Assembly: GCF_022828475.1 (NCBI RefSeq)
Contig: NZ_CP059557.1
Span: 4,139,470-4,203,469, forward strand
Direction: 5' to 3'
DNA: 64,000 nucleotides
Source: Saccharopolyspora gloriosae
GTDB taxonomy: Bacteria; Actinomycetota; Actinomycetes; Mycobacteriales; Pseudonocardiaceae
The position numbers and the translations under genes are program-made. Shown one piece after another: positions 1 to 64,000 of this stretch; the first letter of the stretch is position 1, and every line of letters begins with the position of its first letter. A model generated the notes under the pieces. The model saw only the letters and a program-made list of their open reading frames with translations. It made no database searches and was not told the origin of the DNA.

Positions 1-19
1 GCACGTCGCAGGCCGCCGG

Positions 20-664
20 TCAGCTGGTCGCGCCCGCTCGACGCGCTGCGATGGAGTAGTCCAGCGCCTTGCGCAGCCGGGGAAGGGCGACGTCGACGCG
101 ATCGGCCACGGCCCGGACCACCTCGCGGTGCGCGCGACGTTCCCGGGGGCTGAACACGGTGCGCACGTCGCCTTGCAGGGCGAACGTGGCCAGCGCCGCG
201 TCCTCGATCGCGATCCCGGCCGGGTCGTGCCCGCCGAGCACCGCGCCGCGCACCCGCTCCCGCAGGACACGGCCCCGCTCCGGATCGGGAAGGACGATGT
301 CGTGGACCGGGAACAGGCCCAGTGCTCGGCGGCGGTCGGCGGTGATGACTCCGGTCGAGTCGAGCAGGTCGCGGACGGTCGCCTCCGCCGTGTGCCAGTT
401 GTGGTCCACGACGTTGAACCAGCGGCGCGGCCGATCCGGGGACAGGTAGTTCAGCACCTCGGCCAGGAACGGATCGTCCGGAGCCTTGGTGGTGGTCCGC
501 TCGGCTTTGCCGTCCCGGTCCCGGAGCCACCCGCTGAGCGCCAGGTCGGCCACCGCGGCGGCGCGCATGAGCTGACCGCGCACCAGGGCACTGCTGGACT
601 CGATCTTGCCCTTCTCCGTGTCGTAGCAGAGCAGGTACATCTGGTGCGGCAGCGGCTGGTTCAT
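20..664 (-). CDS. GPP34 (GOLPH3/Vps74-like) family protein
   Basis: The 214-residue product resembles the bacterial GPP34 family, the prokaryotic relatives of the Golgi phosphoinositide-binding protein GOLPH3. It shows the family pattern: an N-terminal YLLCYDTEKGKI segment, then RGQLMRAAAVADLALSGWLRD (family consensus: a helix introducing a 'L-L-A-ELAL-G-I' stretch), and a C-terminal helical half ending in IEDAALATFAL...LRKALDYSIAARR. In actinomycetes these proteins are soluble, common in many copies and of unknown role; lipid or membrane association is only inferred from the eukaryotic relatives. The gene starts at an ATG and is separated by about 115 bases from the next gene on the same strand, so it may be its own unit. 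No enzyme motif is visible. Confidence 0.8.
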   Translation of the reverse strand: MNQPLPHQMYLLCYDTEKGKIESSSALVRGQLMRAAAVADLALSGWLRDRDGKAERTTTKAPDDPFLAEVLNYLSPDRPRRWFNVVDHNWHTAEATVRDLLDSTGVITADRRRALGLFPVHDIVLPDPERGRVLRERVRGAVLGGHDPAGIAIEDAALATFALQGDVRTVFSPRERRAHREVVRAVADRVDVALPRLRKALDYSIAARRAGATS

Positions 665-778
665 GTCATTTCCTCACGACTCGGCCGGGAACGGTTCCCT
701 GACGTGGACGAAGATCAGTGAAAACCGTGCCGCCGCGGCATGGTCAACCACGGCAGAAGCCCGGGACCAGGCCGCGCA

Positions 779-2173
779 CTAGCGATAGCAGTAGGAGTCG
801 GACGACGCGTCGCCACCTTGGAGTCGGACCTGGTGGGCTCGGAGTCCGCGGAACTCGTCGCCGTGCGGGAAGAAACCCGGATCGACGGTGAGACCGCCCG
901 CCGGATCGGCGTCGAGCTTGGCCATCCACGCGCCCACTCCGTCCGGGTAGAACTGGTCGTCCCAGGCGCCGTAGAGGGAGTTCGTCACGTAGACGCGGCG
1001 TCCATCGCGGCTGACCTCCACCATCTGCGGTCCGCCGGAGAGCGGTTCGCCGGGCGCCGCCGGGTGCTCGTGGCGGGCGGTAATGCCGCCGAGCCGGATC
1101 GAACCGGTTTCGCGAGGTGACGCGGGATCGGTCACGTCGAACTGCTTGAGCTCCCCCGTCCCCCAGCAGGACACGTACAGGAACCGGTCGTCGACGGACA
1201 GGTCGATGTCGGTGATCAGCGGCGGGACCGCGCCGAACGGTTTCAGCGCCGGAGGCAGCGAATCCGGGTCGGCGGGCGCGGCGGGCACCGTGATCACCTT
1301 GTCCGCCCGCCACTGCTCGCCGTCGAGGTGCCAGCGCCACACCGATGCCGAGAGGTCCTCGGTGGAGATCACCACCCCGGCGAAACCCCAGGTCGCCTCC
1401 GGGTCGTGGGCGGGGCGCAGTTCCAGCACCATCTGGTGCTGCTCGCCCAGCTCGACCCGCTGGCGGTGCGCACCGGCCGCGAGGTCCCAGAAGTGCAAGG
1501 CGTGGCCGTACTCGTGGGCCAGCAGCTTCTCCGGGACCAGTCCGTCCTCGATCAACGAGGGTGCGCCCCACTCGCTGCTGATCAGGGTGTTGCGGTTGAG
1601 GTGCCACCAGGCGTCGTAGGCGAGCCGCTGCGGGCCGCGGTCGGTCTCCCACGCGCGCAGCACGTCGAACGTGGTGTGGTCGAGCAGCGCGATCCCTCCC
1701 GGGCCGTCGGCGCCGTCGCGGCCGCCCAGGCAGGTGAGGAACACCCCGTCCGGTCCGCAGTGCAGCGTGTGCGGGCGGGAGTACCCGGCGTTCGCGGCCA
1801 GTTCCCCGGCGGTGATCGTTTTGATCAGGCTCGGGGCGCGCGGATCCGGGACGGTGTCGAGCACGTGCAGCTGCGAGGAACGCAGCCCCGGTACCAGCAG
1901 GAAGCGGCGGGCCAGACCGTCCATGTCGTGGCCCTCGTGCTTGAGCGCGCTGCTGCACGCGTTCCACCCGAAGTGGTGCAGCTCGTCACCACGGCCGGGC
2001 ATGTCGGTCCAGCCCACGATCCGGCCGTACTCGGCCGAGGACGGGTTCACGTCGAGCACGGCCATCGCGTCCGGGCGCCGCCCGGAGCGGTCGAACGCCG
2101 CTACGTAGGCCAGTTCCTCCCGTGGCGCGACGATCGCGTCGGCTGGGCTGCGGTAGAACGTCGGATCGGTCAT
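779..2173 (-). CDS. SBP56-family selenium-binding protein / methanethiol oxidase
   Basis: The 464-residue protein is full length for the SBP56 family (human SELENBP1, bacterial methanethiol oxidase MtoX), which converts methanethiol to formaldehyde, hydrogen sulfide and hydrogen peroxide using copper. Family signatures are visible: DELHHFGWNACSSALKHEGH near residues 85-105, the SRPHTLHCGPDG segment and the C-terminal propeller blades with DIDLSVDDRFLYVSCWGTGEL and QMVEVSRDGRRVYVTNSLY. No export signal is seen, unlike periplasmic MtoX, so a cytosolic role is likely. It lies 66 bases downstream of the MFS gene on the same strand and may be the last gene of the cobalamin-riboswitch operon. Participation in that operon is inferred from spacing only; a separate promoter is possible. 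Confidence 0.88.
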   Translation of the reverse strand: MTDPTFYRSPADAIVAPREELAYVAAFDRSGRRPDAMAVLDVNPSSAEYGRIVGWTDMPGRGDELHHFGWNACSSALKHEGHDMDGLARRFLLVPGLRSSQLHVLDTVPDPRAPSLIKTITAGELAANAGYSRPHTLHCGPDGVFLTCLGGRDGADGPGGIALLDHTTFDVLRAWETDRGPQRLAYDAWWHLNRNTLISSEWGAPSLIEDGLVPEKLLAHEYGHALHFWDLAAGAHRQRVELGEQHQMVLELRPAHDPEATWGFAGVVISTEDLSASVWRWHLDGEQWRADKVITVPAAPADPDSLPPALKPFGAVPPLITDIDLSVDDRFLYVSCWGTGELKQFDVTDPASPRETGSIRLGGITARHEHPAAPGEPLSGGPQMVEVSRDGRRVYVTNSLYGAWDDQFYPDGVGAWMAKLDADPAGGLTVDPGFFPHGDEFRGLRAHQVRLQGGDASSDSYCYR

Positions 2174-2239
2174 GCCGGGACCTCCCGTGGACGGCTCGTG
2201 CCCACGGCATACCCCGTCGCACGGGAGGTCGCCAGCTCG

Positions 2240-3502
2240 TCACGCGGTCGTGGCCTGCTCCTTCGCCCGGCTCAGCAGCCCGCGCCGTTCCATGAGCGCC
2301 GTTCCCGCGGCGCCCGCCAAACCGACCAGCAGCAACGCCAGCCACGGCAGCCACCGCACACCCGGCTCGGCGAACGCGTCCAGCAACGCGCCCGCCAGCC
2401 AGCTCACCCCGGCCGCCACCAGGCTCGACACCAGGTAGTAGAAGCCGTAGTAGGTGCCCGCGAGCCGTTCGCTGCCGATCTCCGGCAGCAGTTCCATCGC
2501 GAACGGGTTCGTCATGGCCTGTCCGACGGTGAACAGCACGATCGCCACCACGACCGGGACGAACGCCAGCGCCGTGCCGAGCGCGCCCGGCGCCGGGAGG
2601 CTCTCCGGCAACGCCGGGGCCGCCAGCATCAGCGGCACGAACGAGGCGCCCATGCAGCACAGGCCGAGCACGATCGACCGTCCCGAGCTCCACCTCCGGC
2701 GGCACCACTCGGTGATGCGGACCTGGCCGAACACGCCGATCACGGTGGACACCCCGAACACCACCGCGATCGACCACGCCATGCCCGACACGCGCTGCGC
2801 CTCCAGCGGCAACGTCAAGTAGAGCTGGTTGTACAGCGCGAAGTACGCCGACAACGACAGCGTGAACCCGAGGAAGCGGCGGTTGAGCACCACTTCCCGC
2901 CAGCTGCCCAGCACGCTCTGCTGCTGCGACTCGACCTCGCGGTGCGGCAGCACCAGCAGCTGCGCGACCGTGAGCACCGCGAACGCCACGCAGGCCACCA
3001 GCGCGATGATCCGGAAGTCCACCGCCAGCAGCAGCGCCCCGAGAAGCGGGCCGACCAGAGTTCCGGCGTGCTGGAAGACGTTGAACACGGCGAACACCTC
3101 GGCACGCCGCTCCCCCGCCTCGTGCATCAGGTAGGTCCGCACCGCCGGATTGAACAACGCGCCTGCCAGCCCGGTGAGGATCGCCGCCGCGAACAGGCCG
3201 GGCAGCGAGGTGAACACGGCGAACAGGCCGAACGACACCACTCGCAACGCGCACCCGGCGATGATCATCGGTCGGCAGCCGAGCCGATCCGCGGCGGTGC
3301 CGCCGAGCAGGAACATGCCCTGCTGGCTGAGGTTGCGGACACCGAGCACCAGCCCGACCACGGCGGCGCCGTAGCCGAGGTTCCCGCTCATGTACGCGGC
3401 CAAGAACGGCATCAGCATGTAGAAACCGACGTTGATGCCGAACTGGTTGATCACCAACAGCTTCGCGGCCGGGGACAACCGGGCGAACGCGGCGCGATTC
3501 AC
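2240..3502 (-). CDS. MFS transporter, riboswitch operon
   Basis: A 420-residue protein with twelve predicted hydrophobic segments, starting NRAAFARLSPAAKLLV and ending in a Lys/Glu-rich cytosolic tail. It has the MFS features of a Gly-rich first helix pair and a loop 2-3 region (LGVRNLSQQGMFLLGGTAADRLG) matching the family A motif GxLaDrxG. The GTG start at 3502 overlaps the upstream TGA as GTGA, implying translational coupling to the PLP enzyme. The topology and context suit a small-molecule exporter for the product of the two upstream enzymes, or an importer of their substrate; sequence alone does not decide this. A longer reading to 3586 is open but would overlap the upstream gene. Confidence 0.88.
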   Translation of the reverse strand: MNRAAFARLSPAAKLLVINQFGINVGFYMLMPFLAAYMSGNLGYGAAVVGLVLGVRNLSQQGMFLLGGTAADRLGCRPMIIAGCALRVVSFGLFAVFTSLPGLFAAAILTGLAGALFNPAVRTYLMHEAGERRAEVFAVFNVFQHAGTLVGPLLGALLLAVDFRIIALVACVAFAVLTVAQLLVLPHREVESQQQSVLGSWREVVLNRRFLGFTLSLSAYFALYNQLYLTLPLEAQRVSGMAWSIAVVFGVSTVIGVFGQVRITEWCRRRWSSGRSIVLGLCCMGASFVPLMLAAPALPESLPAPGALGTALAFVPVVVAIVLFTVGQAMTNPFAMELLPEIGSERLAGTYYGFYYLVSSLVAAGVSWLAGALLDAFAEPGVRWLPWLALLLVGLAGAAGTALMERRGLLSRAKEQATTA

Positions 3503-4602
3503 GAGCGCACCTCGCAGACCGGGCAGCCCGCCGAACCGGCGGTGCGATGGGCGCAGGGATCGACCACCTTGCGCGACCTCCTCCAACTCGTCTTCGTGTC
3601 CACTTCAGACGGTATTCCGTCCATTTCGAATGGTTCGGTGACCGGCTCGGGAAGACCTCGGGCGGCGTGGAATTCCGCGTCGTAGATCGTCTGCCAGTAG
3701 CGGTGCGGGCCGTCGGGGAACACGGCGGCCACCCGGTCCGAGCCCGATTCTCGGGCGCACCAGGACGCGACCAGCGCCACCGCGCCGGTGCTCCAGCCAC
3801 CGGTGACGAACGCACCCGCCGCCAACCTCCGGCAGCCCGCGACCGCCTCCGCGGCTCCTACCCAGTGCACTTCGTCGAACGCCGCGTAATCCACGTTGCC
3901 GGGATGGATGCTGCTGCCGAGGCCGCGCATCAGCCGCTTCGCCGCCGGATCGCCGAACACCGTGGATCCCGCCGCGTCGACCCCGACCAGCCGCGCGCCC
4001 GGACGCCGTTCCCGCAGCACGTGGGCGATGCCTGCGCTGTGCCCGCCGGTGCCGACGCTGCACACCACCACGTCGAGCTCGTCGAGCTGGTCGAGCAGCT
4101 CGTGGCCCAGCCCGTGATAGCCGGTGACGTTGTCGGGGTTGTTGTACTGGTCCGGCCAATACGGATCGGGCAGCGTGCCCATCAGCTCCCGCACCCGCTC
4201 CAGCCGGGCGCGCTGCCAGCCGCCCACCGGATGCGGCGAGCGCACCAGTTCCAGCCGCACCCCGTGCGCCGTGAGCAGCGCGCGGGTCATGTCGTCGAGC
4301 TCGTCATCGGCCACGACGACCACCGGATGCCCCAGCGCCGAGCCGACGCACGCCAGCCCGATCCCCAAGGTGCCGCTGGTGGATTCGACCACCGTGCCGC
4401 CGGGGCGCAGCTCGCCGCGAGCACGTGCGCCGGTGAGCATCGCGTACGCCGCTCTGGCCTTCATCCCGCCGGGGGCCACGCCCTCCAGCTTCGCCCAGAA
4501 CCCCGGGTGCGCGAAGGAGATCGGGGCGTCGACGCGCAGCAGCGGGGTGTTTCCGATCAGGTCCAGCGGCGACTCGCACCGGGCCGGTGCCCGACCCGTC
4601 AT
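3499..4602 (-). CDS. PLP-dependent cysteine-synthase/SbnA-like enzyme with Cys-His tail
   Basis: A 367-residue fold-type II PLP enzyme. It opens with SPLDLIGNTPLLRV, the usual start of cysteine synthases, and carries the Schiff-base lysine in PGGMKARAAY (about K48), the substrate loop ESTSGTLGIGLA and the phosphate-binding loop SVGTGGHSAGIA. Relatives make cysteine, or, as SbnA in staphyloferrin B synthesis, join an amino acid to a phosphoserine-derived acrylate. The replacement of the usual GSxKDR by GGMKAR and a C-terminal extension with C-A-H...C-P-V-C, a possible metal site, set it apart from housekeeping CysK. It overlaps its upstream neighbour as ATGA and its downstream MFS gene as GTGA, so the three genes form one operon under cobalamin control. 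The reaction is not known. Confidence 0.85.
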   Translation of the reverse strand: MTGRAPARCESPLDLIGNTPLLRVDAPISFAHPGFWAKLEGVAPGGMKARAAYAMLTGARARGELRPGGTVVESTSGTLGIGLACVGSALGHPVVVVADDELDDMTRALLTAHGVRLELVRSPHPVGGWQRARLERVRELMGTLPDPYWPDQYNNPDNVTGYHGLGHELLDQLDELDVVVCSVGTGGHSAGIAHVLRERRPGARLVGVDAAGSTVFGDPAAKRLMRGLGSSIHPGNVDYAAFDEVHWVGAAEAVAGCRRLAAGAFVTGGWSTGAVALVASWCARESGSDRVAAVFPDGPHRYWQTIYDAEFHAARGLPEPVTEPFEMDGIPSEVDTKTSWRRSRKVVDPCAHRTAGSAGCPVCEVRS

Positions 4603-5441
4603 CGCGGCGGCTCGTAGGTGTGGATCGTGGTCTCCTCACCGAAGAGCCAGAAGAACGGGTACGGCTCCGCCGACAGCGCCCGCACCGGGCCGCCGAGCAG
4701 TTCGCGCAGCACCGCGGCGCCGGTCTGGGCGAACATCGTCAACGGCAGCTCGCGGGCCGCGCAGGCCGCGGCGATCTCGTCGAACGTGCCGTTGCCGAGG
4801 ACCATGCCCGAAGCCAGCACGGCGTCCGCGTCCTCGATCGCCGCCGCGTGGTCCTCCAGGATCGGCTCGTCCCATTCGGTCCGGCCGCCCTTGAGGTCGC
4901 ACGGGACGTAGCTCAGGCCGCGTTCCCGCAACGCGGCGAGCAGCGAGTTCACCACGCCGATCACCGCCACCCGGCCGCCTTCGGGGACCTGGGTGATCGC
5001 GGCCACCGCGCGCGCCCGCGCCATCGATTTCGCCAGCGAATCTCCCGCCGGAACCCGCACTGGGCGGGCCAGCGGATGCGTCGCGTGCGGCGCGGTCGCG
5101 GCGAGGTAGGCGTCCAGCGCGGCCACCCGGACCGGCTGCAGCGGGTGTTCCAGCAGTTCCGCGACGCTGCGTCCGACGATGTCGCGCACCGCGTCCTCGT
5201 CGAGCGCTCCCGGCTCCACCGCGCAAGAACCGACGGCCGAACCCACCCGCACGCTGAGCACGGTGTTGACGTAGCCGGTGCCGCGACCGGTGTGGCGGGC
5301 GGCCTGCACGGTCAGGAACGCCACCGCGGCCGTGGCCTGATCCGGTTCAGGCCCTTCGGCGCCGCGGAACGCGCCGGACAGCGCGGACTCGATCAGCGAG
5401 TCCGAAAAGGAATGGTCAGTGGTGGCAGGAACAGGACGCAC
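4599..5441 (-). CDS. DUF4213/DUF364-type Rossmann-like protein, first gene of the B12-riboswitch operon
   Basis: A 280-residue protein resembling the DUF364 family ('putative heavy-metal chelation') with an N-terminal DUF4213-like half. The start is taken at the GTG at 5441, since it is preceded by a GGGGAG ribosome site six bases away; the open frame runs further up but through the riboswitch leader. The N-terminal part includes TVQAARHTGRGTGYVNTVLS and LEHPLQPVRVAALDAYLA; the C-terminal Rossmann-like part has RVAVIGVVNSLLAAL and ADAVLASGMVLGNGTFDEI, and ends with SAEPYPFFWLFGEETTIHTY. The family name is a prediction; members are structurally Rossmann-like and some sit near metal or molybdenum genes. 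Here it precedes a PLP enzyme and an MFS transporter in tight overlap, so a biosynthetic role in the same pathway is likely. Confidence 0.75.
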   Translation of the reverse strand: MRPVPATTDHSFSDSLIESALSGAFRGAEGPEPDQATAAVAFLTVQAARHTGRGTGYVNTVLSVRVGSAVGSCAVEPGALDEDAVRDIVGRSVAELLEHPLQPVRVAALDAYLAATAPHATHPLARPVRVPAGDSLAKSMARARAVAAITQVPEGGRVAVIGVVNSLLAALRERGLSYVPCDLKGGRTEWDEPILEDHAAAIEDADAVLASGMVLGNGTFDEIAAACAARELPLTMFAQTGAAVLRELLGGPVRALSAEPYPFFWLFGEETTIHTYEPPR

Positions 5442-5602
5442 GTATCTCCCCGAGCCGGACCGAAATGGAACGAACGAAAGCGGGCTAGACCCGCGGGAGA
5501 CCGTAAGAGTCCGATGTGGACGACGCGCCGTTCCGGCGCGATCCGTCGATGCGCAGCACCACGTACCTCCTCCGGGGCTCCGCGACCCCGTACGAATCGG
5601 CA

Positions 5603-5746
5603 CGACGATGCCAGTGTCCTGACTCGTGGATCAGAACCGGCTTCCGGCCTTCCCACCCGATTGGGCAGTGGCACGGATGGAAGCAGGCTCCCCACTTACA
5701 GTGGCGGGACCGCGCCGGACTCACACCGGCTTCCTGAACACCGTCG
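5603..5746 (-). promoter_or_regulatory. Cobalamin riboswitch upstream of DUF364-PLP-MFS operon
   Basis: Read on the minus strand, the region has the conserved cobalamin aptamer blocks in order: AGGAAGCCGGTGTGAGTCCG, then GCGGTCCCGCCACTGTAA, then GCCACTGCCC followed by GGGAAGGCCG, then GAGTCAGGACACTGG. The ends can pair as CGACGGTG with CATCGTCG, giving P1. The aptamer lies about 160 bases ahead of the GTG at 5441, leaving room for an expression platform. Such riboswitches normally turn genes off when adenosyl- or methylcobalamin is abundant, so the operon should be expressed when B12 is low. Confidence 0.93.
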
Positions 5747-6062
5747 CTTGACGGGTGAGAAGTTCGCAGTCCGGCTGGTGAATGTCAAGGGCGCGCAAAT
5801 CTTGATCATGGTTTCGGCGAGCCGCGGAAAGCACGTCTGCGCAGGTAGGAGAACCGGCGTGCGCACGGCTACGTGCGGAGTATGACGTCGATGACCCTTG
5901 CCGCAACACCCCTCGACGGCACTGCGCGACATCGCGGCAAGGGTCGTGCTCGGCGCTCGGGCGGAAATCGCCAAACGAGGCACCGAAGCCGGTCGGACAT
6001 TCGGCGAAAAAAGTTCCCGACAATTCTGGAGGAACCCGGCCGAAATTTCGCCGGGATGAAGA
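5747..6062. other. Intergenic region with the operon promoter; no gene seen
   Basis: About 315 bases between the riboswitch and the end of the methyltransferase gene. It must hold the promoter of the riboswitch operon and the terminator of the methyltransferase gene. Open frames here are short and do not resemble any protein. Confidence 0.5.
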
Positions 6063-7469
6063 TCAGACCGCAACCGCCCCCGTTTCTCCGCGACCGGCGG
6101 CCCGGCGACGGGCGGTCAGGAACAGGAACGTGTCCGGCCCGCTCGCGTCCACGACGTCCAGCCCGACCGCGTCGAACGCCTCGGCGATCACTTCCGGATC
6201 GAACGACCGCAGCCCGAACACCCGCTCGTGGCATCGCTGGAAGTAACGCTGGAACGCACGGGTCCCCGGACGGTACGTGCTCACCGTGAAGGTTCCGGCC
6301 GGATGCAGGCAGCGCGCCACCTCCGCGATCACCCGGTTCGGTTCCGGCAGCAGGTGCAGCGCGTCGGAGCAGTTCACGGCGCCGAGGAATCCGTCCGGGA
6401 ACGGCAACGCTCGCGCGTCGCCCTCGGTGAACAGCACGCCCGGCACCGCCGCACGCGCCACCTCCAGCAACGATCCCGCCGAGTCCAGCCCCAGCACCCG
6501 CTCCGGGCCGACCTGCTCGGCCAGCACTCTGGTCCAGCGCCCGGCTCCGCAGGCCACGTCCAGCACCGATCCCGGTGCCGGGCGCAGATTCCGCCGCAAG
6601 TAGGCGTCCTCATCCCACGCGGTGACCGCGCGGTCCCAGTTCCCGCCCGGTACCGCGGCCGACGCCGCCCGCAGCAGTTCGATGTGGTGCCCGGACGACG
6701 ACTCGTGCTCCAGCAGGCGCCGGTACGCGCCGGGCGGGGTCGGCTCGACGGGTTCCGGCGGCTCGGGCAACTCCGGCCAGCCGACGTCGCGGTGGATCTG
6801 ATGTTCGGCGCGGGCTCCCTGGTAGGCGCGCAGGGCGGCGGTCTCGGCCTCCCACAGCTCGGCGAGTTCCGCGCCCGCCCGGACCGGACCGGTGATCGAC
6901 GTGAGGCTCTCCCAGTGCGCCGGTGACGGCCAGGCGCGGCCGATTCCCGCCGCACAAGCCGGATCGGTGAAGTCAGGGGTGGCCAGGCAGCGGCGGAGCC
7001 TGGCGGCCTCGTGTTCGTCCAGGCTCCCCGGCAGCTTCGCCAAGACGCGGTCGCGCTGCTCCGGCAGCTGCATCAACAGGTGCAGCACCGAGCTGCGCAG
7101 GGACTCCTCGGTATCGGCGCGGTCGAGCAACCGCAGCTGCGCGTCCAGCCGTGCGGCGAGCACCTCCTTGATCTGGCCCGGCAGGTACGACCTGCTCGCG
7201 TCGTCCCCGAGCAGCACGCCCAGCAGCAGCGCCACCCGAGCCCGGTTGCGGTGCGGCGGACCGGTGAGGACCTCGACCGGCCCGACCAGGTCGGCCGGTC
7301 CTGCCGCAACCGGATCGAGCAGTTCGCGGGCGAGCCGGGCGAAGGCGGCGTCGGCCACCTGCGGGTCGTGGTGCACGAGCGCGGCACGCAGCCCGCCGCA
7401 GCCCGGGTCCGGTGCCGGGTCCGGCTGGGCCGTGACCCGCTGGAGGCCCTGTTGCTCCTGAGCACGCAT
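6063..7469 (-). CDS. Two-part SAM-dependent methyltransferase
   Basis: A 468-residue protein whose C-terminal half (from about residue 265) is a class I SAM methyltransferase: motif I VLDVACGAGRWTRVLAEQVG, an acidic residue after strand 2 (VLGLDSAGSLLEVAR), then FTEGDARALPFPDGFLGAVNCSDALHLLPEPNRVI and GTFTVSTYRPG. The N-terminal 200 residues are alpha-helical, rich in Leu, Arg and Asp, and unrecognised; they could be a helical-repeat partner domain. The ATG at 7469 is chosen because AAGGAG lies eight bases upstream. The gene is divergent from the acyl-carrier-like gene and geosmin synthase across 700 bases. Its substrate is not known; it is unlike the GPP C-methyltransferase of methylisoborneol pathways. 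Confidence 0.75.
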   Translation of the reverse strand: MRAQEQQGLQRVTAQPDPAPDPGCGGLRAALVHHDPQVADAAFARLARELLDPVAAGPADLVGPVEVLTGPPHRNRARVALLLGVLLGDDASRSYLPGQIKEVLAARLDAQLRLLDRADTEESLRSSVLHLLMQLPEQRDRVLAKLPGSLDEHEAARLRRCLATPDFTDPACAAGIGRAWPSPAHWESLTSITGPVRAGAELAELWEAETAALRAYQGARAEHQIHRDVGWPELPEPPEPVEPTPPGAYRRLLEHESSSGHHIELLRAASAAVPGGNWDRAVTAWDEDAYLRRNLRPAPGSVLDVACGAGRWTRVLAEQVGPERVLGLDSAGSLLEVARAAVPGVLFTEGDARALPFPDGFLGAVNCSDALHLLPEPNRVIAEVARCLHPAGTFTVSTYRPGTRAFQRYFQRCHERVFGLRSFDPEVIAEAFDAVGLDVVDASGPDTFLFLTARRRAAGRGETGAVAV

Positions 7470-8180
7470 CGACTCGACTCCTTCACTGTTGCACCAAGAC
7501 CGGCCGTGCCGAACGAATCCGGCTCGGCGTAGTCGAATTCGGGGTGAAGCAGGGAAACCCGGCCCCGGAGGAGAAGCACGGCCCGCGCGGGACACCGTCA
7601 GATCCGCGGAGTCCGAGGCGGGATTCCGGCAAGAGGCGCGTCGTTGCGCCGAATCGCCGCCGGCGGAGATGCGCACGGCACCGGCGAGCGGCCCGGACTT
7701 CCTCGTCCGAACAGGAGATACCCGGTACCCGGCAGTCCGGTGCGGACGCCGGCCCGGGAAGATCGCGATGAATCCATCATGGACGAGCCGATCCCGCCAC
7801 GACGACCACCGAAAGCGTTTTCCTGCGTCCCCGCGTTGAGTGATCACGATCGCGGACCCGATCACGGACGGTCGACCTCGGGACGGAGTCCGCACGAACC
7901 CGGCGGGACGCCCCTTCCACCAACGGGTTGTGGTGCTGGATCTTTCTTGCCACGGGCGTCCCGGCGCTGACACGCTCGGCCGCACACCTCCGGCTCACGA
8001 TCGGTGTTCTCCCGGCTCGATCGACCACCCCGGTCCGTCCGCGGTCGAACTTTCCTCCACCGCGCGAACTCCACGCCGGATCGGCGGCCGCCGGATCGTT
8101 CTCCCCCGTCTCGGCGGGAAGCTGCACAGCCCTCGGTCAAGGGCGATCTTCGCCAGTTCCATTGTGGACAGATCGGAGCG
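7470..8180. other. Long divergent intergenic region, no gene recognised
   Basis: About 710 bases between the methyltransferase start and the small coupled reading frame at 8181. Several open frames cross it on both strands, but they are Arg- and Pro-rich, lack ribosome sites and look like no known family. It should hold divergent promoters; no convincing repeat or RNA fold was identified by eye. Confidence 0.4.
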
Positions 8181-8246
8181 ATGACGATGCTCGAACCGTT
8201 ACCCGAGCCGCCACCCCGGGCCGAACTCACGGCGGCGGCCCGATGA
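8181..8246 (+). CDS. 21-residue reading frame coupled to the ACP-like gene
   Basis: A short frame, MTMLEPLPEPPPRAELTAAAR, begins at an ATG five bases after GGAG and ends in a TGA that overlaps the ATG of the next gene (ATGA). The arrangement looks like a translated leader that couples ribosomes into the ACP-like gene. It is Pro- and Glu-rich and has no family resemblance; it may have no function as a peptide. Confidence 0.4.
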   Translation: MTMLEPLPEPPPRAELTAAAR

Positions 8247-8539
8247 CCGCCGCCGGCCGCGGTGACGGTGCGGATCTGAGCGGCGAGATCCAGCGCGCCC
8301 GAGCCATCCTCGGCGACCTCTGCTTCGGCTCGACCGCGCGCCACCCGGAAGACCGGATCCGCGATCACCTCGAACTGGACCCCGCCGAGATCACCGAACT
8401 CGAGTTGCAACTGCGCCACCGCCACCGAATCGACCTCGACCTGCGGGCCGTCTACGACCACACCTTGAGCGAGCTCGCCGCCCTCCTCTCCCGCGCCACG
8501 TTCCCCGAATCCGGCGGCTCCCAGAACTCCGACCGCTGA
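8243..8539 (+). CDS. Acyl-carrier-protein-like protein lacking the carrier serine
   Basis: A 98-residue protein with the length and helix pattern of an acyl carrier protein. The segment RIRDHLELDPAEITELELQL aligns with the region around the phosphopantetheine site, where carriers have D-S-L; here the serine is replaced (D-P-A), so it is unlikely to carry a 4'-phosphopantetheine arm. The following RHRHRIDLDLRAVYDHTLSELAALL matches the usual fourth-helix region. The ATG at 8243 overlaps the preceding short frame. It could be a degenerate carrier, a structural mimic that docks to an enzyme, or an unrelated four-helix protein. It lies between a methyltransferase and geosmin synthase, with no ketosynthase or adenylation gene near. 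Confidence 0.55.
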   Translation: MTAAGRGDGADLSGEIQRARAILGDLCFGSTARHPEDRIRDHLELDPAEITELELQLRHRHRIDLDLRAVYDHTLSELAALLSRATFPESGGSQNSDR

Positions 8540-11074
<2,535 letters not shown>

Positions 11075-11086
11075 CCGAAGGCGACG

Positions 11087-11122
11087 GGGCCGGGCGCGGA
11101 TGACGACGATCGCGCCCGGCCC
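11087..11122 (+). terminator. Hairpin terminator after geosmin synthase
   Basis: Perfect 12-bp inverted repeat GGGCCGGGCGCG / CGCGCCCGGCCC with a 12-base loop, starting 13 bases after the stop codon. There is no U-tract, as is usual in actinomycetes. Confidence 0.7.
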
Positions 11123-11352
11123 GGTCCGTCGTGGCCGCATCGTGCCGAGCGACGTTCCCGTTGCCGCTCAACGCCATACCGTGCTCTGCATGACATGGAA
11201 GCGGCGCATCGCCGTGGTCATGCTGACCTCGGGCGGAGTTCCTCCTCGCCGAAGCAGTATCAGGTCGCAGAGTTCCGGTCGGCACAGCGCTGAGCCGAAC
11301 CGCTGAGTTTCGACCACCCGACCCGCCACGCAGGTCGTTCTGAAAGGAGCCC

Positions 11353-12333
11353 TCAGGCCCCGTCACTTGCCGGCGGGCCGGGCGGCGGCTCGACGGGAGC
11401 GAACCGGCCGGTGGCGATGAGGACCACAACGAGCACGAGCGGCACGATCCAGCCGCTCCAGCCGAGGATCGTCGCCTGCGTGGTGTCGATGTGCTCTCCG
11501 GCCTCGGCGAACAAGAGGTAGCTCCCGCCCGCAGCGTTGAACGCGGCGTGCGCGAGGGCCGCGGGCCACACGGAGCCCGAACGGAGCCGCAACCAACCGA
11601 AGACCGCGCCGATCAGGACGCACATGCCGATCATCGCGGCCACGCCGAGCCAGCCCGGCGCGTCCGGGTAGTTGTACCCGAGCAGGATGAGCGGAGCGTG
11701 CCAACAGCCCCAGATCACGCCCATGATCAGCAGTGCCGGGAGCGCACCGAGCGGCATCAGCTTCGGCAGCAGCCACCCGCGCCATCCGAGTTCCTCCCCG
11801 AGCGCCGGGATGAGGTTGAGGAACGCGCCCAAGGGGAGAACGGCGAGCTGGATCGCGATGAGCGGACCGACCGGGATCGGAAGCTCGACTGCTCCCGCTT
11901 GCTCGTCGAGGGCCTGCTGGAACGCGGAGAAGTTCACGAAATCGGCCGGATAGACCCCGAGCAGCGCGCCGACCGGAAGTGCCACCAGAACGAGCGCGAT
12001 GGGCACGACGATCCCCAGCGCCCCGTAGCCGAGCACTCTCGGGACCGGCTTCAGCGGCCACAGCCCGAGAGTCCACGCCTTCCGCGGCGGCCGCTCCGCG
12101 AAGCGCACGACGACGAGGGCGGCGACCGCCGGGGTCATCATCATGGCGACCGGCACGAACGGGAACCAGGGGTCGGCGAGCCCGTCACCCAACCAGAGCG
12201 GGAGCGCCACGAGCCAGGAAAGCGCGAACGCGAGGGCGATGAACACGCCTACGGATCGCAGATCACGGCTGTTCATGCGGGCTTCGGATCGGGGCGCGGA
12301 CGAGTCCGATCCGGGCGGGATCTCGACGGTCAT
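11353..12333 (-). CDS. CPBP-family intramembrane metalloprotease
   Basis: A 326-residue membrane protein with about eight hydrophobic segments. The CPBP/Abi signature is present: motif 1 with two glutamates and arginine in LGEELGWRGWLLPKL, motif 2 in GCWHAPLILLGYNYP and a late LAHAAFNAAGGSY segment carrying the last histidine. Relatives include eukaryotic Rce1, which trims CaaX proteins, and bacterial proteins in bacteriocin self-immunity. The substrate here is unknown. The start codon overlaps the stop of the DUF3887 gene as ATGA, so both are translated together. The cytosolic N-terminus is Pro/Ser-rich and could start at an internal ATG (MNSRDLRS). Confidence 0.88.
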   Translation of the reverse strand: MTVEIPPGSDSSAPRSEARMNSRDLRSVGVFIALAFALSWLVALPLWLGDGLADPWFPFVPVAMMMTPAVAALVVVRFAERPPRKAWTLGLWPLKPVPRVLGYGALGIVVPIALVLVALPVGALLGVYPADFVNFSAFQQALDEQAGAVELPIPVGPLIAIQLAVLPLGAFLNLIPALGEELGWRGWLLPKLMPLGALPALLIMGVIWGCWHAPLILLGYNYPDAPGWLGVAAMIGMCVLIGAVFGWLRLRSGSVWPAALAHAAFNAAGGSYLLFAEAGEHIDTTQATILGWSGWIVPLVLVVVLIATGRFAPVEPPPGPPASDGA

Positions 12334-12935
12334 GACGTCCGCCCTTCGAGGATGTGCAGGCCGGCGATGGTCCGGTCGTCGCGGAACGCGATCCGTGCCG
12401 TGTAGTCGCCCGCCTCCAACGCGATTGGGGTGTTCGTGACCGTCACGTCGCCGGCTCGGGTGACTTCCGGTTCTCCGTGCTGCTCAAAAGCTCCCGCCAG
12501 TCCGACGATCTGAGCCCAAGCGGCGGCGAGCGCGTCCTCCGACAGGCCTTCGCGCATGGTCTGATCGAACCGCTCGGCTACACTCGACCACCGCCCGGCC
12601 GCGAGATCTCGAATCGCCGAGGCTGCCAGTTCGGCGGCTTCGGGTAACGGCGTGGTGTTCATCGGTTCTCCCGTTCTCGGGTCGGTCGGTTTGCCGTAGC
12701 GCTGAAACGCCGCTTGTCGGCTCACGCCCAGCGCATCACCGACGACTTGCCATGTGGCGCCGTTCTGGCGTGCCTGCTGCACAACGGCACGCACCACGTC
12801 ATCGGCGGCCGCCTGGATGCTCACGGCACGCCCGATCGAACCGGCCCAGTCTTCGTCCGTCAGGACGCGCGACGCGAGGAACGCCTCCGTGTGCGCTGTC
12901 AACGCCCGCAGCGACTCTGTCAAGTTACCTTGCAT
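12330..12935 (-). CDS. HTH-like plus DUF3887 protein
   Basis: A 201-residue soluble protein. The first 70 residues contain a helix-turn-helix-like segment, ATWQVVGDALGVSRQAAFQRYG; the second half (from about residue 105) matches DUF3887, a small NTF2-like domain: ERFDQTMREGLSEDALAAAWAQI through ARIAFRDDRTIAGLHILEGR. The pairing of a DNA-binding-like helix pair with an NTF2-like ligand fold suggests a small sensor-regulator. It is first in a two-gene operon with the CPBP protease. A 13-14-base direct repeat flanks its start codon and could be an autoregulatory site. Function is not known. Confidence 0.75.
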   Translation of the reverse strand: MQGNLTESLRALTAHTEAFLASRVLTDEDWAGSIGRAVSIQAAADDVVRAVVQQARQNGATWQVVGDALGVSRQAAFQRYGKPTDPRTGEPMNTTPLPEAAELAASAIRDLAAGRWSSVAERFDQTMREGLSEDALAAAWAQIVGLAGAFEQHGEPEVTRAGDVTVTNTPIALEAGDYTARIAFRDDRTIAGLHILEGRTS

Positions 12936-12951
12936 GCGTCAAGCTTACCTT
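12919..12951. promoter_or_regulatory. Direct repeat across the DUF3887 gene start
   Basis: Plus-strand reading GTCAAGTTACCTT, then GCATGC, then GTCAAGCTTACCTT: two near-identical copies (one inserted base) 19 bases apart, covering the start codon of the HTH/DUF3887 gene. This spacing puts both on nearly the same DNA face. A candidate operator; not proven. Confidence 0.4.
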
Positions 12952-12979
12952 TACACCGCCCGAACAGAATCGAGCCGCG

Positions 12980-13495
12980 ATGACATGGTCGATACCCCGG
13001 ATCACCACCGGCGCTGAACGCCATCTGCTCGAGAGCACGCTCGACCGCAACCGGGCCGAACTGATCAACACTGTGCGCGGCATGTCCGAAGCCGAGGCCC
13101 GCCGCCGCCTCGTCGCCTCACCGACCACCCCGATCGGATTGCTCAAACACGCCGCGGTCGCCGAACGGATCTGGTTCCAGCACGTCCTGGCGGGCGTGCC
13201 CAAGAGCGAATGCGATGGCGGCACGACGTCGGGCGACGCCAGTTTCATCGTCGACGACCACGAGACCGTGGCCGACGTGATCGTCGAATTCGAGCGCGTC
13301 AGCGAGCGCTCGCGCGTGATCGCCGCCGCGTTCGGCCTCGACGACACCACAACGCACCCCGACCTGGGCGAGGTCAGCCTGCGGTTCATCTACCTGCTCC
13401 TCGCGGAGGACTTCGCGCGTCACGCCGGTCACGGCGACATCCTCCGCGAGCAGATCAAGCACGCACCCACCCCCGATATTTCAGAACAGCCGTGA
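12980..13495 (+). CDS. DinB-family (DUF664) protein
   Basis: A 171-residue four-helix-bundle protein of the DinB/DUF664 type common in actinomycetes. Recognisable pieces are the N-terminal RHLLESTLDRNRAELINTVRGMSEAEARRR, the metal-ligand helix GLLKHAAVAERIWFQ, and the C-terminal LLAEDFARHAGHGDILREQI, whose histidines correspond to the family's metal-binding triad. Many relatives are thiol transferases that use mycothiol or bacillithiol; a mycothiol-dependent role is plausible in an actinomycete but not shown. The start is the ATG at 12980, just after an Arg-rich open region. It is divergent from the CPBP operon and ends before a 740-base gap. Confidence 0.8.
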   Translation: MTWSIPRITTGAERHLLESTLDRNRAELINTVRGMSEAEARRRLVASPTTPIGLLKHAAVAERIWFQHVLAGVPKSECDGGTTSGDASFIVDDHETVADVIVEFERVSERSRVIAAAFGLDDTTTHPDLGEVSLRFIYLLLAEDFARHAGHGDILREQIKHAPTPDISEQP

Positions 13496-14047
13496 TCGAG
13501 GGGTCCGCGCAACGTCATCGCGGCGGAGAACAAGCACACGCAGCCCGTTGCGCCGCAGTCGAGTCAGCTCAATCGCCGCACGCACCCGCGTGAAGGACCG
13601 CGGCACCCACCGGCCTCGAACACAGGCCGCCCGATCGCAAGAGCTCGTCGGACCCGACCTCGTGACGGCGGCCGGAATCGCTGGGTGAGCTGCTCGCGGA
13701 GGAAACCCGCCTCCCGAGAGGCCGACTGCGAACCCACCGGCGAAGCGGCGGCTCTGCGCTGAGGCGCATCCGAACACGGCTTCGCCGCAAGGCAGGCTTG
13801 CTTCGCCGCTGTTGTCGGGCTTCGCCGACCACAAGGGCGGCTTCGTTGTTCGCTGGGCGACGAACAAGAATCGGGGTGCTGGAATTCCCGATGCGGCCTC
13901 GTTGTCCCGCATCGTGGCCATGGGGTCGTTCGCTTGACGCGGGGCGACCGCGCGAACGTAGAGTTCTTGGTGCGGTGAGCGAGAAATCCCGTCCTCTCGG
14001 CGAGCGCCGGTGGCGGTGGCTCCCCGTCGACGGCGAGGGAGGGATCG
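13496..14047. other. Intergenic region with repeat copy A1
   Basis: No gene is recognised here. The stretch 13680-13815 is a copy of the dispersed hairpin repeat family. The rest probably holds the promoter and leader of the sulfur operon that starts at 14048. Confidence 0.5.
13680..13815 (-). repeat. Dispersed intergenic repeat family A, copy A1
   Basis: Read on the minus strand, it runs GCGAAGCAAGCCTGCCTT, then a CGAAGCC/GGATGCGC section, then GCCGGTGGGTTCGCAG and CTCCGCGAGCAGCTC. The same blocks occur in the same order at 18549-18660 on the plus strand. This is a diverged and partial copy in the opposite orientation. Confidence 0.65.
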
Positions 14048-14140
14048 ATGCGGGCACCGGTGCACGGCCCCGGATTCCGCGGTGCCAAGCGGCGGCACGT
14101 CGACCTGCTGCGGGTGAGCAGCGCGAGCTGTCCACGCTGA
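14048..14140 (+). CDS. Putative sulfur-operon leader peptide
   Basis: A 30-residue frame starting at an ATG behind GGGAGGG and ending KRRHVDLLRVSSASCPR. The RRHVDLLRxxSAxC ending is the hallmark of a small peptide family found upstream of sulfur-acquisition genes in actinomycetes, where translation through the final cysteine is thought to sense cysteine supply and control downstream expression. It lies 94 bases ahead of the first monooxygenase gene. The family match is based on the motif; regulation by attenuation is inferred. Confidence 0.8.
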   Translation: MRAPVHGPGFRGAKRRHVDLLRVSSASCPR

Positions 14141-14234
14141 CGGAAGACCCCGCGCCCCCCGTCCCGCCGCCCGGCCGACCGGCCCGTTCCGGCCCGCCCG
14201 GCGCGCTCCCACCGCAGGAGAGGTCTGTCCTCGC

Positions 14235-15461
14235 ATGTCCGAGAACCCGCTGCACCTGGCCGTCGCGCTCGACGGCGCAGGCTGGCATCCCGCCGCGTGG
14301 CGTGATCCGAACGCCACTCCCGAAGCCCTGTTCACACCGGGCTACTGGACCGCGCTGGTCCAGGCCGCCGAGCGGGGCCTGCTCGACTTCGCCACCATCG
14401 AAGACGCGCTGGGCCTGCAGTCCGACGATCACATCAGCAACACCGACCGCCGCACCGACCAGGTGCGCGGGCGGCTCGACGCCGAGCTGATCGCCGCGTT
14501 CACCGCGCCGCTGACCAGCCGGGTCGGGCTGATCCCGACGATCACCACAACGCACACCGAGCCGTTCCACATCGCCTCGGCGCTGGCCACGCTGGACCAC
14601 AACAGCCTCGGCCGGGCCGGGTGGCGAGTGCAGACCTCGGTCCGCGCCGACGAGGCGGCGCACTTCGGCCGCCGCGCGCTGCCGGAGATCCGGCGCGACA
14701 CCCTCGGCACTCCGGAGACGGACGCGGCGGTGGCGGACCTGTTCGAGGAGGCCGGCGACTCCGTCGAGGTGGTGCGGCGGTTGTGGGACAGCTGGGAGGA
14801 CGGCACCGAGATCCGGGACGCCGAGACGAACCGGTTCCTGGACCGCGACAAGCTGCACCACATCGACTTCAGCGGGCGCTTCTTCTCCGTGCGCGGTCCC
14901 GGCATCGTGCCGCGACCGCCGCAGGGTCAGCCGCTGGTGGTCGCGCTGGCGCATGCGCGGGCGGCCTACGAGCTCGCCGCGCGGTCGGCCGACGTGGTGT
15001 TCACGACGCCGCGCAACGCCGCCGAAGTCCCGGGGATCGTGGCCGAGGTGCGGGCCGCCGAGCAGGCGGTCGGGCGCACCGGCGCACCGCTGCGGATCCT
15101 CGCGGACGTCGTGGTGTCCGTCGACGAGGACGCCGCCGAGGCACGGGATCGGCTGCGGCGGCTCGACGAGCTCGACGAACCACTGCGCTCCGATGCGGCC
15201 GTGGTCGCCGGTTCGGTGGTCGAGCTCGCCGACCTGCTGCAGGAGTGGCGCGCGGCTTCACCTGAGCTGGACGGCTTCCGGTTGCGCCCCGCGGTGCTGC
15301 CCACCGACCTGGACGCCATCGCCGACGGCCTGGTGCCCGAACTCCAGCGGCGCGGCGCGTTCCGCTCCGCTTACGACACCGACAGCCTGCGCGAACGGTT
15401 CGGGCTGCCCCGACCGGCGAGCCGGTACGCGGGCGAGAACACGGCGGAGGTGGCCCGATGA
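14235..15461 (+). CDS. LLM-class flavin-dependent monooxygenase
   Basis: A 408-residue luciferase-like TIM-barrel monooxygenase using reduced FMN supplied by a partner reductase. Family marks are LHLAVALDGAGWHPAAWR at the start, the strand with ERGLLDFATIEDALGLQ, VGLIPTITTTHTEPFHIASALATLDHNSLGRAGW and later FFSVRGPGIVPRPPQGQP. The length fits the SsuD/NtaA/DszA superfamily. AGGAGAGG lies ahead of the ATG. It overlaps the second monooxygenase gene as ATGA and follows the cysteine-linked leader peptide, so oxidation of an organosulfur compound is the likely task; the actual substrate is not visible. Confidence 0.88.
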   Translation: MSENPLHLAVALDGAGWHPAAWRDPNATPEALFTPGYWTALVQAAERGLLDFATIEDALGLQSDDHISNTDRRTDQVRGRLDAELIAAFTAPLTSRVGLIPTITTTHTEPFHIASALATLDHNSLGRAGWRVQTSVRADEAAHFGRRALPEIRRDTLGTPETDAAVADLFEEAGDSVEVVRRLWDSWEDGTEIRDAETNRFLDRDKLHHIDFSGRFFSVRGPGIVPRPPQGQPLVVALAHARAAYELAARSADVVFTTPRNAAEVPGIVAEVRAAEQAVGRTGAPLRILADVVVSVDEDAAEARDRLRRLDELDEPLRSDAAVVAGSVVELADLLQEWRAASPELDGFRLRPAVLPTDLDAIADGLVPELQRRGAFRSAYDTDSLRERFGLPRPASRYAGENTAEVAR

Positions 15462-16843
15462 GCGCGGACCGCAAGCAGGTGATCCTGGGCGCCTACTTCC
15501 CGGGCGTCAACCACGACACGGTGTGGAGCGACCCGGCCTCGGGCAGCCACATCGACTTCTCGTCCTTCGAGCACTGGGCGCGCACGGCCGAACGCGGGAA
15601 GCTGGACCTGCTGTTCCTGGCCGAGGGGCTGCGGCTGCGCACCCGCGGGGAGGCGATCTTCGACCAGGACGTGGTGGGCCGCCCGGACACGTTCACCGTG
15701 CTCGCCTCGCTCGCGGCGATCACCGAGCACATCGGGCTGGCGGGGACGATCAACTCGACGTTCAACGAGCCCTACGAGCTGGCGCGCAAGTTCGCCTCGC
15801 TGGACCTGCTCTCCGGTGGCCGGGCCGCGTGGAACGTGGTGACCAGTTTCGACGCCCCCACCGGGGAGAACTTCCGGCGCGGCGGGTTCCTCGATCGTTC
15901 GCAGCGCTACGAGCGGGCCGGGGAGACGCTGGAAGCGGCGCGGCGGCTGTGGGATTCGTGGGGTTCGGACGCCGTGGTGGCCGATCAGGAGATCGGGCGA
16001 TTCCTGCGCGATGAGCGCGTGGGCGACTTCGCCGTCCAGGGCAACCAGTTCGACATCGCGGGCAGGTTCTCCACGCCGCGCTCGCCGCAGGGGCATCCGG
16101 TGGTGCTTCAGGCCGGTGAGTCGCCGGCCGGACGGGACTTCGCGGCGAAGCACTCCGACGCGATCTTCTCCCGGTACCAGCAGTTCGACGAGGCCCGAGC
16201 GTTCTACACCGACGTCAAGGCGCGGGTGGCCAAGGCCGGGCGGAACCCGGACGAGGTGAAGATCCTGCCGTCGGCGGCGGTCATCCTCGGCGACACCGAG
16301 GCGGAGGCGCGCGATCGGCACGCCGACATCCGCAGCCGCCAGGTGGATCCGTTCACCGCGATCGTGCTCGCGGAGACGGCGTGGAACCGGGATCTGTCCG
16401 ATGTGGACCCGGATGGTCCGGTGCCGGATCTCGAACCGACTCCGGACGCACCGAAGTGGATCAAGGGCCGGGCGCCGCTGACTCAGGACGCCCACGCCAC
16501 CGCCGAAGCGTGGCGGCAGCTCGGCCGCTCCGAGGGCTTGTCCTTGCGGCAGGTGGTGACGAAGGTGTTCGACCGCAACGTGTTCGTCGGCACCCCGGAG
16601 TTCGTGGCCGAGGAGATCGACCGGTACGTGCAGCAGGAGGCGGTGGACGGGTTCATCCTCGGCTCGCACGTGACCCCGTCCGGGCTGGACGAGGTCGTGG
16701 ACCGGGTGGTGCCGCTGCTGCAGGACCGCGGCGCCTTCCGCACCGAGTACACCGGCACGACACTGCGCGACAACCTCGGCCTGGAACCGGCGGAGAAGTT
16801 CGGCGAACCGGGCACGCGGCGATCGGACTCCGCCGCGTCCTGA
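15458..16843 (+). CDS. NtaA/SnaA/DszA-type FMN-dependent monooxygenase
   Basis: A 461-residue luciferase-like monooxygenase of the NtaA/SnaA/DszA(SoxA) group, longer than SsuD. Typical segments are KQVILGAYFPGVNHDTVW, GKLDLLFLAEGLRLR, LAGTINSTFNEPYELARKFASLDLLSGGRAAWNVVTS and SPQGHPVVLQAGESPAGRDFAAKHSDAIF. Known members oxidise nitrilotriacetate, streptogramin or dibenzothiophene sulfone with FMNH2. It is translationally coupled to the preceding monooxygenase. Together with the sulfur leader peptide, a role in desulfurising an organic compound is favoured. No flavin reductase gene is visible within the locus, so the FMNH2 source must be elsewhere. Confidence 0.9.
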   Translation: MSADRKQVILGAYFPGVNHDTVWSDPASGSHIDFSSFEHWARTAERGKLDLLFLAEGLRLRTRGEAIFDQDVVGRPDTFTVLASLAAITEHIGLAGTINSTFNEPYELARKFASLDLLSGGRAAWNVVTSFDAPTGENFRRGGFLDRSQRYERAGETLEAARRLWDSWGSDAVVADQEIGRFLRDERVGDFAVQGNQFDIAGRFSTPRSPQGHPVVLQAGESPAGRDFAAKHSDAIFSRYQQFDEARAFYTDVKARVAKAGRNPDEVKILPSAAVILGDTEAEARDRHADIRSRQVDPFTAIVLAETAWNRDLSDVDPDGPVPDLEPTPDAPKWIKGRAPLTQDAHATAEAWRQLGRSEGLSLRQVVTKVFDRNVFVGTPEFVAEEIDRYVQQEAVDGFILGSHVTPSGLDEVVDRVVPLLQDRGAFRTEYTGTTLRDNLGLEPAEKFGEPGTRRSDSAAS

Positions 16844-16934
16844 CGCTCTCCCCCGGTGGGGCCGGCCACCACCGGCCCCACCGGCCCGAGCGCCCGGCAA
16901 CCACCTCAGGTGATTGCTTCCGCCACCCGCTCCT

Positions 16935-16995
16935 ACCGGTCGAAGGGGCCGTCGACTCCACGGGTTCGTTGGAGTGAACGGCCCCTTCGACCGGT
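16935..16995. terminator. Perfect 18-bp inverted repeat between convergent genes
   Basis: Arms ACCGGTCGAAGGGGCCGT (16935-16952) and ACGGCCCCTTCGACCGGT (16978-16995) match exactly. The 25-base loop can pair further through ACTCCA and TGGAGT. It sits between genes converging from both sides and can act as a bidirectional terminator. The GTGAACGG...CC core is shared with hairpins at 23859 and 41102. Confidence 0.7.
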
Positions 16996-17079
16996 CTTGG
17001 CGGCTGAGAAGTCCTTGCAGGATGGTCTTTGATCCGGGTCTTGTCAGCGGCGAAAGCCGCTGCGCAGTGACCAGCCTGA

Positions 17080-17215
17080 GCAGACCGGCCACCGGCGGGT
17101 TCTCAACGGCTTCCTCGCGAGGACGGCGATTTCGCCGTGCATCGGACATGCATGAGAAATCGCGGTACACCGGCAGCGGACAAGCCCCTGAGGTTCCGGT
17201 GAGCAGCCCGCTGCG
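17080..17215 (+). repeat. Dispersed intergenic repeat family A, copy A4
   Basis: Blocks GGCCACCGGCGGGTTCTCA, CTTCCTCGCGAG, GACGGCGATTTCGCCG and CCTGAGGTTCCGG appear in the same order as in the copies at 18615 and 30370, with a different inner loop. The outer arms are less perfectly paired than in the other copies. Confidence 0.6.
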
Positions 17216-17248
17216 CAGGCCGTTCTGAGAGGACTCCTGAACACGCAT

Positions 17249-18418
17249 TCACCTAGGTCGGAGTGTGCGGGCGGTGAGGAGGACCAGCAGGGCCGCCAAG
17301 GGGGCCGAGGCGGCGGCGGCGAAGCCCCAGCGGGCGTCGGCGTGGTAGAGCGGGACCCACAGCACCGGTGCCAATGCGCCGCCGAAGAACTGCGCGGACA
17401 ACGCCAGTGACGCGGCGCCGCCCCGGTTGGCGGGGGCGCTGGTGGCGGACAGTTCGTTGACGATGGTGCGGATGCCGGTGACCGCACCACCGGCGGCGAC
17501 GACACCGGCCACGACGAGCAACGGGTCGGGCGCCAGCGCGGCGGTGAGCACTCCGGCGGCGAGCAGCGTGTTCATCACCAGGCCCAGCGAGCGTGGACCC
17601 GTCCGCTCCGCCCAGCGGCCGAGCGGTCCGGCGGCGGCCACTCCGGCCACGCCGAACGCCGCGCTCACCAGACCTCGTTGCACCGGGCCGAAACCGAAGT
17701 CGTCCTGGGTGCGCAGCACCACCAGCACGGTCAGCCCGACGGCGCCGAGATAGCTCAGGAACGACAGCGCCGCAGCCAGTCCCAGCCTGCGGTTGAGCAG
17801 GACCCGCCACGGCACCGCTCCCTCCGCTCGGCGAGCGGCGGCCGCCGCGTCCGGCGGGAACAGCACCAGCACTATCGCGACCAGCGTGGGGAAGGCGAAC
17901 GCGAGCCGCCAGTTCCAAGACGCCGACAACCCGGTGATCAGCGGGCTGAAACCCTGCCCGGCGGCCTGCATCGCCGCGAACCAGCCCAGTGCCCGGCCAC
18001 GACGTTGCGCGGGCACCAGGTCGATGATCGAGGCCACCAGCAGCGGCGTGGTGAACGCGTTCGACGCGCCCTGCAACGCCCGCGCCACCAGGAAGACCTC
18101 GATCGACGGCGCCGCCGCGCACAGCACTGACACCAGCACGAACACCACCAGCGACACGCGCACGGTGCGGCGACGGCCCCATCGTTCCGCCAGCGTGCCC
18201 GACACCAGCAGCAGCACCGCGAACGGCACCATGTACACGGTGACCGCGGCCGCGACCGCCGTCACCGAACCGCGCAGCCCGGCGGCGACCTCGTGCACCA
18301 TCGGCGTGACCATGGTGCTGCCGTACGGACCGAGAAAACCGCCGACGTACAACGGCCACACCCGTGGCCCCGCCCTCCTGGCGAACCCGCGATCAGCCAG
18401 GCCGGCCATGCACGGCAC
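17249..18418 (-). CDS. MFS transporter
   Basis: A 389-residue major facilitator with twelve predicted membrane segments, near the short end for drug/proton antiporters. The loop after helix 2 reads SGTLAERWGRRRTVRVSL, matching MFS motif A (GxxxDrxGrrr). It starts at an ATG (MPCMAGLADRGFARRAGPR) and lies convergent to the FMN monooxygenases. Its product could move an organosulfur compound or toxin, but only the neighbourhood points that way. It is followed, on its start side, by the tandem 44-bp repeats and hairpin element A2. Confidence 0.85.
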   Translation of the reverse strand: MPCMAGLADRGFARRAGPRVWPLYVGGFLGPYGSTMVTPMVHEVAAGLRGSVTAVAAAVTVYMVPFAVLLLVSGTLAERWGRRRTVRVSLVVFVLVSVLCAAAPSIEVFLVARALQGASNAFTTPLLVASIIDLVPAQRRGRALGWFAAMQAAGQGFSPLITGLSASWNWRLAFAFPTLVAIVLVLFPPDAAAAARRAEGAVPWRVLLNRRLGLAAALSFLSYLGAVGLTVLVVLRTQDDFGFGPVQRGLVSAAFGVAGVAAAGPLGRWAERTGPRSLGLVMNTLLAAGVLTAALAPDPLLVVAGVVAAGGAVTGIRTIVNELSATSAPANRGGAASLALSAQFFGGALAPVLWVPLYHADARWGFAAAASAPLAALLVLLTARTLRPR

Positions 18419-18460
18419 CTTCCTGTCCTGTCAGCGGCGCAGCCGCGCTGTCGGCCCGCG

Positions 18461-18592
18461 AGCAAGCCCGCCTCGCGGCCAAAGGCCGTGCTTTCGGGCT
18501 GCGAAGCAAGCCTGCTTTACGGCCGAAGGCCATGCCTTCGGGCTGCGAAGCAAGCCTGCCTCGCGGCCGAAGGCCGTGCCTGTATGCGCGAA
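18461..18592. repeat. Three tandem 44-bp units
   Basis: AGCAAGCC recurs at 18461, 18505 and 18549, an exact 44-base period. Each unit continues with C(G/T)GC(C/T)T..., CGGCC(A/G)AAGGCC and a TTCGGGCTGCGA ending, the last unit diverging after its GGCCGTGCC. Within a unit GGCC(A/G)AAGGCC is itself a small palindrome. One such unit also precedes copy A1 at 13789-13806 on the other strand. Confidence 0.8.
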
Positions 18593-18614
18593 GCGCATAG
18601 CCCACGCAAGCAAG

Positions 18615-18735
18615 GTGACCACCGGCGGGTTCTCAGCTGTCTTCTCGCGAGAACAGGTTTTTCCCTCGTGGCGGAGCCACTAGGGAAAAAGATCCCGCAG
18701 CGAGAAGACAGCTGAGGTTCCGCCACCCGACCACC
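18615..18735 (+). repeat. Dispersed intergenic repeat family A, copy A2 (best preserved)
   Basis: Outer arms CTCAGCTGTCTTCTCG (18632-18647) and CGAGAAGACAGCTGAG (18701-18716) are perfect. Inside, TTTTTCCCT (18658-18666) pairs with AGGGAAAAA (18682-18690), and GTGG pairs with CCAC at the tip. The whole 85 bases can fold as one nested stem. Flanks ACCGGCGGGTT and GAGGTTCCGCCACCCG are shared with other copies. Confidence 0.8.
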
Positions 18736-18752
18736 AACGCAGCCCGACAGCG

Positions 18753-19652
18753 TCAAACCCGAACGAAGTTATCGACGACCGCACCGAAGCCGGATTCCTT
18801 CTCGACCAAGCCCCAGCTCACCATCCAGTCGTAGGTGCGCTCGAACTGGTCCTGCGGGTACGGCCTCGGCTCCACGAACCGCAGCCGGTCGAGGCGGAAG
18901 TCGTCGGTGGTGAGCTGCTCGATCTCCGCCGGGACCTCGCCGATCAGGTGGTGCAGGTACTGGCGCGGGTCCTCGTTGAGCTTGTGGACCGCCTTGACCA
19001 CGGCCCGGTTGATCGCCTCGTAGGTCTCCGCGGGCAGGTCGGGGCTCGCGATCTCCGAGCCCACGTAGTAGGCCTCGGCGAGCAGCCGGTAGCCCTGCTT
19101 CTCGGCCACCGAGATCCACGGCTCCATCAGCGCCACGGCCTCGATCTCCTTGTCCCGCAACGCTTCGAAGCGTTGTTGCGGGCCGCCGACGTGCACCACC
19201 TTGATCTCCTCGCGCGGCAGGAACCCTTCCAAGGTCTGCAGCGCGAGGTAGTGCGAGCCGTGGTGGAAGTTCACGCCGACCGCCTTGCCCGCGAGGTCCT
19301 GCGGGTGCACCGCGGGCGAGTCCGGGTGCACGTAGAGGCCCTGGCTGAGCACGGCCGCGCGCTTGCTCACCACTCGGCCGCCGACCTGCGTGTCGACCGA
19401 ACGCCGGATCTGGCCCCACTCGCAGGCGCGGTACAGCGTGGCCTCACCGCTCTCGAAGTGCGACTTGGTCGAGCCGAACGCGCTCAGCAGCTGGTGGTCC
19501 TCCAGGAATCCGACGCCCGCGCCCGCGTAACCCTTCGGGACGAACTCGACTTCCAGGCCTTCTTCCGCGTAGTAGCCCTCGTCCGCGGCGACAAGCTGCG
19601 GCAGCGAGAACACCAGCGACAACAGTTCCATCGTGACCTTGGCGTGCGCCAT
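18753..19652 (-). CDS. SsuA/NMT1-fold protein without a signal peptide (possible desulfinase)
   Basis: A 299-residue periplasmic-binding-protein-like fold of the NMT1/SsuA type: LVFSLPQLVAADEGYYAEEGLEVEF at the N-terminus, DLAGKAVGVNFHHGSHYLALQTL in the middle and EAVALMEPWISVAEKQGYR. A GGAGGA ribosome site seven bases ahead of the ATG fixes the start, and the protein begins directly with the first strand: no signal peptide or lipobox. It is therefore probably cytosolic. Signal-less members of this fold include DszB-type sulfinate desulfinases and THI5-type pyrimidine synthases. With two FMN monooxygenases and a sulfur leader nearby, a desulfinase-like enzyme is attractive; an orphan binding protein that lost its leader is the alternative. 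No permease gene is beside it. Confidence 0.75.
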   Translation of the reverse strand: MAHAKVTMELLSLVFSLPQLVAADEGYYAEEGLEVEFVPKGYAGAGVGFLEDHQLLSAFGSTKSHFESGEATLYRACEWGQIRRSVDTQVGGRVVSKRAAVLSQGLYVHPDSPAVHPQDLAGKAVGVNFHHGSHYLALQTLEGFLPREEIKVVHVGGPQQRFEALRDKEIEAVALMEPWISVAEKQGYRLLAEAYYVGSEIASPDLPAETYEAINRAVVKAVHKLNEDPRQYLHHLIGEVPAEIEQLTTDDFRLDRLRFVEPRPYPQDQFERTYDWMVSWGLVEKESGFGAVVDNFVRV

Positions 19653-19744
19653 GTCCGGTTCCTCCACTCGAGTTCGCCCGTGGCGGGCATCACGGGCCGC
19701 GGAAGTCGGCCGGACGTCGTGCGCGCAGGCCCGTCGCGCCGCAA

Positions 19745-20180
19745 AACCACCTGAAGATCGTGTCCGCGGCGTTCCGCAGCAGAGGCCCGTACTTCCTCAT
19801 CGCGCGGCCCGGCATCACCCGCATCGAGGACCTGCGCGGGCGCACCGTCGGCAACTCGGCGGCGGGAAGCAACCTGGACACCACGCTGCGCTACGTGCTG
19901 CGGGCGCACGGCCTCAACGCGGACCGCGACGTGACGCTGGTCAACAACGGGATCAACGAGCAGGCCTACGGCACGCTGAGCACCGGTCAGGTCGACGCCA
20001 CGATCATCCACCAGCCCTTCCCCGCGCTGGGCGAACTCGAAGGCGAGTCGGTCACGCTCGCTCGCGCCTGGGACTACCTGCCGCGCTACCACACCGGGGT
20101 GCTCATCGCGGGCGACGACGTGATCCGCGACCAGCCCGACGTGCTGCGCCGCGCGCTGCGCGCGTACTTCACTTCTTACA
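19745..20180 (+). pseudogene. Remnant of an ssuA-like binding-protein gene
   Basis: In frame with 19760, the translation KIVSAAFRSRGPYFLIARPG, then DLRGRTVGNSAAGSNLDTTL through RDQPDVLRRALRAYFTS, matches the middle and C-terminal half of sulfonate/nitrate-type binding proteins. The N-terminal third and the signal peptide are missing and no good start codon with a ribosome site is seen. At about 20175 the similarity stops and an ABC ATPase fragment follows in another frame. This looks like the left half of a deletion scar. Confidence 0.75.
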
Positions 20181-20585
20181 CCGTACGAGGACGCGTATCC
20201 GCACCACCTCTCCGGTGGGATGCGCCAGCGCGCCGGGATCGCGCGGGCGTTGACCGCCGATCCGGAGGTGCTGCTGATGGACGAACCCTTCGGCGCCGTC
20301 GACCACCTGACGCGAATCCGGTTGCAGCAGGACCTGTTGCGCATTCGCGCGCGGACCGGCAAGACCATCGTGTTCGTCACGCACGACGTCGGCGAGGCGG
20401 TGTACCTGGCCGATCGCGTGCTGCTGCTGGCCGCGCGCCCCGGACGGCTGTTCCGCACCTTCGACGTGGAGCTGCCGCGTCCGCGCGAACACGGCTCAAT
20501 GCCGTTGCTGCAACGGGAAAGCGACATCTACCGAGCACTGTCCGAATTGGAGCGGGAGGCCGAGCTGGCACCGACCACGCCGTGA
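20181..20585 (+). pseudogene. Remnant of an ssuB-like ABC ATPase gene
   Basis: In frame with 20220 the text reads PYEDAYPHHLSGGMRQRAGI, ARALTADPEVLLMDEPFGAVD and KTIVFVTHDVGEAVYLADRV, i.e. signature motif, Walker B, D-loop and switch histidine of an SsuB/TauB ATPase. The Walker A half is absent. The join to the binding-protein remnant shows that the end of ssuA, the whole permease gene and the first half of ssuB have been lost. The remaining frame from 20220 could be translated as 121 residues but would not bind ATP. Confidence 0.8.
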
Positions 20586-20603
20586 GCGCGGCCGGTGCCG
20601 GGA

Positions 20604-21080
20604 TCAGCCGATGTCCGGTGCCGGTCCCAGCGCGTTCAACGCGGCGACGATCGTCCGCTCCTCGTACCGGAAGTGGGCCTCCAACGCCGCCGACAGCCGG
20701 TCCAGTTCGGCGCGCACCTCGTCCGGGCGCCGGTCTCCGTCCACCAGGTCGCCGAGTTCCGCCTGCATCCGGTGCACCGCTCGGTGCTCCTCGGCGAGCT
20801 CGGCGAGCACCGGTGCGAGCGCGGGAAAACGCCGTGCCAGCACGGGAAACGCGCCACCGTCCTCGCCGGTGTGGTGCTCGGTGAGCGCCGAGCAGAACGT
20901 TCGGCAATGCGTGCGCAGCTGCTCGCCCCAGTCGGCCGCCGCGGCGTCGTGGTCCAGCCGATCGCGCAGCGCGGCGAGTTCGGCGCGCAGCCAGTCGTGG
21001 GCTTCCACCAGGAAATCGCCCATCCCGCGGGGCCGCTCCGGGATCGTCGAGGATTCGTGCTCGGCGTGGTCGTCGGTCAT
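20604..21080 (-). CDS. Hemerythrin HHE-domain protein
   Basis: A 158-residue four-helix protein with the HHE metal ligands spread as in hemerythrins: VEAHDWLRAEL, HCRTFCSALTEHHTGEDGG, LAEEHRAVHRMQAEL and AHFRYEERTIV. These residues would bind a non-haem di-iron centre. Roles in this family include oxygen or nitric-oxide sensing, iron handling and stress protection. The ATG at 21080 follows GGAAGG. It converges on the ssuB remnant and is separated by 300 bases from the SDR gene. Confidence 0.85.
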   Translation of the reverse strand: MTDDHAEHESSTIPERPRGMGDFLVEAHDWLRAELAALRDRLDHDAAAADWGEQLRTHCRTFCSALTEHHTGEDGGAFPVLARRFPALAPVLAELAEEHRAVHRMQAELGDLVDGDRRPDEVRAELDRLSAALEAHFRYEERTIVAALNALGPAPDIG

Positions 21081-21382
21081 GGATTCCTTCCCATCGATCC
21101 ATCGGACCGGGAGGGGCGGATTCCGCCGGAGGAGAGCGCGCGGATGCCGGGTCGAGCACGCGCTGGAGGGCATCGACCGCACCCCGGAACACGGGAGTGA
21201 CGACGATCGATGTGACGAGAAGACCCGGAACCGCACTGAGAACGGCGAATCGCGCGTCGCGCGCGTGCTCTCAGGGCCGCGTCGAACTCAAGCGGGAGCC
21301 ACTACCTCCAGGCGTTGTGCCCATCCGGGGCGCGGCAAGAGGCTACAACGCCACCGGAGCGCCCGGCAATCCACTCTCGCGA

Positions 21383-22222
21383 TCAGCTCAATTCGAGCAT
21401 CGCTTCGGTGGTGGCCCACAACTCTCGAGCCAGTTCCGGATCGCGCGCCTGCTTCGAGGTCGGCGCGTCGGCCCGCATCCGGTGGAAGTACCGGCCGTTG
21501 ACGCTCATCGGATCGTCCAGCGTCGCCAGGTGCACCAGGGGCGCGGCGCCCTGCTCGTTGCTCAGCAGCAGGTATCGGGCGAGCCACGTGTTGTACAGCA
21601 GCGACGCCGCTCCCCCTGCGTCGCGCCCGAAGCTGGAGCCGACCGCCCCGGGATGGAAGGCGACGGCGCTGATGCCGGTCTCGGGGGCGCGTCGGGCCAA
21701 CTCCCGCACGAACAGCACATCGGCGAGCTTCGCGGCGGCGTAAGCCAGGAACGGGGAGAACCGGCGGCGCGAGAAGTTCAAGTCCTCCAACGAGATCCGG
21801 CCGAACCGGTGCCCCATGCTGCTGGTCACGATCACCTGGGCGCGCGAGGCGCTGAGCCGCTCGCGCAGCAGGGCCTGCAACAGGAACGGGGCGAGGTAGT
21901 TGCTCTGCAGGGTGAGCTCGAAGCCGTCCTCGGTGACCCGCCGATCCGGGCCGACGCCGCCCGCGTTGTGCGCCAGCACGTCGATCACCGGGCACCGTTC
22001 CAGCAGCCGGTCCGCCAGCGATCGCACCTGCGCCAGCGAGGCGTAGTCCGCGACCAGCGGCTGCACGCCGAGTTCGTCGGCGACCACGCGGGTCTTGTCC
22101 GCGGAGCGGCCCACCGGGACGACGTCGGCTCCGCGGGCCGCGAGCTCGCGCGCGGCGGCGGCACCGACTCCGGCGCTGGCACCGGTGATCACCACGGTCT
22201 TGCCGGTCAGGTCCTGGGGCAT
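21383..22222 (-). CDS. SDR-family oxidoreductase
   Basis: A 279-residue short-chain dehydrogenase. The cofactor motif is TVVITGASAGVGAAAARELA (TGxxxGxG), the NAG motif is LAHNAGGVGP, the catalytic serine lies in VIVTSSMGHRFG and the YxxxK pair in AYAAAKLADVLF; FHPGAV is the usual PG turn. The arginine after the first strand-helix (VPVGRSADK) suggests NADP. Length and the late YFHRMRADAP region resemble retinol/WW-domain-type dehydrogenases, though the substrate is unknown. It is 25 bases downstream of the MerR regulator and most likely co-transcribed with it. Confidence 0.9.
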   Translation of the reverse strand: MPQDLTGKTVVITGASAGVGAAAARELAARGADVVPVGRSADKTRVVADELGVQPLVADYASLAQVRSLADRLLERCPVIDVLAHNAGGVGPDRRVTEDGFELTLQSNYLAPFLLQALLRERLSASRAQVIVTSSMGHRFGRISLEDLNFSRRRFSPFLAYAAAKLADVLFVRELARRAPETGISAVAFHPGAVGSSFGRDAGGAASLLYNTWLARYLLLSNEQGAAPLVHLATLDDPMSVNGRYFHRMRADAPTSKQARDPELARELWATTEAMLELS

Positions 22223-22247
22223 CGATCCTCCTGCGCGGACGCTTCGT

Positions 22248-22622
22248 TCACATCGGGTGGCAGCGGGTTCCCGTTGCCGTTGCCGTGTGAGCCTGACAGA
22301 TCACCGCGTCGAGTCGATCACGAGTGGCGACCAGCTCGTCGATCTGCCCGTCGATCCGATCCCGCTCGACGGCGAGCTTGCCCAGCAGGTCCGGGTCGAC
22401 CTCGCCCGTCTCCACGCACGGCAGCAGGCTCACGATCGTCCTGCTGGGCAGTCCCGCGCCGTAGAGCTGCTGGATCAGCTCGACCCGGCCCACCGCGGAC
22501 TCCGGGTAGGTGCGCTGCCCTCCCGAACTGCGTTCGGAGCGCAGCAGGTGCTGCTCCTCGTAATACCGCAGGGCGCGCACGCTCACCCCGGCCTTCGTCG
22601 CGAGCTCACCGATCCGCATCAA
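22248..22622 (-). CDS. MerR-family transcriptional regulator
   Basis: A 124-residue regulator with the MerR winged helix MRIGELATKAGVSVRALRYYEEQHLL at the N-terminus, followed by SERSSGGQRTYPESAVGRVELIQQLYGAGLPSRTI, and a dimerising coiled coil to the end. It carries no cysteine cluster of the metal-sensing type; the C-terminal part is short, so the signal may be a small organic compound or oxidative stress. It is divergent from the Old Yellow Enzyme gene, and a palindrome with a 19-bp promoter spacer lies in between. Confidence 0.92.
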   Translation of the reverse strand: MMRIGELATKAGVSVRALRYYEEQHLLRSERSSGGQRTYPESAVGRVELIQQLYGAGLPSRTIVSLLPCVETGEVDPDLLGKLAVERDRIDGQIDELVATRDRLDAVICQAHTATATGTRCHPM

Positions 22623-22653
22623 GCCTCCCGCGAGTTATCCAGACCACATTACT

Positions 22654-22684
22654 TGCCTCTGACGTCAACGTCAGGTTTTAGGCT
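22654..22684 (+). promoter_or_regulatory. MerR-type promoter and operator for the OYE gene
   Basis: TTGCCT (22654-22659) and TAGGCT (22679-22684) are separated by 19 bases, the long spacer characteristic of MerR-controlled promoters. The palindrome CTGACGTCAACGTCAG (22659-22674) fills the spacer. It most likely binds the MerR protein encoded divergently at 22248-22622. Confidence 0.75.
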
Positions 22685-22726
22685 AGCGCAAGCACATCGC
22701 ACGACACCATGCCGCAAGGAGTCCTC

Positions 22727-23848
22727 GTGTCCAGCACCAACCCCGCCGACCGCGCAGCTCAGACGCTGTCCCGCCCGTTCACGCTGGGCGGGGTCACCGT
22801 GCCGAACCGCATCGCCATGGCCCCGATGACGCGCGAGTTCTCGCCCGGCGGAGTGCCCGGTGCCGACGTCGCGGACTACTACTCGCGGCGCGCGGCCGCG
22901 GGGACCGGCCTGATCATCACCGAGGGCACCTACGTCGATCACGACTCCGCCGGACTCAGCGACCGAGTCCCGCGCTTCCACGGCGAGGACGCGCTCGCGG
23001 GCTGGAAGAACGTGGTCACCGAGGTGCACCGGGCGGGCGGCAAGATCATGCCGCAGATCTGGCACGTCGGCATGGCCCGCACCGCCGGGGCACCGCCGTT
23101 CCCCGACGCCCCGCCGATGGGACCGTCCGGGCTGAGCCTCGAAGGCGCCGAGACCGGACACGCGATGACCCAGGCCGACCTGGACGCGGTGATCGAGGCG
23201 TTCGCCAAGGCCGCCGCCGACGCCGAACGCCTCGGCTTCGACGGCGTGGAGCTGCACGGCGCGCACGGCTACCTGATCGACCAGTTCCTCTGGGAGGGCA
23301 CCAACCGCCGCACCGACGGCTACGGCGGCGACCCGGTGTCCCGGGTGCGTTTCGCCGCCGAGATCGTCGCCGCCGTGCGCCGGTCGGTCGCCCCGGACTT
23401 CCCCATCGTGTTCCGCACCTCGCAGTGGAAGATGTCGCACTACAAGGCGAAGCTCGCCGAAACCCCGCACGAGCTGGAGGCGATCCTGAGCCCGCTCGTG
23501 GCTGCGGGCGTCGACTCGTTCCACTCCTCCACCCGGCGCTACTGGCTGCCCGAGTTCGAGGGCTCCGAGCTCAACCTGGCCGGGTGGACGAAGAAGCTCA
23601 CCGGCAAGCCCACCATCACCGTCGGCTCGGTGGGGCTCGACGAGGAGTTCCTCAAGTCCTTCAGCGGCCAGACCTCCGAGGTCACGGGCATCGACGCCCT
23701 GCTGGACCGACTGGAGCGCGACGAGTTCGACCTGGTCGCCGTGGGCCGCGCCTTGCTCGCCGACCCCGAGTGGGCGGCGAAGGTCCTCACCGGCCGCCAC
23801 GACGACCTGATCCCGTTCACCTCCGACCAGCTCACCACCCTCCACTGA
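22727..23848 (+). CDS. NADH:flavin oxidoreductase (Old Yellow Enzyme family)
   Basis: A 373-residue FMN TIM-barrel ene-reductase. The GTG at 22727 is favoured over the ATG at 22709 because AAGGAG lies six bases ahead. Family features are VPNRIAMAPMTREFSPGGVP near the start, PQIWHVG, AAADAERLGFDGVELHGAHGYLIDQFLW with the active-site HGAH pair, and the C-terminal FDLVAVGRALLADPEWAAKV phosphate-binding segment. It reduces activated double bonds with NAD(P)H; the substrate is unknown. It faces the MerR-SDR pair, so both enzymes probably answer to the same MerR regulator. Confidence 0.9.
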   Translation: MSSTNPADRAAQTLSRPFTLGGVTVPNRIAMAPMTREFSPGGVPGADVADYYSRRAAAGTGLIITEGTYVDHDSAGLSDRVPRFHGEDALAGWKNVVTEVHRAGGKIMPQIWHVGMARTAGAPPFPDAPPMGPSGLSLEGAETGHAMTQADLDAVIEAFAKAAADAERLGFDGVELHGAHGYLIDQFLWEGTNRRTDGYGGDPVSRVRFAAEIVAAVRRSVAPDFPIVFRTSQWKMSHYKAKLAETPHELEAILSPLVAAGVDSFHSSTRRYWLPEFEGSELNLAGWTKKLTGKPTITVGSVGLDEEFLKSFSGQTSEVTGIDALLDRLERDEFDLVAVGRALLADPEWAAKVLTGRHDDLIPFTSDQLTTLH

Positions 23849-23858
23849 CCCGATCCAG

Positions 23859-23904
23859 GTGAACGGCCCCGTTGCCCGCAAGATCGGTCAACGGGACCGT
23901 TCAC
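23859..23904. terminator. Hairpin between convergent OYE and molybdenum-hydroxylase genes
   Basis: GTGAACGGCCCCGTTG (23859-23874) pairs with CAACGGGACCGTTCAC (23889-23904) with one mismatch and a 14-base loop. It starts 10 bases after the OYE stop and lies before the end of the converging gene, so a bidirectional terminator is likely. The flanking GCGAAGGTGGCATC is also found beside the hairpin at 41102. Confidence 0.7.
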
Positions 23905-23978
23905 TCGAAATCAGCGATGGATCCGATGGTCCCCTTTGACCGGCGGGCGAAGGTGGCATCGACCTCGGGACCGGTCGC

Positions 23979-26258
23979 TCACAAGAGGTCGTCGAGGGTC
24001 ATCGGCAAGGAGCGGAGGCGTTTGCCGGTGGCGTGGTAGATGGCGTTCGCGATGGCGGGCGGGAGACCGGTGAGACCGACTTCGCCGACGCCCTTCACGC
24101 CGACCGGGTTGAAGCGGTCCGGGGCGCCGACGAAGGCGACCTCGTGGTCGGGCACGTCGCCGTTGACGGGAATCAGGTAGTCGGCGAACGTCGCGTTGGT
24201 GATCCGCCCGGTGCCGGGGTCGGTGGCGGTGTCCTCGAACAACGCCATGCCGATGCCGCCGACGGCACCGCCGATGATCTGGCTGCGGGCGGTCTTCTCG
24301 TTGAGGATCCGGCCGCCGTCGATGGCGGACACGATTCGCGTCACCCGGATCGTTGCGAGCTCCGCGTCGACCCGCACCTCCACGAACTGCGCCCCGAACG
24401 CCCCCGCACGGGCCAGGCCTCCGGCGTCGTGGCTCGTCGGGTCGAACGCGCCGTCTCCCGACAGATCACCCCTGCCGTGGCGGGCGAGCATCGCCGCGTA
24501 GGTCTCTCCCCTGGCCGCATCGTCGATGAGGTGCAGCCTGCCGTCGGTGGCGGTGAGCTGATCGAGCCGCGCACCGCGCAGCGGTGCGGCCGGATCATCG
24601 GCGACGAGGTCCAGGAATCCCTGCCACAGCCGGAGAATCGCCGTGTCCACGGCGGCCCCGAGCGAACCGGTGAGCCCGGAACCGCCTGCCAGCGGAGCCG
24701 CCGGGAGCCGCGAGTCGCCGATCTCGAACCCCACCGCACCGACCTCCACCCCGAGGCGGCCCGCGGCGAGCTGGGTGATGACGGTGCGGGAACCGGTACC
24801 GATCTCGGCGGTGGAGCTGCGCACCACGGCGGTGCCGTCCGCGAGCACCGTCACCGACGCCTCGCACGGCAACCCGAAGAACGGGAAGCACGCGGTGGCC
24901 ACGCCGTAGCCGATGAGTTCGTCGCCTTCGCGCAGCGTCGCGGGCTCGGCGGGCCGGCGGGACCAGCCGAACAGTTCAGCGCCACGCCGGTAGCACTCGG
25001 GCAGCGCGTTGCTGGACCACGGCAGCCCGCTGTCCTGGTCGATGTCCGCGAAGTTGCGCAGCCGCAGTTCGATCGGGTCGATGCCGACCTGGTAGGACAA
25101 CTCGTCGATGGCCGATTCCAGCGCGAAGTTGCCCTGGGCCTCCCCCGGCGCTCGCATCGAGCACGGCCCGGGGATGGTCAGCCGCACCTGCTCGTCGCGG
25201 GTGGTGACGTTGGCGCACCGGTAGCGGACCGCCGTCCCGCTGGTGACGGGGTCGACGTTGTCGTCGTCCACGGCGGCGGTCTGCGTCGAACGGTGGTCGA
25301 TCGCGCGCAGCGTCCCGTCCCGGTCCATGCCGATCCGCAGCCGTTGCACCGTGCCGGTGCGGTGCCCGACGCCGGTGAACATCTGCGGCCGGGTCAGCAC
25401 CAGCCGCACCGGCAGGTTCACCTCGCGCGCCGCGAGCGCGGCCAGGTGCACGTGCGGCCAGGTCCGCAGGGCCGAGCCGAAGCCGCCGCCGACGAACGGC
25501 GCGAACACCGTGACGTCGGCCGCGGGCAGCTCGAACGCCGCGGCGATGGACTCCCGCATCGAGCTGGGTCCTTGGCTGTTGCTGTGCACGGTGAGCCGCG
25601 GCCCGTCCCAGACGGCGACCGCGCTGAACAGGCCCATCGGGTTGTGCGTGTTCGCGGGCGTGGTGAAGGTGGCGTCGTAGCGCACTTCGGAGCTCGCCAG
25701 CGCGCCGGGCACGTCACCTCGGACGACGTCGGTGCCCGCCGGTGCGCGCGGCGCCCGCGGGTCGTCGATCGCCACCACCGGGGAGCGCACCTCGTAGTCC
25801 ACCTCGATCAGCGAGGCCGCCTCCGCCGCCTGCTGCGGGGTTCGCGCGACGACCACGGCGAGGTAGTGCCCGTGGTGGTCGACCACATCGCCCTGCAACG
25901 GCGCGGGCGGCTCACCGGGCGGCCGCTGGATCTTCGGCGCGTTCAGATGGGTGAGCACCGCGAGCACGCCGGGCGCCGATTCGGCACGGGCCACGTCGAT
26001 GCCGGTGATGCGCCCGGAGGCGATGGTGGAGCAGGCCAGCGCGGCGTGCGCCATGCCCGGTTCGGTCACGTCGTTCGGGTAGTCGGCGCTGCCGCTGACC
26101 TTGTGCAGGCCGTCGACCCGGTTCAGTCCGGCGCCGACCAGTGCGGGCACCTCACGAGCCTGCGCCGCGGCGGTGCGGGCCGGGCCGGTGGCGGGCAGCA
26201 GTCCGGCGCCGGCCACGAGCACGCCCGCGCGCAGCGCGGAACGGCGGGAGAATTCCAT
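23979..26258 (-). CDS. Xanthine-dehydrogenase-family molybdopterin subunit with Tat signal
   Basis: The 759-residue large subunit of a molybdenum hydroxylase. The N-terminus MEFSRRSALRAGVLVAGAGL is a Tat-type signal (two arginines, hydrophobic stretch, Ala-rich cleavage region), which points to export of the folded enzyme. The domain order is the usual one: small aldehyde-oxidase/XDH a/b hammerhead (NRVDGLHKVSGSADYPND) then the Mo-cofactor domain with FVGGGFGSALRTWP, CSMRAPGEAQGNFALESAID and TAEIGTGSRTVITQLAA, and near the end KGVGEVGLTGLPPAIANAI, where the catalytic base glutamate lies. Last gene of an FeS-FAD-Mo operon. It may oxidise an aldehyde or aromatic N-heterocycle outside the membrane; YagTSR-like enzymes are the closest known arrangement. 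Confidence 0.9.
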   Translation of the reverse strand: MEFSRRSALRAGVLVAGAGLLPATGPARTAAAQAREVPALVGAGLNRVDGLHKVSGSADYPNDVTEPGMAHAALACSTIASGRITGIDVARAESAPGVLAVLTHLNAPKIQRPPGEPPAPLQGDVVDHHGHYLAVVVARTPQQAAEAASLIEVDYEVRSPVVAIDDPRAPRAPAGTDVVRGDVPGALASSEVRYDATFTTPANTHNPMGLFSAVAVWDGPRLTVHSNSQGPSSMRESIAAAFELPAADVTVFAPFVGGGFGSALRTWPHVHLAALAAREVNLPVRLVLTRPQMFTGVGHRTGTVQRLRIGMDRDGTLRAIDHRSTQTAAVDDDNVDPVTSGTAVRYRCANVTTRDEQVRLTIPGPCSMRAPGEAQGNFALESAIDELSYQVGIDPIELRLRNFADIDQDSGLPWSSNALPECYRRGAELFGWSRRPAEPATLREGDELIGYGVATACFPFFGLPCEASVTVLADGTAVVRSSTAEIGTGSRTVITQLAAGRLGVEVGAVGFEIGDSRLPAAPLAGGSGLTGSLGAAVDTAILRLWQGFLDLVADDPAAPLRGARLDQLTATDGRLHLIDDAARGETYAAMLARHGRGDLSGDGAFDPTSHDAGGLARAGAFGAQFVEVRVDAELATIRVTRIVSAIDGGRILNEKTARSQIIGGAVGGIGMALFEDTATDPGTGRITNATFADYLIPVNGDVPDHEVAFVGAPDRFNPVGVKGVGEVGLTGLPPAIANAIYHATGKRLRSLPMTLDDLL

Positions 26259-26270
26259 CCGGTTCCCTTT

Positions 26271-27251
26271 CTAGCTCGTCGCCGTGCGCAGCGCGCGGAC
26301 CAGGGTGCGTCGGGCCAGCTCCACCTTGAACTCGGTGCCCTCCACGGTGAACGGGTCCTGGACGGCCAGCTCCGCCGCCGCCGCGAAGGACTCCACAGTG
26401 GACGGTCGCCCGAGCAGCGCGCGTTCCGCCTCGCTCGCGCGCCAGGGCACGGTGCCGACGCCGCCGAGCGCGATGCGCGCCTCCCGCACGACGCCGTCCG
26501 CCACCCGCACGGCCACCGCAGCCGAGGTCAGCGCGAACTCGTAGGAGGCGCGGTCACGCACCTTCAGGTACCCGGAGCGCACGCCCGCGGCGGGCAACGG
26601 CAGGTCCACGCCGGTGATCAACTCGTCGTGGCCGAGCACGTTCTCCACGTCCGGGCTCGCGCCCGGCACCCGGTAGAACTCGGTGAGCGGAACCGACCGC
26701 GTCCCCGCCGAGCCCTGCACCAGCACCACCGCGTCCAGCGCGGTCAACGCCACCGCCAGGTCCGAGCCGTGCACCGCGATGCAGTCCGCGCTCGCCCCGA
26801 GGATCGCGTGCATCCGCGCTCCGCCGGTCACCGCGGCGCATCCGCTGCCGGGCGTCCGCTTGTTGCAGGCCGCCACCGACGGGTCCCGGAAGTACCGGCA
26901 TCTGGTGCGCTGCAACAGGTTTCCGCCGATGGTCGCCATGTTCCGCAACTGCGGGGAGGCGCTGGCCAGCAGCGCCTCGGACACCACGGGCGCCCGTTCG
27001 ACGACGAGCGGGTCGGCCGCGAGCTCGGCCATGGTGCTCATCGCGCCGACGCGCAGCGTCTCGCCGTCCCGGCTGATCCCGCGCAGCGGCAACCGGGTCA
27101 CGTCGACGACGGTGCGCGGGGCGAGCACCCCGTCCTTCATCAGGTCCAGCTGGGTGGTGCCGCCCGCGAGGAAGCACGCTTCCGGATCCGCCTCGACCGC
27201 GGCCACCGCTTCGGCGACGTTTCCGGGGCGCAGGTACTGGAACTCACGCAT
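26271..27251 (-). CDS. Molybdenum-hydroxylase FAD-binding subunit
   Basis: A 326-residue FAD subunit of the CO-dehydrogenase-M/XDH type. Seen features are REFQYLRPGNVAEAVAAVEAD, the first FAD loop AGGTTQLDLMKDGVLAP, and the second TIGGNLLQRTRCRYFRDPS, followed by the usual C-terminal domain with ARIALGGVGTVPWRASEAE. The TRCRYFRDP...CNKRTPGSGC stretch with several cysteines is typical of YagS-type subunits that may hold an extra FeS cluster. The start overlaps the end of the 2Fe-2S gene by eight bases; the large-subunit gene begins 12 bases further on. Confidence 0.92.
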   Translation of the reverse strand: MREFQYLRPGNVAEAVAAVEADPEACFLAGGTTQLDLMKDGVLAPRTVVDVTRLPLRGISRDGETLRVGAMSTMAELAADPLVVERAPVVSEALLASASPQLRNMATIGGNLLQRTRCRYFRDPSVAACNKRTPGSGCAAVTGGARMHAILGASADCIAVHGSDLAVALTALDAVVLVQGSAGTRSVPLTEFYRVPGASPDVENVLGHDELITGVDLPLPAAGVRSGYLKVRDRASYEFALTSAAVAVRVADGVVREARIALGGVGTVPWRASEAERALLGRPSTVESFAAAAELAVQDPFTVEGTEFKVELARRTLVRALRTATS

Positions 27252-27726
27252 TCTTCGCGACCTCCCTGATGGCGGCCACGATGTTGGAGTACGCCCCGCA
27301 GCGGCACAGGTTCCCGCTCATCTGCTCGCGCACCTCCTCGTCCGAGCCGACGTGCCCCTCGTCGAGCAGGCACACCGCGGACATGATCTGACCGGGCGTG
27401 CAATACCCGCACTGGAAGGCGTCGTGGCGCACGAACGCCTGCTGCACCGGGTGCGGCTCACCGTCGGCTCCGAGGCCTTCGACGGTGGTGATCTCGCGGT
27501 CGTCGCACTGCGCGGCCAGCGTCAGGCAGGACAGCTTGCGCGCCCCGTCCACCGCCACCGTGCACGCACCGCACGCACCCTGGTCGCAGCCCTTCTTCGT
27601 TCCGGTGAGGCCGAGTTCGTCGCGCAACGCGTCGAGCAACGTGACCCGCGAGTCGAGATCCAGGGCGTGCTCGGTGCCGTTGACGTTGAGCGAGACCGAA
27701 ACCCGATTGTCGGCCGTTGCTGGCAT
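27244..27726 (-). CDS. Molybdenum-hydroxylase 2Fe-2S subunit
   Basis: A 160-residue small subunit with two 2Fe-2S clusters. The N-terminal plant-type cluster has CDQGACGACTVAVDG and a fourth cysteine in SCLTLAAQC; the C-terminal four-helix cluster has FQCGYCTPGQIMSAV and SGNLCRCGAYSNI. It transfers electrons between the Mo site and FAD. Unlike the Mo subunit it has no Tat signal of its own, so export would require hitch-hiking as a folded complex. The ATG follows a GGAG site. First gene of the three-gene operon. Confidence 0.93.
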   Translation of the reverse strand: MPATADNRVSVSLNVNGTEHALDLDSRVTLLDALRDELGLTGTKKGCDQGACGACTVAVDGARKLSCLTLAAQCDDREITTVEGLGADGEPHPVQQAFVRHDAFQCGYCTPGQIMSAVCLLDEGHVGSDEEVREQMSGNLCRCGAYSNIVAAIREVAKNA

Positions 27727-28136
27727 GTGACTCCATCCTCGTCGGTGCGATCACCGGCGGCGCCCGGAGGCCAGGCCGGACCGGCATTTCAGCGCGAATC
27801 GAACGCCCGGTTCATGACCGTGGGCCGAAATGTCGCGACGCTCCCCCGTTATACATCGGTGATCTTCACCTGCGCCAGGGTCCACCCGCGGTCGCGGGAG
27901 CGGATTTCGGCCACCGGCTGCGAATCCGCTACTCGTCCCGTTAAGAGGACTCCTGATTCCCCATGCGCGCAGCAGCGACCCCGCCTTCCGGCGGGATTCG
28001 CCGGACAGGCGAGAGCCATCTCGGCAATGCGCCGGTCGAACGGTGGTGGACGAGCCCGGAAACGCCTCCAGGGGCGCCCGCGGTTCGGCGGGCGCCCCTG
28101 GACGGGACGGCGGATCCGGGCTACCGGATCAGCGGA
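27727..28136. other. Intergenic region with a terminator
   Basis: No gene is seen. The part near 27727-27960 should hold the promoter of the molybdenum-hydroxylase operon; the part near 28067 holds the terminator of the phosphoesterase gene. Confidence 0.5.
28067..28102 (-). terminator. Terminator of the phosphoesterase gene
   Basis: Perfect 15-bp inverted repeat TCCAGGGGCGCCCGC / GCGGGCGCCCCTGGA with a six-base GGTTCG loop, 34 bases beyond the end of the minus-strand phosphoesterase gene. Confidence 0.8.
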
Positions 28137-29075
28137 TCACTTGGTGGTGTTCAGGTCGACGTCGACGGTGAAGTCGTCCTCGCCGTCGAAGTAGTTCGAG
28201 TCGTCCTTCGACGGCGAGTAGCTGTCGACGATCATCTTGCCAGCGTCGATGTCGAACTGCAGCAGCCGCAGGTAGCCTTGGCCGCCTTCGGGGCCGCTCT
28301 GGTAGTCGGCGAGGATCTCCGGGACCTTGCGGCCGTCGGCGGTCTCCTTCACGTTGTGCGTGGCACCGTGGTTGTGCCCGCACAGCACGGCCTTCACGTT
28401 CTTGTGCGGCTCGACGATGCGGTCGAAGATGTCCTGCCCCTGCTGGTCGTAGGAGCCGTCGGTGTTCAGGTAGGCGTGCACGCTGATGATCACCGGGGTG
28501 TCGGGGTGCTCGGCGAGGACCTTCTCCGCCCAGGCGTAGTCCTCCTCCTGCATGTCCCAGGTCAGCGACAGCATCATGACCTGCTTGCCCGCGACGTCGA
28601 CGAGGTCGTAGTGCTGGCGGTTGTCCTTGTGGGACTCGCCGTAGACCGGGGAGTCCGCGAACCGCTTCTCACCGAAGTAGTCGTTGTAGAGGCCCTTGAC
28701 GTCGTGGTTGCCCTCGACGACGCCGTACGGGAAGTTCGCGTCGTCCAGCTTCTTCATGCTGGCGTCGGCGTTCTTCCACTGGTCCTCTTGGTCGGCGTTG
28801 TCGACGATGTCACCGGTGTGCGTCGCGTAGCCGATCTTGCGCTGAGCACCGTTGTCGACCAGCCACTGCGTCTGGTTGTCGAAGTGCTCCGGGTAGCTCT
28901 CGGAGTAGTACTGCGTGTCCGGCAGCCAGGCGATCGCGGCATCGTAAGTGCTGGGGTCGGGCAACTCGTTCGCGCGGTCCGCGGGGCCGGCGAGCGCGCT
29001 CGGCGCGGCGATCGCGGTCGCGGCGGTCAGGCTGGTGGCGGCCAGTGCGAACAGCAGGCGACGGTCAGGCTTCAC
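28137..29075 (-). CDS. Secreted metallophosphoesterase
   Basis: A 312-residue calcineurin-like phosphoesterase. The GTG at 29075 is chosen because GAGGAG lies seven bases upstream and the product then begins with a clean Sec signal, KPDRRLLFALAATSLTAATA ending in PSALA. The dimetal motifs are in order: LPDTQYYSES (DxQ, a common variant of DxH), YATHTGDIVDNADQ (GDxxD), VVEGNHDVKG (GNHD), IISVHAY and LCGHNHGATHNV (GHxH). It is a cell-surface or secreted hydrolase; the substrate is unknown, with phosphodiesters most likely. It is divergent from the LuxR gene at 29632 across 556 bases. Confidence 0.9.
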   Translation of the reverse strand: MKPDRRLLFALAATSLTAATAIAAPSALAGPADRANELPDPSTYDAAIAWLPDTQYYSESYPEHFDNQTQWLVDNGAQRKIGYATHTGDIVDNADQEDQWKNADASMKKLDDANFPYGVVEGNHDVKGLYNDYFGEKRFADSPVYGESHKDNRQHYDLVDVAGKQVMMLSLTWDMQEEDYAWAEKVLAEHPDTPVIISVHAYLNTDGSYDQQGQDIFDRIVEPHKNVKAVLCGHNHGATHNVKETADGRKVPEILADYQSGPEGGQGYLRLLQFDIDAGKMIVDSYSPSKDDSNYFDGEDDFTVDVDLNTTK

Positions 29076-29631
29076 TACGGCTCCTCGATTCGACGTTCGA
29101 CCGGCGACATCGTTTCGACGCGGTGTGGAGTCGATCCGAAACCCCGCCATCAAGCCGGTGAATTGCCACTGAACTCGGGTGAATTACCAGATATGGACGG
29201 CACCCCTGGCAATATCGCGGGATTCGAAACGGTCCCCGGCTCGGACACGACGTGCCTTCCGAACTCTGGATCGCGTTTCGAGGAATCCTCGCGCCGCCGG
29301 GGATGCGCGATCAACCACCGTCGGAGTGGATCGCGCACGGCGCGGCGAATTCTCGCCACCGACACCCGCCGCTTCGGCCGAAAGGGCAGACTCGCGACCC
29401 GAAAGGACCGCATTCATGCGGCTTCCTTGCCCGGAGCACCGCACGGCCGGTGTACTGTCGCCTGGCCCGTCGACCGGGCAACTGTGAGGGAAACCCCGCC
29501 ACATACCGCCATCATCCGATTCCGCGCTCAACACGCCGGAGACTCGGTGGTGCCCGTACGGAACCCGTGCCGCGACGCTCTGCGGCACGGCGCCCGTCCG
29601 CCACTCGTAGTTCAGGTTCGGAGGATGCGCG
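29076..29631. other. Divergent promoter region, no gene recognised
   Basis: About 556 bases between the phosphoesterase and the LuxR-family gene. Short frames on both strands are low-complexity in amino-acid use and have no family match. The 3' end carries a GGAGG ribosome site for the gene at 29632. Confidence 0.45.
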
Positions 29632-30315
29632 ATGACCACCCAGATCGAGCGGGAAGCCCCACCGGGCGGTGACCGGCCGGACCGCTCCGCCCGGAAACCG
29701 GTGCGGATCGCGGTCCGCGCCGCCGACCCCATCACCCTCACCGGTTTGACCTGCACGTTGATGGGACAGCAGCAGCTGCAGGTGACCTCGACGTCCACCG
29801 CCGCCGAGGTGGACGTGCTGGTCTACGCCGTCGACGCGGTGACCACCTCGACGGTGGCCGGACTCCGCCGCGCCGCCGCCGAGTTCGACGTGCCCATCGT
29901 GCTGGTCACCGGGGAGTTCGACAGTGCCCAGCTGCTGAGCGCGACGGAATGCACGGTCGTGGCGATCCTGCACCGCAACTCCGCGACCCCCGCCCGGCTG
30001 CAGGAGGCCGTTCTGGCCGCCGCGGACGGTGGCGCCGCCCTCCCGCCGAAACTGCTCGGCGAACTGCTGCGGCAGGTGCAGGCCCTGCAGCAGGACGTGC
30101 TGACCCCGCGTGGCCTGAACACCTCGGGACTCACCCCGCGTGAGATCGACGTGGTGCGGTTGATCGCCGAAGGCTGCGACACCGAGGAGATCGGCAATCG
30201 GCTCTGCTACTCGGAACGCACCGTCAAGAACATCATCTACACCATGACGAACCGGTTGCGCATGCGGAACCGGCCGCACCTGGTCGCCTACGCGGTCCGC
30301 ACCGGGGTCATCTGA
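29632..30315 (+). CDS. Atypical NarL/LuxR response regulator with a degenerate receiver
   Basis: A 227-residue protein with a receiver-like domain (residues 23-130) and a LuxR helix-turn-helix (about 165-220): GLTPREIDVVRLIAEGCDTE, then EIGNRLCYSERTVKNIIYTM. The receiver keeps the fold (VRIAVRAADPITLTGLTCTL) but has lost the acidic pair (A-A instead of D-D), the phosphate-accepting Asp (an Ala near residue 66 in VYAVD) and the switch Lys (LHRN). Phosphorylation is therefore unlikely; such atypical regulators in streptomycetes bind ligands or are controlled by abundance. It converges on the large LuxR gene, with repeat copy A3 between. Confidence 0.88.
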   Translation: MTTQIEREAPPGGDRPDRSARKPVRIAVRAADPITLTGLTCTLMGQQQLQVTSTSTAAEVDVLVYAVDAVTTSTVAGLRRAAAEFDVPIVLVTGEFDSAQLLSATECTVVAILHRNSATPARLQEAVLAAADGGAALPPKLLGELLRQVQALQQDVLTPRGLNTSGLTPREIDVVRLIAEGCDTEEIGNRLCYSERTVKNIIYTMTNRLRMRNRPHLVAYAVRTGVI

Positions 30316-30369
30316 GGATCGGTTCGCGGTCCCTGCCGGTGGTGACACCGCTGACCGGCGCGGCCGGAC

Positions 30370-30470
30370 CACAGCGGGGTCTCAGCTGCTTGCTCGCGAG
30401 AACGGCGATGTCGCCGGGAAGCGGAGCGCCCCCCACGGCGAGGAAGCAGCTGAGGTTCGGCCGCCGGACC
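30370..30470 (+). repeat. Dispersed intergenic repeat family A, copy A3
   Basis: Arms CTCAGCTGCTTGCTCG (30381-30396) and CGAGGAAGCAGCTGAG (30439-30454) pair with one mismatch. Inside are AGAACGGCGATGTCGCCG, close to the copy at 17100, and after the right arm GAGGTTCGGCCGCCGGACC. It fills the gap between two convergent regulator genes and may also serve as their terminator. Confidence 0.75.
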
Positions 30471-30472
30471 CG

Positions 30473-33115
30473 CTACGCGAAATCCGCCGAGTAGAGCTCG
30501 TCGTTGACGGTCGCCGTGGCGAGTTCGGTCCGCGAGCGGTAACCGGTGCGCTTGAAGCACCGGGACAGCCGCCCTTCCACGCTCTTCTCGGTGCTGCCCA
30601 GCACCACCGCGAGCTGCTGGTTGCTCAGTCCCTCCGCGACGAGCCTGGCCAGCAGCCGTTCGTTCTCGTCGACCGTGGCCGCACGCCCCTGCTCGCCCAG
30701 TTCCCCTGCGGGCAGCAGCGCGCGCATCCGGGCGCGCGGGAGCAGCGCGTCCAGCTCACCGAAGATCCGGTACGCCGCGCGCAGCGAGCCCAGCTCGGCG
30801 AGACCTCGTTCGGCGACGGTGAGCACGGTGGTGGCGTATCCGAACGGGTCATCGCGGTCGGCGGCCTCGACGGCCACCGCGGCCGCTGCCTGGTCCGAGT
30901 CGGCGACGGCTCGTGCCAGCGCCTGCTCCAGCCGCACGGCCTCCGGTGCCGGGTCGGCGTCACCGGCTCGCTCGGCGCAGCGCGCGGCGGTGGCCGAGCT
31001 GCCGTGGCGATCTTCCCAGGCCGCCAATCGCCGCCACACTTCGGCGGTGCCGCCGACGACACCGGTTTCGGCGGCACGGCGCAGCGCGTCTTCCAGCAGC
31101 GAGCGGGACCGCTCGGGTTCGCCGAGCAGGTCGGCGAGGTCGGATTCGGTGAGCAGCAGCAGGTGCGGCATCGGCAGGTTCCTGGTGCGCGCTTCGGCGA
31201 GCACGGCGGCGGCTCGGTTCAACCGGCCGCGCGCGATCAGCATCGTGGCCATCTCCCTGAACAGCACCGTCATCCCCGGCACCGGGCCGTGCACCGACTC
31301 GGCGACGAGCGCGGCGCGGCACCGTCCGAGGGCGTCGTCCCAGTTGCCGGCACGCGCCGATCGAATCGCCCTCCGGGGCGCGCTCGGCCCCGGCTCGAGC
31401 CACGGCACCAGGTCCGCTCCGGTGTGCAGCGTGACCGCGTCCAGCAACCTGCCCGCGACCTCCGCACCGGTCCCGGCAGGCCGGGGCGGCTCCTCGGAAT
31501 CAGCGGAGTCCAGCCCGAGCAGCGCACCGGACACCTCGCGCAGCAAGCGTCCGAACAGGACGGTGCTCGCGTCGTGGTGCCGCCACTGGTTCCCGCCGAG
31601 CAGGTCGTACGCCTCGCGCCACCGGTCGAGCAGGCACAGCGCGGCGGCACGCACGACGACGTCCGCCCCGTCCGCGCCGTCGGCCGACTCGCCGAGCGCG
31701 TCCAGATCTCCGGCACCGGCGAGCCCCAGCACCCGGATGATCCGCAGCTCCTGAGCCGCCGCGTCGGGAAGCCACCGCGCATCGGCGCGCAACGCCTCAT
31801 CGGCGAGCCCGGTGGCGTCGTGCGAGCGCGCATGCCGAGCACTGCTCACCACCTGCCGGTGCAGCGTCTCCGCGCGCAGCGCGGGGTCGGTGCACAGCTT
31901 CACCGCGGCCCGCAGCCACCGCTCGGCGCGCACCCCATCAACGGCGGCGACCTCGTCAGCGCGACGCCGCAACTCGACGATGGCGCGGTCCCGGTCGATG
32001 AGGTTGCCCGCCTCCGCCAGCCGATCGGCGAGGTAGTGCTCGTCCGGCGCGGTCGCGGCGCCCGTGCTCAACGCGGCGACCGCGAGCTGTGAGATCCGTC
32101 GGCGCTCGAACAGCCCGAGTCGCGCGGTCAGCAGCGCCGCCACCATCGGAATCCGGAATCGGAACCCGCCGCTCCGATCCGGCAGCACCACTGCGCGCGC
32201 ACACCAGTCGTGCAGCAGTCGGCGCACTTGGTCCTCGCCGCACCCGGTGGCCTCGGCGATCAGGGCCGGCGCCGCGTCCCGCAACGGATGCAGCACTGTC
32301 AGCGCCCGCAGCACCCGCAAGGCCGGCCCGCCCGAGTCGAAGCCACCGGGTACCGCGGGCACCTGCTCACCGCTCGGCTGCTCCGGCACCTGGCCGGGCA
32401 CCAGGTGCGCGTGCTGATCGACCACCCGCAGCACGCCGCCGCGCAGATAGCCGTCCACGGCGGCGCGCACCACGGCGGGGTTGCCGCCGCACTCGTCGCG
32501 CAGCGTTTCGGTCAGTCCTGCCACGGGTTTCGCACCCAGCCGGTCCACGAGCATGCCGCGCACCGCCCGGGCGGACAGCGGGCGCAGCCGCACCACGCGC
32601 GCCAGATCGGCGATCGGTTCCGCCGGTGCGGCTGCCGGCTCCGCCGGGGTGCGGACCGCGCAGACGAAGGTGATCGGAGCCCGCACCAGCCCGCGAAGCG
32701 CCCCCAGCATCCGGTGCACGGAGCGCGGGGACAGCCGCTGCGCGTCGTCGAGGAACACCACCACGCGCTTTTCCCGGCCGGACAGCACGCGGTGCAACGT
32801 CGCCCACGGCGACTCGCCGGGTTCCGGTTCGGCTCCGAGCGCGCCGGGAATGCCGCCGACCACCTCCGGAACGTCCAGGCCCCCGCACACCACCGGAATA
32901 TCCATTGTGGACATTCCGCGTTCGGCGACGCGGTCGCGCGCCTGGGCGAGCACGGCGCTGCGGCCGACTCCGGCCGGACCGGTGACCAGCACCAGCGGCA
33001 CAGCGTCCGTGCAGGACTCGACGATCCGGTCGAGCGCTTCGGCCCGGCCGTGGATCCTGCCGTCCGCGCCCGTCGGACCCGGCCGACACAGGAAGAGCGA
33101 TCGAGGACTGACCAT
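30473..33115 (-). CDS. Large ATP-binding LuxR-family regulator (LAL type)
   Basis: An 880-residue regulator. An AAA-type ATPase domain comes first (Walker A LVTGPAGVGRSAVLAQA near residue 45, Walker B VVVFLDDAQRLS), then a long helical TPR-like region (about 300-790), then a C-terminal LuxR helix-turn-helix ENERLLARLVAEGLSNQQLA...GSTEKSVEGRLSRCFKRTG. This is the MalT/LAL architecture; members in actinomycetes often control secondary metabolism or stress genes. The ATG giving MVSPRSLFLCRPGPTGADG is taken as start. It is divergent from a second, smaller ATP-binding LuxR gene and may share its promoter region. Confidence 0.92.
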   Translation of the reverse strand: MVSPRSLFLCRPGPTGADGRIHGRAEALDRIVESCTDAVPLVLVTGPAGVGRSAVLAQARDRVAERGMSTMDIPVVCGGLDVPEVVGGIPGALGAEPEPGESPWATLHRVLSGREKRVVVFLDDAQRLSPRSVHRMLGALRGLVRAPITFVCAVRTPAEPAAAPAEPIADLARVVRLRPLSARAVRGMLVDRLGAKPVAGLTETLRDECGGNPAVVRAAVDGYLRGGVLRVVDQHAHLVPGQVPEQPSGEQVPAVPGGFDSGGPALRVLRALTVLHPLRDAAPALIAEATGCGEDQVRRLLHDWCARAVVLPDRSGGFRFRIPMVAALLTARLGLFERRRISQLAVAALSTGAATAPDEHYLADRLAEAGNLIDRDRAIVELRRRADEVAAVDGVRAERWLRAAVKLCTDPALRAETLHRQVVSSARHARSHDATGLADEALRADARWLPDAAAQELRIIRVLGLAGAGDLDALGESADGADGADVVVRAAALCLLDRWREAYDLLGGNQWRHHDASTVLFGRLLREVSGALLGLDSADSEEPPRPAGTGAEVAGRLLDAVTLHTGADLVPWLEPGPSAPRRAIRSARAGNWDDALGRCRAALVAESVHGPVPGMTVLFREMATMLIARGRLNRAAAVLAEARTRNLPMPHLLLLTESDLADLLGEPERSRSLLEDALRRAAETGVVGGTAEVWRRLAAWEDRHGSSATAARCAERAGDADPAPEAVRLEQALARAVADSDQAAAAVAVEAADRDDPFGYATTVLTVAERGLAELGSLRAAYRIFGELDALLPRARMRALLPAGELGEQGRAATVDENERLLARLVAEGLSNQQLAVVLGSTEKSVEGRLSRCFKRTGYRSRTELATATVNDELYSADFA

Positions 33116-33332
33116 GCCCCCATTATCGCGGCCGCGGCGAGTCGCACTCCCGGATTTCGCGGGGAGCTCTCTCATGAGTCCGTGAACTCTGCCACCAGCT
33201 GTTATGTGACCGATTACGTATTTCTTAAATGATCCGTTCGACATTCTTTCCGGGCACCACAACGCCCCCGAGCGGTGCTAAACAGAAGATCAACGCCATG
33301 TCATCGGGGGGATGACGCGAAGGAGAACGGAC

Positions 33333-34682
33333 GTGATTCGGGAGGACACGGCCTTCGAAGTCGGGGAGGGCTTCGAAGGCAGGGAGGGCGCGCTGGCCGC
33401 CCTGCGTGGCGCGTTGCGGGAGTCCGCGCCACGCGGGCGGCTGGTCGTCGTACGCGGAGCCGCGGGCAGCGGCCGCAGCAGTCTGCTGCGGACGGCGACC
33501 CGGCGCTGGATCACCGAAGGTGTCCGGGCAGCGCAGGTACGGCCCGTCACCGGCACCCTCATCAACGGTTTCGACGCGGTGCTGCACACGCTGCGCGTGC
33601 ACTTCGACCGCTTCGCCGACCCCAGCCTGATCGATCGGATCAGCAAACTCGCCCGGTCCCGCGCCCGAGCTGCCGCGGATCCGGCGGAGGAGCCTGCCGT
33701 GGTCGCCGAGCTGACCGAGGTGTTCGACCGCCTCGGCAGGCTCGGCCCCACGGCGCTGCTGTTCGACGACGTCGACCACCTCGTCGACCCTGCGCTGCTG
33801 CTGATCACCGCGCGCCGCCCCGGCTGCCTGGTGGTCGCCGCGGTGCGCGAGCCCGCCACTCCGGGCGCCGCGGAGCTGGCCGAGATCGCCGACGAGGTGA
33901 TCGACCTCGGCCCGCTCGACGAGCGGCAGATCGCGGCCACCGTCGGCGCCGGCGTGCACCCGGATCTGCTCCGCGCGTTGCGCATAGCGCTGGGGCCGCT
34001 GTACGGAAATCCGGGCACGGTGCTCGGCACCCTCGAACAGCTGCATCGCGATGGGCGGCTCACCACCGACGGCGGCCGGACGCGGTTGCGCGATTCCGGA
34101 TCGCCGCTGCCGCTGCCCAAGGAGCACGACCTGCTGTGCCGCGCCGACGACCTCGGGGAGGTGGCGCCCCGGCTGCTGGCCGCCGTCAGCGCCGTGGTCG
34201 CGCTCGACATCGACGACCTGCCCGCGGTGGCCGACGCGCTCGACACCGACCTGACCGTCTGCGGCCGAACCTTGGACCGGCTCGTCGAATCGGAACTGCT
34301 GGTGGCCGACGTCGACGGGCGGTTGTCCTGCGTGTGCGCCGCGCTCGCCGACTCCGCAGCCGGGGCGCGTCCGGGCACGGTGCGGCGGATCCGCGCGCTC
34401 GGCTCCGCGGCTCCCGTCGCGTCCCTGCGGCCGGTGGCGGCATCGCCGGCCTGCGCACCCGACGCACGGTCCTGGACGGCCGCGGAATACCGCATCGTCG
34501 ACCTCATCGGCGCCGGCCGCACCAATCGGCAGATCGCCTCCGAACTGGGAGTGAGCGAGAAGACCGTGGAGAAGCAGCTGACCCGGCTGTTCAAGCGAAC
34601 CGGCTGTCGATCCCGCGTTGAACTGGTGACGATGCGGCTGCGCGACACGAGTCCGGCGGAAGGACTGGGGTGGGCGTCGTGA
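33333..34682 (+). CDS. Short ATP-binding LuxR-family regulator
   Basis: A 449-residue protein with an N-terminal ATPase domain (EGREGALAALRGALRE, Walker A VVRGAAGSGRSSLLRTA, Walker B ALLFDDVDHLVDP) directly joined, through a winged-helix-like middle, to a C-terminal LuxR motif TAAEYRIVDLIGAGRTNRQI...GVSEKTVEKQLTRLFKRTG. It lacks the long TPR region of its divergent neighbour and is half its length. The GTG at 33333 is preferred, with AAGGAG seven bases upstream. Its end overlaps the OmpR-type regulator as GTGA, which links an ATP-sensing regulator to a two-component pair in one operon. Confidence 0.88.
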   Translation: MIREDTAFEVGEGFEGREGALAALRGALRESAPRGRLVVVRGAAGSGRSSLLRTATRRWITEGVRAAQVRPVTGTLINGFDAVLHTLRVHFDRFADPSLIDRISKLARSRARAAADPAEEPAVVAELTEVFDRLGRLGPTALLFDDVDHLVDPALLLITARRPGCLVVAAVREPATPGAAELAEIADEVIDLGPLDERQIAATVGAGVHPDLLRALRIALGPLYGNPGTVLGTLEQLHRDGRLTTDGGRTRLRDSGSPLPLPKEHDLLCRADDLGEVAPRLLAAVSAVVALDIDDLPAVADALDTDLTVCGRTLDRLVESELLVADVDGRLSCVCAALADSAAGARPGTVRRIRALGSAAPVASLRPVAASPACAPDARSWTAAEYRIVDLIGAGRTNRQIASELGVSEKTVEKQLTRLFKRTGCRSRVELVTMRLRDTSPAEGLGWAS

Positions 34683-35461
34683 CCGCGACCATGATCGGAC
34701 CGTCGATAGGGTGGCCGGGTGATGCCGGAGCCGCCATCCCCCATCAGGACCCGTCGGCCGCGCGCCGCTGCATCTTGCTGGTGGACGACGATCCCGACGT
34801 GGTCGAAGTGATCACCGGATACCTGCACCGTGCGGACTACACCTCGATCGTCGCTTCCGACGGTCCGACGGGCATGGCGCTGTTCCGGCGGATGCGCCCG
34901 GATCTGATCGTCCTGGACGTCGGATTGCCCGGCCTGGACGGAATCCGGTTCTGCGAGCAGGTCCGTGCGGAGACCACCACCCCGGTGATCATGCTGACCG
35001 GCCGGGCGGAGGAGGAGGACCGGTTGCGCGGGCTCATCGCGGGAGCCGACGACTACCTCACCAAACCGTTCAGCGGACGCGAACTCGTGCTGCGCATCCA
35101 CGCGGTGCTGCGGCGCACGCAGGTCGTCCCGGCGCCGCAGCGGCCGGCACCGGAACTGTCCGCGGGCGATCTGGTCGTCAACGAGAGTTCCCGGGTCGTG
35201 AGCAAGAACGGCAGGCCCCTCACGCTGACGAATCGGGAGTTCGACCTGTTCGTGTTCCTGCTGCGGAATCCGAACCAGGTGTTCGGGAAGGACGAGCTGA
35301 TGAGTGAGGTGTGGAACTACGACTTCGGCGACGCCTCCACGGTCACGGTGCACATGCGCAGGCTGCGGGAGAAGATCGAGGACGACCCGTCCCGGCCGAA
35401 GATCCTGGTGACCGTGTGGGGCGTGGGCTACCGCTTCGACCCACCGGACGCCGCGCGGTAA
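34679..35461 (+). CDS. OmpR/PhoB-family response regulator
   Basis: A 260-residue regulator with a complete receiver: acidic triplet in ILLVDDDPDVVEV, phospho-acceptor in IVLDVGLPGLDG (about D80), Thr in VIMLTGRAEEEDR, Lys in ADDYLTKPFSGREL; and a C-terminal winged helix with LTNREFDLFVFLLRNPNQVF...STVTVHMRRLREKIEDDPSRPKIL and VWGVGYRF. The GTG at 34679 overlapping the previous stop is preferred; an ATG 12 bases on is possible. The N-terminus has about 30 extra residues before the receiver. It ends in TAATG with the degenerate kinase gene, its expected partner. Confidence 0.93.
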   Translation: MTATMIGPSIGWPGDAGAAIPHQDPSAARRCILLVDDDPDVVEVITGYLHRADYTSIVASDGPTGMALFRRMRPDLIVLDVGLPGLDGIRFCEQVRAETTTPVIMLTGRAEEEDRLRGLIAGADDYLTKPFSGRELVLRIHAVLRRTQVVPAPQRPAPELSAGDLVVNESSRVVSKNGRPLTLTNREFDLFVFLLRNPNQVFGKDELMSEVWNYDFGDASTVTVHMRRLREKIEDDPSRPKILVTVWGVGYRFDPPDAAR

Positions 35462-36381
35462 TGGAGGCCAATCCACTTCTCATCACCTTGGTCGCCTTGT
35501 GCGAGGCGACCGGCATCGGGCTGCTCGGTTCGGTGCTGTTGCGGCGATTCCCGCTCGTGCGGCCGCTGCTCGGGATCGTGCTGATCACGCTGCTCGCGAT
35601 GATCACCAGCACCGGTGTGGTGGTCGCGCTGTTCGGCTTCTCCCCGGAACAGGCCGCCATCGAGCTGTCGGCGGCCTGCGTGGCGGCGCTGGTGTCGCTC
35701 AACATCGGCCTGCTCCGCCGCGTCGACGGGCGTCCGGTCACCGTCGGCGCGGCGCGTCGCACCACCGCGCCTCCGCGCTGGGACGTCGTCGCCGAGGTAT
35801 CGCGCGACCTGCGGGTTCCGCTGGCGAGGCTGCGCGCGACGGTGGAGTCCGCCCAGGCCGACGCTCCCAGCGAGCAGCAGAGCCACCTCGGGCGGATCAG
35901 CACCGACCTGGACCGGCTCGGCGATCAGCTCGACGGTCTGCTTCGGCTGTCCCGGATCCAGGCCGACGGACTGGATCCGCGCCCCTCCCCCGTGGAACTG
36001 GACGTCCTCGCGCGCGAAGTCGCGGCCCGATTCGGCACCATCGCCGCGGAACGCGGAACGACGCTCCGGGTGGACGTCGAATCCGTCGAGGTGCCCGCCG
36101 ACCGGACGATGCTGGCGGAGGCCCTCAGCACGCTGGTCATCACGGCGATCCACCACGGCGGATACGGCGGGACGGTATCGATCAGCACCGGCATCGACGC
36201 GGACCGGGCGGTCGTGACCATCGACTCCGAACCCGGCCAGGCCGCCGCCGATACCGGCGCCGGCGACGACGCCATCGGACTCGCAGTGGCCGACGAGATC
36301 ATTCGCGCGCATCACGGCACATTGATGGCCCGCTTGCTGCCGCACCGGCACCGCCGACACCTCCGGATTCCGCTCGGCTGA
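35461..36381 (+). CDS. Membrane histidine-kinase-like protein lacking the phospho-histidine
   Basis: A 306-residue protein: three hydrophobic segments in the first 85 residues (TLVALCEATGIGLLGSVLL, LLGIVLITLLAMITSTGVVV, LSAACVAALVSLNIGLL), then a HisKA-like helical hairpin (105-175) and an HATPase-like part. In the dimerisation helix the usual SHDLRTPL is SRDLRVPLARLRATVES, with Arg (R115) where His should be. The ATP lid is also poor: no N-box Asn (TLVITAIHHGG), while a weak G1/G2 (DTGAGDDAIGLAVADEII) remains. It therefore probably cannot autophosphorylate and is a pseudokinase, binding or dephosphorylating the OmpR partner encoded just upstream. The frame is intact with normal codon use, so it is not an evident pseudogene. 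Confidence 0.85.
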   Translation: MEANPLLITLVALCEATGIGLLGSVLLRRFPLVRPLLGIVLITLLAMITSTGVVVALFGFSPEQAAIELSAACVAALVSLNIGLLRRVDGRPVTVGAARRTTAPPRWDVVAEVSRDLRVPLARLRATVESAQADAPSEQQSHLGRISTDLDRLGDQLDGLLRLSRIQADGLDPRPSPVELDVLAREVAARFGTIAAERGTTLRVDVESVEVPADRTMLAEALSTLVITAIHHGGYGGTVSISTGIDADRAVVTIDSEPGQAAADTGAGDDAIGLAVADEIIRAHHGTLMARLLPHRHRRHLRIPLG

Positions 36382-36453
36382 GCGCCGGTGCCGCGTGATT
36401 CCGGCGCTCTGCTGGAGAAACCCCGGCGCTCGGGTGAGGAATGCGGCACTGCG

Positions 36454-37311
36454 TCACTCCCAGTTGAAGAAACCGCGGCCGGTTTTGCGGCCGAGCTCTC
36501 CCCGCGCGACCTTGTCGCGCAGCAGCTGCGGTGGCGCGAACCGCTCGCCGAGGGTCGCGTGCAGGTGTTCGGCGATCGCCAGGCGGACGTCCAGCCCGAC
36601 CAGGTCGGTGGAGCGCAGCGGACCCATCGGGTGCCGGTAGCCCAGTTCCATCGCGGAATCCACGGATGCGGCGTCGGCGATGCCCTCCGCCAGCATCCGG
36701 ATCGCCTCCAGTCCCAGCAGCACGCCAAGACGACTGGTGGCGAAACCGGGCGAGTCGCGCACCAGCAGATCCGTTTTGCCGAGGACGCGCACCCAGCCGC
36801 GCGCCCGGCCGATGACGGCCTCGGTGGTGCTCGGGCCTGCCACCAGTTCCACGAGTTTCGAAGCGGGAACCGGGTTGAAGTAGTGCATGCCCAGGAATCG
36901 CTCCGGGTGCCGCAGTGCGGCGGAAAGTCCGGCGACGGACAGCGAACTCGTGTTGCTGGCGAGCACCGCCTCCGCATCGACGAACCGCTCTGCGCCGGAG
37001 AGCACCTCGACCTTCGTCTCGGCCACTTCCGGCACCGCCTCGATCACCAGCTCCGTACCAGCGGGGAGATCGGCGAGCTCCGGAATCACGTTCAAGCGGC
37101 TGAGCAGCTCATCCGGGTCGTCCAGCTTCTCCCGCTTCGCGTCCTTCTGGACGGCGTCCGAGAGCCTTTTCTCGGCAATGTCCGCCGCAGCGGTCCCTCT
37201 TTCCACAATGGATACTTCGGCGCCCGCGATGGCGTACGTCCGCGCGATTCCCGAACCCATCTGTCCACCACCGATCACGGCGACCTTCGCCGGAATTGCT
37301 GACGTGGCCAT
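36454..37311 (-). CDS. 3-hydroxyacyl-CoA (3-hydroxybutyryl-CoA) dehydrogenase
   Basis: A 285-residue NAD-dependent dehydrogenase, full length for the Hbd/FadB2 family. The NAD fold starts VAVIGGGQMGSGIARTYAIAG; VIEAVPEVAETKVEVLSG and ASNTSSLSVAGLSAALRHPE are followed by FLGMHYFNPVPASKLVELV, which holds the catalytic histidine with its later glutamate partner, and the C-terminal domain with GYRHPMGPLRSTDLVGLDV. It interconverts acetoacetyl-CoA and 3-hydroxybutyryl-CoA in fatty-acid or polyhydroxybutyrate metabolism. GGAGG precedes the ATG. No other beta-oxidation genes adjoin it. Confidence 0.92.
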   Translation of the reverse strand: MATSAIPAKVAVIGGGQMGSGIARTYAIAGAEVSIVERGTAAADIAEKRLSDAVQKDAKREKLDDPDELLSRLNVIPELADLPAGTELVIEAVPEVAETKVEVLSGAERFVDAEAVLASNTSSLSVAGLSAALRHPERFLGMHYFNPVPASKLVELVAGPSTTEAVIGRARGWVRVLGKTDLLVRDSPGFATSRLGVLLGLEAIRMLAEGIADAASVDSAMELGYRHPMGPLRSTDLVGLDVRLAIAEHLHATLGERFAPPQLLRDKVARGELGRKTGRGFFNWE

Positions 37312-37742
37312 GACTTCCTCCGCTTCCAGAACCGGGGCTCCGCTCCCGGTGTCGGCACTGTCGTACAGCCGTCGCGGAGCGAGTGCGCCGCGGATTCCGG
37401 ATCACATCCGGCGTTGCGCTGATCCTCTTGCCCGGCTCGCTCAATCGCGTTGGCAGGCACCCATTTTTAACCGTCCATTCGGTAGGCGATCAAGCAGGTA
37501 CCCCCGAAAGCACCGTCGACCCATCCCCCGTTTCGGCTAACGACACTGCTGTGGAGCGATGCGCTGCGAGGACCGCATGGACCAAGCCGGCCACGGGAGC
37601 TCGAGCACCCCGGCCGGTTCCGGGGAACGGCCCGGATCGCAGCGGGAAATCGCCGGAGCGAAACGCGCCCGAAAAATCACTTTCGACTTGCCGCAGCAAA
37701 TCCTTCGAGCTCAGCCGAGAAGGAACGTTCCCCGCGCGCGGA
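37312..37742. other. Intergenic region, nothing recognised
   Basis: About 430 bases between the dehydrogenase start and the TerC end, both on the minus strand. It should contain the dehydrogenase promoter and a terminator for TerC. No repeat-family copy, RNA or protein signature was found. Confidence 0.4.
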
Positions 37743-38957
37743 TCAGGAATCGCCCTCCGCCTCGCGCGTTCCCGGACCGGACATCTCCCGGTGTCGCTCG
37801 TGCGCGCGATGCAACAGGCCCATCAGCTGCGACTCCTCCCGGATGACCGCGCGATGTCGTTCCGGGAGCTTTCTGATCTGCTGCTCCTCATCCAGCAGCT
37901 TCTGGTAGATCTGCTCCCGTTTCGCCGGATCCGTCTCGAATCCCTCGTCGAGATAGGCCACGGCGTGCCTGCGAGCACCGGAGACCGCGTTCTGCGCCCG
38001 GCCCTTCGGACTCATCAGCGAGGCGACCACCGTGATCACCAGCACCCCGATGATCACGGTCAGGGACAGGCCGGTGCTGATCTCGATGACGTGCAACGGC
38101 ATGCCGTTGTTGATGAACGGCACATTGTTCTCGTGCAAAGCGTGCAACACGAGTTTCACCCCGATGAAGCCGAGAATCAGCGCGAGCCCGTAGGACAGGA
38201 AGATGAGCCGGTCCAGCAGCCCGTCGATGAGGAAGTACAGCTGCCGCAAACCCAGCAGCGAGAACGCGGTCGCGGTGATCACCAGGTACACGTTCTGCGT
38301 CAGCCCGAAAATGGCCGGGATGGAATCCAGCGCGAACAGCACGTCGGTGCCGCCGATCGCGACCATCACCAGCAGCATCGGGGTGAGCGTCCGCTTCCCG
38401 TCCACCATGGTGGTGAGCTTGTCGCCGTCGTACTCGTCGGTGGTGTGGAAGATGCGTTCGGCGATCCGGATGATGATGTTGTCGGCGGTGCGGTCCTCGG
38501 AGCCGGCGGGCCGCAGCAGATTCCCCGCGGTCACCAGCAGGATGAATCCGAAGATGTAGAACACCCAGGCCAGCGAGTTGATCAGCGCGGCACCGAGGAA
38601 GATGAATCCGGTCCGGGCGATGAGCGAGAACACGATGCCGAACAGCAGCACCTTCTGCTGATCCGCGTGCGGCACCTTGAAGCTCGAAATGATGATCAGG
38701 AAGACGAACAGGTTGTCCACCGACAGAGCCTTCTCCGTCACGTACCCGGCGAAGTACTCCGCGCCCATCGTGGCACCGCCGAACACCAGCACGCCGAGCC
38801 CGAACACGAGGGCGATGCCGACGTAACCGGCCGACCAGACCGCCGCCTCCCGCAGGCTCGGCGTATGCGCTTTGCGCACGTGGAAGATGTAGTCGAACAG
38901 CAGCAACCCGACGACCGCGATGATCGTCAGGAGCCACACCCAGCCCGGTACGTTCAT
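37743..38957 (-). CDS. TerC/Alx-family membrane protein
   Basis: A 404-residue integral membrane protein with the TerC fold: WVWLLTIIAVVGLLLFDYIFH, the conserved EYFAGYVTEKALSVDNLFVFLIIISSF with its acidic residues, GTDVLFALDSIPAIFGLTQN and LRQLYFLIDGLLDRLIFLSYGLALILGFIGVKL. The charged C-terminal tail (90 residues, many Arg, Glu and Gln) is cytosolic. Relatives include Alx, a manganese exporter, and tellurite-resistance TerC; a metal-ion role, probably Mn2+, is the best guess. No riboswitch of the yybP-ykoY type was recognised upstream. GGAG precedes the ATG. Confidence 0.92.
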   Translation of the reverse strand: MNVPGWVWLLTIIAVVGLLLFDYIFHVRKAHTPSLREAAVWSAGYVGIALVFGLGVLVFGGATMGAEYFAGYVTEKALSVDNLFVFLIIISSFKVPHADQQKVLLFGIVFSLIARTGFIFLGAALINSLAWVFYIFGFILLVTAGNLLRPAGSEDRTADNIIIRIAERIFHTTDEYDGDKLTTMVDGKRTLTPMLLVMVAIGGTDVLFALDSIPAIFGLTQNVYLVITATAFSLLGLRQLYFLIDGLLDRLIFLSYGLALILGFIGVKLVLHALHENNVPFINNGMPLHVIEISTGLSLTVIIGVLVITVVASLMSPKGRAQNAVSGARRHAVAYLDEGFETDPAKREQIYQKLLDEEQQIRKLPERHRAVIREESQLMGLLHRAHERHREMSGPGTREAEGDS

Positions 38958-39042
38958 GACAACTCCGCCCTGCCGACGATGAGTTCCACGGGCTCCGGCG
39001 ACCGGCCGGTGCGACGCGGATTCCGGGACGCGCCCACGCCGC

Positions 39043-40302
39043 TCAACGGTCCGCTTCCGGTTTCAGGTAGGCCAGCGCCGCCACCACCAGCCCCCGGGTG
39101 CCCGCGTCGAGCGTCGGTTGCGGCACCGGAGCGAACTTCGCCGAGTGATTCGCCGGGATGTCCTGCGCGACACGTCCCTGCCGCGCCGCCCGCTCGTAGC
39201 CCTCCGGGTCGACGCCGCCGAGCGCCCAATACGTGCTGGGGGCGTCGAACGCGGCGGGAAGATCACCGAAGTCCTCGCTCGCCGTCCACCGCCCCATCTC
39301 CCCGACGTCGTCGAAGTGCTCCTGCAGCGCGCCGGTGACCCGCTCGGTCACCTCGTGATCGTTCTCGGTCACCGGGAAGCTCCCGAACACCTCGAATTCG
39401 GGTTCCTTCGGGCACCGCGAGGCCACGCACTCGGCGCGGACGATCCGGTCGATCGCATCCAGCACCTGGGTGCGCACCTGCTCGCCGTAGGTGCGGACGT
39501 TGAGTTCGATGACCGCGGTGTCCGGGATGACGTTGCTCTTCGTCCCGGCCTGCACGCTTCCCACGGTCAGCACCACCGGCTCGCCCGGCGGCACCTCGCG
39601 GGCCACCACCGTCTGCAACCGGACGACGATCATCGCCGCGACCACGACCGGATCGACCGTGGTGTGCGGCATCGATCCGTGTCCGCCGGAGCCGTGCACG
39701 GTGATCCGCATGCTGTCGGCGGCGGCGAGCACCGGCCCGCTGCCGGTCGCGACCCGTCCGGCGGGCAACGGCAGCACGTGCTGCGCCAGCGCCACGTCCG
39801 GAGCGGGGATGATCGACCGGAGCCCGTCCTCGACCATGCCGCGGGCGCCGTCCGCGGTCTCCTCGGCGGGCTGGAACAACGCGATCGCAGTGCCGCTCCA
39901 GTGCCCGGTCCCTGCCGCCAGCAGCTGCGCGGCGCCGAGCAGGCAGGTGACGTGCACGTCGTGCCCGCACGCGTGCATCACCGGTGTGGGCGAGTCGCCG
40001 TCGGTGGTGACGGTGCTGGCGTAGCGCAGGCCGGTCGCCTCCCGCACCGGCAGCGCGTCCATGTCGGCGCGCAACAGCACCGTCGGTCCCGGCCCGTTGC
40101 GCAGCACCCCGACCACACCGGTGCCGCCGACCCCGGTGCGCACCTCGAAATCCCATTCGCCGAGGCGTTCGGCCACCTTCGAGGCGGTGCGGTGCTCCTG
40201 GTGCGAGAGCTCCGGGTGGCGGTGCAGGTCCTGGTAGAAATCCTCCAGCCAGCCGGTGTCTCCGCCGCTCAGGACTGCCTGAGCAGGTGACGTGGTCGTC
40301 AC
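39043..40302 (-). CDS. M20-family amidohydrolase
   Basis: A 419-residue zinc-dependent amidohydrolase of the hippuricase/IAA-amino-acid-hydrolase type (M20D). Signatures are DLHRHPELSHQEHRTA, the metal site HACGHDVHVTCLLGAA (HxD), and LFQPAEETADGARGMVEDGL (EE with catalytic glutamate), then HGSGGHGSMPHTTVDPV in the dimerisation domain. It probably removes an acyl or aryl group from an amino acid. The GTG start follows GAGGAG. It lies downstream of, and in the same direction as, the cation-channel-like gene with an 80-base gap. Confidence 0.92.
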   Translation of the reverse strand: MTTTSPAQAVLSGGDTGWLEDFYQDLHRHPELSHQEHRTASKVAERLGEWDFEVRTGVGGTGVVGVLRNGPGPTVLLRADMDALPVREATGLRYASTVTTDGDSPTPVMHACGHDVHVTCLLGAAQLLAAGTGHWSGTAIALFQPAEETADGARGMVEDGLRSIIPAPDVALAQHVLPLPAGRVATGSGPVLAAADSMRITVHGSGGHGSMPHTTVDPVVVAAMIVVRLQTVVAREVPPGEPVVLTVGSVQAGTKSNVIPDTAVIELNVRTYGEQVRTQVLDAIDRIVRAECVASRCPKEPEFEVFGSFPVTENDHEVTERVTGALQEHFDDVGEMGRWTASEDFGDLPAAFDAPSTYWALGGVDPEGYERAARQGRVAQDIPANHSAKFAPVPQPTLDAGTRGLVVAALAYLKPEADR

Positions 40303-40383
40303 GGGAGCTCCTCTCGGTTCGGCGGTCGGTACCGGAATTGTGCTGAGTCCCGCGTCCGCTCGCTTGGTCGAGAACCGGAGCCG

Positions 40384-41046
40384 TCACCGCCCGCCCGGCT
40401 CGTCCCCGTCGTCGTCCGCACGTCGCCGGCCCAACGCGGACGGCACCTGAAGTTCGAACACGACGCCCAGCATCCGGATCACGAAGCACGCCGCGGACGC
40501 CGCCAGCACGCCGAGCAGCGGGGCGAACCCGGCGTACGTGCCTGCCACCACGATCGCCGCGCCGACCAGCGCGGGCACCGCGTACAGGTCGCTGACCAGT
40601 ACCGCCGGGACTCGCCGGATGAGCACGTCCCGCACCGTGCCGCCGCCGACGGCGGTGATGCCGCCGAGCAGCACCGCCTGCACCGGGCCGAGCCCGAAGT
40701 CCAGCGCCTTCGTCGCGCCGGTCACGCAGAACACGCTCAGACCCACGGCGTCGAACACGACGATGATCGTGGTGAAGCGTTCCAGCGGAATGCTGAGGAA
40801 GAACGCCACCAGCGCTCCCGCGGCGGCCGCGCCCAGGTAGGTGAGGTCGCTGAACGTGGCGGGCGGTACCGAGCCGATCAGCACGTCGCGGATGATGCCG
40901 CCGCCCAGCGCGGTCGTCATTCCCAGCGCCAGCACGCCGACCAGGTCGACCCGGACGGCGCGCACCGCGGTGAGCGCGCCGTTGAGCCCGAAAGCGAACG
41001 TCCCCACCAGGTCCAGCACGAGCAACAGCGACGACGGCTCCGGCAT
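40384..41046 (-). CDS. TRIC-type (UPF0126) membrane protein
   Basis: A 220-residue protein with seven membrane segments in two related halves, each with a glycine-rich GGGxxRDVL signature: ALGMTTALGGGIIRDVLIG and GGITAVGGGTVRDVLIRRVP. This is the prokaryotic trimeric intracellular cation-channel family. Role: probably monovalent-cation flux or counter-ion movement. The ATG giving MPEPSSLLLVL is preferred over an upstream one. It may be the first gene of a unit with the amidohydrolase. Confidence 0.88.
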   Translation of the reverse strand: MPEPSSLLLVLDLVGTFAFGLNGALTAVRAVRVDLVGVLALGMTTALGGGIIRDVLIGSVPPATFSDLTYLGAAAAGALVAFFLSIPLERFTTIIVVFDAVGLSVFCVTGATKALDFGLGPVQAVLLGGITAVGGGTVRDVLIRRVPAVLVSDLYAVPALVGAAIVVAGTYAGFAPLLGVLAASAACFVIRMLGVVFELQVPSALGRRRADDDGDEPGGR

Positions 41047-41101
41047 ACCAGCAGTGTGCACGCGCCCCCGGCCCCCATACCCACCAGCCGCTCCAGCCCG
41101 A

Positions 41102-41215
41102 GTGAATGTCCCCGTTGCCCGACGTGACCGGCCAAAGGGGACGTTCGCCCGATGGCGCCGGTGGAGTCACCGGACCATTCGACCGGTCGGAGCGGGTGAA
41201 GGTGGCATTCACCTA
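41102..41215. repeat. Intergenic hairpin of the GTGAAYG family
   Basis: GAATGTCCCC pairs with GGGGACGTTC (one mismatch), and further on GGTGAA with TTCACC. The GCGGGTGAAGGTGGCATT flank resembles the one after the hairpin at 23859, so the two are probably related copies. Located downstream of the MazG-like gene, it may terminate it. Confidence 0.55.
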
Positions 41216-41238
41216 GAAGGCTTCTGCGGTTGCCGGGG

Positions 41239-41610
41239 TCAGGCTTCGGGTGGGGAGTGCAGGTCGGCCTGCTTGGCAGCGGTGCCGTGGGCGAGGTGGG
41301 CCGGGTAGCGGGACTCGTTGCGGTCGATCTTGGCGTGCGCCGCTTCGACGAGGTCGATTCCCGATGCTTCGGCGAACTGGACCAGGTAGAGCAGGACGTC
41401 GGCGGCCTCGTCCTCGAGCCGACCCTTCAGCGCGCCCTGTGCGAGCCCGTCGGCGACGGCGGTCTCGTCGAGCCACTGCAGTTCCGCGATCAGCTCGCCC
41501 GCTTCGCCGCTGAGCGCCATCGCGAGGTTCTTCGGGGTGTGGAACCGCCCCCAGTCGCGTTCCTGCGCGAAGTCGCGCAACCGGGCTCGGAGCTCAGCGA
41601 TGCTGTCCAT
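41239..41610 (-). CDS. MazG-like nucleotide pyrophosphohydrolase
   Basis: A 123-residue all-alpha NTP-PPase of the RS21-C6/MazG-like group: RDWGRFHTPKNLAMALSGEAGELIAELQW with the ExxE metal ligands, and DEAADVLLYLVQFAEASGI with the ExxD pair. It hydrolyses non-canonical nucleoside triphosphates to monophosphates and pyrophosphate, cleaning the pool (dCTP derivatives in the human relative). The ATG at 41610 gives the family's normal start (MDSIAELRARLRDFAQERDW). Upstream open sequence has no match. Confidence 0.88.
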   Translation of the reverse strand: MDSIAELRARLRDFAQERDWGRFHTPKNLAMALSGEAGELIAELQWLDETAVADGLAQGALKGRLEDEAADVLLYLVQFAEASGIDLVEAAHAKIDRNESRYPAHLAHGTAAKQADLHSPPEA

Positions 41611-41702
41611 GCCGTCACGGTATCGACGGCGAATTCCGGTGCGCCGCACCGTCCCCGATCGCCGACCCGGAGATCGACGACCGAGGAGGCCGAACCGCCC
41701 GG

Positions 41703-42695
41703 TCAGAACCTCGGTGCGGATCCGGCGAACTGCATCGCCTTGTACGGCCAGTTGTGCTCGGTGTTCCACTGGCTCACCACGAGGTGCAGGTCGTCGAGAG
41801 TGGAACCCGGCACGATGTAGCCGCCGTAGAGCTGCGCGACGTGGCCGCGGGCGTGGTCCTCGCCGTCCCAGGCGGAGCCGTGCACGGCGGTCGCTCGCGG
41901 GGTTTCGTACAGGTTCGCGGTAGGCACGTCCATGTTCAGCACGTCGATGCGGTAGTCACCGGCGTTGAACAGCGACAGCAGCCAGCGCCCGCCGACGGGA
42001 CGTAAGCACAGCTCGCCGTAAGCACCGGTGAGCGCGACGGTCGGCGGATTGCCCCACGCCCACACGCCGTCGCGGAATCCCCAGCCTTCCCACGCGCCCG
42101 GATCGGTGAGCCGGTCCGCGGGCACCCGGTGCAGCAGCAGTCCCTGGTCGCGGCGGAATCCGGTGGTGAAGGCGTACACGAAACCGTCGTCGCCGAGACC
42201 CCAGGTCAGCATCTGGAACAGCCCGCCGTGCAGGTCGCCGGGCCAGGTGGTGCCGGTGTGCTGCCAGGTCTCGCCGTTGTCGACGGAGCTGTGCACCTCG
42301 GTCCAGTGCACGTTGCCGATCCCCTGGCACACCATGACGTGCAGGTACATCGTGCCCCCGACGGTGATCAGGTCGGTGGGGATGACGGTGCTGACGTGGC
42401 GACCGTGGATGACGGTGTCGTGCTCGTAGGGCAGCGCCTGCCCCGCGTACGAGTCGGGGCCGATGGAGCCGGTCCACCCGACGCCGCCGGTGGCGGTGGT
42501 CGCGTCCGCGAACAGCACCACCGGTGACCGCCAGCCCGGCCCGCCGACCCCGGGCCGCTCGAACGTGTCGCCGAACACCGACACGATCCGCCCGTCCGGC
42601 GCCGTCGTCATGACGCCCAGGTCGGTGCCGCCGATGCCGAATCGGTCGGTCACTCCGGGGCCGGTCAGGTCTTTCACCTTGTGCACCAGCGTCAC
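41703..42695 (-). CDS. DUF4185-domain protein
   Basis: A 330-residue protein of the DUF4185 type, a five-bladed propeller related to glycosidase families. The GTG at 42695 (GAGAGGA two bases upstream) gives the family-like start TLVHKVKDLTGPGVTDRFG, followed by FGDTFERPGVGGPGWRSPV and repeated strands ending with HLVVSQWNTEHNWPYKAMQF. There is no obvious signal peptide, although many relatives are exported. Activity is unproven; carbohydrate binding or hydrolysis is a reasonable guess. Long upstream reading is rejected for lack of similarity. Confidence 0.8.
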   Translation of the reverse strand: MTLVHKVKDLTGPGVTDRFGIGGTDLGVMTTAPDGRIVSVFGDTFERPGVGGPGWRSPVVLFADATTATGGVGWTGSIGPDSYAGQALPYEHDTVIHGRHVSTVIPTDLITVGGTMYLHVMVCQGIGNVHWTEVHSSVDNGETWQHTGTTWPGDLHGGLFQMLTWGLGDDGFVYAFTTGFRRDQGLLLHRVPADRLTDPGAWEGWGFRDGVWAWGNPPTVALTGAYGELCLRPVGGRWLLSLFNAGDYRIDVLNMDVPTANLYETPRATAVHGSAWDGEDHARGHVAQLYGGYIVPGSTLDDLHLVVSQWNTEHNWPYKAMQFAGSAPRF

Positions 42696-42783
42696 GGTCC
42701 TCTCGCACTCGCACCGGCCGTTCCGGCGCCGTGGCCCCGACTGTAGGTGCGGATGCCCCTGTGATCGCACGCCGGGAGCGGGC

Positions 42784-43920
42784 TCACGCACGCTCGTCGG
42801 CGTCCTCGGTGCTTCCGGGCTCGTCGGCGTCCTCCGGCTCTTGCGGAGCAGGGTCGCCGGAGTCCGCCGGGGGTTCGGCGAGCGCGCGGATTCCCGCGTT
42901 GAGCAGTGCGATGGCGGGCACCACGAACACCGCACCGGCCACTCCGGCGCCGAGGAATCCCGCCGTGATGCCGAGAACGACGGCCAGCGGATGCAGCCGC
43001 ACGGCGTGCCCGAGGATCAGCGGCTGCAGCACGTGGCCCTCCAGCTGCATCACGCCGACGACGATGGCCAGCACGATGAGCGCGGGCAGCGGGCCGGTGG
43101 TGACCAGCGCCATCAGCACCGCGATCGAACCGGCGATCATGGCGCCGACGTAGGGCACGAACGCGCCGATGAACACCAGCGCGGCCAGCGCCGCCGACAG
43201 CGGCACACCGACGATGGCGCACCCGACGCCGACGCCCACCGCGTCCATCAGCGCCACCGCCGCGCTCGCCCGCACGTAGGCGACCAGCGATTCGAACGCG
43301 CGCCGCCCGGCCACGTCGACCCGCTCCCGGACGTTCTCGGGAACGGTCATCTTGAGCACGAACCGCCAGATCGACCGCCCGTCGCGCAAGAAGAAGATCA
43401 GCGTGAACAGGGTGATCAGCAGTCCGCTGCCGACGCTGAGCATGGTGCTCGCGGTGTACAGCGCCCCCGCCGTGAGACTGTTCTGGCTGCCGCGCAGGAA
43501 GTCGGTGACGCGCTGCACCCCTTGATCGAGCTGTCCCTGGCTGAGCCCCAGCGGCCCGTTCCGGAGCCACTGGTGGACGCTCTCGACGGTGTGCGCGGCC
43601 TGCTCCTGCAACCCCGGCAGTCCGTTGATCACGGTGAGCACGACCAGCGTCAGCACCCCGCCCACCACGACGAGCCCGAGCAGCAGCGTGAGCACCGTCG
43701 CCAAGGTCCGCGGCACCCCGATGCGGGCGAGCCGGTCCACCAGCGGCGCGAGCAACGCCGCGAGCAGCATGGCGACGCCGAGCGAGATCACCAGCTCGGC
43801 GAGCACCACCGCGATCCGGCCGAGCACCACGAGCAGCGCAGCCACCACCAGCAGCCGCCAGCTGACGGCCCCGGCGACGCGCAGTCCCCGAGGCACGGCC
43901 GATCCTTCTTGTTCGTCCAC
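42784..43920 (-). CDS. AI-2E-family transporter
   Basis: A 378-residue membrane protein (PF01594), eight or so membrane segments, with LVVLGRIAVVLAELVISLGVAMLLAALLAPLVDRL near the start, the conserved amphipathic middle and LEGHVLQPLILGHAVRLHPLAVVLG near the end, the best-preserved family motif. Substrates in this family range from autoinducer-2 to sodium/proton exchange. The GTG at 43920, behind GGAGG, is favoured; a GTG 12 bases earlier is possible. The acidic C-terminus (PADSGDPAPQEPEDADEPGS) is cytosolic. Confidence 0.9.
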   Translation of the reverse strand: MDEQEGSAVPRGLRVAGAVSWRLLVVAALLVVLGRIAVVLAELVISLGVAMLLAALLAPLVDRLARIGVPRTLATVLTLLLGLVVVGGVLTLVVLTVINGLPGLQEQAAHTVESVHQWLRNGPLGLSQGQLDQGVQRVTDFLRGSQNSLTAGALYTASTMLSVGSGLLITLFTLIFFLRDGRSIWRFVLKMTVPENVRERVDVAGRRAFESLVAYVRASAAVALMDAVGVGVGCAIVGVPLSAALAALVFIGAFVPYVGAMIAGSIAVLMALVTTGPLPALIVLAIVVGVMQLEGHVLQPLILGHAVRLHPLAVVLGITAGFLGAGVAGAVFVVPAIALLNAGIRALAEPPADSGDPAPQEPEDADEPGSTEDADERA

Positions 43921-44056
43921 CGCGTCCTCCACCCGCCCAAGATCGGCCGAATCCGGCCACGTTTAAACATGCCGCACCCCACCCGGGCGTGGTTGTCGGT
44001 GGGTTCTGGTTCCATCAGGGTGGGTGATCATTTCTGTTCGAGTGGAGGTGCGGGCG

Positions 44057-45046
44057 GTGCGGGAGGCGACCGGGAGTTCGGTGGCGCGCTGGATGGAGGT
44101 GTACCTGGAGCACCTGCAGGCCAGGAAGCTCGCCGCGAACTCGTTGCGGGCCTACCGGCTCGACCTCGATTCGGTGGGCGCGGCACTCGCGGAGCTCACC
44201 GGGACGCGCGTCGGGGAACTGCCGATGACGGCGGTGACGGCATCGGAGCTCCGGTCCGCGTTCGCCAGGCACGCCGCCGCTCGGTCGGCCTCCTCGGTGA
44301 CGCGGGCGTGGTCGACGTGGAACGGGTTCTTCGGGTTCCTCGTCATCGAAGGCGCCGTCGGCGGCAACCCCATGCAGGTGGTGCCGAAACCGCGCAGCGC
44401 GCCGTCAACGCCGAAGCCGCTGCAGGGCGAGGACACCCCGGAGCGGCTGCTGCGGCTGGTCGCCGACGGCGGGCGCCGCGCCCGGAACCCGTGGCCGGAG
44501 CGGGACCTGGCGGTGCTGGCCGTGCTGCTGTGCACCGGGGTGCGCTCGGCGGAACTGCTCGATCTCACCGTCGCGTCGCTGGCGGGGCGGCCCGGCGACC
44601 GGCGGCTGCACGTGCGCGGCAAGGGCGGCAAGAACCGGTCCATCCCCATCGAGGGCGCGCTCGACGAAGTGGTCGGCAGCTACCTGAGTTCGCGCCGGGT
44701 CCGGTTCGGCGACCGGCTGCCCGGTGCCGAACCGCTGTTCGTGGATCACCGCGGCGAGCCGTTGCGCCGTGGCGGGCTGCAGTACCTGGTGCGCCAATCG
44801 CTGCGCGCCGCGGGGATCTCCGATCGGGTGCAGCGCGGTGCGATGGTGCACGCCTTGCGGCACACGTTCGCGACCCGGCTGGCCGAGGACGGCGCGAACG
44901 CGGCGGAGATCGCGAAACTCCTCGGCCACGCGTCGATCAACTCCAGCCAGACCTACATCGACGTCACGGCCCGCGAACAACGCCTCACGGTGCGGGCGAA
45001 CCGCACCCACCAGGTGCTGGGCGAACTGGCTCCGCGCGAGGGTTAG
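44057..45046 (+). CDS. Lone tyrosine site-specific recombinase
   Basis: A 329-residue XerC/D-like integrase. It has a core-binding domain (VARWMEVYLEHLQARKLAANSLRAYRLDLDSV) and a catalytic domain with all active residues: Arg in CTGVRSAELLDLTVASL, Lys in VRGKGGKNRSIPI, HxxR in MVHALRHTFATRLAEDG, His in LLGHASINSSQTY and the Tyr nucleophile in QTYIDVTARE. The GTG at 44057 is supported by GGAGG. No recombination-directionality factor, transfer gene or att-site duplication is visible nearby, so it may be a relic, a Xer paralogue or an integrase of a lost element. It ends four bases into the convergent VOC gene. Confidence 0.9.
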   Translation: MREATGSSVARWMEVYLEHLQARKLAANSLRAYRLDLDSVGAALAELTGTRVGELPMTAVTASELRSAFARHAAARSASSVTRAWSTWNGFFGFLVIEGAVGGNPMQVVPKPRSAPSTPKPLQGEDTPERLLRLVADGGRRARNPWPERDLAVLAVLLCTGVRSAELLDLTVASLAGRPGDRRLHVRGKGGKNRSIPIEGALDEVVGSYLSSRRVRFGDRLPGAEPLFVDHRGEPLRRGGLQYLVRQSLRAAGISDRVQRGAMVHALRHTFATRLAEDGANAAEIAKLLGHASINSSQTYIDVTAREQRLTVRANRTHQVLGELAPREG

Positions 45047-45717
45047 CGGCCGGAGGCTTCAGATGGTGAGCCGCCCCAACGGCCGGTTTCGGTGGCGAGT
45101 CCGTACACCGCGCCGTGCGGGTCGGCGATCAGGACGACGTCGCCGAGCACCGGGTGCCGCATCCCTTCGACCACCCGGCCGCCGCCTTCGACGGCGCGGT
45201 CGGCCGCGAGGTCCACGTCCTCGGTGGCGAAGTGGCACACCCAGTCCCAGCGGCCGTCGACGGCTCGCCCGGATCGCGCGGCCACTGCGCGGCCACCGGT
45301 GAGGTAGCGCGCACCGTCCACGTTCCAGCCGAGCGTGGGCGCCCAGAACGCGTCCGCCCGGTCCGGGACACCGGTGCACAGCTCGACCCAGCAGGGTTCG
45401 CCTCGGCGCGGCGCGGGCGCCCACGGGCCGTGCTGGGCGCGGCCGGTGACCATCCGCGCGGTGACCTCATCGGGGCCGACCAGGTCCCCGTCGTGGCGCG
45501 CGCCGGCGAAGACCACGTACCAACCGGGCCGCACACCGTGCGTGGCGGGCCGCAGCGTGGCGCAGTGCCGCTCGCCGACCCAGCATTCGAAACCGTTCGT
45601 CGCGGAGCCCCACATCCGCCAGCCCAGCAGGTTCTGGTGGAACAGCGCCGCGCCCTCCGGGTCGGTGGTGATCAGTTCAACGCGACGCAAACCGCGCACG
45701 GCGGTGGGCTGGGGCAC
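45043..45717 (-). CDS. VOC-family protein (two glyoxalase-like halves)
   Basis: A 224-residue protein with two beta-alpha-beta-beta-beta modules: RRVELITTDPEGAALFHQNLLGWRM in the first and CWVELCTGVPDRADAFWAPTLGW...DWVCHFATEDVDLAADRAVEGGGRVVEG in the second, with the ending VLIADPHGAVYGL. Metal ligands of the vicinal-oxygen-chelate fold are partly present. Function is open: antibiotic resistance, dioxygenase-like or binding roles occur in such proteins. The GTG at 45717 is a guess; no clear ribosome site is seen and the frame is open further upstream to 45798. Confidence 0.75.
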   Translation of the reverse strand: MPQPTAVRGLRRVELITTDPEGAALFHQNLLGWRMWGSATNGFECWVGERHCATLRPATHGVRPGWYVVFAGARHDGDLVGPDEVTARMVTGRAQHGPWAPAPRRGEPCWVELCTGVPDRADAFWAPTLGWNVDGARYLTGGRAVAARSGRAVDGRWDWVCHFATEDVDLAADRAVEGGGRVVEGMRHPVLGDVVLIADPHGAVYGLATETGRWGGSPSEASGR

Positions 45718-45845
45718 AGCGGGGTCGTCCTTCGGGATCGAACAAGAGCCGTTAAGGCTCCATCTTGTCCTCCGAAAGTGGAACGGACAATGCTCCATTC
45801 AGCCTAACGGCGCCAGGTAGACGGCCGTTTCGATCACGCTCCGCA

Positions 45846-47633
45846 TCAACGACCGACGGCGTATCCCTGCATTCCGCGCGGGTTCGCCGCCGCCGAGAGG
45901 ACCCCGGTCTCCGGGTCGCGGGCCACGGCGCTGAGCCTGCCCTCCGACCACGGCTCCCCCACCGTCACGTCGTGCCCACGGCGGCGGAGATCGGCGATGG
46001 CCGAGTAGCCGACGCGGGACTCCACGGTGACGGCGCCGGGGCGCATCGCCCGCGGGTAGAACGAGCCGGGGAAGCTCTCGGAGTGCCAGTTCGGCGCATC
46101 GATCGCGCCTTGGAGGTCATAGCCGCCGCGGACCTTCTCGCGCTGGGCGACGCCGAGGAAGAAGTGCGTGCTCCACTGGTCCTGCTGGTCGCCGCCGGGC
46201 GTGCCGAACGCGAGCACCGGCCGCCCGTCGCGCAACGCCAGCGACGGAGTCAGCGTGGTGCGCGGCCGCTTGCCGGGAGCCAGCGAGTTCGGCAGACCCG
46301 GGTCGAGCCAGGCCATCTGCAGCCGGGTGCCGAGCGGGAAACCGAGCTCTCCGATCACCGGGTTGGAGTGCAGCCAGCCGCCGCTGGGCGTCGCGGCGAT
46401 CATGTTGCCCCACCGGTCCACGATGTCCAGGTGGCAGGTGTCGCCCTGGGTCTCACCGCTGCGGGCCACCGTGGGTTCGCCCGCGCCCGCGGGCGCGATC
46501 AGGTCCAGCGGCCCGTCCTGCACCCGGTGGGAGTGCGCGCTGAGCCGGGGTCTGCGTCCGCCGGGGCTGCCGGGGCGCAGTTCGAACGAGGCCAGCTCGC
46601 CGATCAGTGCGCGGCGCTGCTCGTTGTAGGCGGGGTCGAGCAGATCGTCGACGGTGACTACGGTGCTGTCGCCGTACCAGGCCTCCCGGTCGGCCATCGC
46701 GAGCTTGGTGCCTTCGATGAGCGTGTGCAGGTAGTCCGGAGTTCCGAGGTCGAGCGATTCGGGCAGCAGCGCGAGTTGCTGCAGCAGCACCGGTCCTTGG
46801 CTCCACAGCCCGGCTTTGCAGACCGTCCAGCCGTTCCAGTCGTAGCTGGCGGGTTCCTCGTAGGTGGCGGCGAACCCGGCGAGGTCGTCGCCGGTGAGGG
46901 TCCCTTTATGCCGCTCCCCCGAACTGTCCATCGTGGACTGAAAGGCGGCGCCGGCGAGGGCTTCGGCGATGAATCCCTCGCGCCAGACCCGCCGGGCCGC
47001 GTCGAGCTGGGCGTCCCGGGACGCCCCGGCGGCCTCGGCTTCGGCGAGCACTCGCCGCCACGTCCGCGCCAGCGCCGGGTTGCGCAGCAGCGCTCCCGGC
47101 GCGGGCGGTTCGCCGCCGGGCAGGTACAACTCGGCGGAGGTGGTCCACTCCGAGGTGAACAGCTCGCGCACGGTCTGCACGGTCTGCCCGATGCGTTCCA
47201 CCGCCGGATGCCCGTTCTCGGCGTAGCCGATGGCGTACTTCAGCACCTCCGCGAGCGTTTTGGTGCCGTGGTCGCGCAACAGCAGCAGCCACGCGTCGAA
47301 GGCGCCGGGCACGGCGGCCGCGAGCGGACCGGTGCCGGGCACCAGTTCCAGCCCCAGGTCCCGGTAGTGCGCGATCGTCGCGGCGGCGGGCGCCGGTCCT
47401 TGACCGCACAGCACCGTCGGAGCTCCCCCCGCGGGCGCGAAGATGATCGGGACCTCACCGGCCGGGCCGTTCAGGTGCGGTTCGACGACGTGCAGCACGA
47501 ACCCGGCCGCCACCGCCGCGTCGAAAGCGTTGCCGTCGTCCTCCAGCACCGCCATCGCGGCAGAAGACGCCAGCCAGTGCGTCGAAGCCACCATGCCGTG
47601 CGTGCCCTGAAGTGTCGGTCGCGTCGTGAACAA
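45846..47633 (-). CDS. Gamma-glutamyltransferase-family protein
   Basis: A 595-residue member of the GGT/Ntn-hydrolase superfamily. The TTG at 47633 is favoured: GGAAGG lies a few bases upstream and the product starts FTTRPTLQGTHGMVASTHWL, the normal family start. The large-subunit part includes DDGNAFDAAVAAGFVLHVVEPH; the autoprocessing threonine sits in ETQGDTCHLDIVDRWGNM; GSPGGDQQ-like FGTPGGDQQDQW and SVTVESRVG-like segments follow. There is no signal peptide, so it is likely cytosolic, unlike classical GGT. It may cleave glutathione-like or gamma-glutamyl compounds; relatives also include cephalosporin acylases. Confidence 0.85.
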   Translation of the reverse strand: MFTTRPTLQGTHGMVASTHWLASSAAMAVLEDDGNAFDAAVAAGFVLHVVEPHLNGPAGEVPIIFAPAGGAPTVLCGQGPAPAAATIAHYRDLGLELVPGTGPLAAAVPGAFDAWLLLLRDHGTKTLAEVLKYAIGYAENGHPAVERIGQTVQTVRELFTSEWTTSAELYLPGGEPPAPGALLRNPALARTWRRVLAEAEAAGASRDAQLDAARRVWREGFIAEALAGAAFQSTMDSSGERHKGTLTGDDLAGFAATYEEPASYDWNGWTVCKAGLWSQGPVLLQQLALLPESLDLGTPDYLHTLIEGTKLAMADREAWYGDSTVVTVDDLLDPAYNEQRRALIGELASFELRPGSPGGRRPRLSAHSHRVQDGPLDLIAPAGAGEPTVARSGETQGDTCHLDIVDRWGNMIAATPSGGWLHSNPVIGELGFPLGTRLQMAWLDPGLPNSLAPGKRPRTTLTPSLALRDGRPVLAFGTPGGDQQDQWSTHFFLGVAQREKVRGGYDLQGAIDAPNWHSESFPGSFYPRAMRPGAVTVESRVGYSAIADLRRRGHDVTVGEPWSEGRLSAVARDPETGVLSAAANPRGMQGYAVGR

Positions 47634-47716
47634 CCTGGTCCTTCCGCCGTTCGGGTCCGAACAGTCAACACCACGACCGGACGAGGAACCAAGAAGCGTC
47701 GCGACCGAGCACCGGG

Positions 47717-48133
47717 TCAGCCGCCGAAACCGATGCCGAAAACCTCCAGCACCGTGTACACGCCGAGCACGGTGATCGCCGCGCTGCTGAGCACGAGCGC
47801 GGCGGTCAGCCACCGGTTCGCGCGGAACCTCCGGTCCACTTCGGTGCTGCGCAGCTGCCACACGGCGACGACCACGGCGAGCAGGAACACGCCGCTGCCG
47901 ATGCCGCCGATCTGCACCATCAGCACCGGTTCTTGCGCGAACAGGAACAGCACCGCCCACAGCGGCGGGAACAGGATGGTGAGCAACCGCACGGTGCGCT
48001 GCCGGGATCGGACGTCGTGCCAGTCGATGACGCCGAGCAGCCCGAGCGTGTTCGTCCACAGTCGCGGGACGCTCGCGGCGGAACCGATGGCGGTGGAGCC
48101 GAGCACGGCGATGGCGCCGAACAGGAGGTGCAT
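47717..48133 (-). pseudogene. C-terminal fragment of an Nramp-like metal transporter
   Basis: The 138-residue frame starting at the ATG at 48133 contains SAASVPRLWTNTLGLLG, FPPLWAVLFLFAQEPVLMVQIGGIGSGVFLL and ANRWLTAALVLSSAAITVLGVYTVL. It resembles only the last four membrane segments of Nramp-type divalent-metal transporters; the metal-binding helices 1 and 6 are missing. Immediately on its upstream side the other strand carries the tail of another gene, so this is a broken gene, possibly still translated. Identification is by pattern and moderately secure. Confidence 0.5.
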
Positions 48134-48139
48134 TCGACG

Positions 48140-48286
48140 AAGCTGGGGCGCCGCCCGTTCCACGCGTGGGCGCAACTGCCCGAGCGGTGGACGCTGGTCA
48201 CCGACGCCGATGCCGACCCGGCCGCCACGGCGCCGTTCCTGAGCCGCGGCGTCGACGTCGTCGTCGCGGACCGCCAGGAGCCGTGA
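48140..48286 (+). pseudogene. Tail of a degraded oxidoreductase-like gene
   Basis: Frame ending at the TGA at 48286 reads TKLGRRPFHAWAQLPERW, then TLVTDADADPAATAPFLSRG and VDVVVADRQEP. This looks like the C-terminal end of a flavoprotein or Rossmann-type enzyme, with no start or body upstream because the Nramp-like fragment begins right there on the opposite strand. Assignment is tentative. Confidence 0.3.
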
Positions 48287-48556
48287 CCGGCCGCTGAAGC
48301 CCTCGCGGGATGGTCCTGCGGCCGGTGTTCTCGTACGGCGACGTTCCAGCGGCTCGGCGGTTCGGTCGGCGTCACGCCGGCCGGGGCGACGTAGTTCGCG
48401 GTCGGACAGTCCGCTGAGCACGCCATGTCCACAAGGCGGTGGTATTCCTGTGCACCGGGGAATAACACTGCGCTTGCGGCGTTGAACCGTTCCAGCCTCG
48501 ATCACGATTCAGACCTACGATCGAGGTTCCCGAACCGACCGCAAGAGGAGTGTTGA

Positions 48557-48994
48557 GTGGGCAACAGCGACGAGGCAGTGGAATTGAGCCCGACCGACTG
48601 GGTTCAGGAGCAGACGAAGAAGATCCGTGAGAGCGGCACCACCGAGGGCCTCTTGATCAACGGGGCGCCCATCGTGCTGCTCACGTTGCGCGGTGCCCGC
48701 ACCGGCAAGCTGCGCCACACCCCGGTGATGCGGGTGGAGCACAACGGCAGCTACGCGGTCGTCGCCTCCAAGGGCGGAGCCGCGGAGCACCCGACCTGGT
48801 ACTACAACATCAAGGCCCACCCCGAGTTCCCCCTCCAGGACGGCGCCATCACCAAGGAGTACGTCGCCCGCGAGGTCGAGGGCGACGAGCGCGACGAGTG
48901 GTGGGAGCGGGCCGTGGCGGCCTTCCCCGCTTACGGCGACTACCAGCAGAAGACCGACCGCCACATCCCGGTCTTCGTGCTCGACCCCAAGTGA
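48557..48994 (+). CDS. Ddn-like F420-dependent nitroreductase-family protein
   Basis: A 145-residue split-barrel flavin/deazaflavin protein (PF04075 type). Family marks: SPTDWVQEQTKKIRESG, the F420-binding VLLTLRGARTGKLRHTPVMRV, YAVVASKGGAAEHPTWYYNI and the ending DRHIPVFVLDP. Relatives in mycobacteria include Ddn, which activates nitroimidazole drugs using reduced F420, and quinone reductases protecting against redox stress. AAGAGGAG lies ahead of the GTG/ATG start. A perfect hairpin follows the stop. Confidence 0.93.
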   Translation: MGNSDEAVELSPTDWVQEQTKKIRESGTTEGLLINGAPIVLLTLRGARTGKLRHTPVMRVEHNGSYAVVASKGGAAEHPTWYYNIKAHPEFPLQDGAITKEYVAREVEGDERDEWWERAVAAFPAYGDYQQKTDRHIPVFVLDPK

Positions 48995-49016
48995 CGCATC
49001 GGCGTCCGCGTGCTGA

Positions 49017-49044
49017 AACGGCCCCGCCGCGCGGCGGGGCCGTT
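49017..49044 (+). terminator. Terminator after the Ddn-like gene
   Basis: AACGGCCCCGCCGC is followed at once by GCGGCGGGGCCGTT, a perfect 14-bp inverted repeat with no extra loop bases, 22 bases after the stop codon. Confidence 0.75.
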
Positions 49045-49055
49045 CGCGTTCCGGT

Positions 49056-49340
49056 TCAGTCCTCCGACGCGGCGGTGCGGTCCGCCGAGTAGGCGTCCCG
49101 GTCCTGCGCGCGACTGCGCAGGTGCGGCCGGACGTTGTCCGTCGGTCTGCACCATGAACCGGTCCGCCGTGATCGCCTCGGCGACCTGTTCCGGTTGCAG
49201 CGCCGCCAATTCCGGCCCGAGTCGGTGGTGGTCTCCGGCCCGAACGGCCGGATCGACCCCGCGACGCCGGTCATCACCGGCCCGAGGCACTGCGCGGTCA
49301 CTCCGACACCCTGCAGCTTCAGATACGTGTCGGTCACTGA
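49056..49340 (-). pseudogene. Frameshifted C-terminal remnant of an SDR gene
   Basis: Minus-strand pieces in two frames line up with the last third of an SDR enzyme: LKLQGVGVTAQCLGPVMTG (matching the usual GVxVTavCPGPV) from 49343 down to about 49214, then ELAALQPEQVAEAITADRFM (matching the usual PEQVAEAVV...RF) in a second frame, then RAQDRDAYSADRTAASED back in the first frame. Two compensating frameshifts and the missing NAD-binding half mark it as a decayed gene. Confidence 0.6.
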
Positions 49341-49445
49341 CATACGGGAACCGCTCGGTTGGACGCGGCCCGACCATCCTGGAAGACATCGCCGCCGGGG
49401 CCTGCGCGCTACCGGACCGACCGTCAGATCATCCCGAGGAACTCC

Positions 49446-50045
49446 TCAGCTTCGGCGAGTCGGCACCGCCAGCCACGCGAGCGCTTCGTCGGCGGCCGCC
49501 GCGGCGTTGCCGTGGGCACGCCCTTCGTTCCAGGCGACGAGGGCGGCGAACGTGGCGGCCTGGTAACCGCTGGCGACGGCGGTGGCGGCAGCAGGTGAGA
49601 TGTCCGGGACGCGCTGGACGATGAAGCGGGCGAGCTCCTCGATCCACGGCCGGTAGGCGGCGGGTGCGGAGCCGGCGAGTTCCGGTTCGCCGCACACGAC
49701 CCGGATCCAGTCGGGGCCGGCGGGCGTCATGGGCCCGTCGGATATGGAGGCGACGATCGCACGGCGTGCCGCTTCGCTCACCGGCGCGTCCTCGGGCATG
49801 GCTGCCAGCGCGTCGTGCAGTCGTCGGGTCGCGGCGGGAACGCCGACCCAGGCGATGTTCGATTTGTCGGTGAAGTGGCGGACGAGGGTGCGCACGCTGA
49901 CACCGGTGGCTTCGGCGATGTCGCGCCAGCCGACGGCGCTGTAGCCGTGCCCGTTCCACAGCCGGAAGGTCTCGGTGGCGATGGCGGCGCGGTCGAGCAC
50001 GGTCGGGCGACCGCGTTGCGGGGCGGGGGCATCGCTGTTGCTCAC
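49446..50045 (-). CDS. TetR-family regulator
   Basis: A 199-residue regulator with the TetR helix-turn-helix near residues 18-62 (LDRAAIATETFRLWNGHGYSAVGWRDIAEATGVSVRTLVRHFTDKSNI), and a C-terminal helical ligand domain. The GTG at 50045 is used as start. It is divergent from the SDR-OYE operon, and a symmetrical TTTTGGC/GCCAAAA site lies 45-65 bases ahead of the SDR gene; it probably represses that operon and is relieved by a substrate of it. Confidence 0.9.
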   Translation of the reverse strand: MSNSDAPAPQRGRPTVLDRAAIATETFRLWNGHGYSAVGWRDIAEATGVSVRTLVRHFTDKSNIAWVGVPAATRRLHDALAAMPEDAPVSEAARRAIVASISDGPMTPAGPDWIRVVCGEPELAGSAPAAYRPWIEELARFIVQRVPDISPAAATAVASGYQAATFAALVAWNEGRAHGNAAAAADEALAWLAVPTRRS

Positions 50046-50191
50046 CGCCCCGACACTAGCGAACCCCGCGGGACGCGCCTGGATTCGACCGGTTTCACAG
50101 CGCCGGTCAGCGGTACCGGAAACGCCTGCACGATGCCTCTCCCAACACAGCACCCGGCACTGGGAACCGGTGCGCACAAGCAGGAGAATAT

Positions 50192-50212
50192 TTTTGGCTC
50201 AATGCGCCAAAA
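50192..50212. promoter_or_regulatory. Candidate TetR operator
   Basis: TTTTGGC (50192-50198), seven-base spacer TCAATGC, GCCAAAA (50206-50212): a perfect inverted repeat in the only AT-rich stretch between the divergent TetR and SDR genes. Confidence 0.65.
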
Positions 50213-50255
50213 TCTTGGTATCGTCACCTCCGCACCCGGCGGGGAGGAGGAGTCA

Positions 50256-51053
50256 ATGGGCACCTACGCGGTCACCGGGTCGGCATCGGGCATGGGGAGC
50301 GCGACCGCGGGAAAGCTCCGCGCGGCGGGTCACACCGTTGTCGGGGTGGACCTGGCCAACGCCGATCTGGTGGCCGATCTGTCCACCGCCGATGGTCGCC
50401 GAACTGCGGCGGAAGGAGTGCTCGCGGCCGTCGGCGGGCGTCTCGACGGAGCCGTCCTGGCGGCCGGAGTTGGACCGGTTCCGGGCCGAGAAGCCGTGAT
50501 CCCGCAGGTCAACTACTTCGGCGCGATCGAGCTGCTGCGCCGGTGGCGCCCCGCTCTGGCCGCAGCGGGCAACGCCAAAGTCGTGGTGCTCTCCAGCAAT
50601 TCGACGACCACGACACCACTGGTGCCACGCCGTGCGGTGCGCGCGCTGCTGTCCGGCGATCCGGACAGAGCGGTGCGCGGTGCGCGGGTTTTCGGCAAGG
50701 CCGCTCGCGCGATCATCTACAGCGGCTCCAAGATCGCCCTGAGCCGCTGGGTGCGCCGGACCGCGGTGCTTCCGGAATGGGCCGGGTCCGGCATCCGGCT
50801 GAACGCGCTCGCCCCGGGGGCGATCCTGACCCCGATCTTCCCGGTTCCCATCGGCGGGTACGGCGACCCGTCCCAGCTCGCCGACTGGGTGGTGTTCATG
50901 CTCTCCGACGCCGCCGACTTCCTGGTGGGCAGCGTTGTGTTCGTGGACGACGGGTCGGATGCCTACTTCCGCTTCGATGCCTGGCCGCGCCCGGTCCCGC
51001 TGCGCGGGCTCACACGCTACCTGCGTCGAATGCGCTCGTTCGGAACGTTCTGA
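50256..51053 (+). CDS. SDR-family oxidoreductase (3-alpha-hydroxysteroid dehydrogenase-like)
   Basis: A 265-residue SDR. Features are YAVTGSASGMGSATAGKLRAAG (TGxxxGxG), VGVDLANADLVADLST (an Asp after strand 2, favouring NAD), VLSSNSTTTTPLVP with the catalytic serine and YSGSKIALSRWVRR with YxxxK, then LAPGAILTPIF. The short substrate loop and the length match 3-alpha-hydroxysteroid dehydrogenase/carbonyl-reductase relatives found beside Old Yellow Enzymes. The ATG follows GGGAGGAGG. It lies 44 bases ahead of the OYE gene in the same operon. Terpenoid or steroid-like alcohols are likely substrates, but this is inference. Confidence 0.9.
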   Translation: MGTYAVTGSASGMGSATAGKLRAAGHTVVGVDLANADLVADLSTADGRRTAAEGVLAAVGGRLDGAVLAAGVGPVPGREAVIPQVNYFGAIELLRRWRPALAAAGNAKVVVLSSNSTTTTPLVPRRAVRALLSGDPDRAVRGARVFGKAARAIIYSGSKIALSRWVRRTAVLPEWAGSGIRLNALAPGAILTPIFPVPIGGYGDPSQLADWVVFMLSDAADFLVGSVVFVDDGSDAYFRFDAWPRPVPLRGLTRYLRRMRSFGTF

Positions 51054-51097
51054 CAACGCGCGGGCGCAGCTGATTCGACGAAGCAAAGGAGACGGCC

Positions 51098-52333
51098 ATG
51101 GAGGCCATTCCGGATGTGCTCGCCCCGGCGACGCTCGGCCCGACGCGGTTGCGCAACCGCACGATCAAGGCCGCGACGTACGAGAACATGGCTCGCGGCG
51201 GGTTGGTGACCGATGCGCTGATCGACTTCCACGTGCGGCACGCGGCCGGCGGGGTCGGGATGACCACGGTCGCCTACTGCGCCGTCGCCCCGGAAGGCCG
51301 CACCGATGGTGAGCAGATCGTGTGGCGGCCGGAGGCGGCACCGGGGCTGCGGCGGTTGACCGAGGCGGTGCACGCGGAGGGCGCGGCGATCTCCGCGCAG
51401 GCCGGTCACTCCGGCCCGGTCGCCGACTCGACCAAGACCAAGGTGCCCGCACTCGGGCCGAGCGGGTCGCGCAGCCTGCTGTCGCTGCGCAAGGTCAAGG
51501 CCGCTACCAGCGCGGACCTGGACCGCGTCGTGCAGGCGCACGGCGCCGCGGCCAGGATGGCGGTGCGAACCGGGTTCGACGCGGTGGAGATCCACCTGGG
51601 CCACAACTACCTCGCCAGCTCCTTCCTGAGCCCGAGGCTCAACAAGCGCACCGATTCCTACGGCGGCAGCCTGGCGAATCGCGCCCGCCTGGCGCTGCGG
51701 ATCATGCGCGCGGTACGCGAGGCGGTGGGCGACCGGATCGCGATCCTGGCCAAGCTGAACATGGACGACGGCGTCCCAGGTGGCTTCTGGCTGGACGAGG
51801 CGATCATCGTCGCGCGGTGGCTGGAGCGCGAGGGCACCGTGGACGCGCTGGAGATGACGGCAGGCAGCTCGCTGCTCAATCCGATGTACCTGTTCAAAGG
51901 CGACGCGCCGGTGCGGGAATTCGCCTCCGTGATGCGGGAACCGATCCGCACCGGCGTGAAACTCATCGGCGGCAGGTTCCTCCGCGAATACCCCTACCAG
52001 GACGGGTACCTGCTGGAGGACGCGCGGCAGATCCGTGCGGCGGTGGACCTCCCGATGGTGCTGCTCGGCGGGATCACCGATCGCCGGATCATGGACACCG
52101 CGATGCGCGAGGGTTTCCAGTTCGTCGCGATGGGCCGTGCGCTGCTGCGCGAACCGACCCTCATCAACCGAATCTCGGCCGACCCTGACGCGCGGTCGCT
52201 GTGCAACCACAACAACCGCTGCATGGTCACGATCTTCACCGGCAGCCGCTGCGTCCTCGTTCCCGGCCCGGACGTCGAAAGCCCCGCCGGGCAAAGGGCT
52301 TCCGACCGACCACATGATGCGCGGGAAGGCTGA
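51098..52333 (+). CDS. NADH:flavin oxidoreductase (OYE-like), SDR partner
   Basis: A 411-residue FMN-binding ene-reductase, larger than the one at 22727. It has TIKAATYENMARGGLVTDALI, ISAQAGHSGP, TGFDAVEIHLGHNYLASSFLSPRLNKRTDSYGGSL and, near the end, FQFVAMGRALLREPTLINRI; a late CNHNNRCM pair of cysteines resembles the FeS-site remnant of 2,4-dienoyl-CoA-reductase-type OYEs but is incomplete. AAAGGAG precedes the ATG. Together with the upstream SDR and the TetR repressor it forms a small catabolic operon for an unsaturated ketone or alcohol. Confidence 0.9.
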   Translation: MEAIPDVLAPATLGPTRLRNRTIKAATYENMARGGLVTDALIDFHVRHAAGGVGMTTVAYCAVAPEGRTDGEQIVWRPEAAPGLRRLTEAVHAEGAAISAQAGHSGPVADSTKTKVPALGPSGSRSLLSLRKVKAATSADLDRVVQAHGAAARMAVRTGFDAVEIHLGHNYLASSFLSPRLNKRTDSYGGSLANRARLALRIMRAVREAVGDRIAILAKLNMDDGVPGGFWLDEAIIVARWLEREGTVDALEMTAGSSLLNPMYLFKGDAPVREFASVMREPIRTGVKLIGGRFLREYPYQDGYLLEDARQIRAAVDLPMVLLGGITDRRIMDTAMREGFQFVAMGRALLREPTLINRISADPDARSLCNHNNRCMVTIFTGSRCVLVPGPDVESPAGQRASDRPHDAREG

Positions 52334-52374
52334 TTCGTCGCACCGGGCACCGCCTCGAACTCACCCACGGATGG

Positions 52375-54408
52375 TCATGGCGAGCCGGTGACCACGACGT
52401 CGTTGTGCGCTCCTTGCGCCACCACTCGGCCGTACTTGTCGGGTGTGACGGACCACAACGCGCTCATGGGCCGGTTCAGCACTCCTGATCGCACCGGGCC
52501 GTTCGGGGACGCGTAGTCCACACGATCCACGTGATCACCCGAGTCCTCGGCCCGGGCGAACACGAAGACGTAGCCGTCGCCGTTCGTCGCCGACATCGGC
52601 GAGCCGGTGTAGGCACCTTGGAGTTCCGGAATCCGCTCCCACTTCCCCGGCCAGGTGTTGGGGGCGGCACGGAGCTCCGTGCTCTGCCACAACAAGCCGT
52701 CTTCGTCCAGGGCGAACAGGTAGAGCAGTCCGTCGCCGCCCAGGGTCACCGTCGGCGGATACGCCAGCGCCTTGTCGTCGAACGGGTTGCCCGCGTGCTC
52801 CCGCCAGTCGTTCACAGCGCGCCCGCGCTGCGCCCAGGTGCGGAGCCGCTTCGTACCCCTCTCCAGTGCGAAGACCCGCAGGCATCCGTTGCGGTCGATG
52901 TGGATCTTCGGGTCGCCGAAGATCGACGGAGTCGTTCCCGCCTCATCGCTCATCGGGACCGCGTTGGACCACTCGTCGGTTCCGGCTCTCAGCTGGGTGA
53001 TGTGCCACAGCCTGTTGTCCTTGCCCCTGACGAACACTTCGAGCTTGCCATCGGAATCCTGGCTCGCCGTCGGCCGTCCCTGCACCTTGCCGATGTTCGG
53101 CATCGTTCGCCAGCCGCTCTGCGCCGCACGCACTGCGCCCCCTGCCGACAGGTTGTACCGCAAGTCGCCGTCCTTGCCGACCGCGAACGCGACCAGCCTT
53201 CCGCTGGCGTCCGGCACGATGACCGGGATGCCGCCGATCTCGCCTCCGATGTTCTCCGGCCCTTTCCACGAAACTCCGGTGTTCTGCCGGTACCGGTCGA
53301 CGTCCTGCCCGTCGGCTTGCAAGGTGACGAGGCTGCCGTCGACGGCCCGAGCGGTGGTGTGGGCGGGGAGTTCACATCCCTCGTCGCTGTCGCGCTGTTC
53401 GCACGCCGTGAGATTCACCGGCGCCGGCGGTGCGACAGGTGGCGCCACCGGCGGCGGTATCGACGGCGGCGGAACATCCGGCTGTGCCGCCGGGGCCGAT
53501 GGCGATTGCGCAACGGGCTGGTCCAGCCGGGACCACACCACGGGAGTCGCGACCGCCGCCATCAGCACGGCCGTGGCGGCCGCCAGGACGATGAACAGCC
53601 GCTTCCTCCGACGCCCGACGGCCCGTTCCGCTGAAGTCGCCGGCAGCAGCGCGGGAGCCGAGATGCGGGCGGCGTTGGGCGCGAGCACCAGGTCGTCGAT
53701 GCGTTCGCTGCCGCGCTGGCGGGGCCGTGGCAGTCCGCGTCGGTGCAGCTCCCGATCCAGGCCCCGGTAGACGTCGCGCATGCTCAGTTCCGCCGGTCCG
53801 TCGGCGTCGCCTCGGTCGAGCAGCCGGATCAGTTCGCCGGTGAACGCCGTGTGCCGCGCACCGGGCGGGGCGAGCGAGACCTGATCGCGGGCGGCCGAGG
53901 TCAGGACGTATCCACCGTGCACGTCGGCGAGGTCGATCGGATCCTGCGCGCTGAGCGTGCCGATCGCGCGTCCGGAGAAGCAGCAGTCCAGGACGATGAC
54001 GACCGCGCGAGCGCGGCTGTTGAGCAGGCTCTTGCGGATCGAGGCGTAAGGAACGGAACTGTGCTCCAGGCGGTACGTCTCCGGGTCGGTCGCCCGGGTC
54101 GCCAAGTACAGCTCACCGTCCGTGCTGACGAAACCGTGTCCGACGTAGTGCACGAGCAGGACGTCCGTGGCCTGTTCGGCGGCTTCGGCGACTGCGAGGC
54201 CCATCCGCATCGGGTCGGCGGAGTCCAGGATGCGGATGATCTGTTCGGGGCGCACGCCACACCGTTGCGTCAGCACCTGAGCCAGGTCGTCCATAGTGGA
54301 CTCCACGGCGGGAACCGGTGGCGCGGCGGAGTCGTTGGCGCAGCTCTGCGTGCCGACCAGGACCACCCTGCTTCCGGGTGACTTCAACTCGGTCATCGAC
54401 GAACTCAC
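52375..54408 (-). CDS. Membrane-anchored caspase-like peptidase with an outer beta-propeller
   Basis: A 677-residue protein with three parts. Residues 12-230 are a caspase-like (peptidase C14) domain: SRVVLVGTQSCAND, catalytic His91 in VHYVGHGFVSTDGELYL, catalytic Cys near 143 in VIVLDCCFSGRAIG. Residues 270-292 are one membrane helix behind a basic RRRKR stop, followed by a Pro-rich linker (300-331). The outer part (about 340-677) has four or five repeats of about 55 residues, each with a strand such as GKLEVFVRGKDNRLWHITQ or GLLYLFALDEDGLLWQSTE, typical of lectin-like (PLL/tectonin-like) propellers. The caspase would face the cytosol and the propeller outside. It is coupled to the EACC1 gene by a GTGA overlap, the arrangement of bacterial conflict systems. 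Confidence 0.88.
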   Translation of the reverse strand: MSSSMTELKSPGSRVVLVGTQSCANDSAAPPVPAVESTMDDLAQVLTQRCGVRPEQIIRILDSADPMRMGLAVAEAAEQATDVLLVHYVGHGFVSTDGELYLATRATDPETYRLEHSSVPYASIRKSLLNSRARAVVIVLDCCFSGRAIGTLSAQDPIDLADVHGGYVLTSAARDQVSLAPPGARHTAFTGELIRLLDRGDADGPAELSMRDVYRGLDRELHRRGLPRPRQRGSERIDDLVLAPNAARISAPALLPATSAERAVGRRRKRLFIVLAAATAVLMAAVATPVVWSRLDQPVAQSPSAPAAQPDVPPPSIPPPVAPPVAPPAPVNLTACEQRDSDEGCELPAHTTARAVDGSLVTLQADGQDVDRYRQNTGVSWKGPENIGGEIGGIPVIVPDASGRLVAFAVGKDGDLRYNLSAGGAVRAAQSGWRTMPNIGKVQGRPTASQDSDGKLEVFVRGKDNRLWHITQLRAGTDEWSNAVPMSDEAGTTPSIFGDPKIHIDRNGCLRVFALERGTKRLRTWAQRGRAVNDWREHAGNPFDDKALAYPPTVTLGGDGLLYLFALDEDGLLWQSTELRAAPNTWPGKWERIPELQGAYTGSPMSATNGDGYVFVFARAEDSGDHVDRVDYASPNGPVRSGVLNRPMSALWSVTPDKYGRVVAQGAHNDVVVTGSP

Positions 54409-54797
54409 CCCTCCCCGCGCGGCGCGCCGGCGTCGGCGGCGAGCGTCGTGGCCAGTTCACGCGTGAGCCGCCCACGAGCCGCCAAGTCCGCCTGCCGAAG
54501 GTCCCGAGCGGACAACGTGACGCCGGCTCCGCCGACCGTTTTGGCGACGGTGCAGGCGACGTCCACGGCCCGATGCTGCAACCACGTGCTGACGGCGGTC
54601 ATGAGTCCGGCCGTCGTCGCTCCGGTGCCCAGCGTCACCAGGATCAGGACCGGGACGGTGCCGAGCTGCCCGGCTTCGGGCGGGCGCTCGACGAGGTGCA
54701 CGTGTCCCCTGAGTTCGGGCTCCTCCGCCAGCCAAGTCCGCAGCGCGCGTAATTCGTCCGTCGTCTCGACACCGGTCATGGAAATTTCCAGCTCCAC
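54405..54797 (-). CDS. Effector-associated constant component EACC1
   Basis: A 130-residue protein matching the EACC1 family: MELEISMTGVETTDELRALR, then TWLAEEPELRGHVHLVERPP, PVLILVTLGTGATTAGLMTA, STWLQHRAVDVACTVAK and LSARDLRQADLAARGRLTRE. EACC1 proteins occur beside caspase-like or other effector proteins in bacterial ternary conflict systems and are predicted to present or activate the effector. The C-terminus overlaps the caspase gene start. There is no separate NTPase or trypsin-like gene beside it, so the module here is minimal. Confidence 0.88.
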   Translation of the reverse strand: MELEISMTGVETTDELRALRTWLAEEPELRGHVHLVERPPEAGQLGTVPVLILVTLGTGATTAGLMTAVSTWLQHRAVDVACTVAKTVGGAGVTLSARDLRQADLAARGRLTRELATTLAADAGAPRGEG

Positions 54798-55031
54798 GTT
54801 TTCCCCCTATTGTCGAGTTCAGCTCGTCGAAACCGTCCAGAGTTCCGGACGAAATCCGAGTGGCCACGTTAGCGCGAGCGCCGACGCACGCGGGGAGAAG
54901 CGGAGATTTTCCACCGATCGTCCCGAGAATCCCGCACGGGTACACAATTCGATCGGCCTTTCGAGCGAATGCGGACCCCGCTGGGCGATCGATTCAAGAT
55001 TCGCCCCGGGGAAATCGGGGCGGGCCGTCCG

Positions 55032-55790
55032 CTATCGGGACAAGAACCGCACGTGCGGGTGTCCATCCACAATGGAGACCGAGCACCGCACCCCGTACAC
55101 CTCGGCCACGAGGTTCTCGGTGAGCACGTCGGCCGGGGTTCCGGTGGCCACCACTCGGCCGCTGGAGAGAACCGCGAGTTCGTCGCAGAACATGCCCGCG
55201 AGGTTCAAGTCGTGCAGTGCGATCACGCTGGTCACCGGCAGCCGTCGCACGAGCGCGAGGAGTTCCAGCTGATGGGCGATGTCGAGGTGGTTCGTCGGCT
55301 CGTCGAGGATCAGCTCCGCCGGTTCCTGGGCCAGCGCCCGCGCGATCTGCGCGCGTTGCCGTTCACCGCCGGAGAGGCTGTGCCAACGCCGTTGCGCCAG
55401 CCCGTCGAGCCCGGCCTGCGCCAGCACGCGCCGGATGACCTGCTCGTCGTCCGGGTTCGCGCCGCCCCAGCCGTTGCGGTGCGGGGTTCGGCCGAGCGTG
55501 ACGACTTCGGTCACCGTGAGATCCACGTCGGTGCCGACCTGCTGCTCGACCACCGCCACTCGCCGCGCCAGGTCCCGCCGGGACCACGCCGACGCGGCGC
55601 GTCCGCCGATCTCGACCGCGCCGGAGTTCGGCCGCCTGAGCCCGGCCAGCAGCCGCAGCAGCGAGGACTTCCCCGACCCGTTCGGCCCGAGCAGCCCCAC
55701 CGTGGTGCCCTCGTCGACGCGCAGCCCCACTCCGTCGAGGATCAGCGCGCCGCCCGCGGACCACGACACGTCGTTCGCGGTCAGGCTCAC
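55032..55790 (-). CDS. btuD: Cobalamin-type ABC transporter ATPase
   Basis: A 252-residue ATPase of the FecE/BtuD type: Walker A GLLGPNGSGKSSLLRLLAG, the Q-loop, signature HSLSGGERQRAQIARALAQE, Walker B LILDEPTNHLDIAHQL and a switch His in VIALHDLNLAGMFCDELAVL. The GTG at 55790 overlaps the permease stop as GTGA. It would energise uptake by the permease at 55787 and binding protein at 56863. The symbol is used because a cobalamin riboswitch heads the operon; siderophore or F420-0 transporters have nearly the same sequence. Confidence 0.85.
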   Translation of the reverse strand: MSLTANDVSWSAGGALILDGVGLRVDEGTTVGLLGPNGSGKSSLLRLLAGLRRPNSGAVEIGGRAASAWSRRDLARRVAVVEQQVGTDVDLTVTEVVTLGRTPHRNGWGGANPDDEQVIRRVLAQAGLDGLAQRRWHSLSGGERQRAQIARALAQEPAELILDEPTNHLDIAHQLELLALVRRLPVTSVIALHDLNLAGMFCDELAVLSSGRVVATGTPADVLTENLVAEVYGVRCSVSIVDGHPHVRFLSR

Positions 55791-56866
55791 GACATCCTCC
55801 CTCGTTTGGCCAGCAGCACGGCGAACGCGGGTACCCCGACGAGCGCGGTGACGACGCCGACGGGCACCTCCTGCGGCGCGGCGATGGTCGTGGCCAGCAC
55901 ATCCACCCACACCAGCAGCACCGCCCCGAGCACGGCGGTCACCGGCAGCAGCGCCCGGTGCCGCGGCCCGACGAGCAGCCGCGCGGCCTGCGGCAGCACC
56001 AGCCCGACGAACCCGATCGCACCGGCGGCGGCGACCAGCGTCGCGGCGAGCAGCGCAGTCGCCACCAGCAGCAGCGCCCGCAGCCGTCCCACGTGGACAC
56101 CGAGGGAGGCGGCCGCGTCCTGCCCGAACGCGAACGCGTCCAGCGCCCCGGCTCGCGACAGGCACAGCACCAGGCACACCGCGCACACCGTCCCGGCGAT
56201 CGCGACGTCGTTCCACCGCGCACCGGACAACGAACCCAGCAGCCAGAACAGCACCCCTCGGGTCTGCTCCGCGTCCGCCGAGGTGATCACGATGTAGGAG
56301 GTGAGCGCGGAGAACAGCTGGGTTCCCGCGACCCCGGCGAGCACGGTGTGCCCGGCCGCACCTCCCGCGACCGACGCGAGCAGCATCACCAGCGCGAACG
56401 CCACCAGCGCCCCGGCGAACGCGCCCGCGGTGAGCCCGATCGCGCCGGCACCGAGCCCGAGCACCACGACCGACACCGCGCCCGTGGAGGCTCCGGCGGA
56501 CACGCCGAGCAGGAACGGGTCGGCGAGCGGGTTGCGCAGCAACGACTGCAGCACCGCCCCGCACACTCCGAGTCCGGCGCCGCAGATCGCCGCGAGCAGC
56601 GCCCTCGGCAGCCGCAGCTGCCACACGATCCCTTGCCCGATCCGGGAAACCTCGGTGTCGAACAGCCCCAACCGGTGTCCTACGACGCCGGCGACGTCGG
56701 TGACGGTGAGTTGCGCCGGACCGAGCGTGACCGCGACCGCGATCGACAGCAGCAGCGCGGGAATCCCGGCGAGCACGATCGCGAACGCGGGCAGCCTCCC
56801 GGCAACAGGCATCCCGGCAACGGGCATCCCGGCAACGGGCGGTCCGGCGGACGGTGACGCCGTCAC
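55787..56866 (-). CDS. btuC: Cobalamin-type ABC transporter permease
   Basis: A 359-residue FecCD/BtuC permease with about ten membrane segments: VWQLRLPRALLAAICGAGLGVCGAVLQSLLRNPLADPFLLGVSAGAS is the family's hallmark, then LAAAGAIGFVGLVLPQAARLLVGPRHRALLP and the late VGVVTALVGVPAFAVLLAKR. The GTG at 56866 overlaps the binding-protein stop. Near the N-terminus three tandem GMPVAG-like units, from a 15-base direct repeat, are a small oddity. Confidence 0.88.
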   Translation of the reverse strand: MTASPSAGPPVAGMPVAGMPVAGRLPAFAIVLAGIPALLLSIAVAVTLGPAQLTVTDVAGVVGHRLGLFDTEVSRIGQGIVWQLRLPRALLAAICGAGLGVCGAVLQSLLRNPLADPFLLGVSAGASTGAVSVVVLGLGAGAIGLTAGAFAGALVAFALVMLLASVAGGAAGHTVLAGVAGTQLFSALTSYIVITSADAEQTRGVLFWLLGSLSGARWNDVAIAGTVCAVCLVLCLSRAGALDAFAFGQDAAASLGVHVGRLRALLLVATALLAATLVAAAGAIGFVGLVLPQAARLLVGPRHRALLPVTAVLGAVLLVWVDVLATTIAAPQEVPVGVVTALVGVPAFAVLLAKRGRMS

Positions 56867-57873
56867 CGCTTCCGATCCAGCTCGACGAGCCGGTCCGCGA
56901 GCCGTTCGATCCCGTGCACCGTGCGGATGCTGACGTTGAGCTCGGTGCCGGTCATCCCCATCAGGTTCCCGTCGCGCACGGCGGCGAGCCGTGACACCGC
57001 CGGATCCTCGTGCAGGAAACGGGTTTTCGCGTCGAGCCCGTCGCCTTCGCCGTCGCGGGTGAGGTCGCCGAGGACCAGCAGGTCCGGGTCGCGGGCGAGC
57101 ACGTCCTCCCAGGACACCTGCGGCCACATCGAGGACATGTCGTCGTAGGCGTTGCGCACGCCCAGCGCCCGGGTCATTACCGCCGGTGAGCCGGTGGAGC
57201 CCGCCATGTACGGGGATTCGGTGCGGGCGAACCAGAACAGCACCGAGGTGTCGGCGCGGGACTCGATGCCCGCGACCTTCTGCTGCGCCGCGGCGACCCG
57301 GCCGCGCAGCTGCTCGTTGAGCGCGTGGCCCCGGTCGGGGACGCCGAACAGGTCGGCGATCTCCTGCACCTCGCGGTAGATGTCGTCGAGCTCCACCGGC
57401 TTCGGCAGCGGCGCCTCCTCCGGGAAGCAGTTGCTCGGGGACAGGTACGTCGGCACGCCCAGCTCACCGAACCGCTCCCGGTCGGCGACTCCCTCATCGG
57501 TGAACACGGCCTGGTAGGCGCCGAGCACCATGTCCGGTTCGGTGCCCAGCACCGACTCGAACGACGGGTTGTTCTCGGCGAGCCGCGGAACGCGCGAGTT
57601 CGCCTCGGCCAGCGCCGGATCGACCGGGTCGGTCCAGGTCGCGGTGCCCACCATCCGATCCGCAAGGCCCAGCGAGAGCATGATCTCGGTCGTCGACTGG
57701 TTCAGCGACACCGCACGTTGCGGGGGTCCTTCGACGGTGACGTCGGTGTCGCAGTTGCGCACCGTCGTCCCGGTCCGGGCGGTGTTGTCGGCTGGTGCGG
57801 CGCACGAGGCCAGCACAACGGCGGTCAGCGCCACCAGCCCGACGCGTAACGCGCGGGCCTGCGAGAACGGCAT
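56863..57873 (-). CDS. btuF: Cobalamin-type ABC transporter binding lipoprotein
   Basis: A 336-residue class III binding protein. A lipoprotein signal ends in VVLASCAAPADN (lipobox LASC). The fold elements follow: RAVSLNQSTTEIMLSLGLADRMVGTATWTDP in the N-lobe, SRVPRLAENNPSFESVLGTEPDMVLGA, the long backbone helix and VSWEDVLARDPDLLVLGD in the C-lobe. The riboswitch directly upstream indicates the ligand is cobalamin or a corrinoid. Similar proteins have been annotated as F420-0 transporters; the riboswitch argues against that here. Confidence 0.85.
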   Translation of the reverse strand: MPFSQARALRVGLVALTAVVLASCAAPADNTARTGTTVRNCDTDVTVEGPPQRAVSLNQSTTEIMLSLGLADRMVGTATWTDPVDPALAEANSRVPRLAENNPSFESVLGTEPDMVLGAYQAVFTDEGVADRERFGELGVPTYLSPSNCFPEEAPLPKPVELDDIYREVQEIADLFGVPDRGHALNEQLRGRVAAAQQKVAGIESRADTSVLFWFARTESPYMAGSTGSPAVMTRALGVRNAYDDMSSMWPQVSWEDVLARDPDLLVLGDLTRDGEGDGLDAKTRFLHEDPAVSRLAAVRDGNLMGMTGTELNVSIRTVHGIERLADRLVELDRKR

Positions 57874-57948
57874 GTCACAAGGTTCCTCACCCCGAACTCA
57901 GGCGCGGAGTCCGGCAGGCTGCGACCCGGAACCGCCTGCGGTCCGGGG

Positions 57949-58111
57949 AGCCAGCCAGGTCTTCGGACTCGGGTTCAGTGAGCGAGGTTCCCTTCCCGGA
58001 TCAGCGGATCCAGTGGTTCCGGCCGTCGGCCGTCCTCGCCCATCGCCCCTACCGCTGCGCGTCAGCTCCGGATTTCGACCGGATTCCCTGCCCTCGCGGG
58101 CGCGACTGGCT
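57949..58111 (-). promoter_or_regulatory. Cobalamin riboswitch upstream of the ABC transporter
   Basis: On the minus strand, AGCCAG pairs with CTGGCT as P1, and the core reads GGGAATCCGGTCGAAATCCG, then GAGCTGACGCGCAGCGGTA, CCACTGGATCC, GGGAAGGGAACC and GAGTCCGAAGACCTGG. This is the cobalamin aptamer block order. It lies 76 bases ahead of the btuF ATG, so it probably controls ribosome access or early termination. Confidence 0.95.
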
Positions 58112-58172
58112 CACGAGCACCCTAACCGGACATACCACTACTCCATCAAGGTGATATTGCTCGCTGCGCGGT

Positions 58173-59366
58173 TCACCAGGTGACCGGGAGCCGGGCGATG
58201 CCGTTGCCGATCTGCTCGTCGTCGTCCTCGGAGCCCACGGGCATGCCGACCTTCTCCAGCGGCACCGCCAAACTCAGGTTCGGCAGGCGGCGCAGCAGCG
58301 CCCCGTAGACCTCTTGCAGCTCGATGCGCGCCAGCGGGGCGCCGATGCAGTGCGACAAGCCGTGGCTGAACGCGAGGTGCGGGTTGGGGCTGCGGCCGAC
58401 GTCGAAGGTCTCCGGGTCGGTGAAGACGCGGTCGTCGAACGACGGCGAGTAGTGATCGCACAGCACCAGGTCACCGGCTTTGATGACGACGTCGCCGATG
58501 GTGATGTCGGCCGAGGCGTAGCGGGGCTGGAAGGATTCGTCGACCTTGCTCAGCCGCAGCACCTCTTCCACGGCGGTCTCCAGCAGCTCCGGCTCGTGCA
58601 CGACCCGTTCGCGCTGCTCGGGATGCGAGGCGAACAGCGCGATCCCGGCGCTGAGATTGCTGGGCGTCACCAGGTAGGAGAAGCTGATCGTGGAGATCAG
58701 TTCGCACACGGTGCCGTCGTCGATTTCCCCTTCGCACAACGCGGAAATGAGATCGTCGCCCGGTTCGCGTCGTTTCGCCGCGACCAATTCTCCCAGGTAC
58801 CCGAACAATTCCTGGGCGCCGACCGCCACTTTCTCCGACTCGTCGAGTCGTCCCGCTCCGGCCAGCATCGCCATGAACTCGTCGTGCTCGGCGACGCCCA
58901 GCAGGTCGCAGAGCACCTCGAACGACAGCGGCAGCGACAGTTCCGCGTGCAGATCCACCGGGGGCGCTTTCGCGGTGATGCGATCCAGGTGGCCGGCGAC
59001 GCGGTGCGCGACGCGTTCCCGCAGGTCCGCCATCCGTTTCGCGGAGAAGTGCGGAGTGAGCGCCGCGCGGGTCTTCACGTGGATCTCGCGGGCCACCTCC
59101 GGGTCGTCGCTGCGCACCAAGGTGTCCAGCAGCGGGGTGTCGAGGTAGCGGGGCCGGTTCTCCGGGTCGGGGTGGGATCGGCCGATGCGGCGGTCCTTGA
59201 GCAGCTGCTTCAGCTCGGCGAGGCGAGTCACCAGCCAGGCCTCGTCCCCGGTGCGGGTGCGCACCTTGACGACGGGTCCGCGTTCCCGCAGCTGCCGCAT
59301 CAGCGGGCTCAGCCTGCCGACCACGGACCCTTCGGATCTCAGCAGGGGCAGCTCGTCGACGGTCAT
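58173..59366 (-). CDS. Cytochrome P450 with an unusual I-helix
   Basis: A 397-residue soluble P450. Haem-binding region FSHGLSHCIGAPLARIELQ (the loop has the cysteine ligand), ExxR in AVEEVLRLS, and PERF-like TFDVGRSPNPHLAF. The central I-helix, normally A-G-x-[DE]-T, reads SFSYLVTPSNLSAG: the acid-alcohol pair is absent. Start ATG at 59366 has GGAGG seven bases upstream. P450s lacking this pair often perform special reactions (for example on substrates that help deliver protons). No ferredoxin or reductase gene is adjacent. Its nearest neighbours are the B12 transporter and a thioredoxin-reductase-like gene, which give no pathway clue. Confidence 0.9.
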   Translation of the reverse strand: MTVDELPLLRSEGSVVGRLSPLMRQLRERGPVVKVRTRTGDEAWLVTRLAELKQLLKDRRIGRSHPDPENRPRYLDTPLLDTLVRSDDPEVAREIHVKTRAALTPHFSAKRMADLRERVAHRVAGHLDRITAKAPPVDLHAELSLPLSFEVLCDLLGVAEHDEFMAMLAGAGRLDESEKVAVGAQELFGYLGELVAAKRREPGDDLISALCEGEIDDGTVCELISTISFSYLVTPSNLSAGIALFASHPEQRERVVHEPELLETAVEEVLRLSKVDESFQPRYASADITIGDVVIKAGDLVLCDHYSPSFDDRVFTDPETFDVGRSPNPHLAFSHGLSHCIGAPLARIELQEVYGALLRRLPNLSLAVPLEKVGMPVGSEDDDEQIGNGIARLPVTW

Positions 59367-59520
59367 CAACATCCTCCGCGGCACGGCAACGATCAGTGGG
59401 CGTGCCACCGACGTTAGGCCCGATTCGCTGGGGAAAAGACCACACGTGAGTGCGCGTCGATAAGGCAGGAGCTCCGCGTGAGCGCCGGGGGTCCCGCCGT
59501 TCGAACGTCCCGGGGCTCGC

Positions 59521-60453
59521 TCATCCCGCGTCGTGGTTCGCGACGGCTCGGTCGATGTCGTCGGCCAGGAGGTGGTGGTTGAGGGCGATGGCGGCTTTGG
59601 AGCCTGCGGCGGCGGCGTTGATGAGCTGGGCCGGGTCGTCGGAGACGTTGCCCGCCGTCCACACGCCCGCGACGGTGGTCTGGCCGGACGGGTCGATGCG
59701 CACCCAGCCGTTGTCGTCGACCTCGCAGCCCAGCGAGGTCAGCAGTTCGTCGCGGGGCACGAACCGGGGGCCGATGAAGACCGCCGCGCGCGCGACGACC
59801 TGGCCGTCGGCGAGTTCCACGGCGGAAACGGCGTCTCCTTCGGCCACGACTCGGGCGACCTCCCCTTCGACGATCCGCACTCCGCGGGCCAGGAGCCGGT
59901 GGCGTTCCTCATCGGTCGGCGTGATCCGGTGCGGGAAGAACACCACGTCGTCGGACCACTGCCGGATCAGCTGCGCTTGGTGCAACGTGAAGGGCCGGTT
60001 GTCGCCGCCGATCACGGCCAGCGGGGTGTCGCGGACCTCGAAGCCGTGACAGTACGGGCAGTGCAGCACGTCGCGGCCCCAGCGTTCGCGCAGCCCGGGG
60101 ATCTCCGGCAGCTCATCGCGCAAGCCCGTGGCGACCAGGACCGCTCGTGCGGTCAGCGTGGCGCCGTCGTCGAGGCGGATCGCGAAACCGCCCTCTTCGG
60201 CGTGGTCGAGGCCGGACGCCCGCACTTCTCGGGTCTCACCGCCGTAGTTGCGGACCTCCTCCTGGCCGAGCTTGACCAACTCGGCCGGGTCCTCCCCGTC
60301 CCTGGACAGAAAACCGTGCAGGTGCGCGGAAGGCGCGTTGCGCGGCTCTCCCGCATCGAGCAGCGTGACCCGCCGCCGGGAGCGGCCCAGCATCATCGCC
60401 GCGGACAATCCGGCGGCGCCACCACCAATGACCACAACGTCCCTGTCCAGCAT
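59521..60453 (-). CDS. Thioredoxin-reductase-like FAD/NAD(P)H oxidoreductase
   Basis: A 310-residue flavoprotein with the thioredoxin-reductase fold. FAD motif VVVIGGGAAGLSAAMMLG, redox-active disulfide HCPYCHGFEVRD (CxxC), NAD(P) site AVIGGDNRP and second FAD motif GVWTAGNVSD. It lacks a thioredoxin gene partner; many such proteins with CPYCHG act on small disulfides or in gliotoxin/holomycin-like dithiol oxidation, but in general actinobacterial genomes they are of unknown use. It is divergent from a MarR-type regulator and is probably controlled by it. The ATG at 60453 follows GGAG. Confidence 0.9.
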   Translation of the reverse strand: MLDRDVVVIGGGAAGLSAAMMLGRSRRRVTLLDAGEPRNAPSAHLHGFLSRDGEDPAELVKLGQEEVRNYGGETREVRASGLDHAEEGGFAIRLDDGATLTARAVLVATGLRDELPEIPGLRERWGRDVLHCPYCHGFEVRDTPLAVIGGDNRPFTLHQAQLIRQWSDDVVFFPHRITPTDEERHRLLARGVRIVEGEVARVVAEGDAVSAVELADGQVVARAAVFIGPRFVPRDELLTSLGCEVDDNGWVRIDPSGQTTVAGVWTAGNVSDDPAQLINAAAAGSKAAIALNHHLLADDIDRAVANHDAG

Positions 60454-60615
60454 GCTCAGCTCCATGTTCTCGGTCGGCTTCGGTGAACGGGTGAGCACGC
60501 CGCCGCTCCCAAAAACGGACGGGCGGATCGCGACCCTCGGACACCGCCTCGGCGTGCACCTTCCGGAGGCGGATACCCTCGAAGAGTAACAAGTAGTTCG
60601 CCGGTTAACGAAAGG

Positions 60616-61122
60616 GTGACCTTGTCCTTCCTGCAAGATCGCGCGCGGGAGCTCTGGAGCGCCGAGAACCCGGACCTCGACACGTCCCCCATGGCGGTCG
60701 TCGCGCTGGTCAACCGCATCGGCGCCGTGCTCGAACAGGCCACCGAGCAGATCTACGACAGCGCCGCGCTCACCCCGGCCGAGGTCAAGCTGCTCGTTCC
60801 GCTGCGCCACCTCGAACAGCCCGTGACGGCGGCGTACCTGGCCGCACAGCTCGGGATGTCGCGGGCGGGAATGAGCAAAACCCTGGCCAAGCTCGAAAAG
60901 CGGGGATTCGTGGCGCGCTCCGCCAAGCCCGCCGACCGCCGCGCCACCCTCGTCAGCATCACGCCGGAAGCCGAGCGCGCCATCGACGACGTCTTCCCCC
61001 GGGAGCTCGAAGCCCACGCACGGTTGCTGGCCGGACTCGGTCAAGAGCGCGACGCCGTGCTCACCGCGCTGAATCGACTCGCGGACACGATGGAATCCCG
61101 CATGGCGGGCGGGAACGCTTGA
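60616..61122 (+). CDS. MarR-family regulator
   Basis: A 168-residue winged-helix regulator: LTPAEVKLLVPLRHLEQPVTAAYLAAQLGMSRAGMSKTLAKLEKRGFVARSAKPADRRATLVSITPEAE. The helices around it form the dimer. The GTG start follows AAAGG. It faces the thioredoxin-reductase-like gene with 160 bases between, an arrangement common for MarR proteins that respond to thiol or quinone stress. There is one cysteine-free core, so oxidation sensing by Cys is unlikely. Confidence 0.9.
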   Translation: MTLSFLQDRARELWSAENPDLDTSPMAVVALVNRIGAVLEQATEQIYDSAALTPAEVKLLVPLRHLEQPVTAAYLAAQLGMSRAGMSKTLAKLEKRGFVARSAKPADRRATLVSITPEAERAIDDVFPRELEAHARLLAGLGQERDAVLTALNRLADTMESRMAGGNA

Positions 61123-61304
61123 ATCTGGCGGCACCGCGTCCGACACGCCGCGCCGAGCCCCGTGCCGATGGCCGTCGATCATCCGGCAAGCTGTCCGGGT
61201 TGATCCGGCGGGCGGCGCCGAGGTGATCACCCGTCCGGCGGATGTTCACGGGTGGCCCGGCCGGTATCGGTGACGGGCACGCACATTCCGGGGGAAGGCG
61301 ACGC

Positions 61305-63497
61305 ATGCGACCGACGGGCTCCGAGGAGCGTGCCGTGCCGGACGAGTCGAAGATCGGACGCGCGGCGGCAGCGGTGTTGCGGACCGCGCGAACGTTCCGC
61401 ACGGCGGCGACGGGGCTGCTCGGTGAGCCGGATCGCCTGCGCGCGCTGGCGCGGGAGCAGTACACCGACACCCATCAGCGGGAGGTCCACGAGCGGCTTC
61501 GGGAGATGCCGGTGAGCAGGCTCCGCGAGGCGGCGACCGGCAGGCTCCGGCTCGGCGAGCTGGAGCGGTCCGAGTTCCGCACCGTCGCGGACGTGGCCAC
61601 GGCAGGCCCGGAGCGGCTCCAGACCGTGCAGGGCGTCGGCCCCACCACCGCGCAGGACGCCGTGGCCGCCGCCGGGCGCCTCGCCCAGGCGACCGCGCAG
61701 GACACCGTGGTCCGGATCGACCCCGATCGGCGCGATCAGGCGCACACCGGCCTGCTGGCGACGTTGCGGGCGCTGGAGATCGCCGGGCAACAGGCCTCGG
61801 CGCGGCAGGACGAGGCCCGGCGCGGCGTCGGCGCGATCGACGAGCTCGAACCCGTCGCGCGCCGGACCGGCAGCCGGCTCCGGATGTTGTTCACCGGCCG
61901 CCGCCGCAAGGACACCGCGCTGGAAGCGTTCTGGCGCCTGGAGAATCTGCTCCGCGACCCGAGCACCGAGCGAGTGACGACCGCCGCGAACGAGACCGTC
62001 GGGGTCGAGCGGCGGCTGTCCTCCGACGAGCTCTGGCAGGACTACCAGCACCGCGCGGCGACCTACAACACGCTGCTCAGCGAACTGACCGGCCGGGCGA
62101 GCGGCGTCGAAGGTTCGGCCACCGGGCACCTGCCGCCGGAACAGGAGCGGCAGGTCACCTCGACCGCGCTGGACACCCGGCTGATGCGGGTCACGTTGCG
62201 CGGTTACCAGGCTTTCGGGGCGAAGTTCGCCCTCGCGCGCCGACGCTGCATCCTCGGCGACGAGATGGGGCTGGGCAAAACCGTGGAGGCGCTCGCCGCG
62301 ATGGCGCACCTCGCGGCCGGGGGCGCCACGCACTTCCTGGTGGTGTGCCCGGCAAGCGTGCTGATCAACTGGGTGGACGAGACGTCCCGGCACAGCGCGC
62401 TCATCCCGCATCCGCTGCACGGCCCGACTCGGGACGCCGACACCGACGCGTGGCTGCGCGACGGCGGTGTCGCGGTCACCACGTTCGACACCTTGCAGCG
62501 GCTGCGCCGGCTCGGCACCGTGGCGATGGTCGTCGTCGACGAAGCGCACTACGTCAAGAACCCGCAGGCGAAGCGCTCCCAGGCCGTCGTGTCCGTGGTG
62601 GCCGGTGCGGAACGCGCGCTGCTGCTCACCGGCACGCCGATGGAGAACCGGGTGGAGGAGTTCCGCACCCTCGTCGGCTACCTGCAACCCGAGGTGGCGC
62701 GGAAGCTCGACGCGCGGGACGCGTTGTCCCCCACCAGGTTCCGCAAAGCCGTGGCGCCCGCGTACCTGCGGCGCAACCAGGAGGACGTGCTCACCGAGCT
62801 GCCCGAGCTGATCGAGCTGGAGGACTGGGTCGAACTCGACGGCGACGAGTCCCGCGCATACCTGGCAGGAGTGCGCGACGGGAACCTGATGGCGATGCGC
62901 CGCGCCGCGTACGCCACCGGTCGTTCCGCGAAGCTGGAGCGGCTCCGCGAGATCGTCGAGGAGGCCGAGGCCGAGAAGTGGAAAGTCGTGGTGTTCACCA
63001 ACTTCCGGCCCGTCATCACAACCGTGCGCGGCGCGCTCGGCCCGGCGGTGATGCCGGAGTCGCTGACCGGCGACCTCAGCGCGCAGGGCAAGCAGGACCT
63101 CATCGACGAGTTCACCGAACGCGAGGGCCACGCCGTGCTGCTCGCCCAGATCCACGCGGGCGGCACCGGACTGAACATCCAGGCCGCGAACGTCGTGATC
63201 CTCGCCGAACCGCAGCTCAAACCGAGCACCGAGAACCAGGCCATCGCCCGGTGCCACCGCATGGGCCAGACCCGCAAGGTCCACGTGCACCGCATCCTCG
63301 CCAAGGACAGCGTGGATCAGCGCCTCACCGAGACGCTGGAGGCGAAGGCCGGGCTCTTCGACGCCTACGCCCGCGAGAGCACCGCCAAGCTCGCCGACCC
63401 GGAAGCGCTGAACACCTCCCCCGTGGCGGAGGAGTCCGACGGCGCCGTCGAACGACGCGTGCTCACGGCCGAACGCGCACGGCTCGGCATCGGCTGA
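61305..63497 (+). CDS. SNF2-family DEAD/DEAH helicase with HhH motif
   Basis: A 730-residue helicase-like ATPase. An N-terminal region carries a helix-hairpin-helix (LQTVQGVGPTTAQDAVAAAG, residues about 105-125). The SNF2 core follows: motif I ILGDEMGLGKTVEALAAMA, Ia LVVCPASVLINW, II VVVDEAHYVKN (DEAH), III LLTGTPMENR, and C-terminal motifs VFTNFRPVI, QIHAGGTGLNIQAANVVILAEP and QAIARCHRMGQTRKVHVHR. The core is truncated in the insert between the two lobes compared with Rad54 proteins. GGGGAAGG precedes the ATG. It may remodel protein-DNA complexes or serve in DNA repair. Confidence 0.9.
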   Translation: MRPTGSEERAVPDESKIGRAAAAVLRTARTFRTAATGLLGEPDRLRALAREQYTDTHQREVHERLREMPVSRLREAATGRLRLGELERSEFRTVADVATAGPERLQTVQGVGPTTAQDAVAAAGRLAQATAQDTVVRIDPDRRDQAHTGLLATLRALEIAGQQASARQDEARRGVGAIDELEPVARRTGSRLRMLFTGRRRKDTALEAFWRLENLLRDPSTERVTTAANETVGVERRLSSDELWQDYQHRAATYNTLLSELTGRASGVEGSATGHLPPEQERQVTSTALDTRLMRVTLRGYQAFGAKFALARRRCILGDEMGLGKTVEALAAMAHLAAGGATHFLVVCPASVLINWVDETSRHSALIPHPLHGPTRDADTDAWLRDGGVAVTTFDTLQRLRRLGTVAMVVVDEAHYVKNPQAKRSQAVVSVVAGAERALLLTGTPMENRVEEFRTLVGYLQPEVARKLDARDALSPTRFRKAVAPAYLRRNQEDVLTELPELIELEDWVELDGDESRAYLAGVRDGNLMAMRRAAYATGRSAKLERLREIVEEAEAEKWKVVVFTNFRPVITTVRGALGPAVMPESLTGDLSAQGKQDLIDEFTEREGHAVLLAQIHAGGTGLNIQAANVVILAEPQLKPSTENQAIARCHRMGQTRKVHVHRILAKDSVDQRLTETLEAKAGLFDAYARESTAKLADPEALNTSPVAEESDGAVERRVLTAERARLGIG

Positions 63498-63635
63498 GCA
63501 GCCCCGCGCCCCATGGGGTCTTTTCAGGCATCTCCCGTTGCCCTTTCGCCCTCGGCGCCGCTTCGCCCGGCGACCACCGGCGCGGCGGTGGCGTCGTTCT
63601 TGCGGGCCTATTGATCAAGGTGGGAGCGACAGCGG

Positions 63636-63908
63636 ATGAGACGAACGGCAGCCACTTTGGTCGTCACGGCCGGATTGCTCGCGGGATCGGTCGGGCAGGC
63701 GGCGGCGGTCGGCAGCTGGGCCGAAGAGCCCGTTCCGGCACCCGACGGAGCCGGCAAGTTGACCGACGCGGACAGCGCCCGAGGCGAGTCCTGGGCGTTC
63801 GCTTGGCAGGTGGTCGACCTCGCGGAGTCCGGCAAGGTCACCGAGCTGATCCAGGTCGGTGACCAGGTGCAGCTGTTCGGAATCGGCCCCAACCTCGAAC
63901 CGTTCTGA
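63636..63908 (+). CDS. Small secreted protein, possibly cut by an in-frame stop
   Basis: A 90-residue product with a Sec signal (MRRTAATLVVTAGLLAGSVG, then QAAA). It ends ...GIGPNLEPF at a TGA, yet the same frame goes on openly and sensibly after it as YGLDNGEWLGKPAPP, to the end of the window. The protein may therefore be a longer exported one with a premature stop (mutation or sequencing error), or the true short protein. Function is unknown. Confidence 0.6.
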   Translation: MRRTAATLVVTAGLLAGSVGQAAAVGSWAEEPVPAPDGAGKLTDADSARGESWAFAWQVVDLAESGKVTELIQVGDQVQLFGIGPNLEPF

Positions 63909-64000
63909 TACGGACTGGACAACGGCGAGTGGCTGGGCAAGCCGGCACCGCCCGCGGTCCGCGTGGAGGGCAGAACGGCCTGCGCAGCGGTACCTCAGCG

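Follow-up and report, generated by a model that had tools for sequence, protein, structure and literature searches.

A cobalamin-riboswitch operon of Saccharopolyspora gloriosae that may make and export a cobalt metallophore

An operon of three genes in Saccharopolyspora gloriosae probably supplies the synthesis and export side of a cobalt metallophore (cobaltophore) system under B12 control, judging from its sequence and its genomic company. The operon lies in a window of 64,000 nucleotides, the whole stretch of DNA that was analysed, and encodes a DUF364 protein, an SbnA-like PLP-dependent enzyme and an MFS transporter (the trio) behind a cobalamin riboswitch. The cobalt-metallophore reading, raised in the original prediction, appears to be the best fit to a riboswitch-controlled importer, to Zur-boxed sister clusters and to the absence of three cobalt transporter families from 8/8 trio genomes.

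Features of the riboswitch operon and its surroundings (positions in the window)
Feature	Position	Strand	Basis
Cobalamin riboswitch aptamer (RF00174)	5592..5758	(-)	cmscan 91.2 bits, full model 1-189
Expression platform	5566..5589	(-)	hairpin, then Shine-Dalgarno, in 14/14 leaders
uORF, 25 codons	5485..5562	(-)	sits 3' of riboswitch Shine-Dalgarno; translation
Weak hairpin, uORF stop codon in loop	5480..5494	(-)	z -1.7
DUF364 protein, 280 aa, GTG start	4599..5441	(-)	PF04016
SbnA-like PLP-dependent enzyme, 367 aa	3499..4602	(-)	PALP; TIGR03945 249 bits
MFS transporter, 420 aa, probable exporter	2240..3502	(-)	MFS_1 131 bits; translation
SBP56 / methanethiol-oxidase-like gene	779..2173	(-)	PF05694 616 bits; same strand

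The gene structure originally described holds up. The DUF364 and PLP genes overlap as ATGA and the PLP and MFS genes as GTGA, and the three identities were recovered by profile searches (PF04016 27.7 bits, PALP 179 bits, MFS_1 131 bits). A start for the DUF364 gene at 5603, taken from a mechanical ORF list, is unlikely because it falls within the aptamer. The PF04016 match exceeds its cut-off of 23 and covers part of the 147-position profile. Further evidence comes from a profile of 22 sequences (alignment A1, the protein with 21 relatives), which matches the solved DUF364 protein 3npg with an E-value of 9e-6. The family was tied to metals through genome context in a 2010 structure paper (PMC2954201).

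The PLP enzyme probably acts in the manner of the beta-substituting PLP enzymes and is not classed as SbnA, since its TIGR03945 score of 249.2 bits lies under the SbnA equivalog cut-off of 349.95. Its closest solved structures are those of SbnA (153 bits), an enzyme of staphyloferrin B synthesis, and like SbnA it retains the active-site Lys region. It also keeps the residue aligned with SbnA Tyr152 and has Gly at the position aligned with Ser185. Its tail contains cysteines (DPC-x9-CPVC). Unlike in staphyloferrin B synthesis, no SbnB-like gene is present within the trio. PADLOC, searched for an anti-phage role, gave no match for the DUF364 protein or the PLP enzyme. The SBP56 gene was rejected as an operon partner because it stands behind the trio in only 4/6 genomes of the genus; it is probably a bystander.

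The claim that a complete cobalamin aptamer precedes the first gene stands, with its 5' end slightly further upstream at 5758 instead of 5746. The RF00174 match is full length and far above chance (E 2.7e-21; gathering score 31.5). Next to it is a platform hairpin, GGGG-TCGCGGA-GCCCC (5574-5589), followed by the Shine-Dalgarno sequence GGAGGAGG (5566-5573). The hairpin loop (L13) is able to form 5 bp with the aptamer loop L5 (TGTGA). Among 14 trio and importer leaders from the 8 trio genomes, all keep the hairpin and the Shine-Dalgarno sequence and 13 could form the 5-bp L5-L13 pairing. This pairing and the position of the Shine-Dalgarno sequence are compatible with an OFF switch; control of the operon by B12 is predicted. 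A scan of window positions 1900-6200 found no sigma-70 promoter.

The 25-codon uORF that follows the Shine-Dalgarno sequence had escaped the original prediction. A uORF of 18-33 codons is found in 14/14 trio and importer leaders, and its peptides are alike between near relatives only. The hairpin at its stop codon is a hint only: across the trio leaders of the 8 genomes z runs from +0.9 (G202) to -1.9, with -0.1 in G180, and three importer leaders give -0.6 to -3.0. In Mycobacterium tuberculosis, ppe2 and metE have B12 riboswitches that act as translational OFF switches and are accompanied by translated uORFs (PMC11260477). The window operon shares with them a B12 riboswitch and a uORF before the gene; the genes downstream are different.

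How widely is this arrangement shared? The association of trio and cobalamin riboswitch was found in 8 genomes: 6/6 analysed for the genus, which as members of one genus are not independent, and G180 and G184 outside it. Elsewhere in the S. gloriosae genome a second cobalamin riboswitch, which shares this expression platform, stands before genes for two permeases and a binding protein of the NikA/Opp type (4330248-4331780 in G000). This importer (SBP5-DppB-DppC) has its own riboswitch in 6/6 genomes of the genus, and its genes lie inside the trio operon, behind a single riboswitch, in G180 and G184, which belong to two other genera. No ATPase motif was found near the Saccharopolyspora importer operons; a tandem ATPase encoded in the Zur-boxed operon described below might serve cobalt uptake. 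The binding protein resembles nickel binding proteins and stays below the NCBIfam NikA and CntA cut-offs (Opp5A_nikA 116.9 of 600, nickel_nikA 73.2 of 393, CntA 29.1 of 800).

One alternative is that the riboswitch-controlled importer takes up a corrinoid precursor, or cobalt that is either bare or bound to common chelators, and that the trio metabolite is not a cobalt carrier. NikABCDE-type cobalt importers with a predicted B12 riboswitch exist in Clostridium tetani and Desulfitobacterium hafniense (PMC2667541); these likewise are peptide/nickel-family ABC importers after a cobalamin riboswitch, whereas here the importer is coupled to genes that presumably make and export a chelator. Moreover, riboswitch importers occur without a riboswitch trio in G014, G069, G090 and G097, and more distant relatives occur in G021, G088 and G122. 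As the four former genomes all keep known cobalt transporters, the importer may carry something else, a point against the cobaltophore reading; the same transporters also weaken the present alternative. The single riboswitch that heads trio and importer in G180 and G184, and the sister clusters described below, in which the same genes succeed one another behind a Zur box, also speak against it, and we consider it unlikely.

Further evidence for a cobaltophore comes from cobalt transporters. CbiM, NicO and CbtA are absent from 8/8 trio genomes, in which all candidates were scored, and at least one of them is present in 8/8 comparison genomes that we chose. In a sample of the order, 142/153 CobN-positive genomes have at least one of the three, and the 11 that have none include all 3 trio genomes of the sample (hypergeometric 0.0003); for CbtA this search scored only the top-ranked candidates per genome (13 at most), and some absences may be misses. 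Among the trio genomes, CobN was tested in G000, G180 and G184. Within the family part of the sample, 3/3 trio genomes lack the transporters versus 1/26 others (0.001), the remaining 25/26 CobN-positive genomes having at least one. Congeners of G184 and G180 retain CbtA, NicO or CbiM. No second DUF364 cluster helps in G184, because that genome has a single DUF364 match. Because eight more CobN-positive genomes, including G174 of the same family, have neither the three transporters nor the trio, transporter absence alone does not indicate a cobaltophore.

The closest relatives of the trio lie in longer operons, which encode an ATP-grasp protein, DUF364, the PLP enzyme, an enolase-family protein, an MFS transporter, a methyltransferase and an ABC importer. 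A zinc (Zur) site is present upstream in 14/15 readable sister operons and a riboswitch in none. These sites are matches to a published motif, not footprints, and with two mismatches allowed the window contains 8 further occurrences of the motif. Searches for Nur, IdeR and CsoR-like boxes ahead of the sister operons gave scores no higher than the top one among 60 shuffles. In both trees the riboswitch copies form one clade, which lacks Zur boxes and the ATP-grasp, enolase-family and methyltransferase genes. The original prediction had counted occurrence of the trio without the riboswitch against itself. Taken literally this was found, as DUF364-PLP and MFS genes stand together without it in 15/16 sister loci (one contig ends early), yet they do so in longer, Zur-boxed operons with two or more other enzymes. 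A metal function is therefore supported. Zur regulates the actinomycete metallophores [S,S]-EDDS and coelibactin (PMC6103462, PMC4993170). Like these systems the sister operons have Zur boxes, and their own gene set looks metallophore-like; no such box precedes the copy in the window.

These Zur boxes, together with the likeness of the importer binding protein to nickel binding proteins, would also suit a metallophore that serves zinc or nickel instead of cobalt, with B12 control as metal cross-talk. Against this, no Zur-like site was found within 700 nt of the 14 trio and importer riboswitches (about 310-350 nt upstream at the trio loci of G200-G204), and the tested cobalt transporters are missing from the trio genomes. 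In addition, a second PLP copy is present in 6/6 genomes of the genus and is Zur-boxed in both that were read upstream (the genome itself and G203). We consider the other-metal explanation quite improbable. Least probable is a corrinoid-sparing sulfur or amino-acid metabolism, the original alternative, whose support is the cysteine-synthase-like fold of the PLP enzyme and the inconstant SBP56/methanethiol-oxidase-like neighbour (4/6 genus genomes), while an exporter and an importer fit it poorly and the recognised B12-sparing enzymes MetE and a ribonucleotide reductase already have riboswitches of their own.

How would a cobaltophore system work? When cobalamin is scarce, the riboswitch would give ribosomes access to the Shine-Dalgarno sequence. 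The PLP enzyme would then probably couple activated serine with an amine, in the manner of SbnA, and DUF364 would probably finish a small N/O-donor chelator for export by the MFS protein. The NikA/Opp-type ABC importer under the second cobalamin riboswitch would recover the cobalt complex, and the cobalt would pass to CobN and B12 synthesis. The ancestor may have been a longer Zur-controlled metallophore operon that lost the ATP-grasp, enolase-family and methyltransferase genes and gained a riboswitch. On balance we lean towards a bolder proposal, that this is the first dedicated cobaltophore, a secreted chelator that takes as few as two enzymes (DUF364 and an SbnA-like PLP enzyme) and is made at low B12 only, which arose when a zincophore operon exchanged Zur control for a riboswitch and which, in three genera of actinomycetes, replaced the cobalt transporters normally used.

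Metallophores are known for iron, zinc, copper and nickel. Our literature search, which covered open-licence papers, returned no cobalt-dedicated metallophore, none under a B12 riboswitch and no paper on DUF364 with a cobalamin riboswitch. Staphylopine (cnt) and other opine metallophores combine a small chelator made by few enzymes with an MFS exporter and an SBP_bac_5 ABC importer, and they handle a wide range of divalent metals including cobalt. The predicted system shares this plan. A Cnt-type locus is defined by cntKLM-type synthesis genes, and the trio has none; its Pfam families are DUF364, PALP and MFS only. In other words, DUF364 and an SbnA-like enzyme stand in place of the cnt synthesis genes, and a B12 riboswitch in place of protein regulators.

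If the proposal is true, DUF364 would be a chelator synthase, giving the family a testable role, and the cobalt supply of some B12 makers that lack CbiM, NicO and CbtA would be explained. Genomes with the importer alone could use a chelator made by other species. The Zur-boxed and riboswitch clades suggest that a metal chelator pathway may be re-aimed by exchanging its control element. It appears that, at low B12, a soil bacterium makes and exports a metal-binding small molecule whose partner uptake system is under a like switch, probably in order to obtain cobalt for B12.

The original prediction of a cobalamin riboswitch followed by overlapping DUF364, SbnA-like PLP-enzyme and MFS transporter genes (the trio) was confirmed in the window. 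The DUF364 protein is 91% identical to its counterpart in the close relative Saccharopolyspora sp. NFXS83 (locus L023 and a contig of genome G204 were entered once in the counts). An SBP56 gene follows the trio in four of the six genomes of the genus examined.

Features of the window and their coordinates
Feature	Position	Strand	Remark
Cobalamin riboswitch (RF00174)	5592-5758	-	91.2 bits, E 2.7e-21
DUF364 gene	4599-5441	-	downstream of riboswitch
SbnA-like PLP enzyme gene	3499-4602	-	overlaps DUF364 gene as ATGA
MFS transporter gene	2240-3502	-	overlaps PLP gene as GTGA
SBP56 selenium-binding / methanethiol-oxidase-like gene	779-2173	-	downstream of trio
Tandem terpene synthase	8660-11074	+	1196.3 against a cut-off of 1200, NCBIfam NF041168 (family 2 encapsulin cargo terpene cyclase)
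Second cobalamin riboswitch	57936-58125	-	69.9 bits; precedes Peripla_BP_2 gene
Peripla_BP_2 gene	56863-57873	-	

The whole genome contains eight RF00174 matches, seven of which exceed the cut-off. Apart from those at the trio and at an importer (see below), they precede MetE, ribonucleotide reductase, a cobaltochelatase-type gene, CobN and two Peripla_BP_2 loci, one of which (L064) has a match of 31.4 bits, just below the cut-off. Thus, B12-synthesis genes are present and the riboswitches are placed at genes of the type one would expect. The Peripla_BP_2 protein encoded in the window probably serves B12/corrinoid or related uptake.

The top-scoring riboswitch of the genome (97.9 bits) lies immediately 5' of genes for an SBP_bac_5 lipoprotein and two permeases, the first assigned by Pfam and the second by its likeness to DppC-type permeases of relatives. 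This arrangement was found in all six Saccharopolyspora genomes examined. The binding protein is akin to nickel and other peptide/nickel-family binding proteins, under every NCBIfam cut-off shown. G180 and G184, which belong to two further genera of the family, also have a riboswitch-led trio, in the order riboswitch, DUF364, PLP enzyme, MFS, SBP5 binding protein, DppB, DppC and tandem ATPase. No ATPase motifs were found in the stretch examined around the importer of the six Saccharopolyspora genomes (L132-L136, L059), and such motifs were present in all eight other riboswitch importer loci searched. In four genomes with the importer only (G014, G069, G090, G097), the aptamers score lower (37.9-39.5 bits) and the expression platform is different. 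More distant SBP_bac_5 importers, each with a cobalamin riboswitch ahead, were seen in other families of the order (L078 in G122, L145 in G021, L146 in G088).

A common control element was found in the 14 leaders compared (eight trio, six importer). All contain a GGGG-TCGCGGA-GCCCC-like hairpin followed immediately by a GAGGAGG-type Shine-Dalgarno (SD) sequence, which serves an upstream open reading frame (uORF) of 18-33 codons. The hairpin loop can pair with L5 of the aptamer over 5 bp in all leaders but one, 13 of 14; the importer leader of G202 reaches 3. In each of the six importer leaders, the stop codon of the uORF and the presumed start codon of the lipoprotein gene overlap in the sequence GTGA. 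The cobalamin riboswitch class is known for a kissing-loop OFF switch. The platform fits such a switch, and it also fits the B12 riboswitches of M. tuberculosis that are linked to uORFs (PMC11260477).

The trio and known cobalt transporters are distributed in a complementary way, as judged from three families, CbiM (PF01891), NicO (PF03824) and CbtA (PF09490); CbtC-CbtX are further predicted cobalt transporters. None of the three families matched in any of the eight trio genomes (G000, G180, G184, G200-G204), and at least one was present in all eight comparison genomes, a set of our own choosing. Among 200 genomes that sample the order and were not selected by us, CobN was present in 153, of which 142 had at least one transporter; the 11 with none included all three sampled trio genomes (six genomes with only a sub-cut-off NicO were counted as lacking it, CbtA was scored on the top-ranked candidates per genome, and CobN was scored in the trio genomes G000, G180 and G184). 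Within the family, CobN was present in 29 of 29, and transporters were absent from three of three trio genomes versus one of 26 others (G174). The hypergeometric probability of this overlap is 0.0003 for the order and 0.001 for the family, rough values because the genomes are related. Congeners of G184 carry CbtA (G027, G037, G046), and those of G180 carry CbiM and NicO (G062), NicO (G104) or CbtA (G196). The trio gains may not be independent, because the copies form one clade, though the three lineages are three genera. Eight CobN-positive genomes lack both the three transporters and a riboswitch trio at a DUF364 match. DUF364 matched in 18 of the 200 genomes, with a cobalamin riboswitch at the match in three; a survey by short peptide patterns, which misses distant copies, returned 11 loci. 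The importer-only genomes retain other cobalt transporters, which fits the use of foreign chelators but also other cargo.

Relatives of the trio lie in longer operons at 16 loci (L024-L034, L037-L039, L148, L149), ordered ATP-grasp, DUF364, PLP enzyme, enolase family, MFS, methyltransferase, SBP5 and permease (families by Pfam on examples). L032 stops after the PLP gene and several others stop short of the permease; an extra permease and ATPase were seen in L034/L147, and ATPase motifs where the end was read (L147, L148, L149). No cobalamin riboswitch was found in the 15 readable loci (L148 begins within the first gene). Instances of the S. coelicolor Zur motif, published as tGaNNatSatNNtCa (PMC5472717), were accepted with at most two mismatches and in the 200 nt preceding the match of the first gene. 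They were found in 14 of the 15 loci (L038 is the miss), nine with one mismatch. These loci, 196 kb in total, hold 21 additional sites, three overlapping a promoter site, and the 64-kb window holds eight, all at two mismatches. Of 20 riboswitch loci searched within 700 nt (about 310-350 nt upstream for five trio loci), one has a site, namely the distant G021 importer, and all 14 trio and importer leaders lack one. The Zur-boxed operon, perhaps itself an undescribed zincophore cluster, also occurs in the studied genome (L034 and L147, 1,078,000-1,102,000), with a cation-diffusion-facilitator-like gene a few kb 3' by eye, and in eight loci labelled Streptomyces.

A third, more distant group (L040-L049) combines DUF364 with a distant PALP; the example read also has FecCD, ABC, Peripla_BP_2 and MFS genes. 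A Zur-motif site lies at most about 125 nt from the presumed first gene's start in nine of ten (two overlap the start; first genes assigned with a crude gene caller), and no cobalamin riboswitch was found in the nine loci scanned whole. The riboswitch copies form a single clade in the PLP (support 100/99) and DUF364 (98/94) trees. The Rhodococcus copy of the Zur group adjoins that clade on a long branch in the PLP tree (95/90) and groups with the Zur copies in the DUF364 tree. Because both other groups carry zinc-type boxes, the simplest history would be that the riboswitch took the place of Zur control.

What would the enzymes make? SbnA, which couples O-phosphoserine with glutamate, is the nearest solved structure to the PLP enzyme (153 bits). 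The Tyr of the DQYNNP motif aligns with a position altered in one SbnA variant, and the Ser of another SbnA entry is replaced by Gly; in wild-type SbnA these positions are Tyr152 and Ser185. A DPC-x8-9-CPVC tail, possibly a metal site, is present in seven of eight riboswitch-type PLP enzymes (not G184) and none of 16 Zur-type enzymes. In 3l5o, the first DUF364 structure to be solved, a pocket lies between an enolase-N-like and a Rossmann domain; relying on the structure and its context, the authors suggested that the protein takes part in making a chelator (PMC2954201). DUF364 and the PLP enzyme would form the minimal synthesis set. G184 has a single DUF364 match and is therefore independent of any second DUF364 cluster. 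The product would likely be a small aminocarboxylate-type chelator.

Since several lines of comparison agree with it, the proposal that the operon serves cobalt acquisition is supported; that it does so through a metallophore is a little less supported, and the exact chemistry not at all. NikA-type importers with a B12 riboswitch were predicted previously (PMC2667541). The importer half is thus not new; what is new is that it is joined to genes presumed to make and export a chelator.
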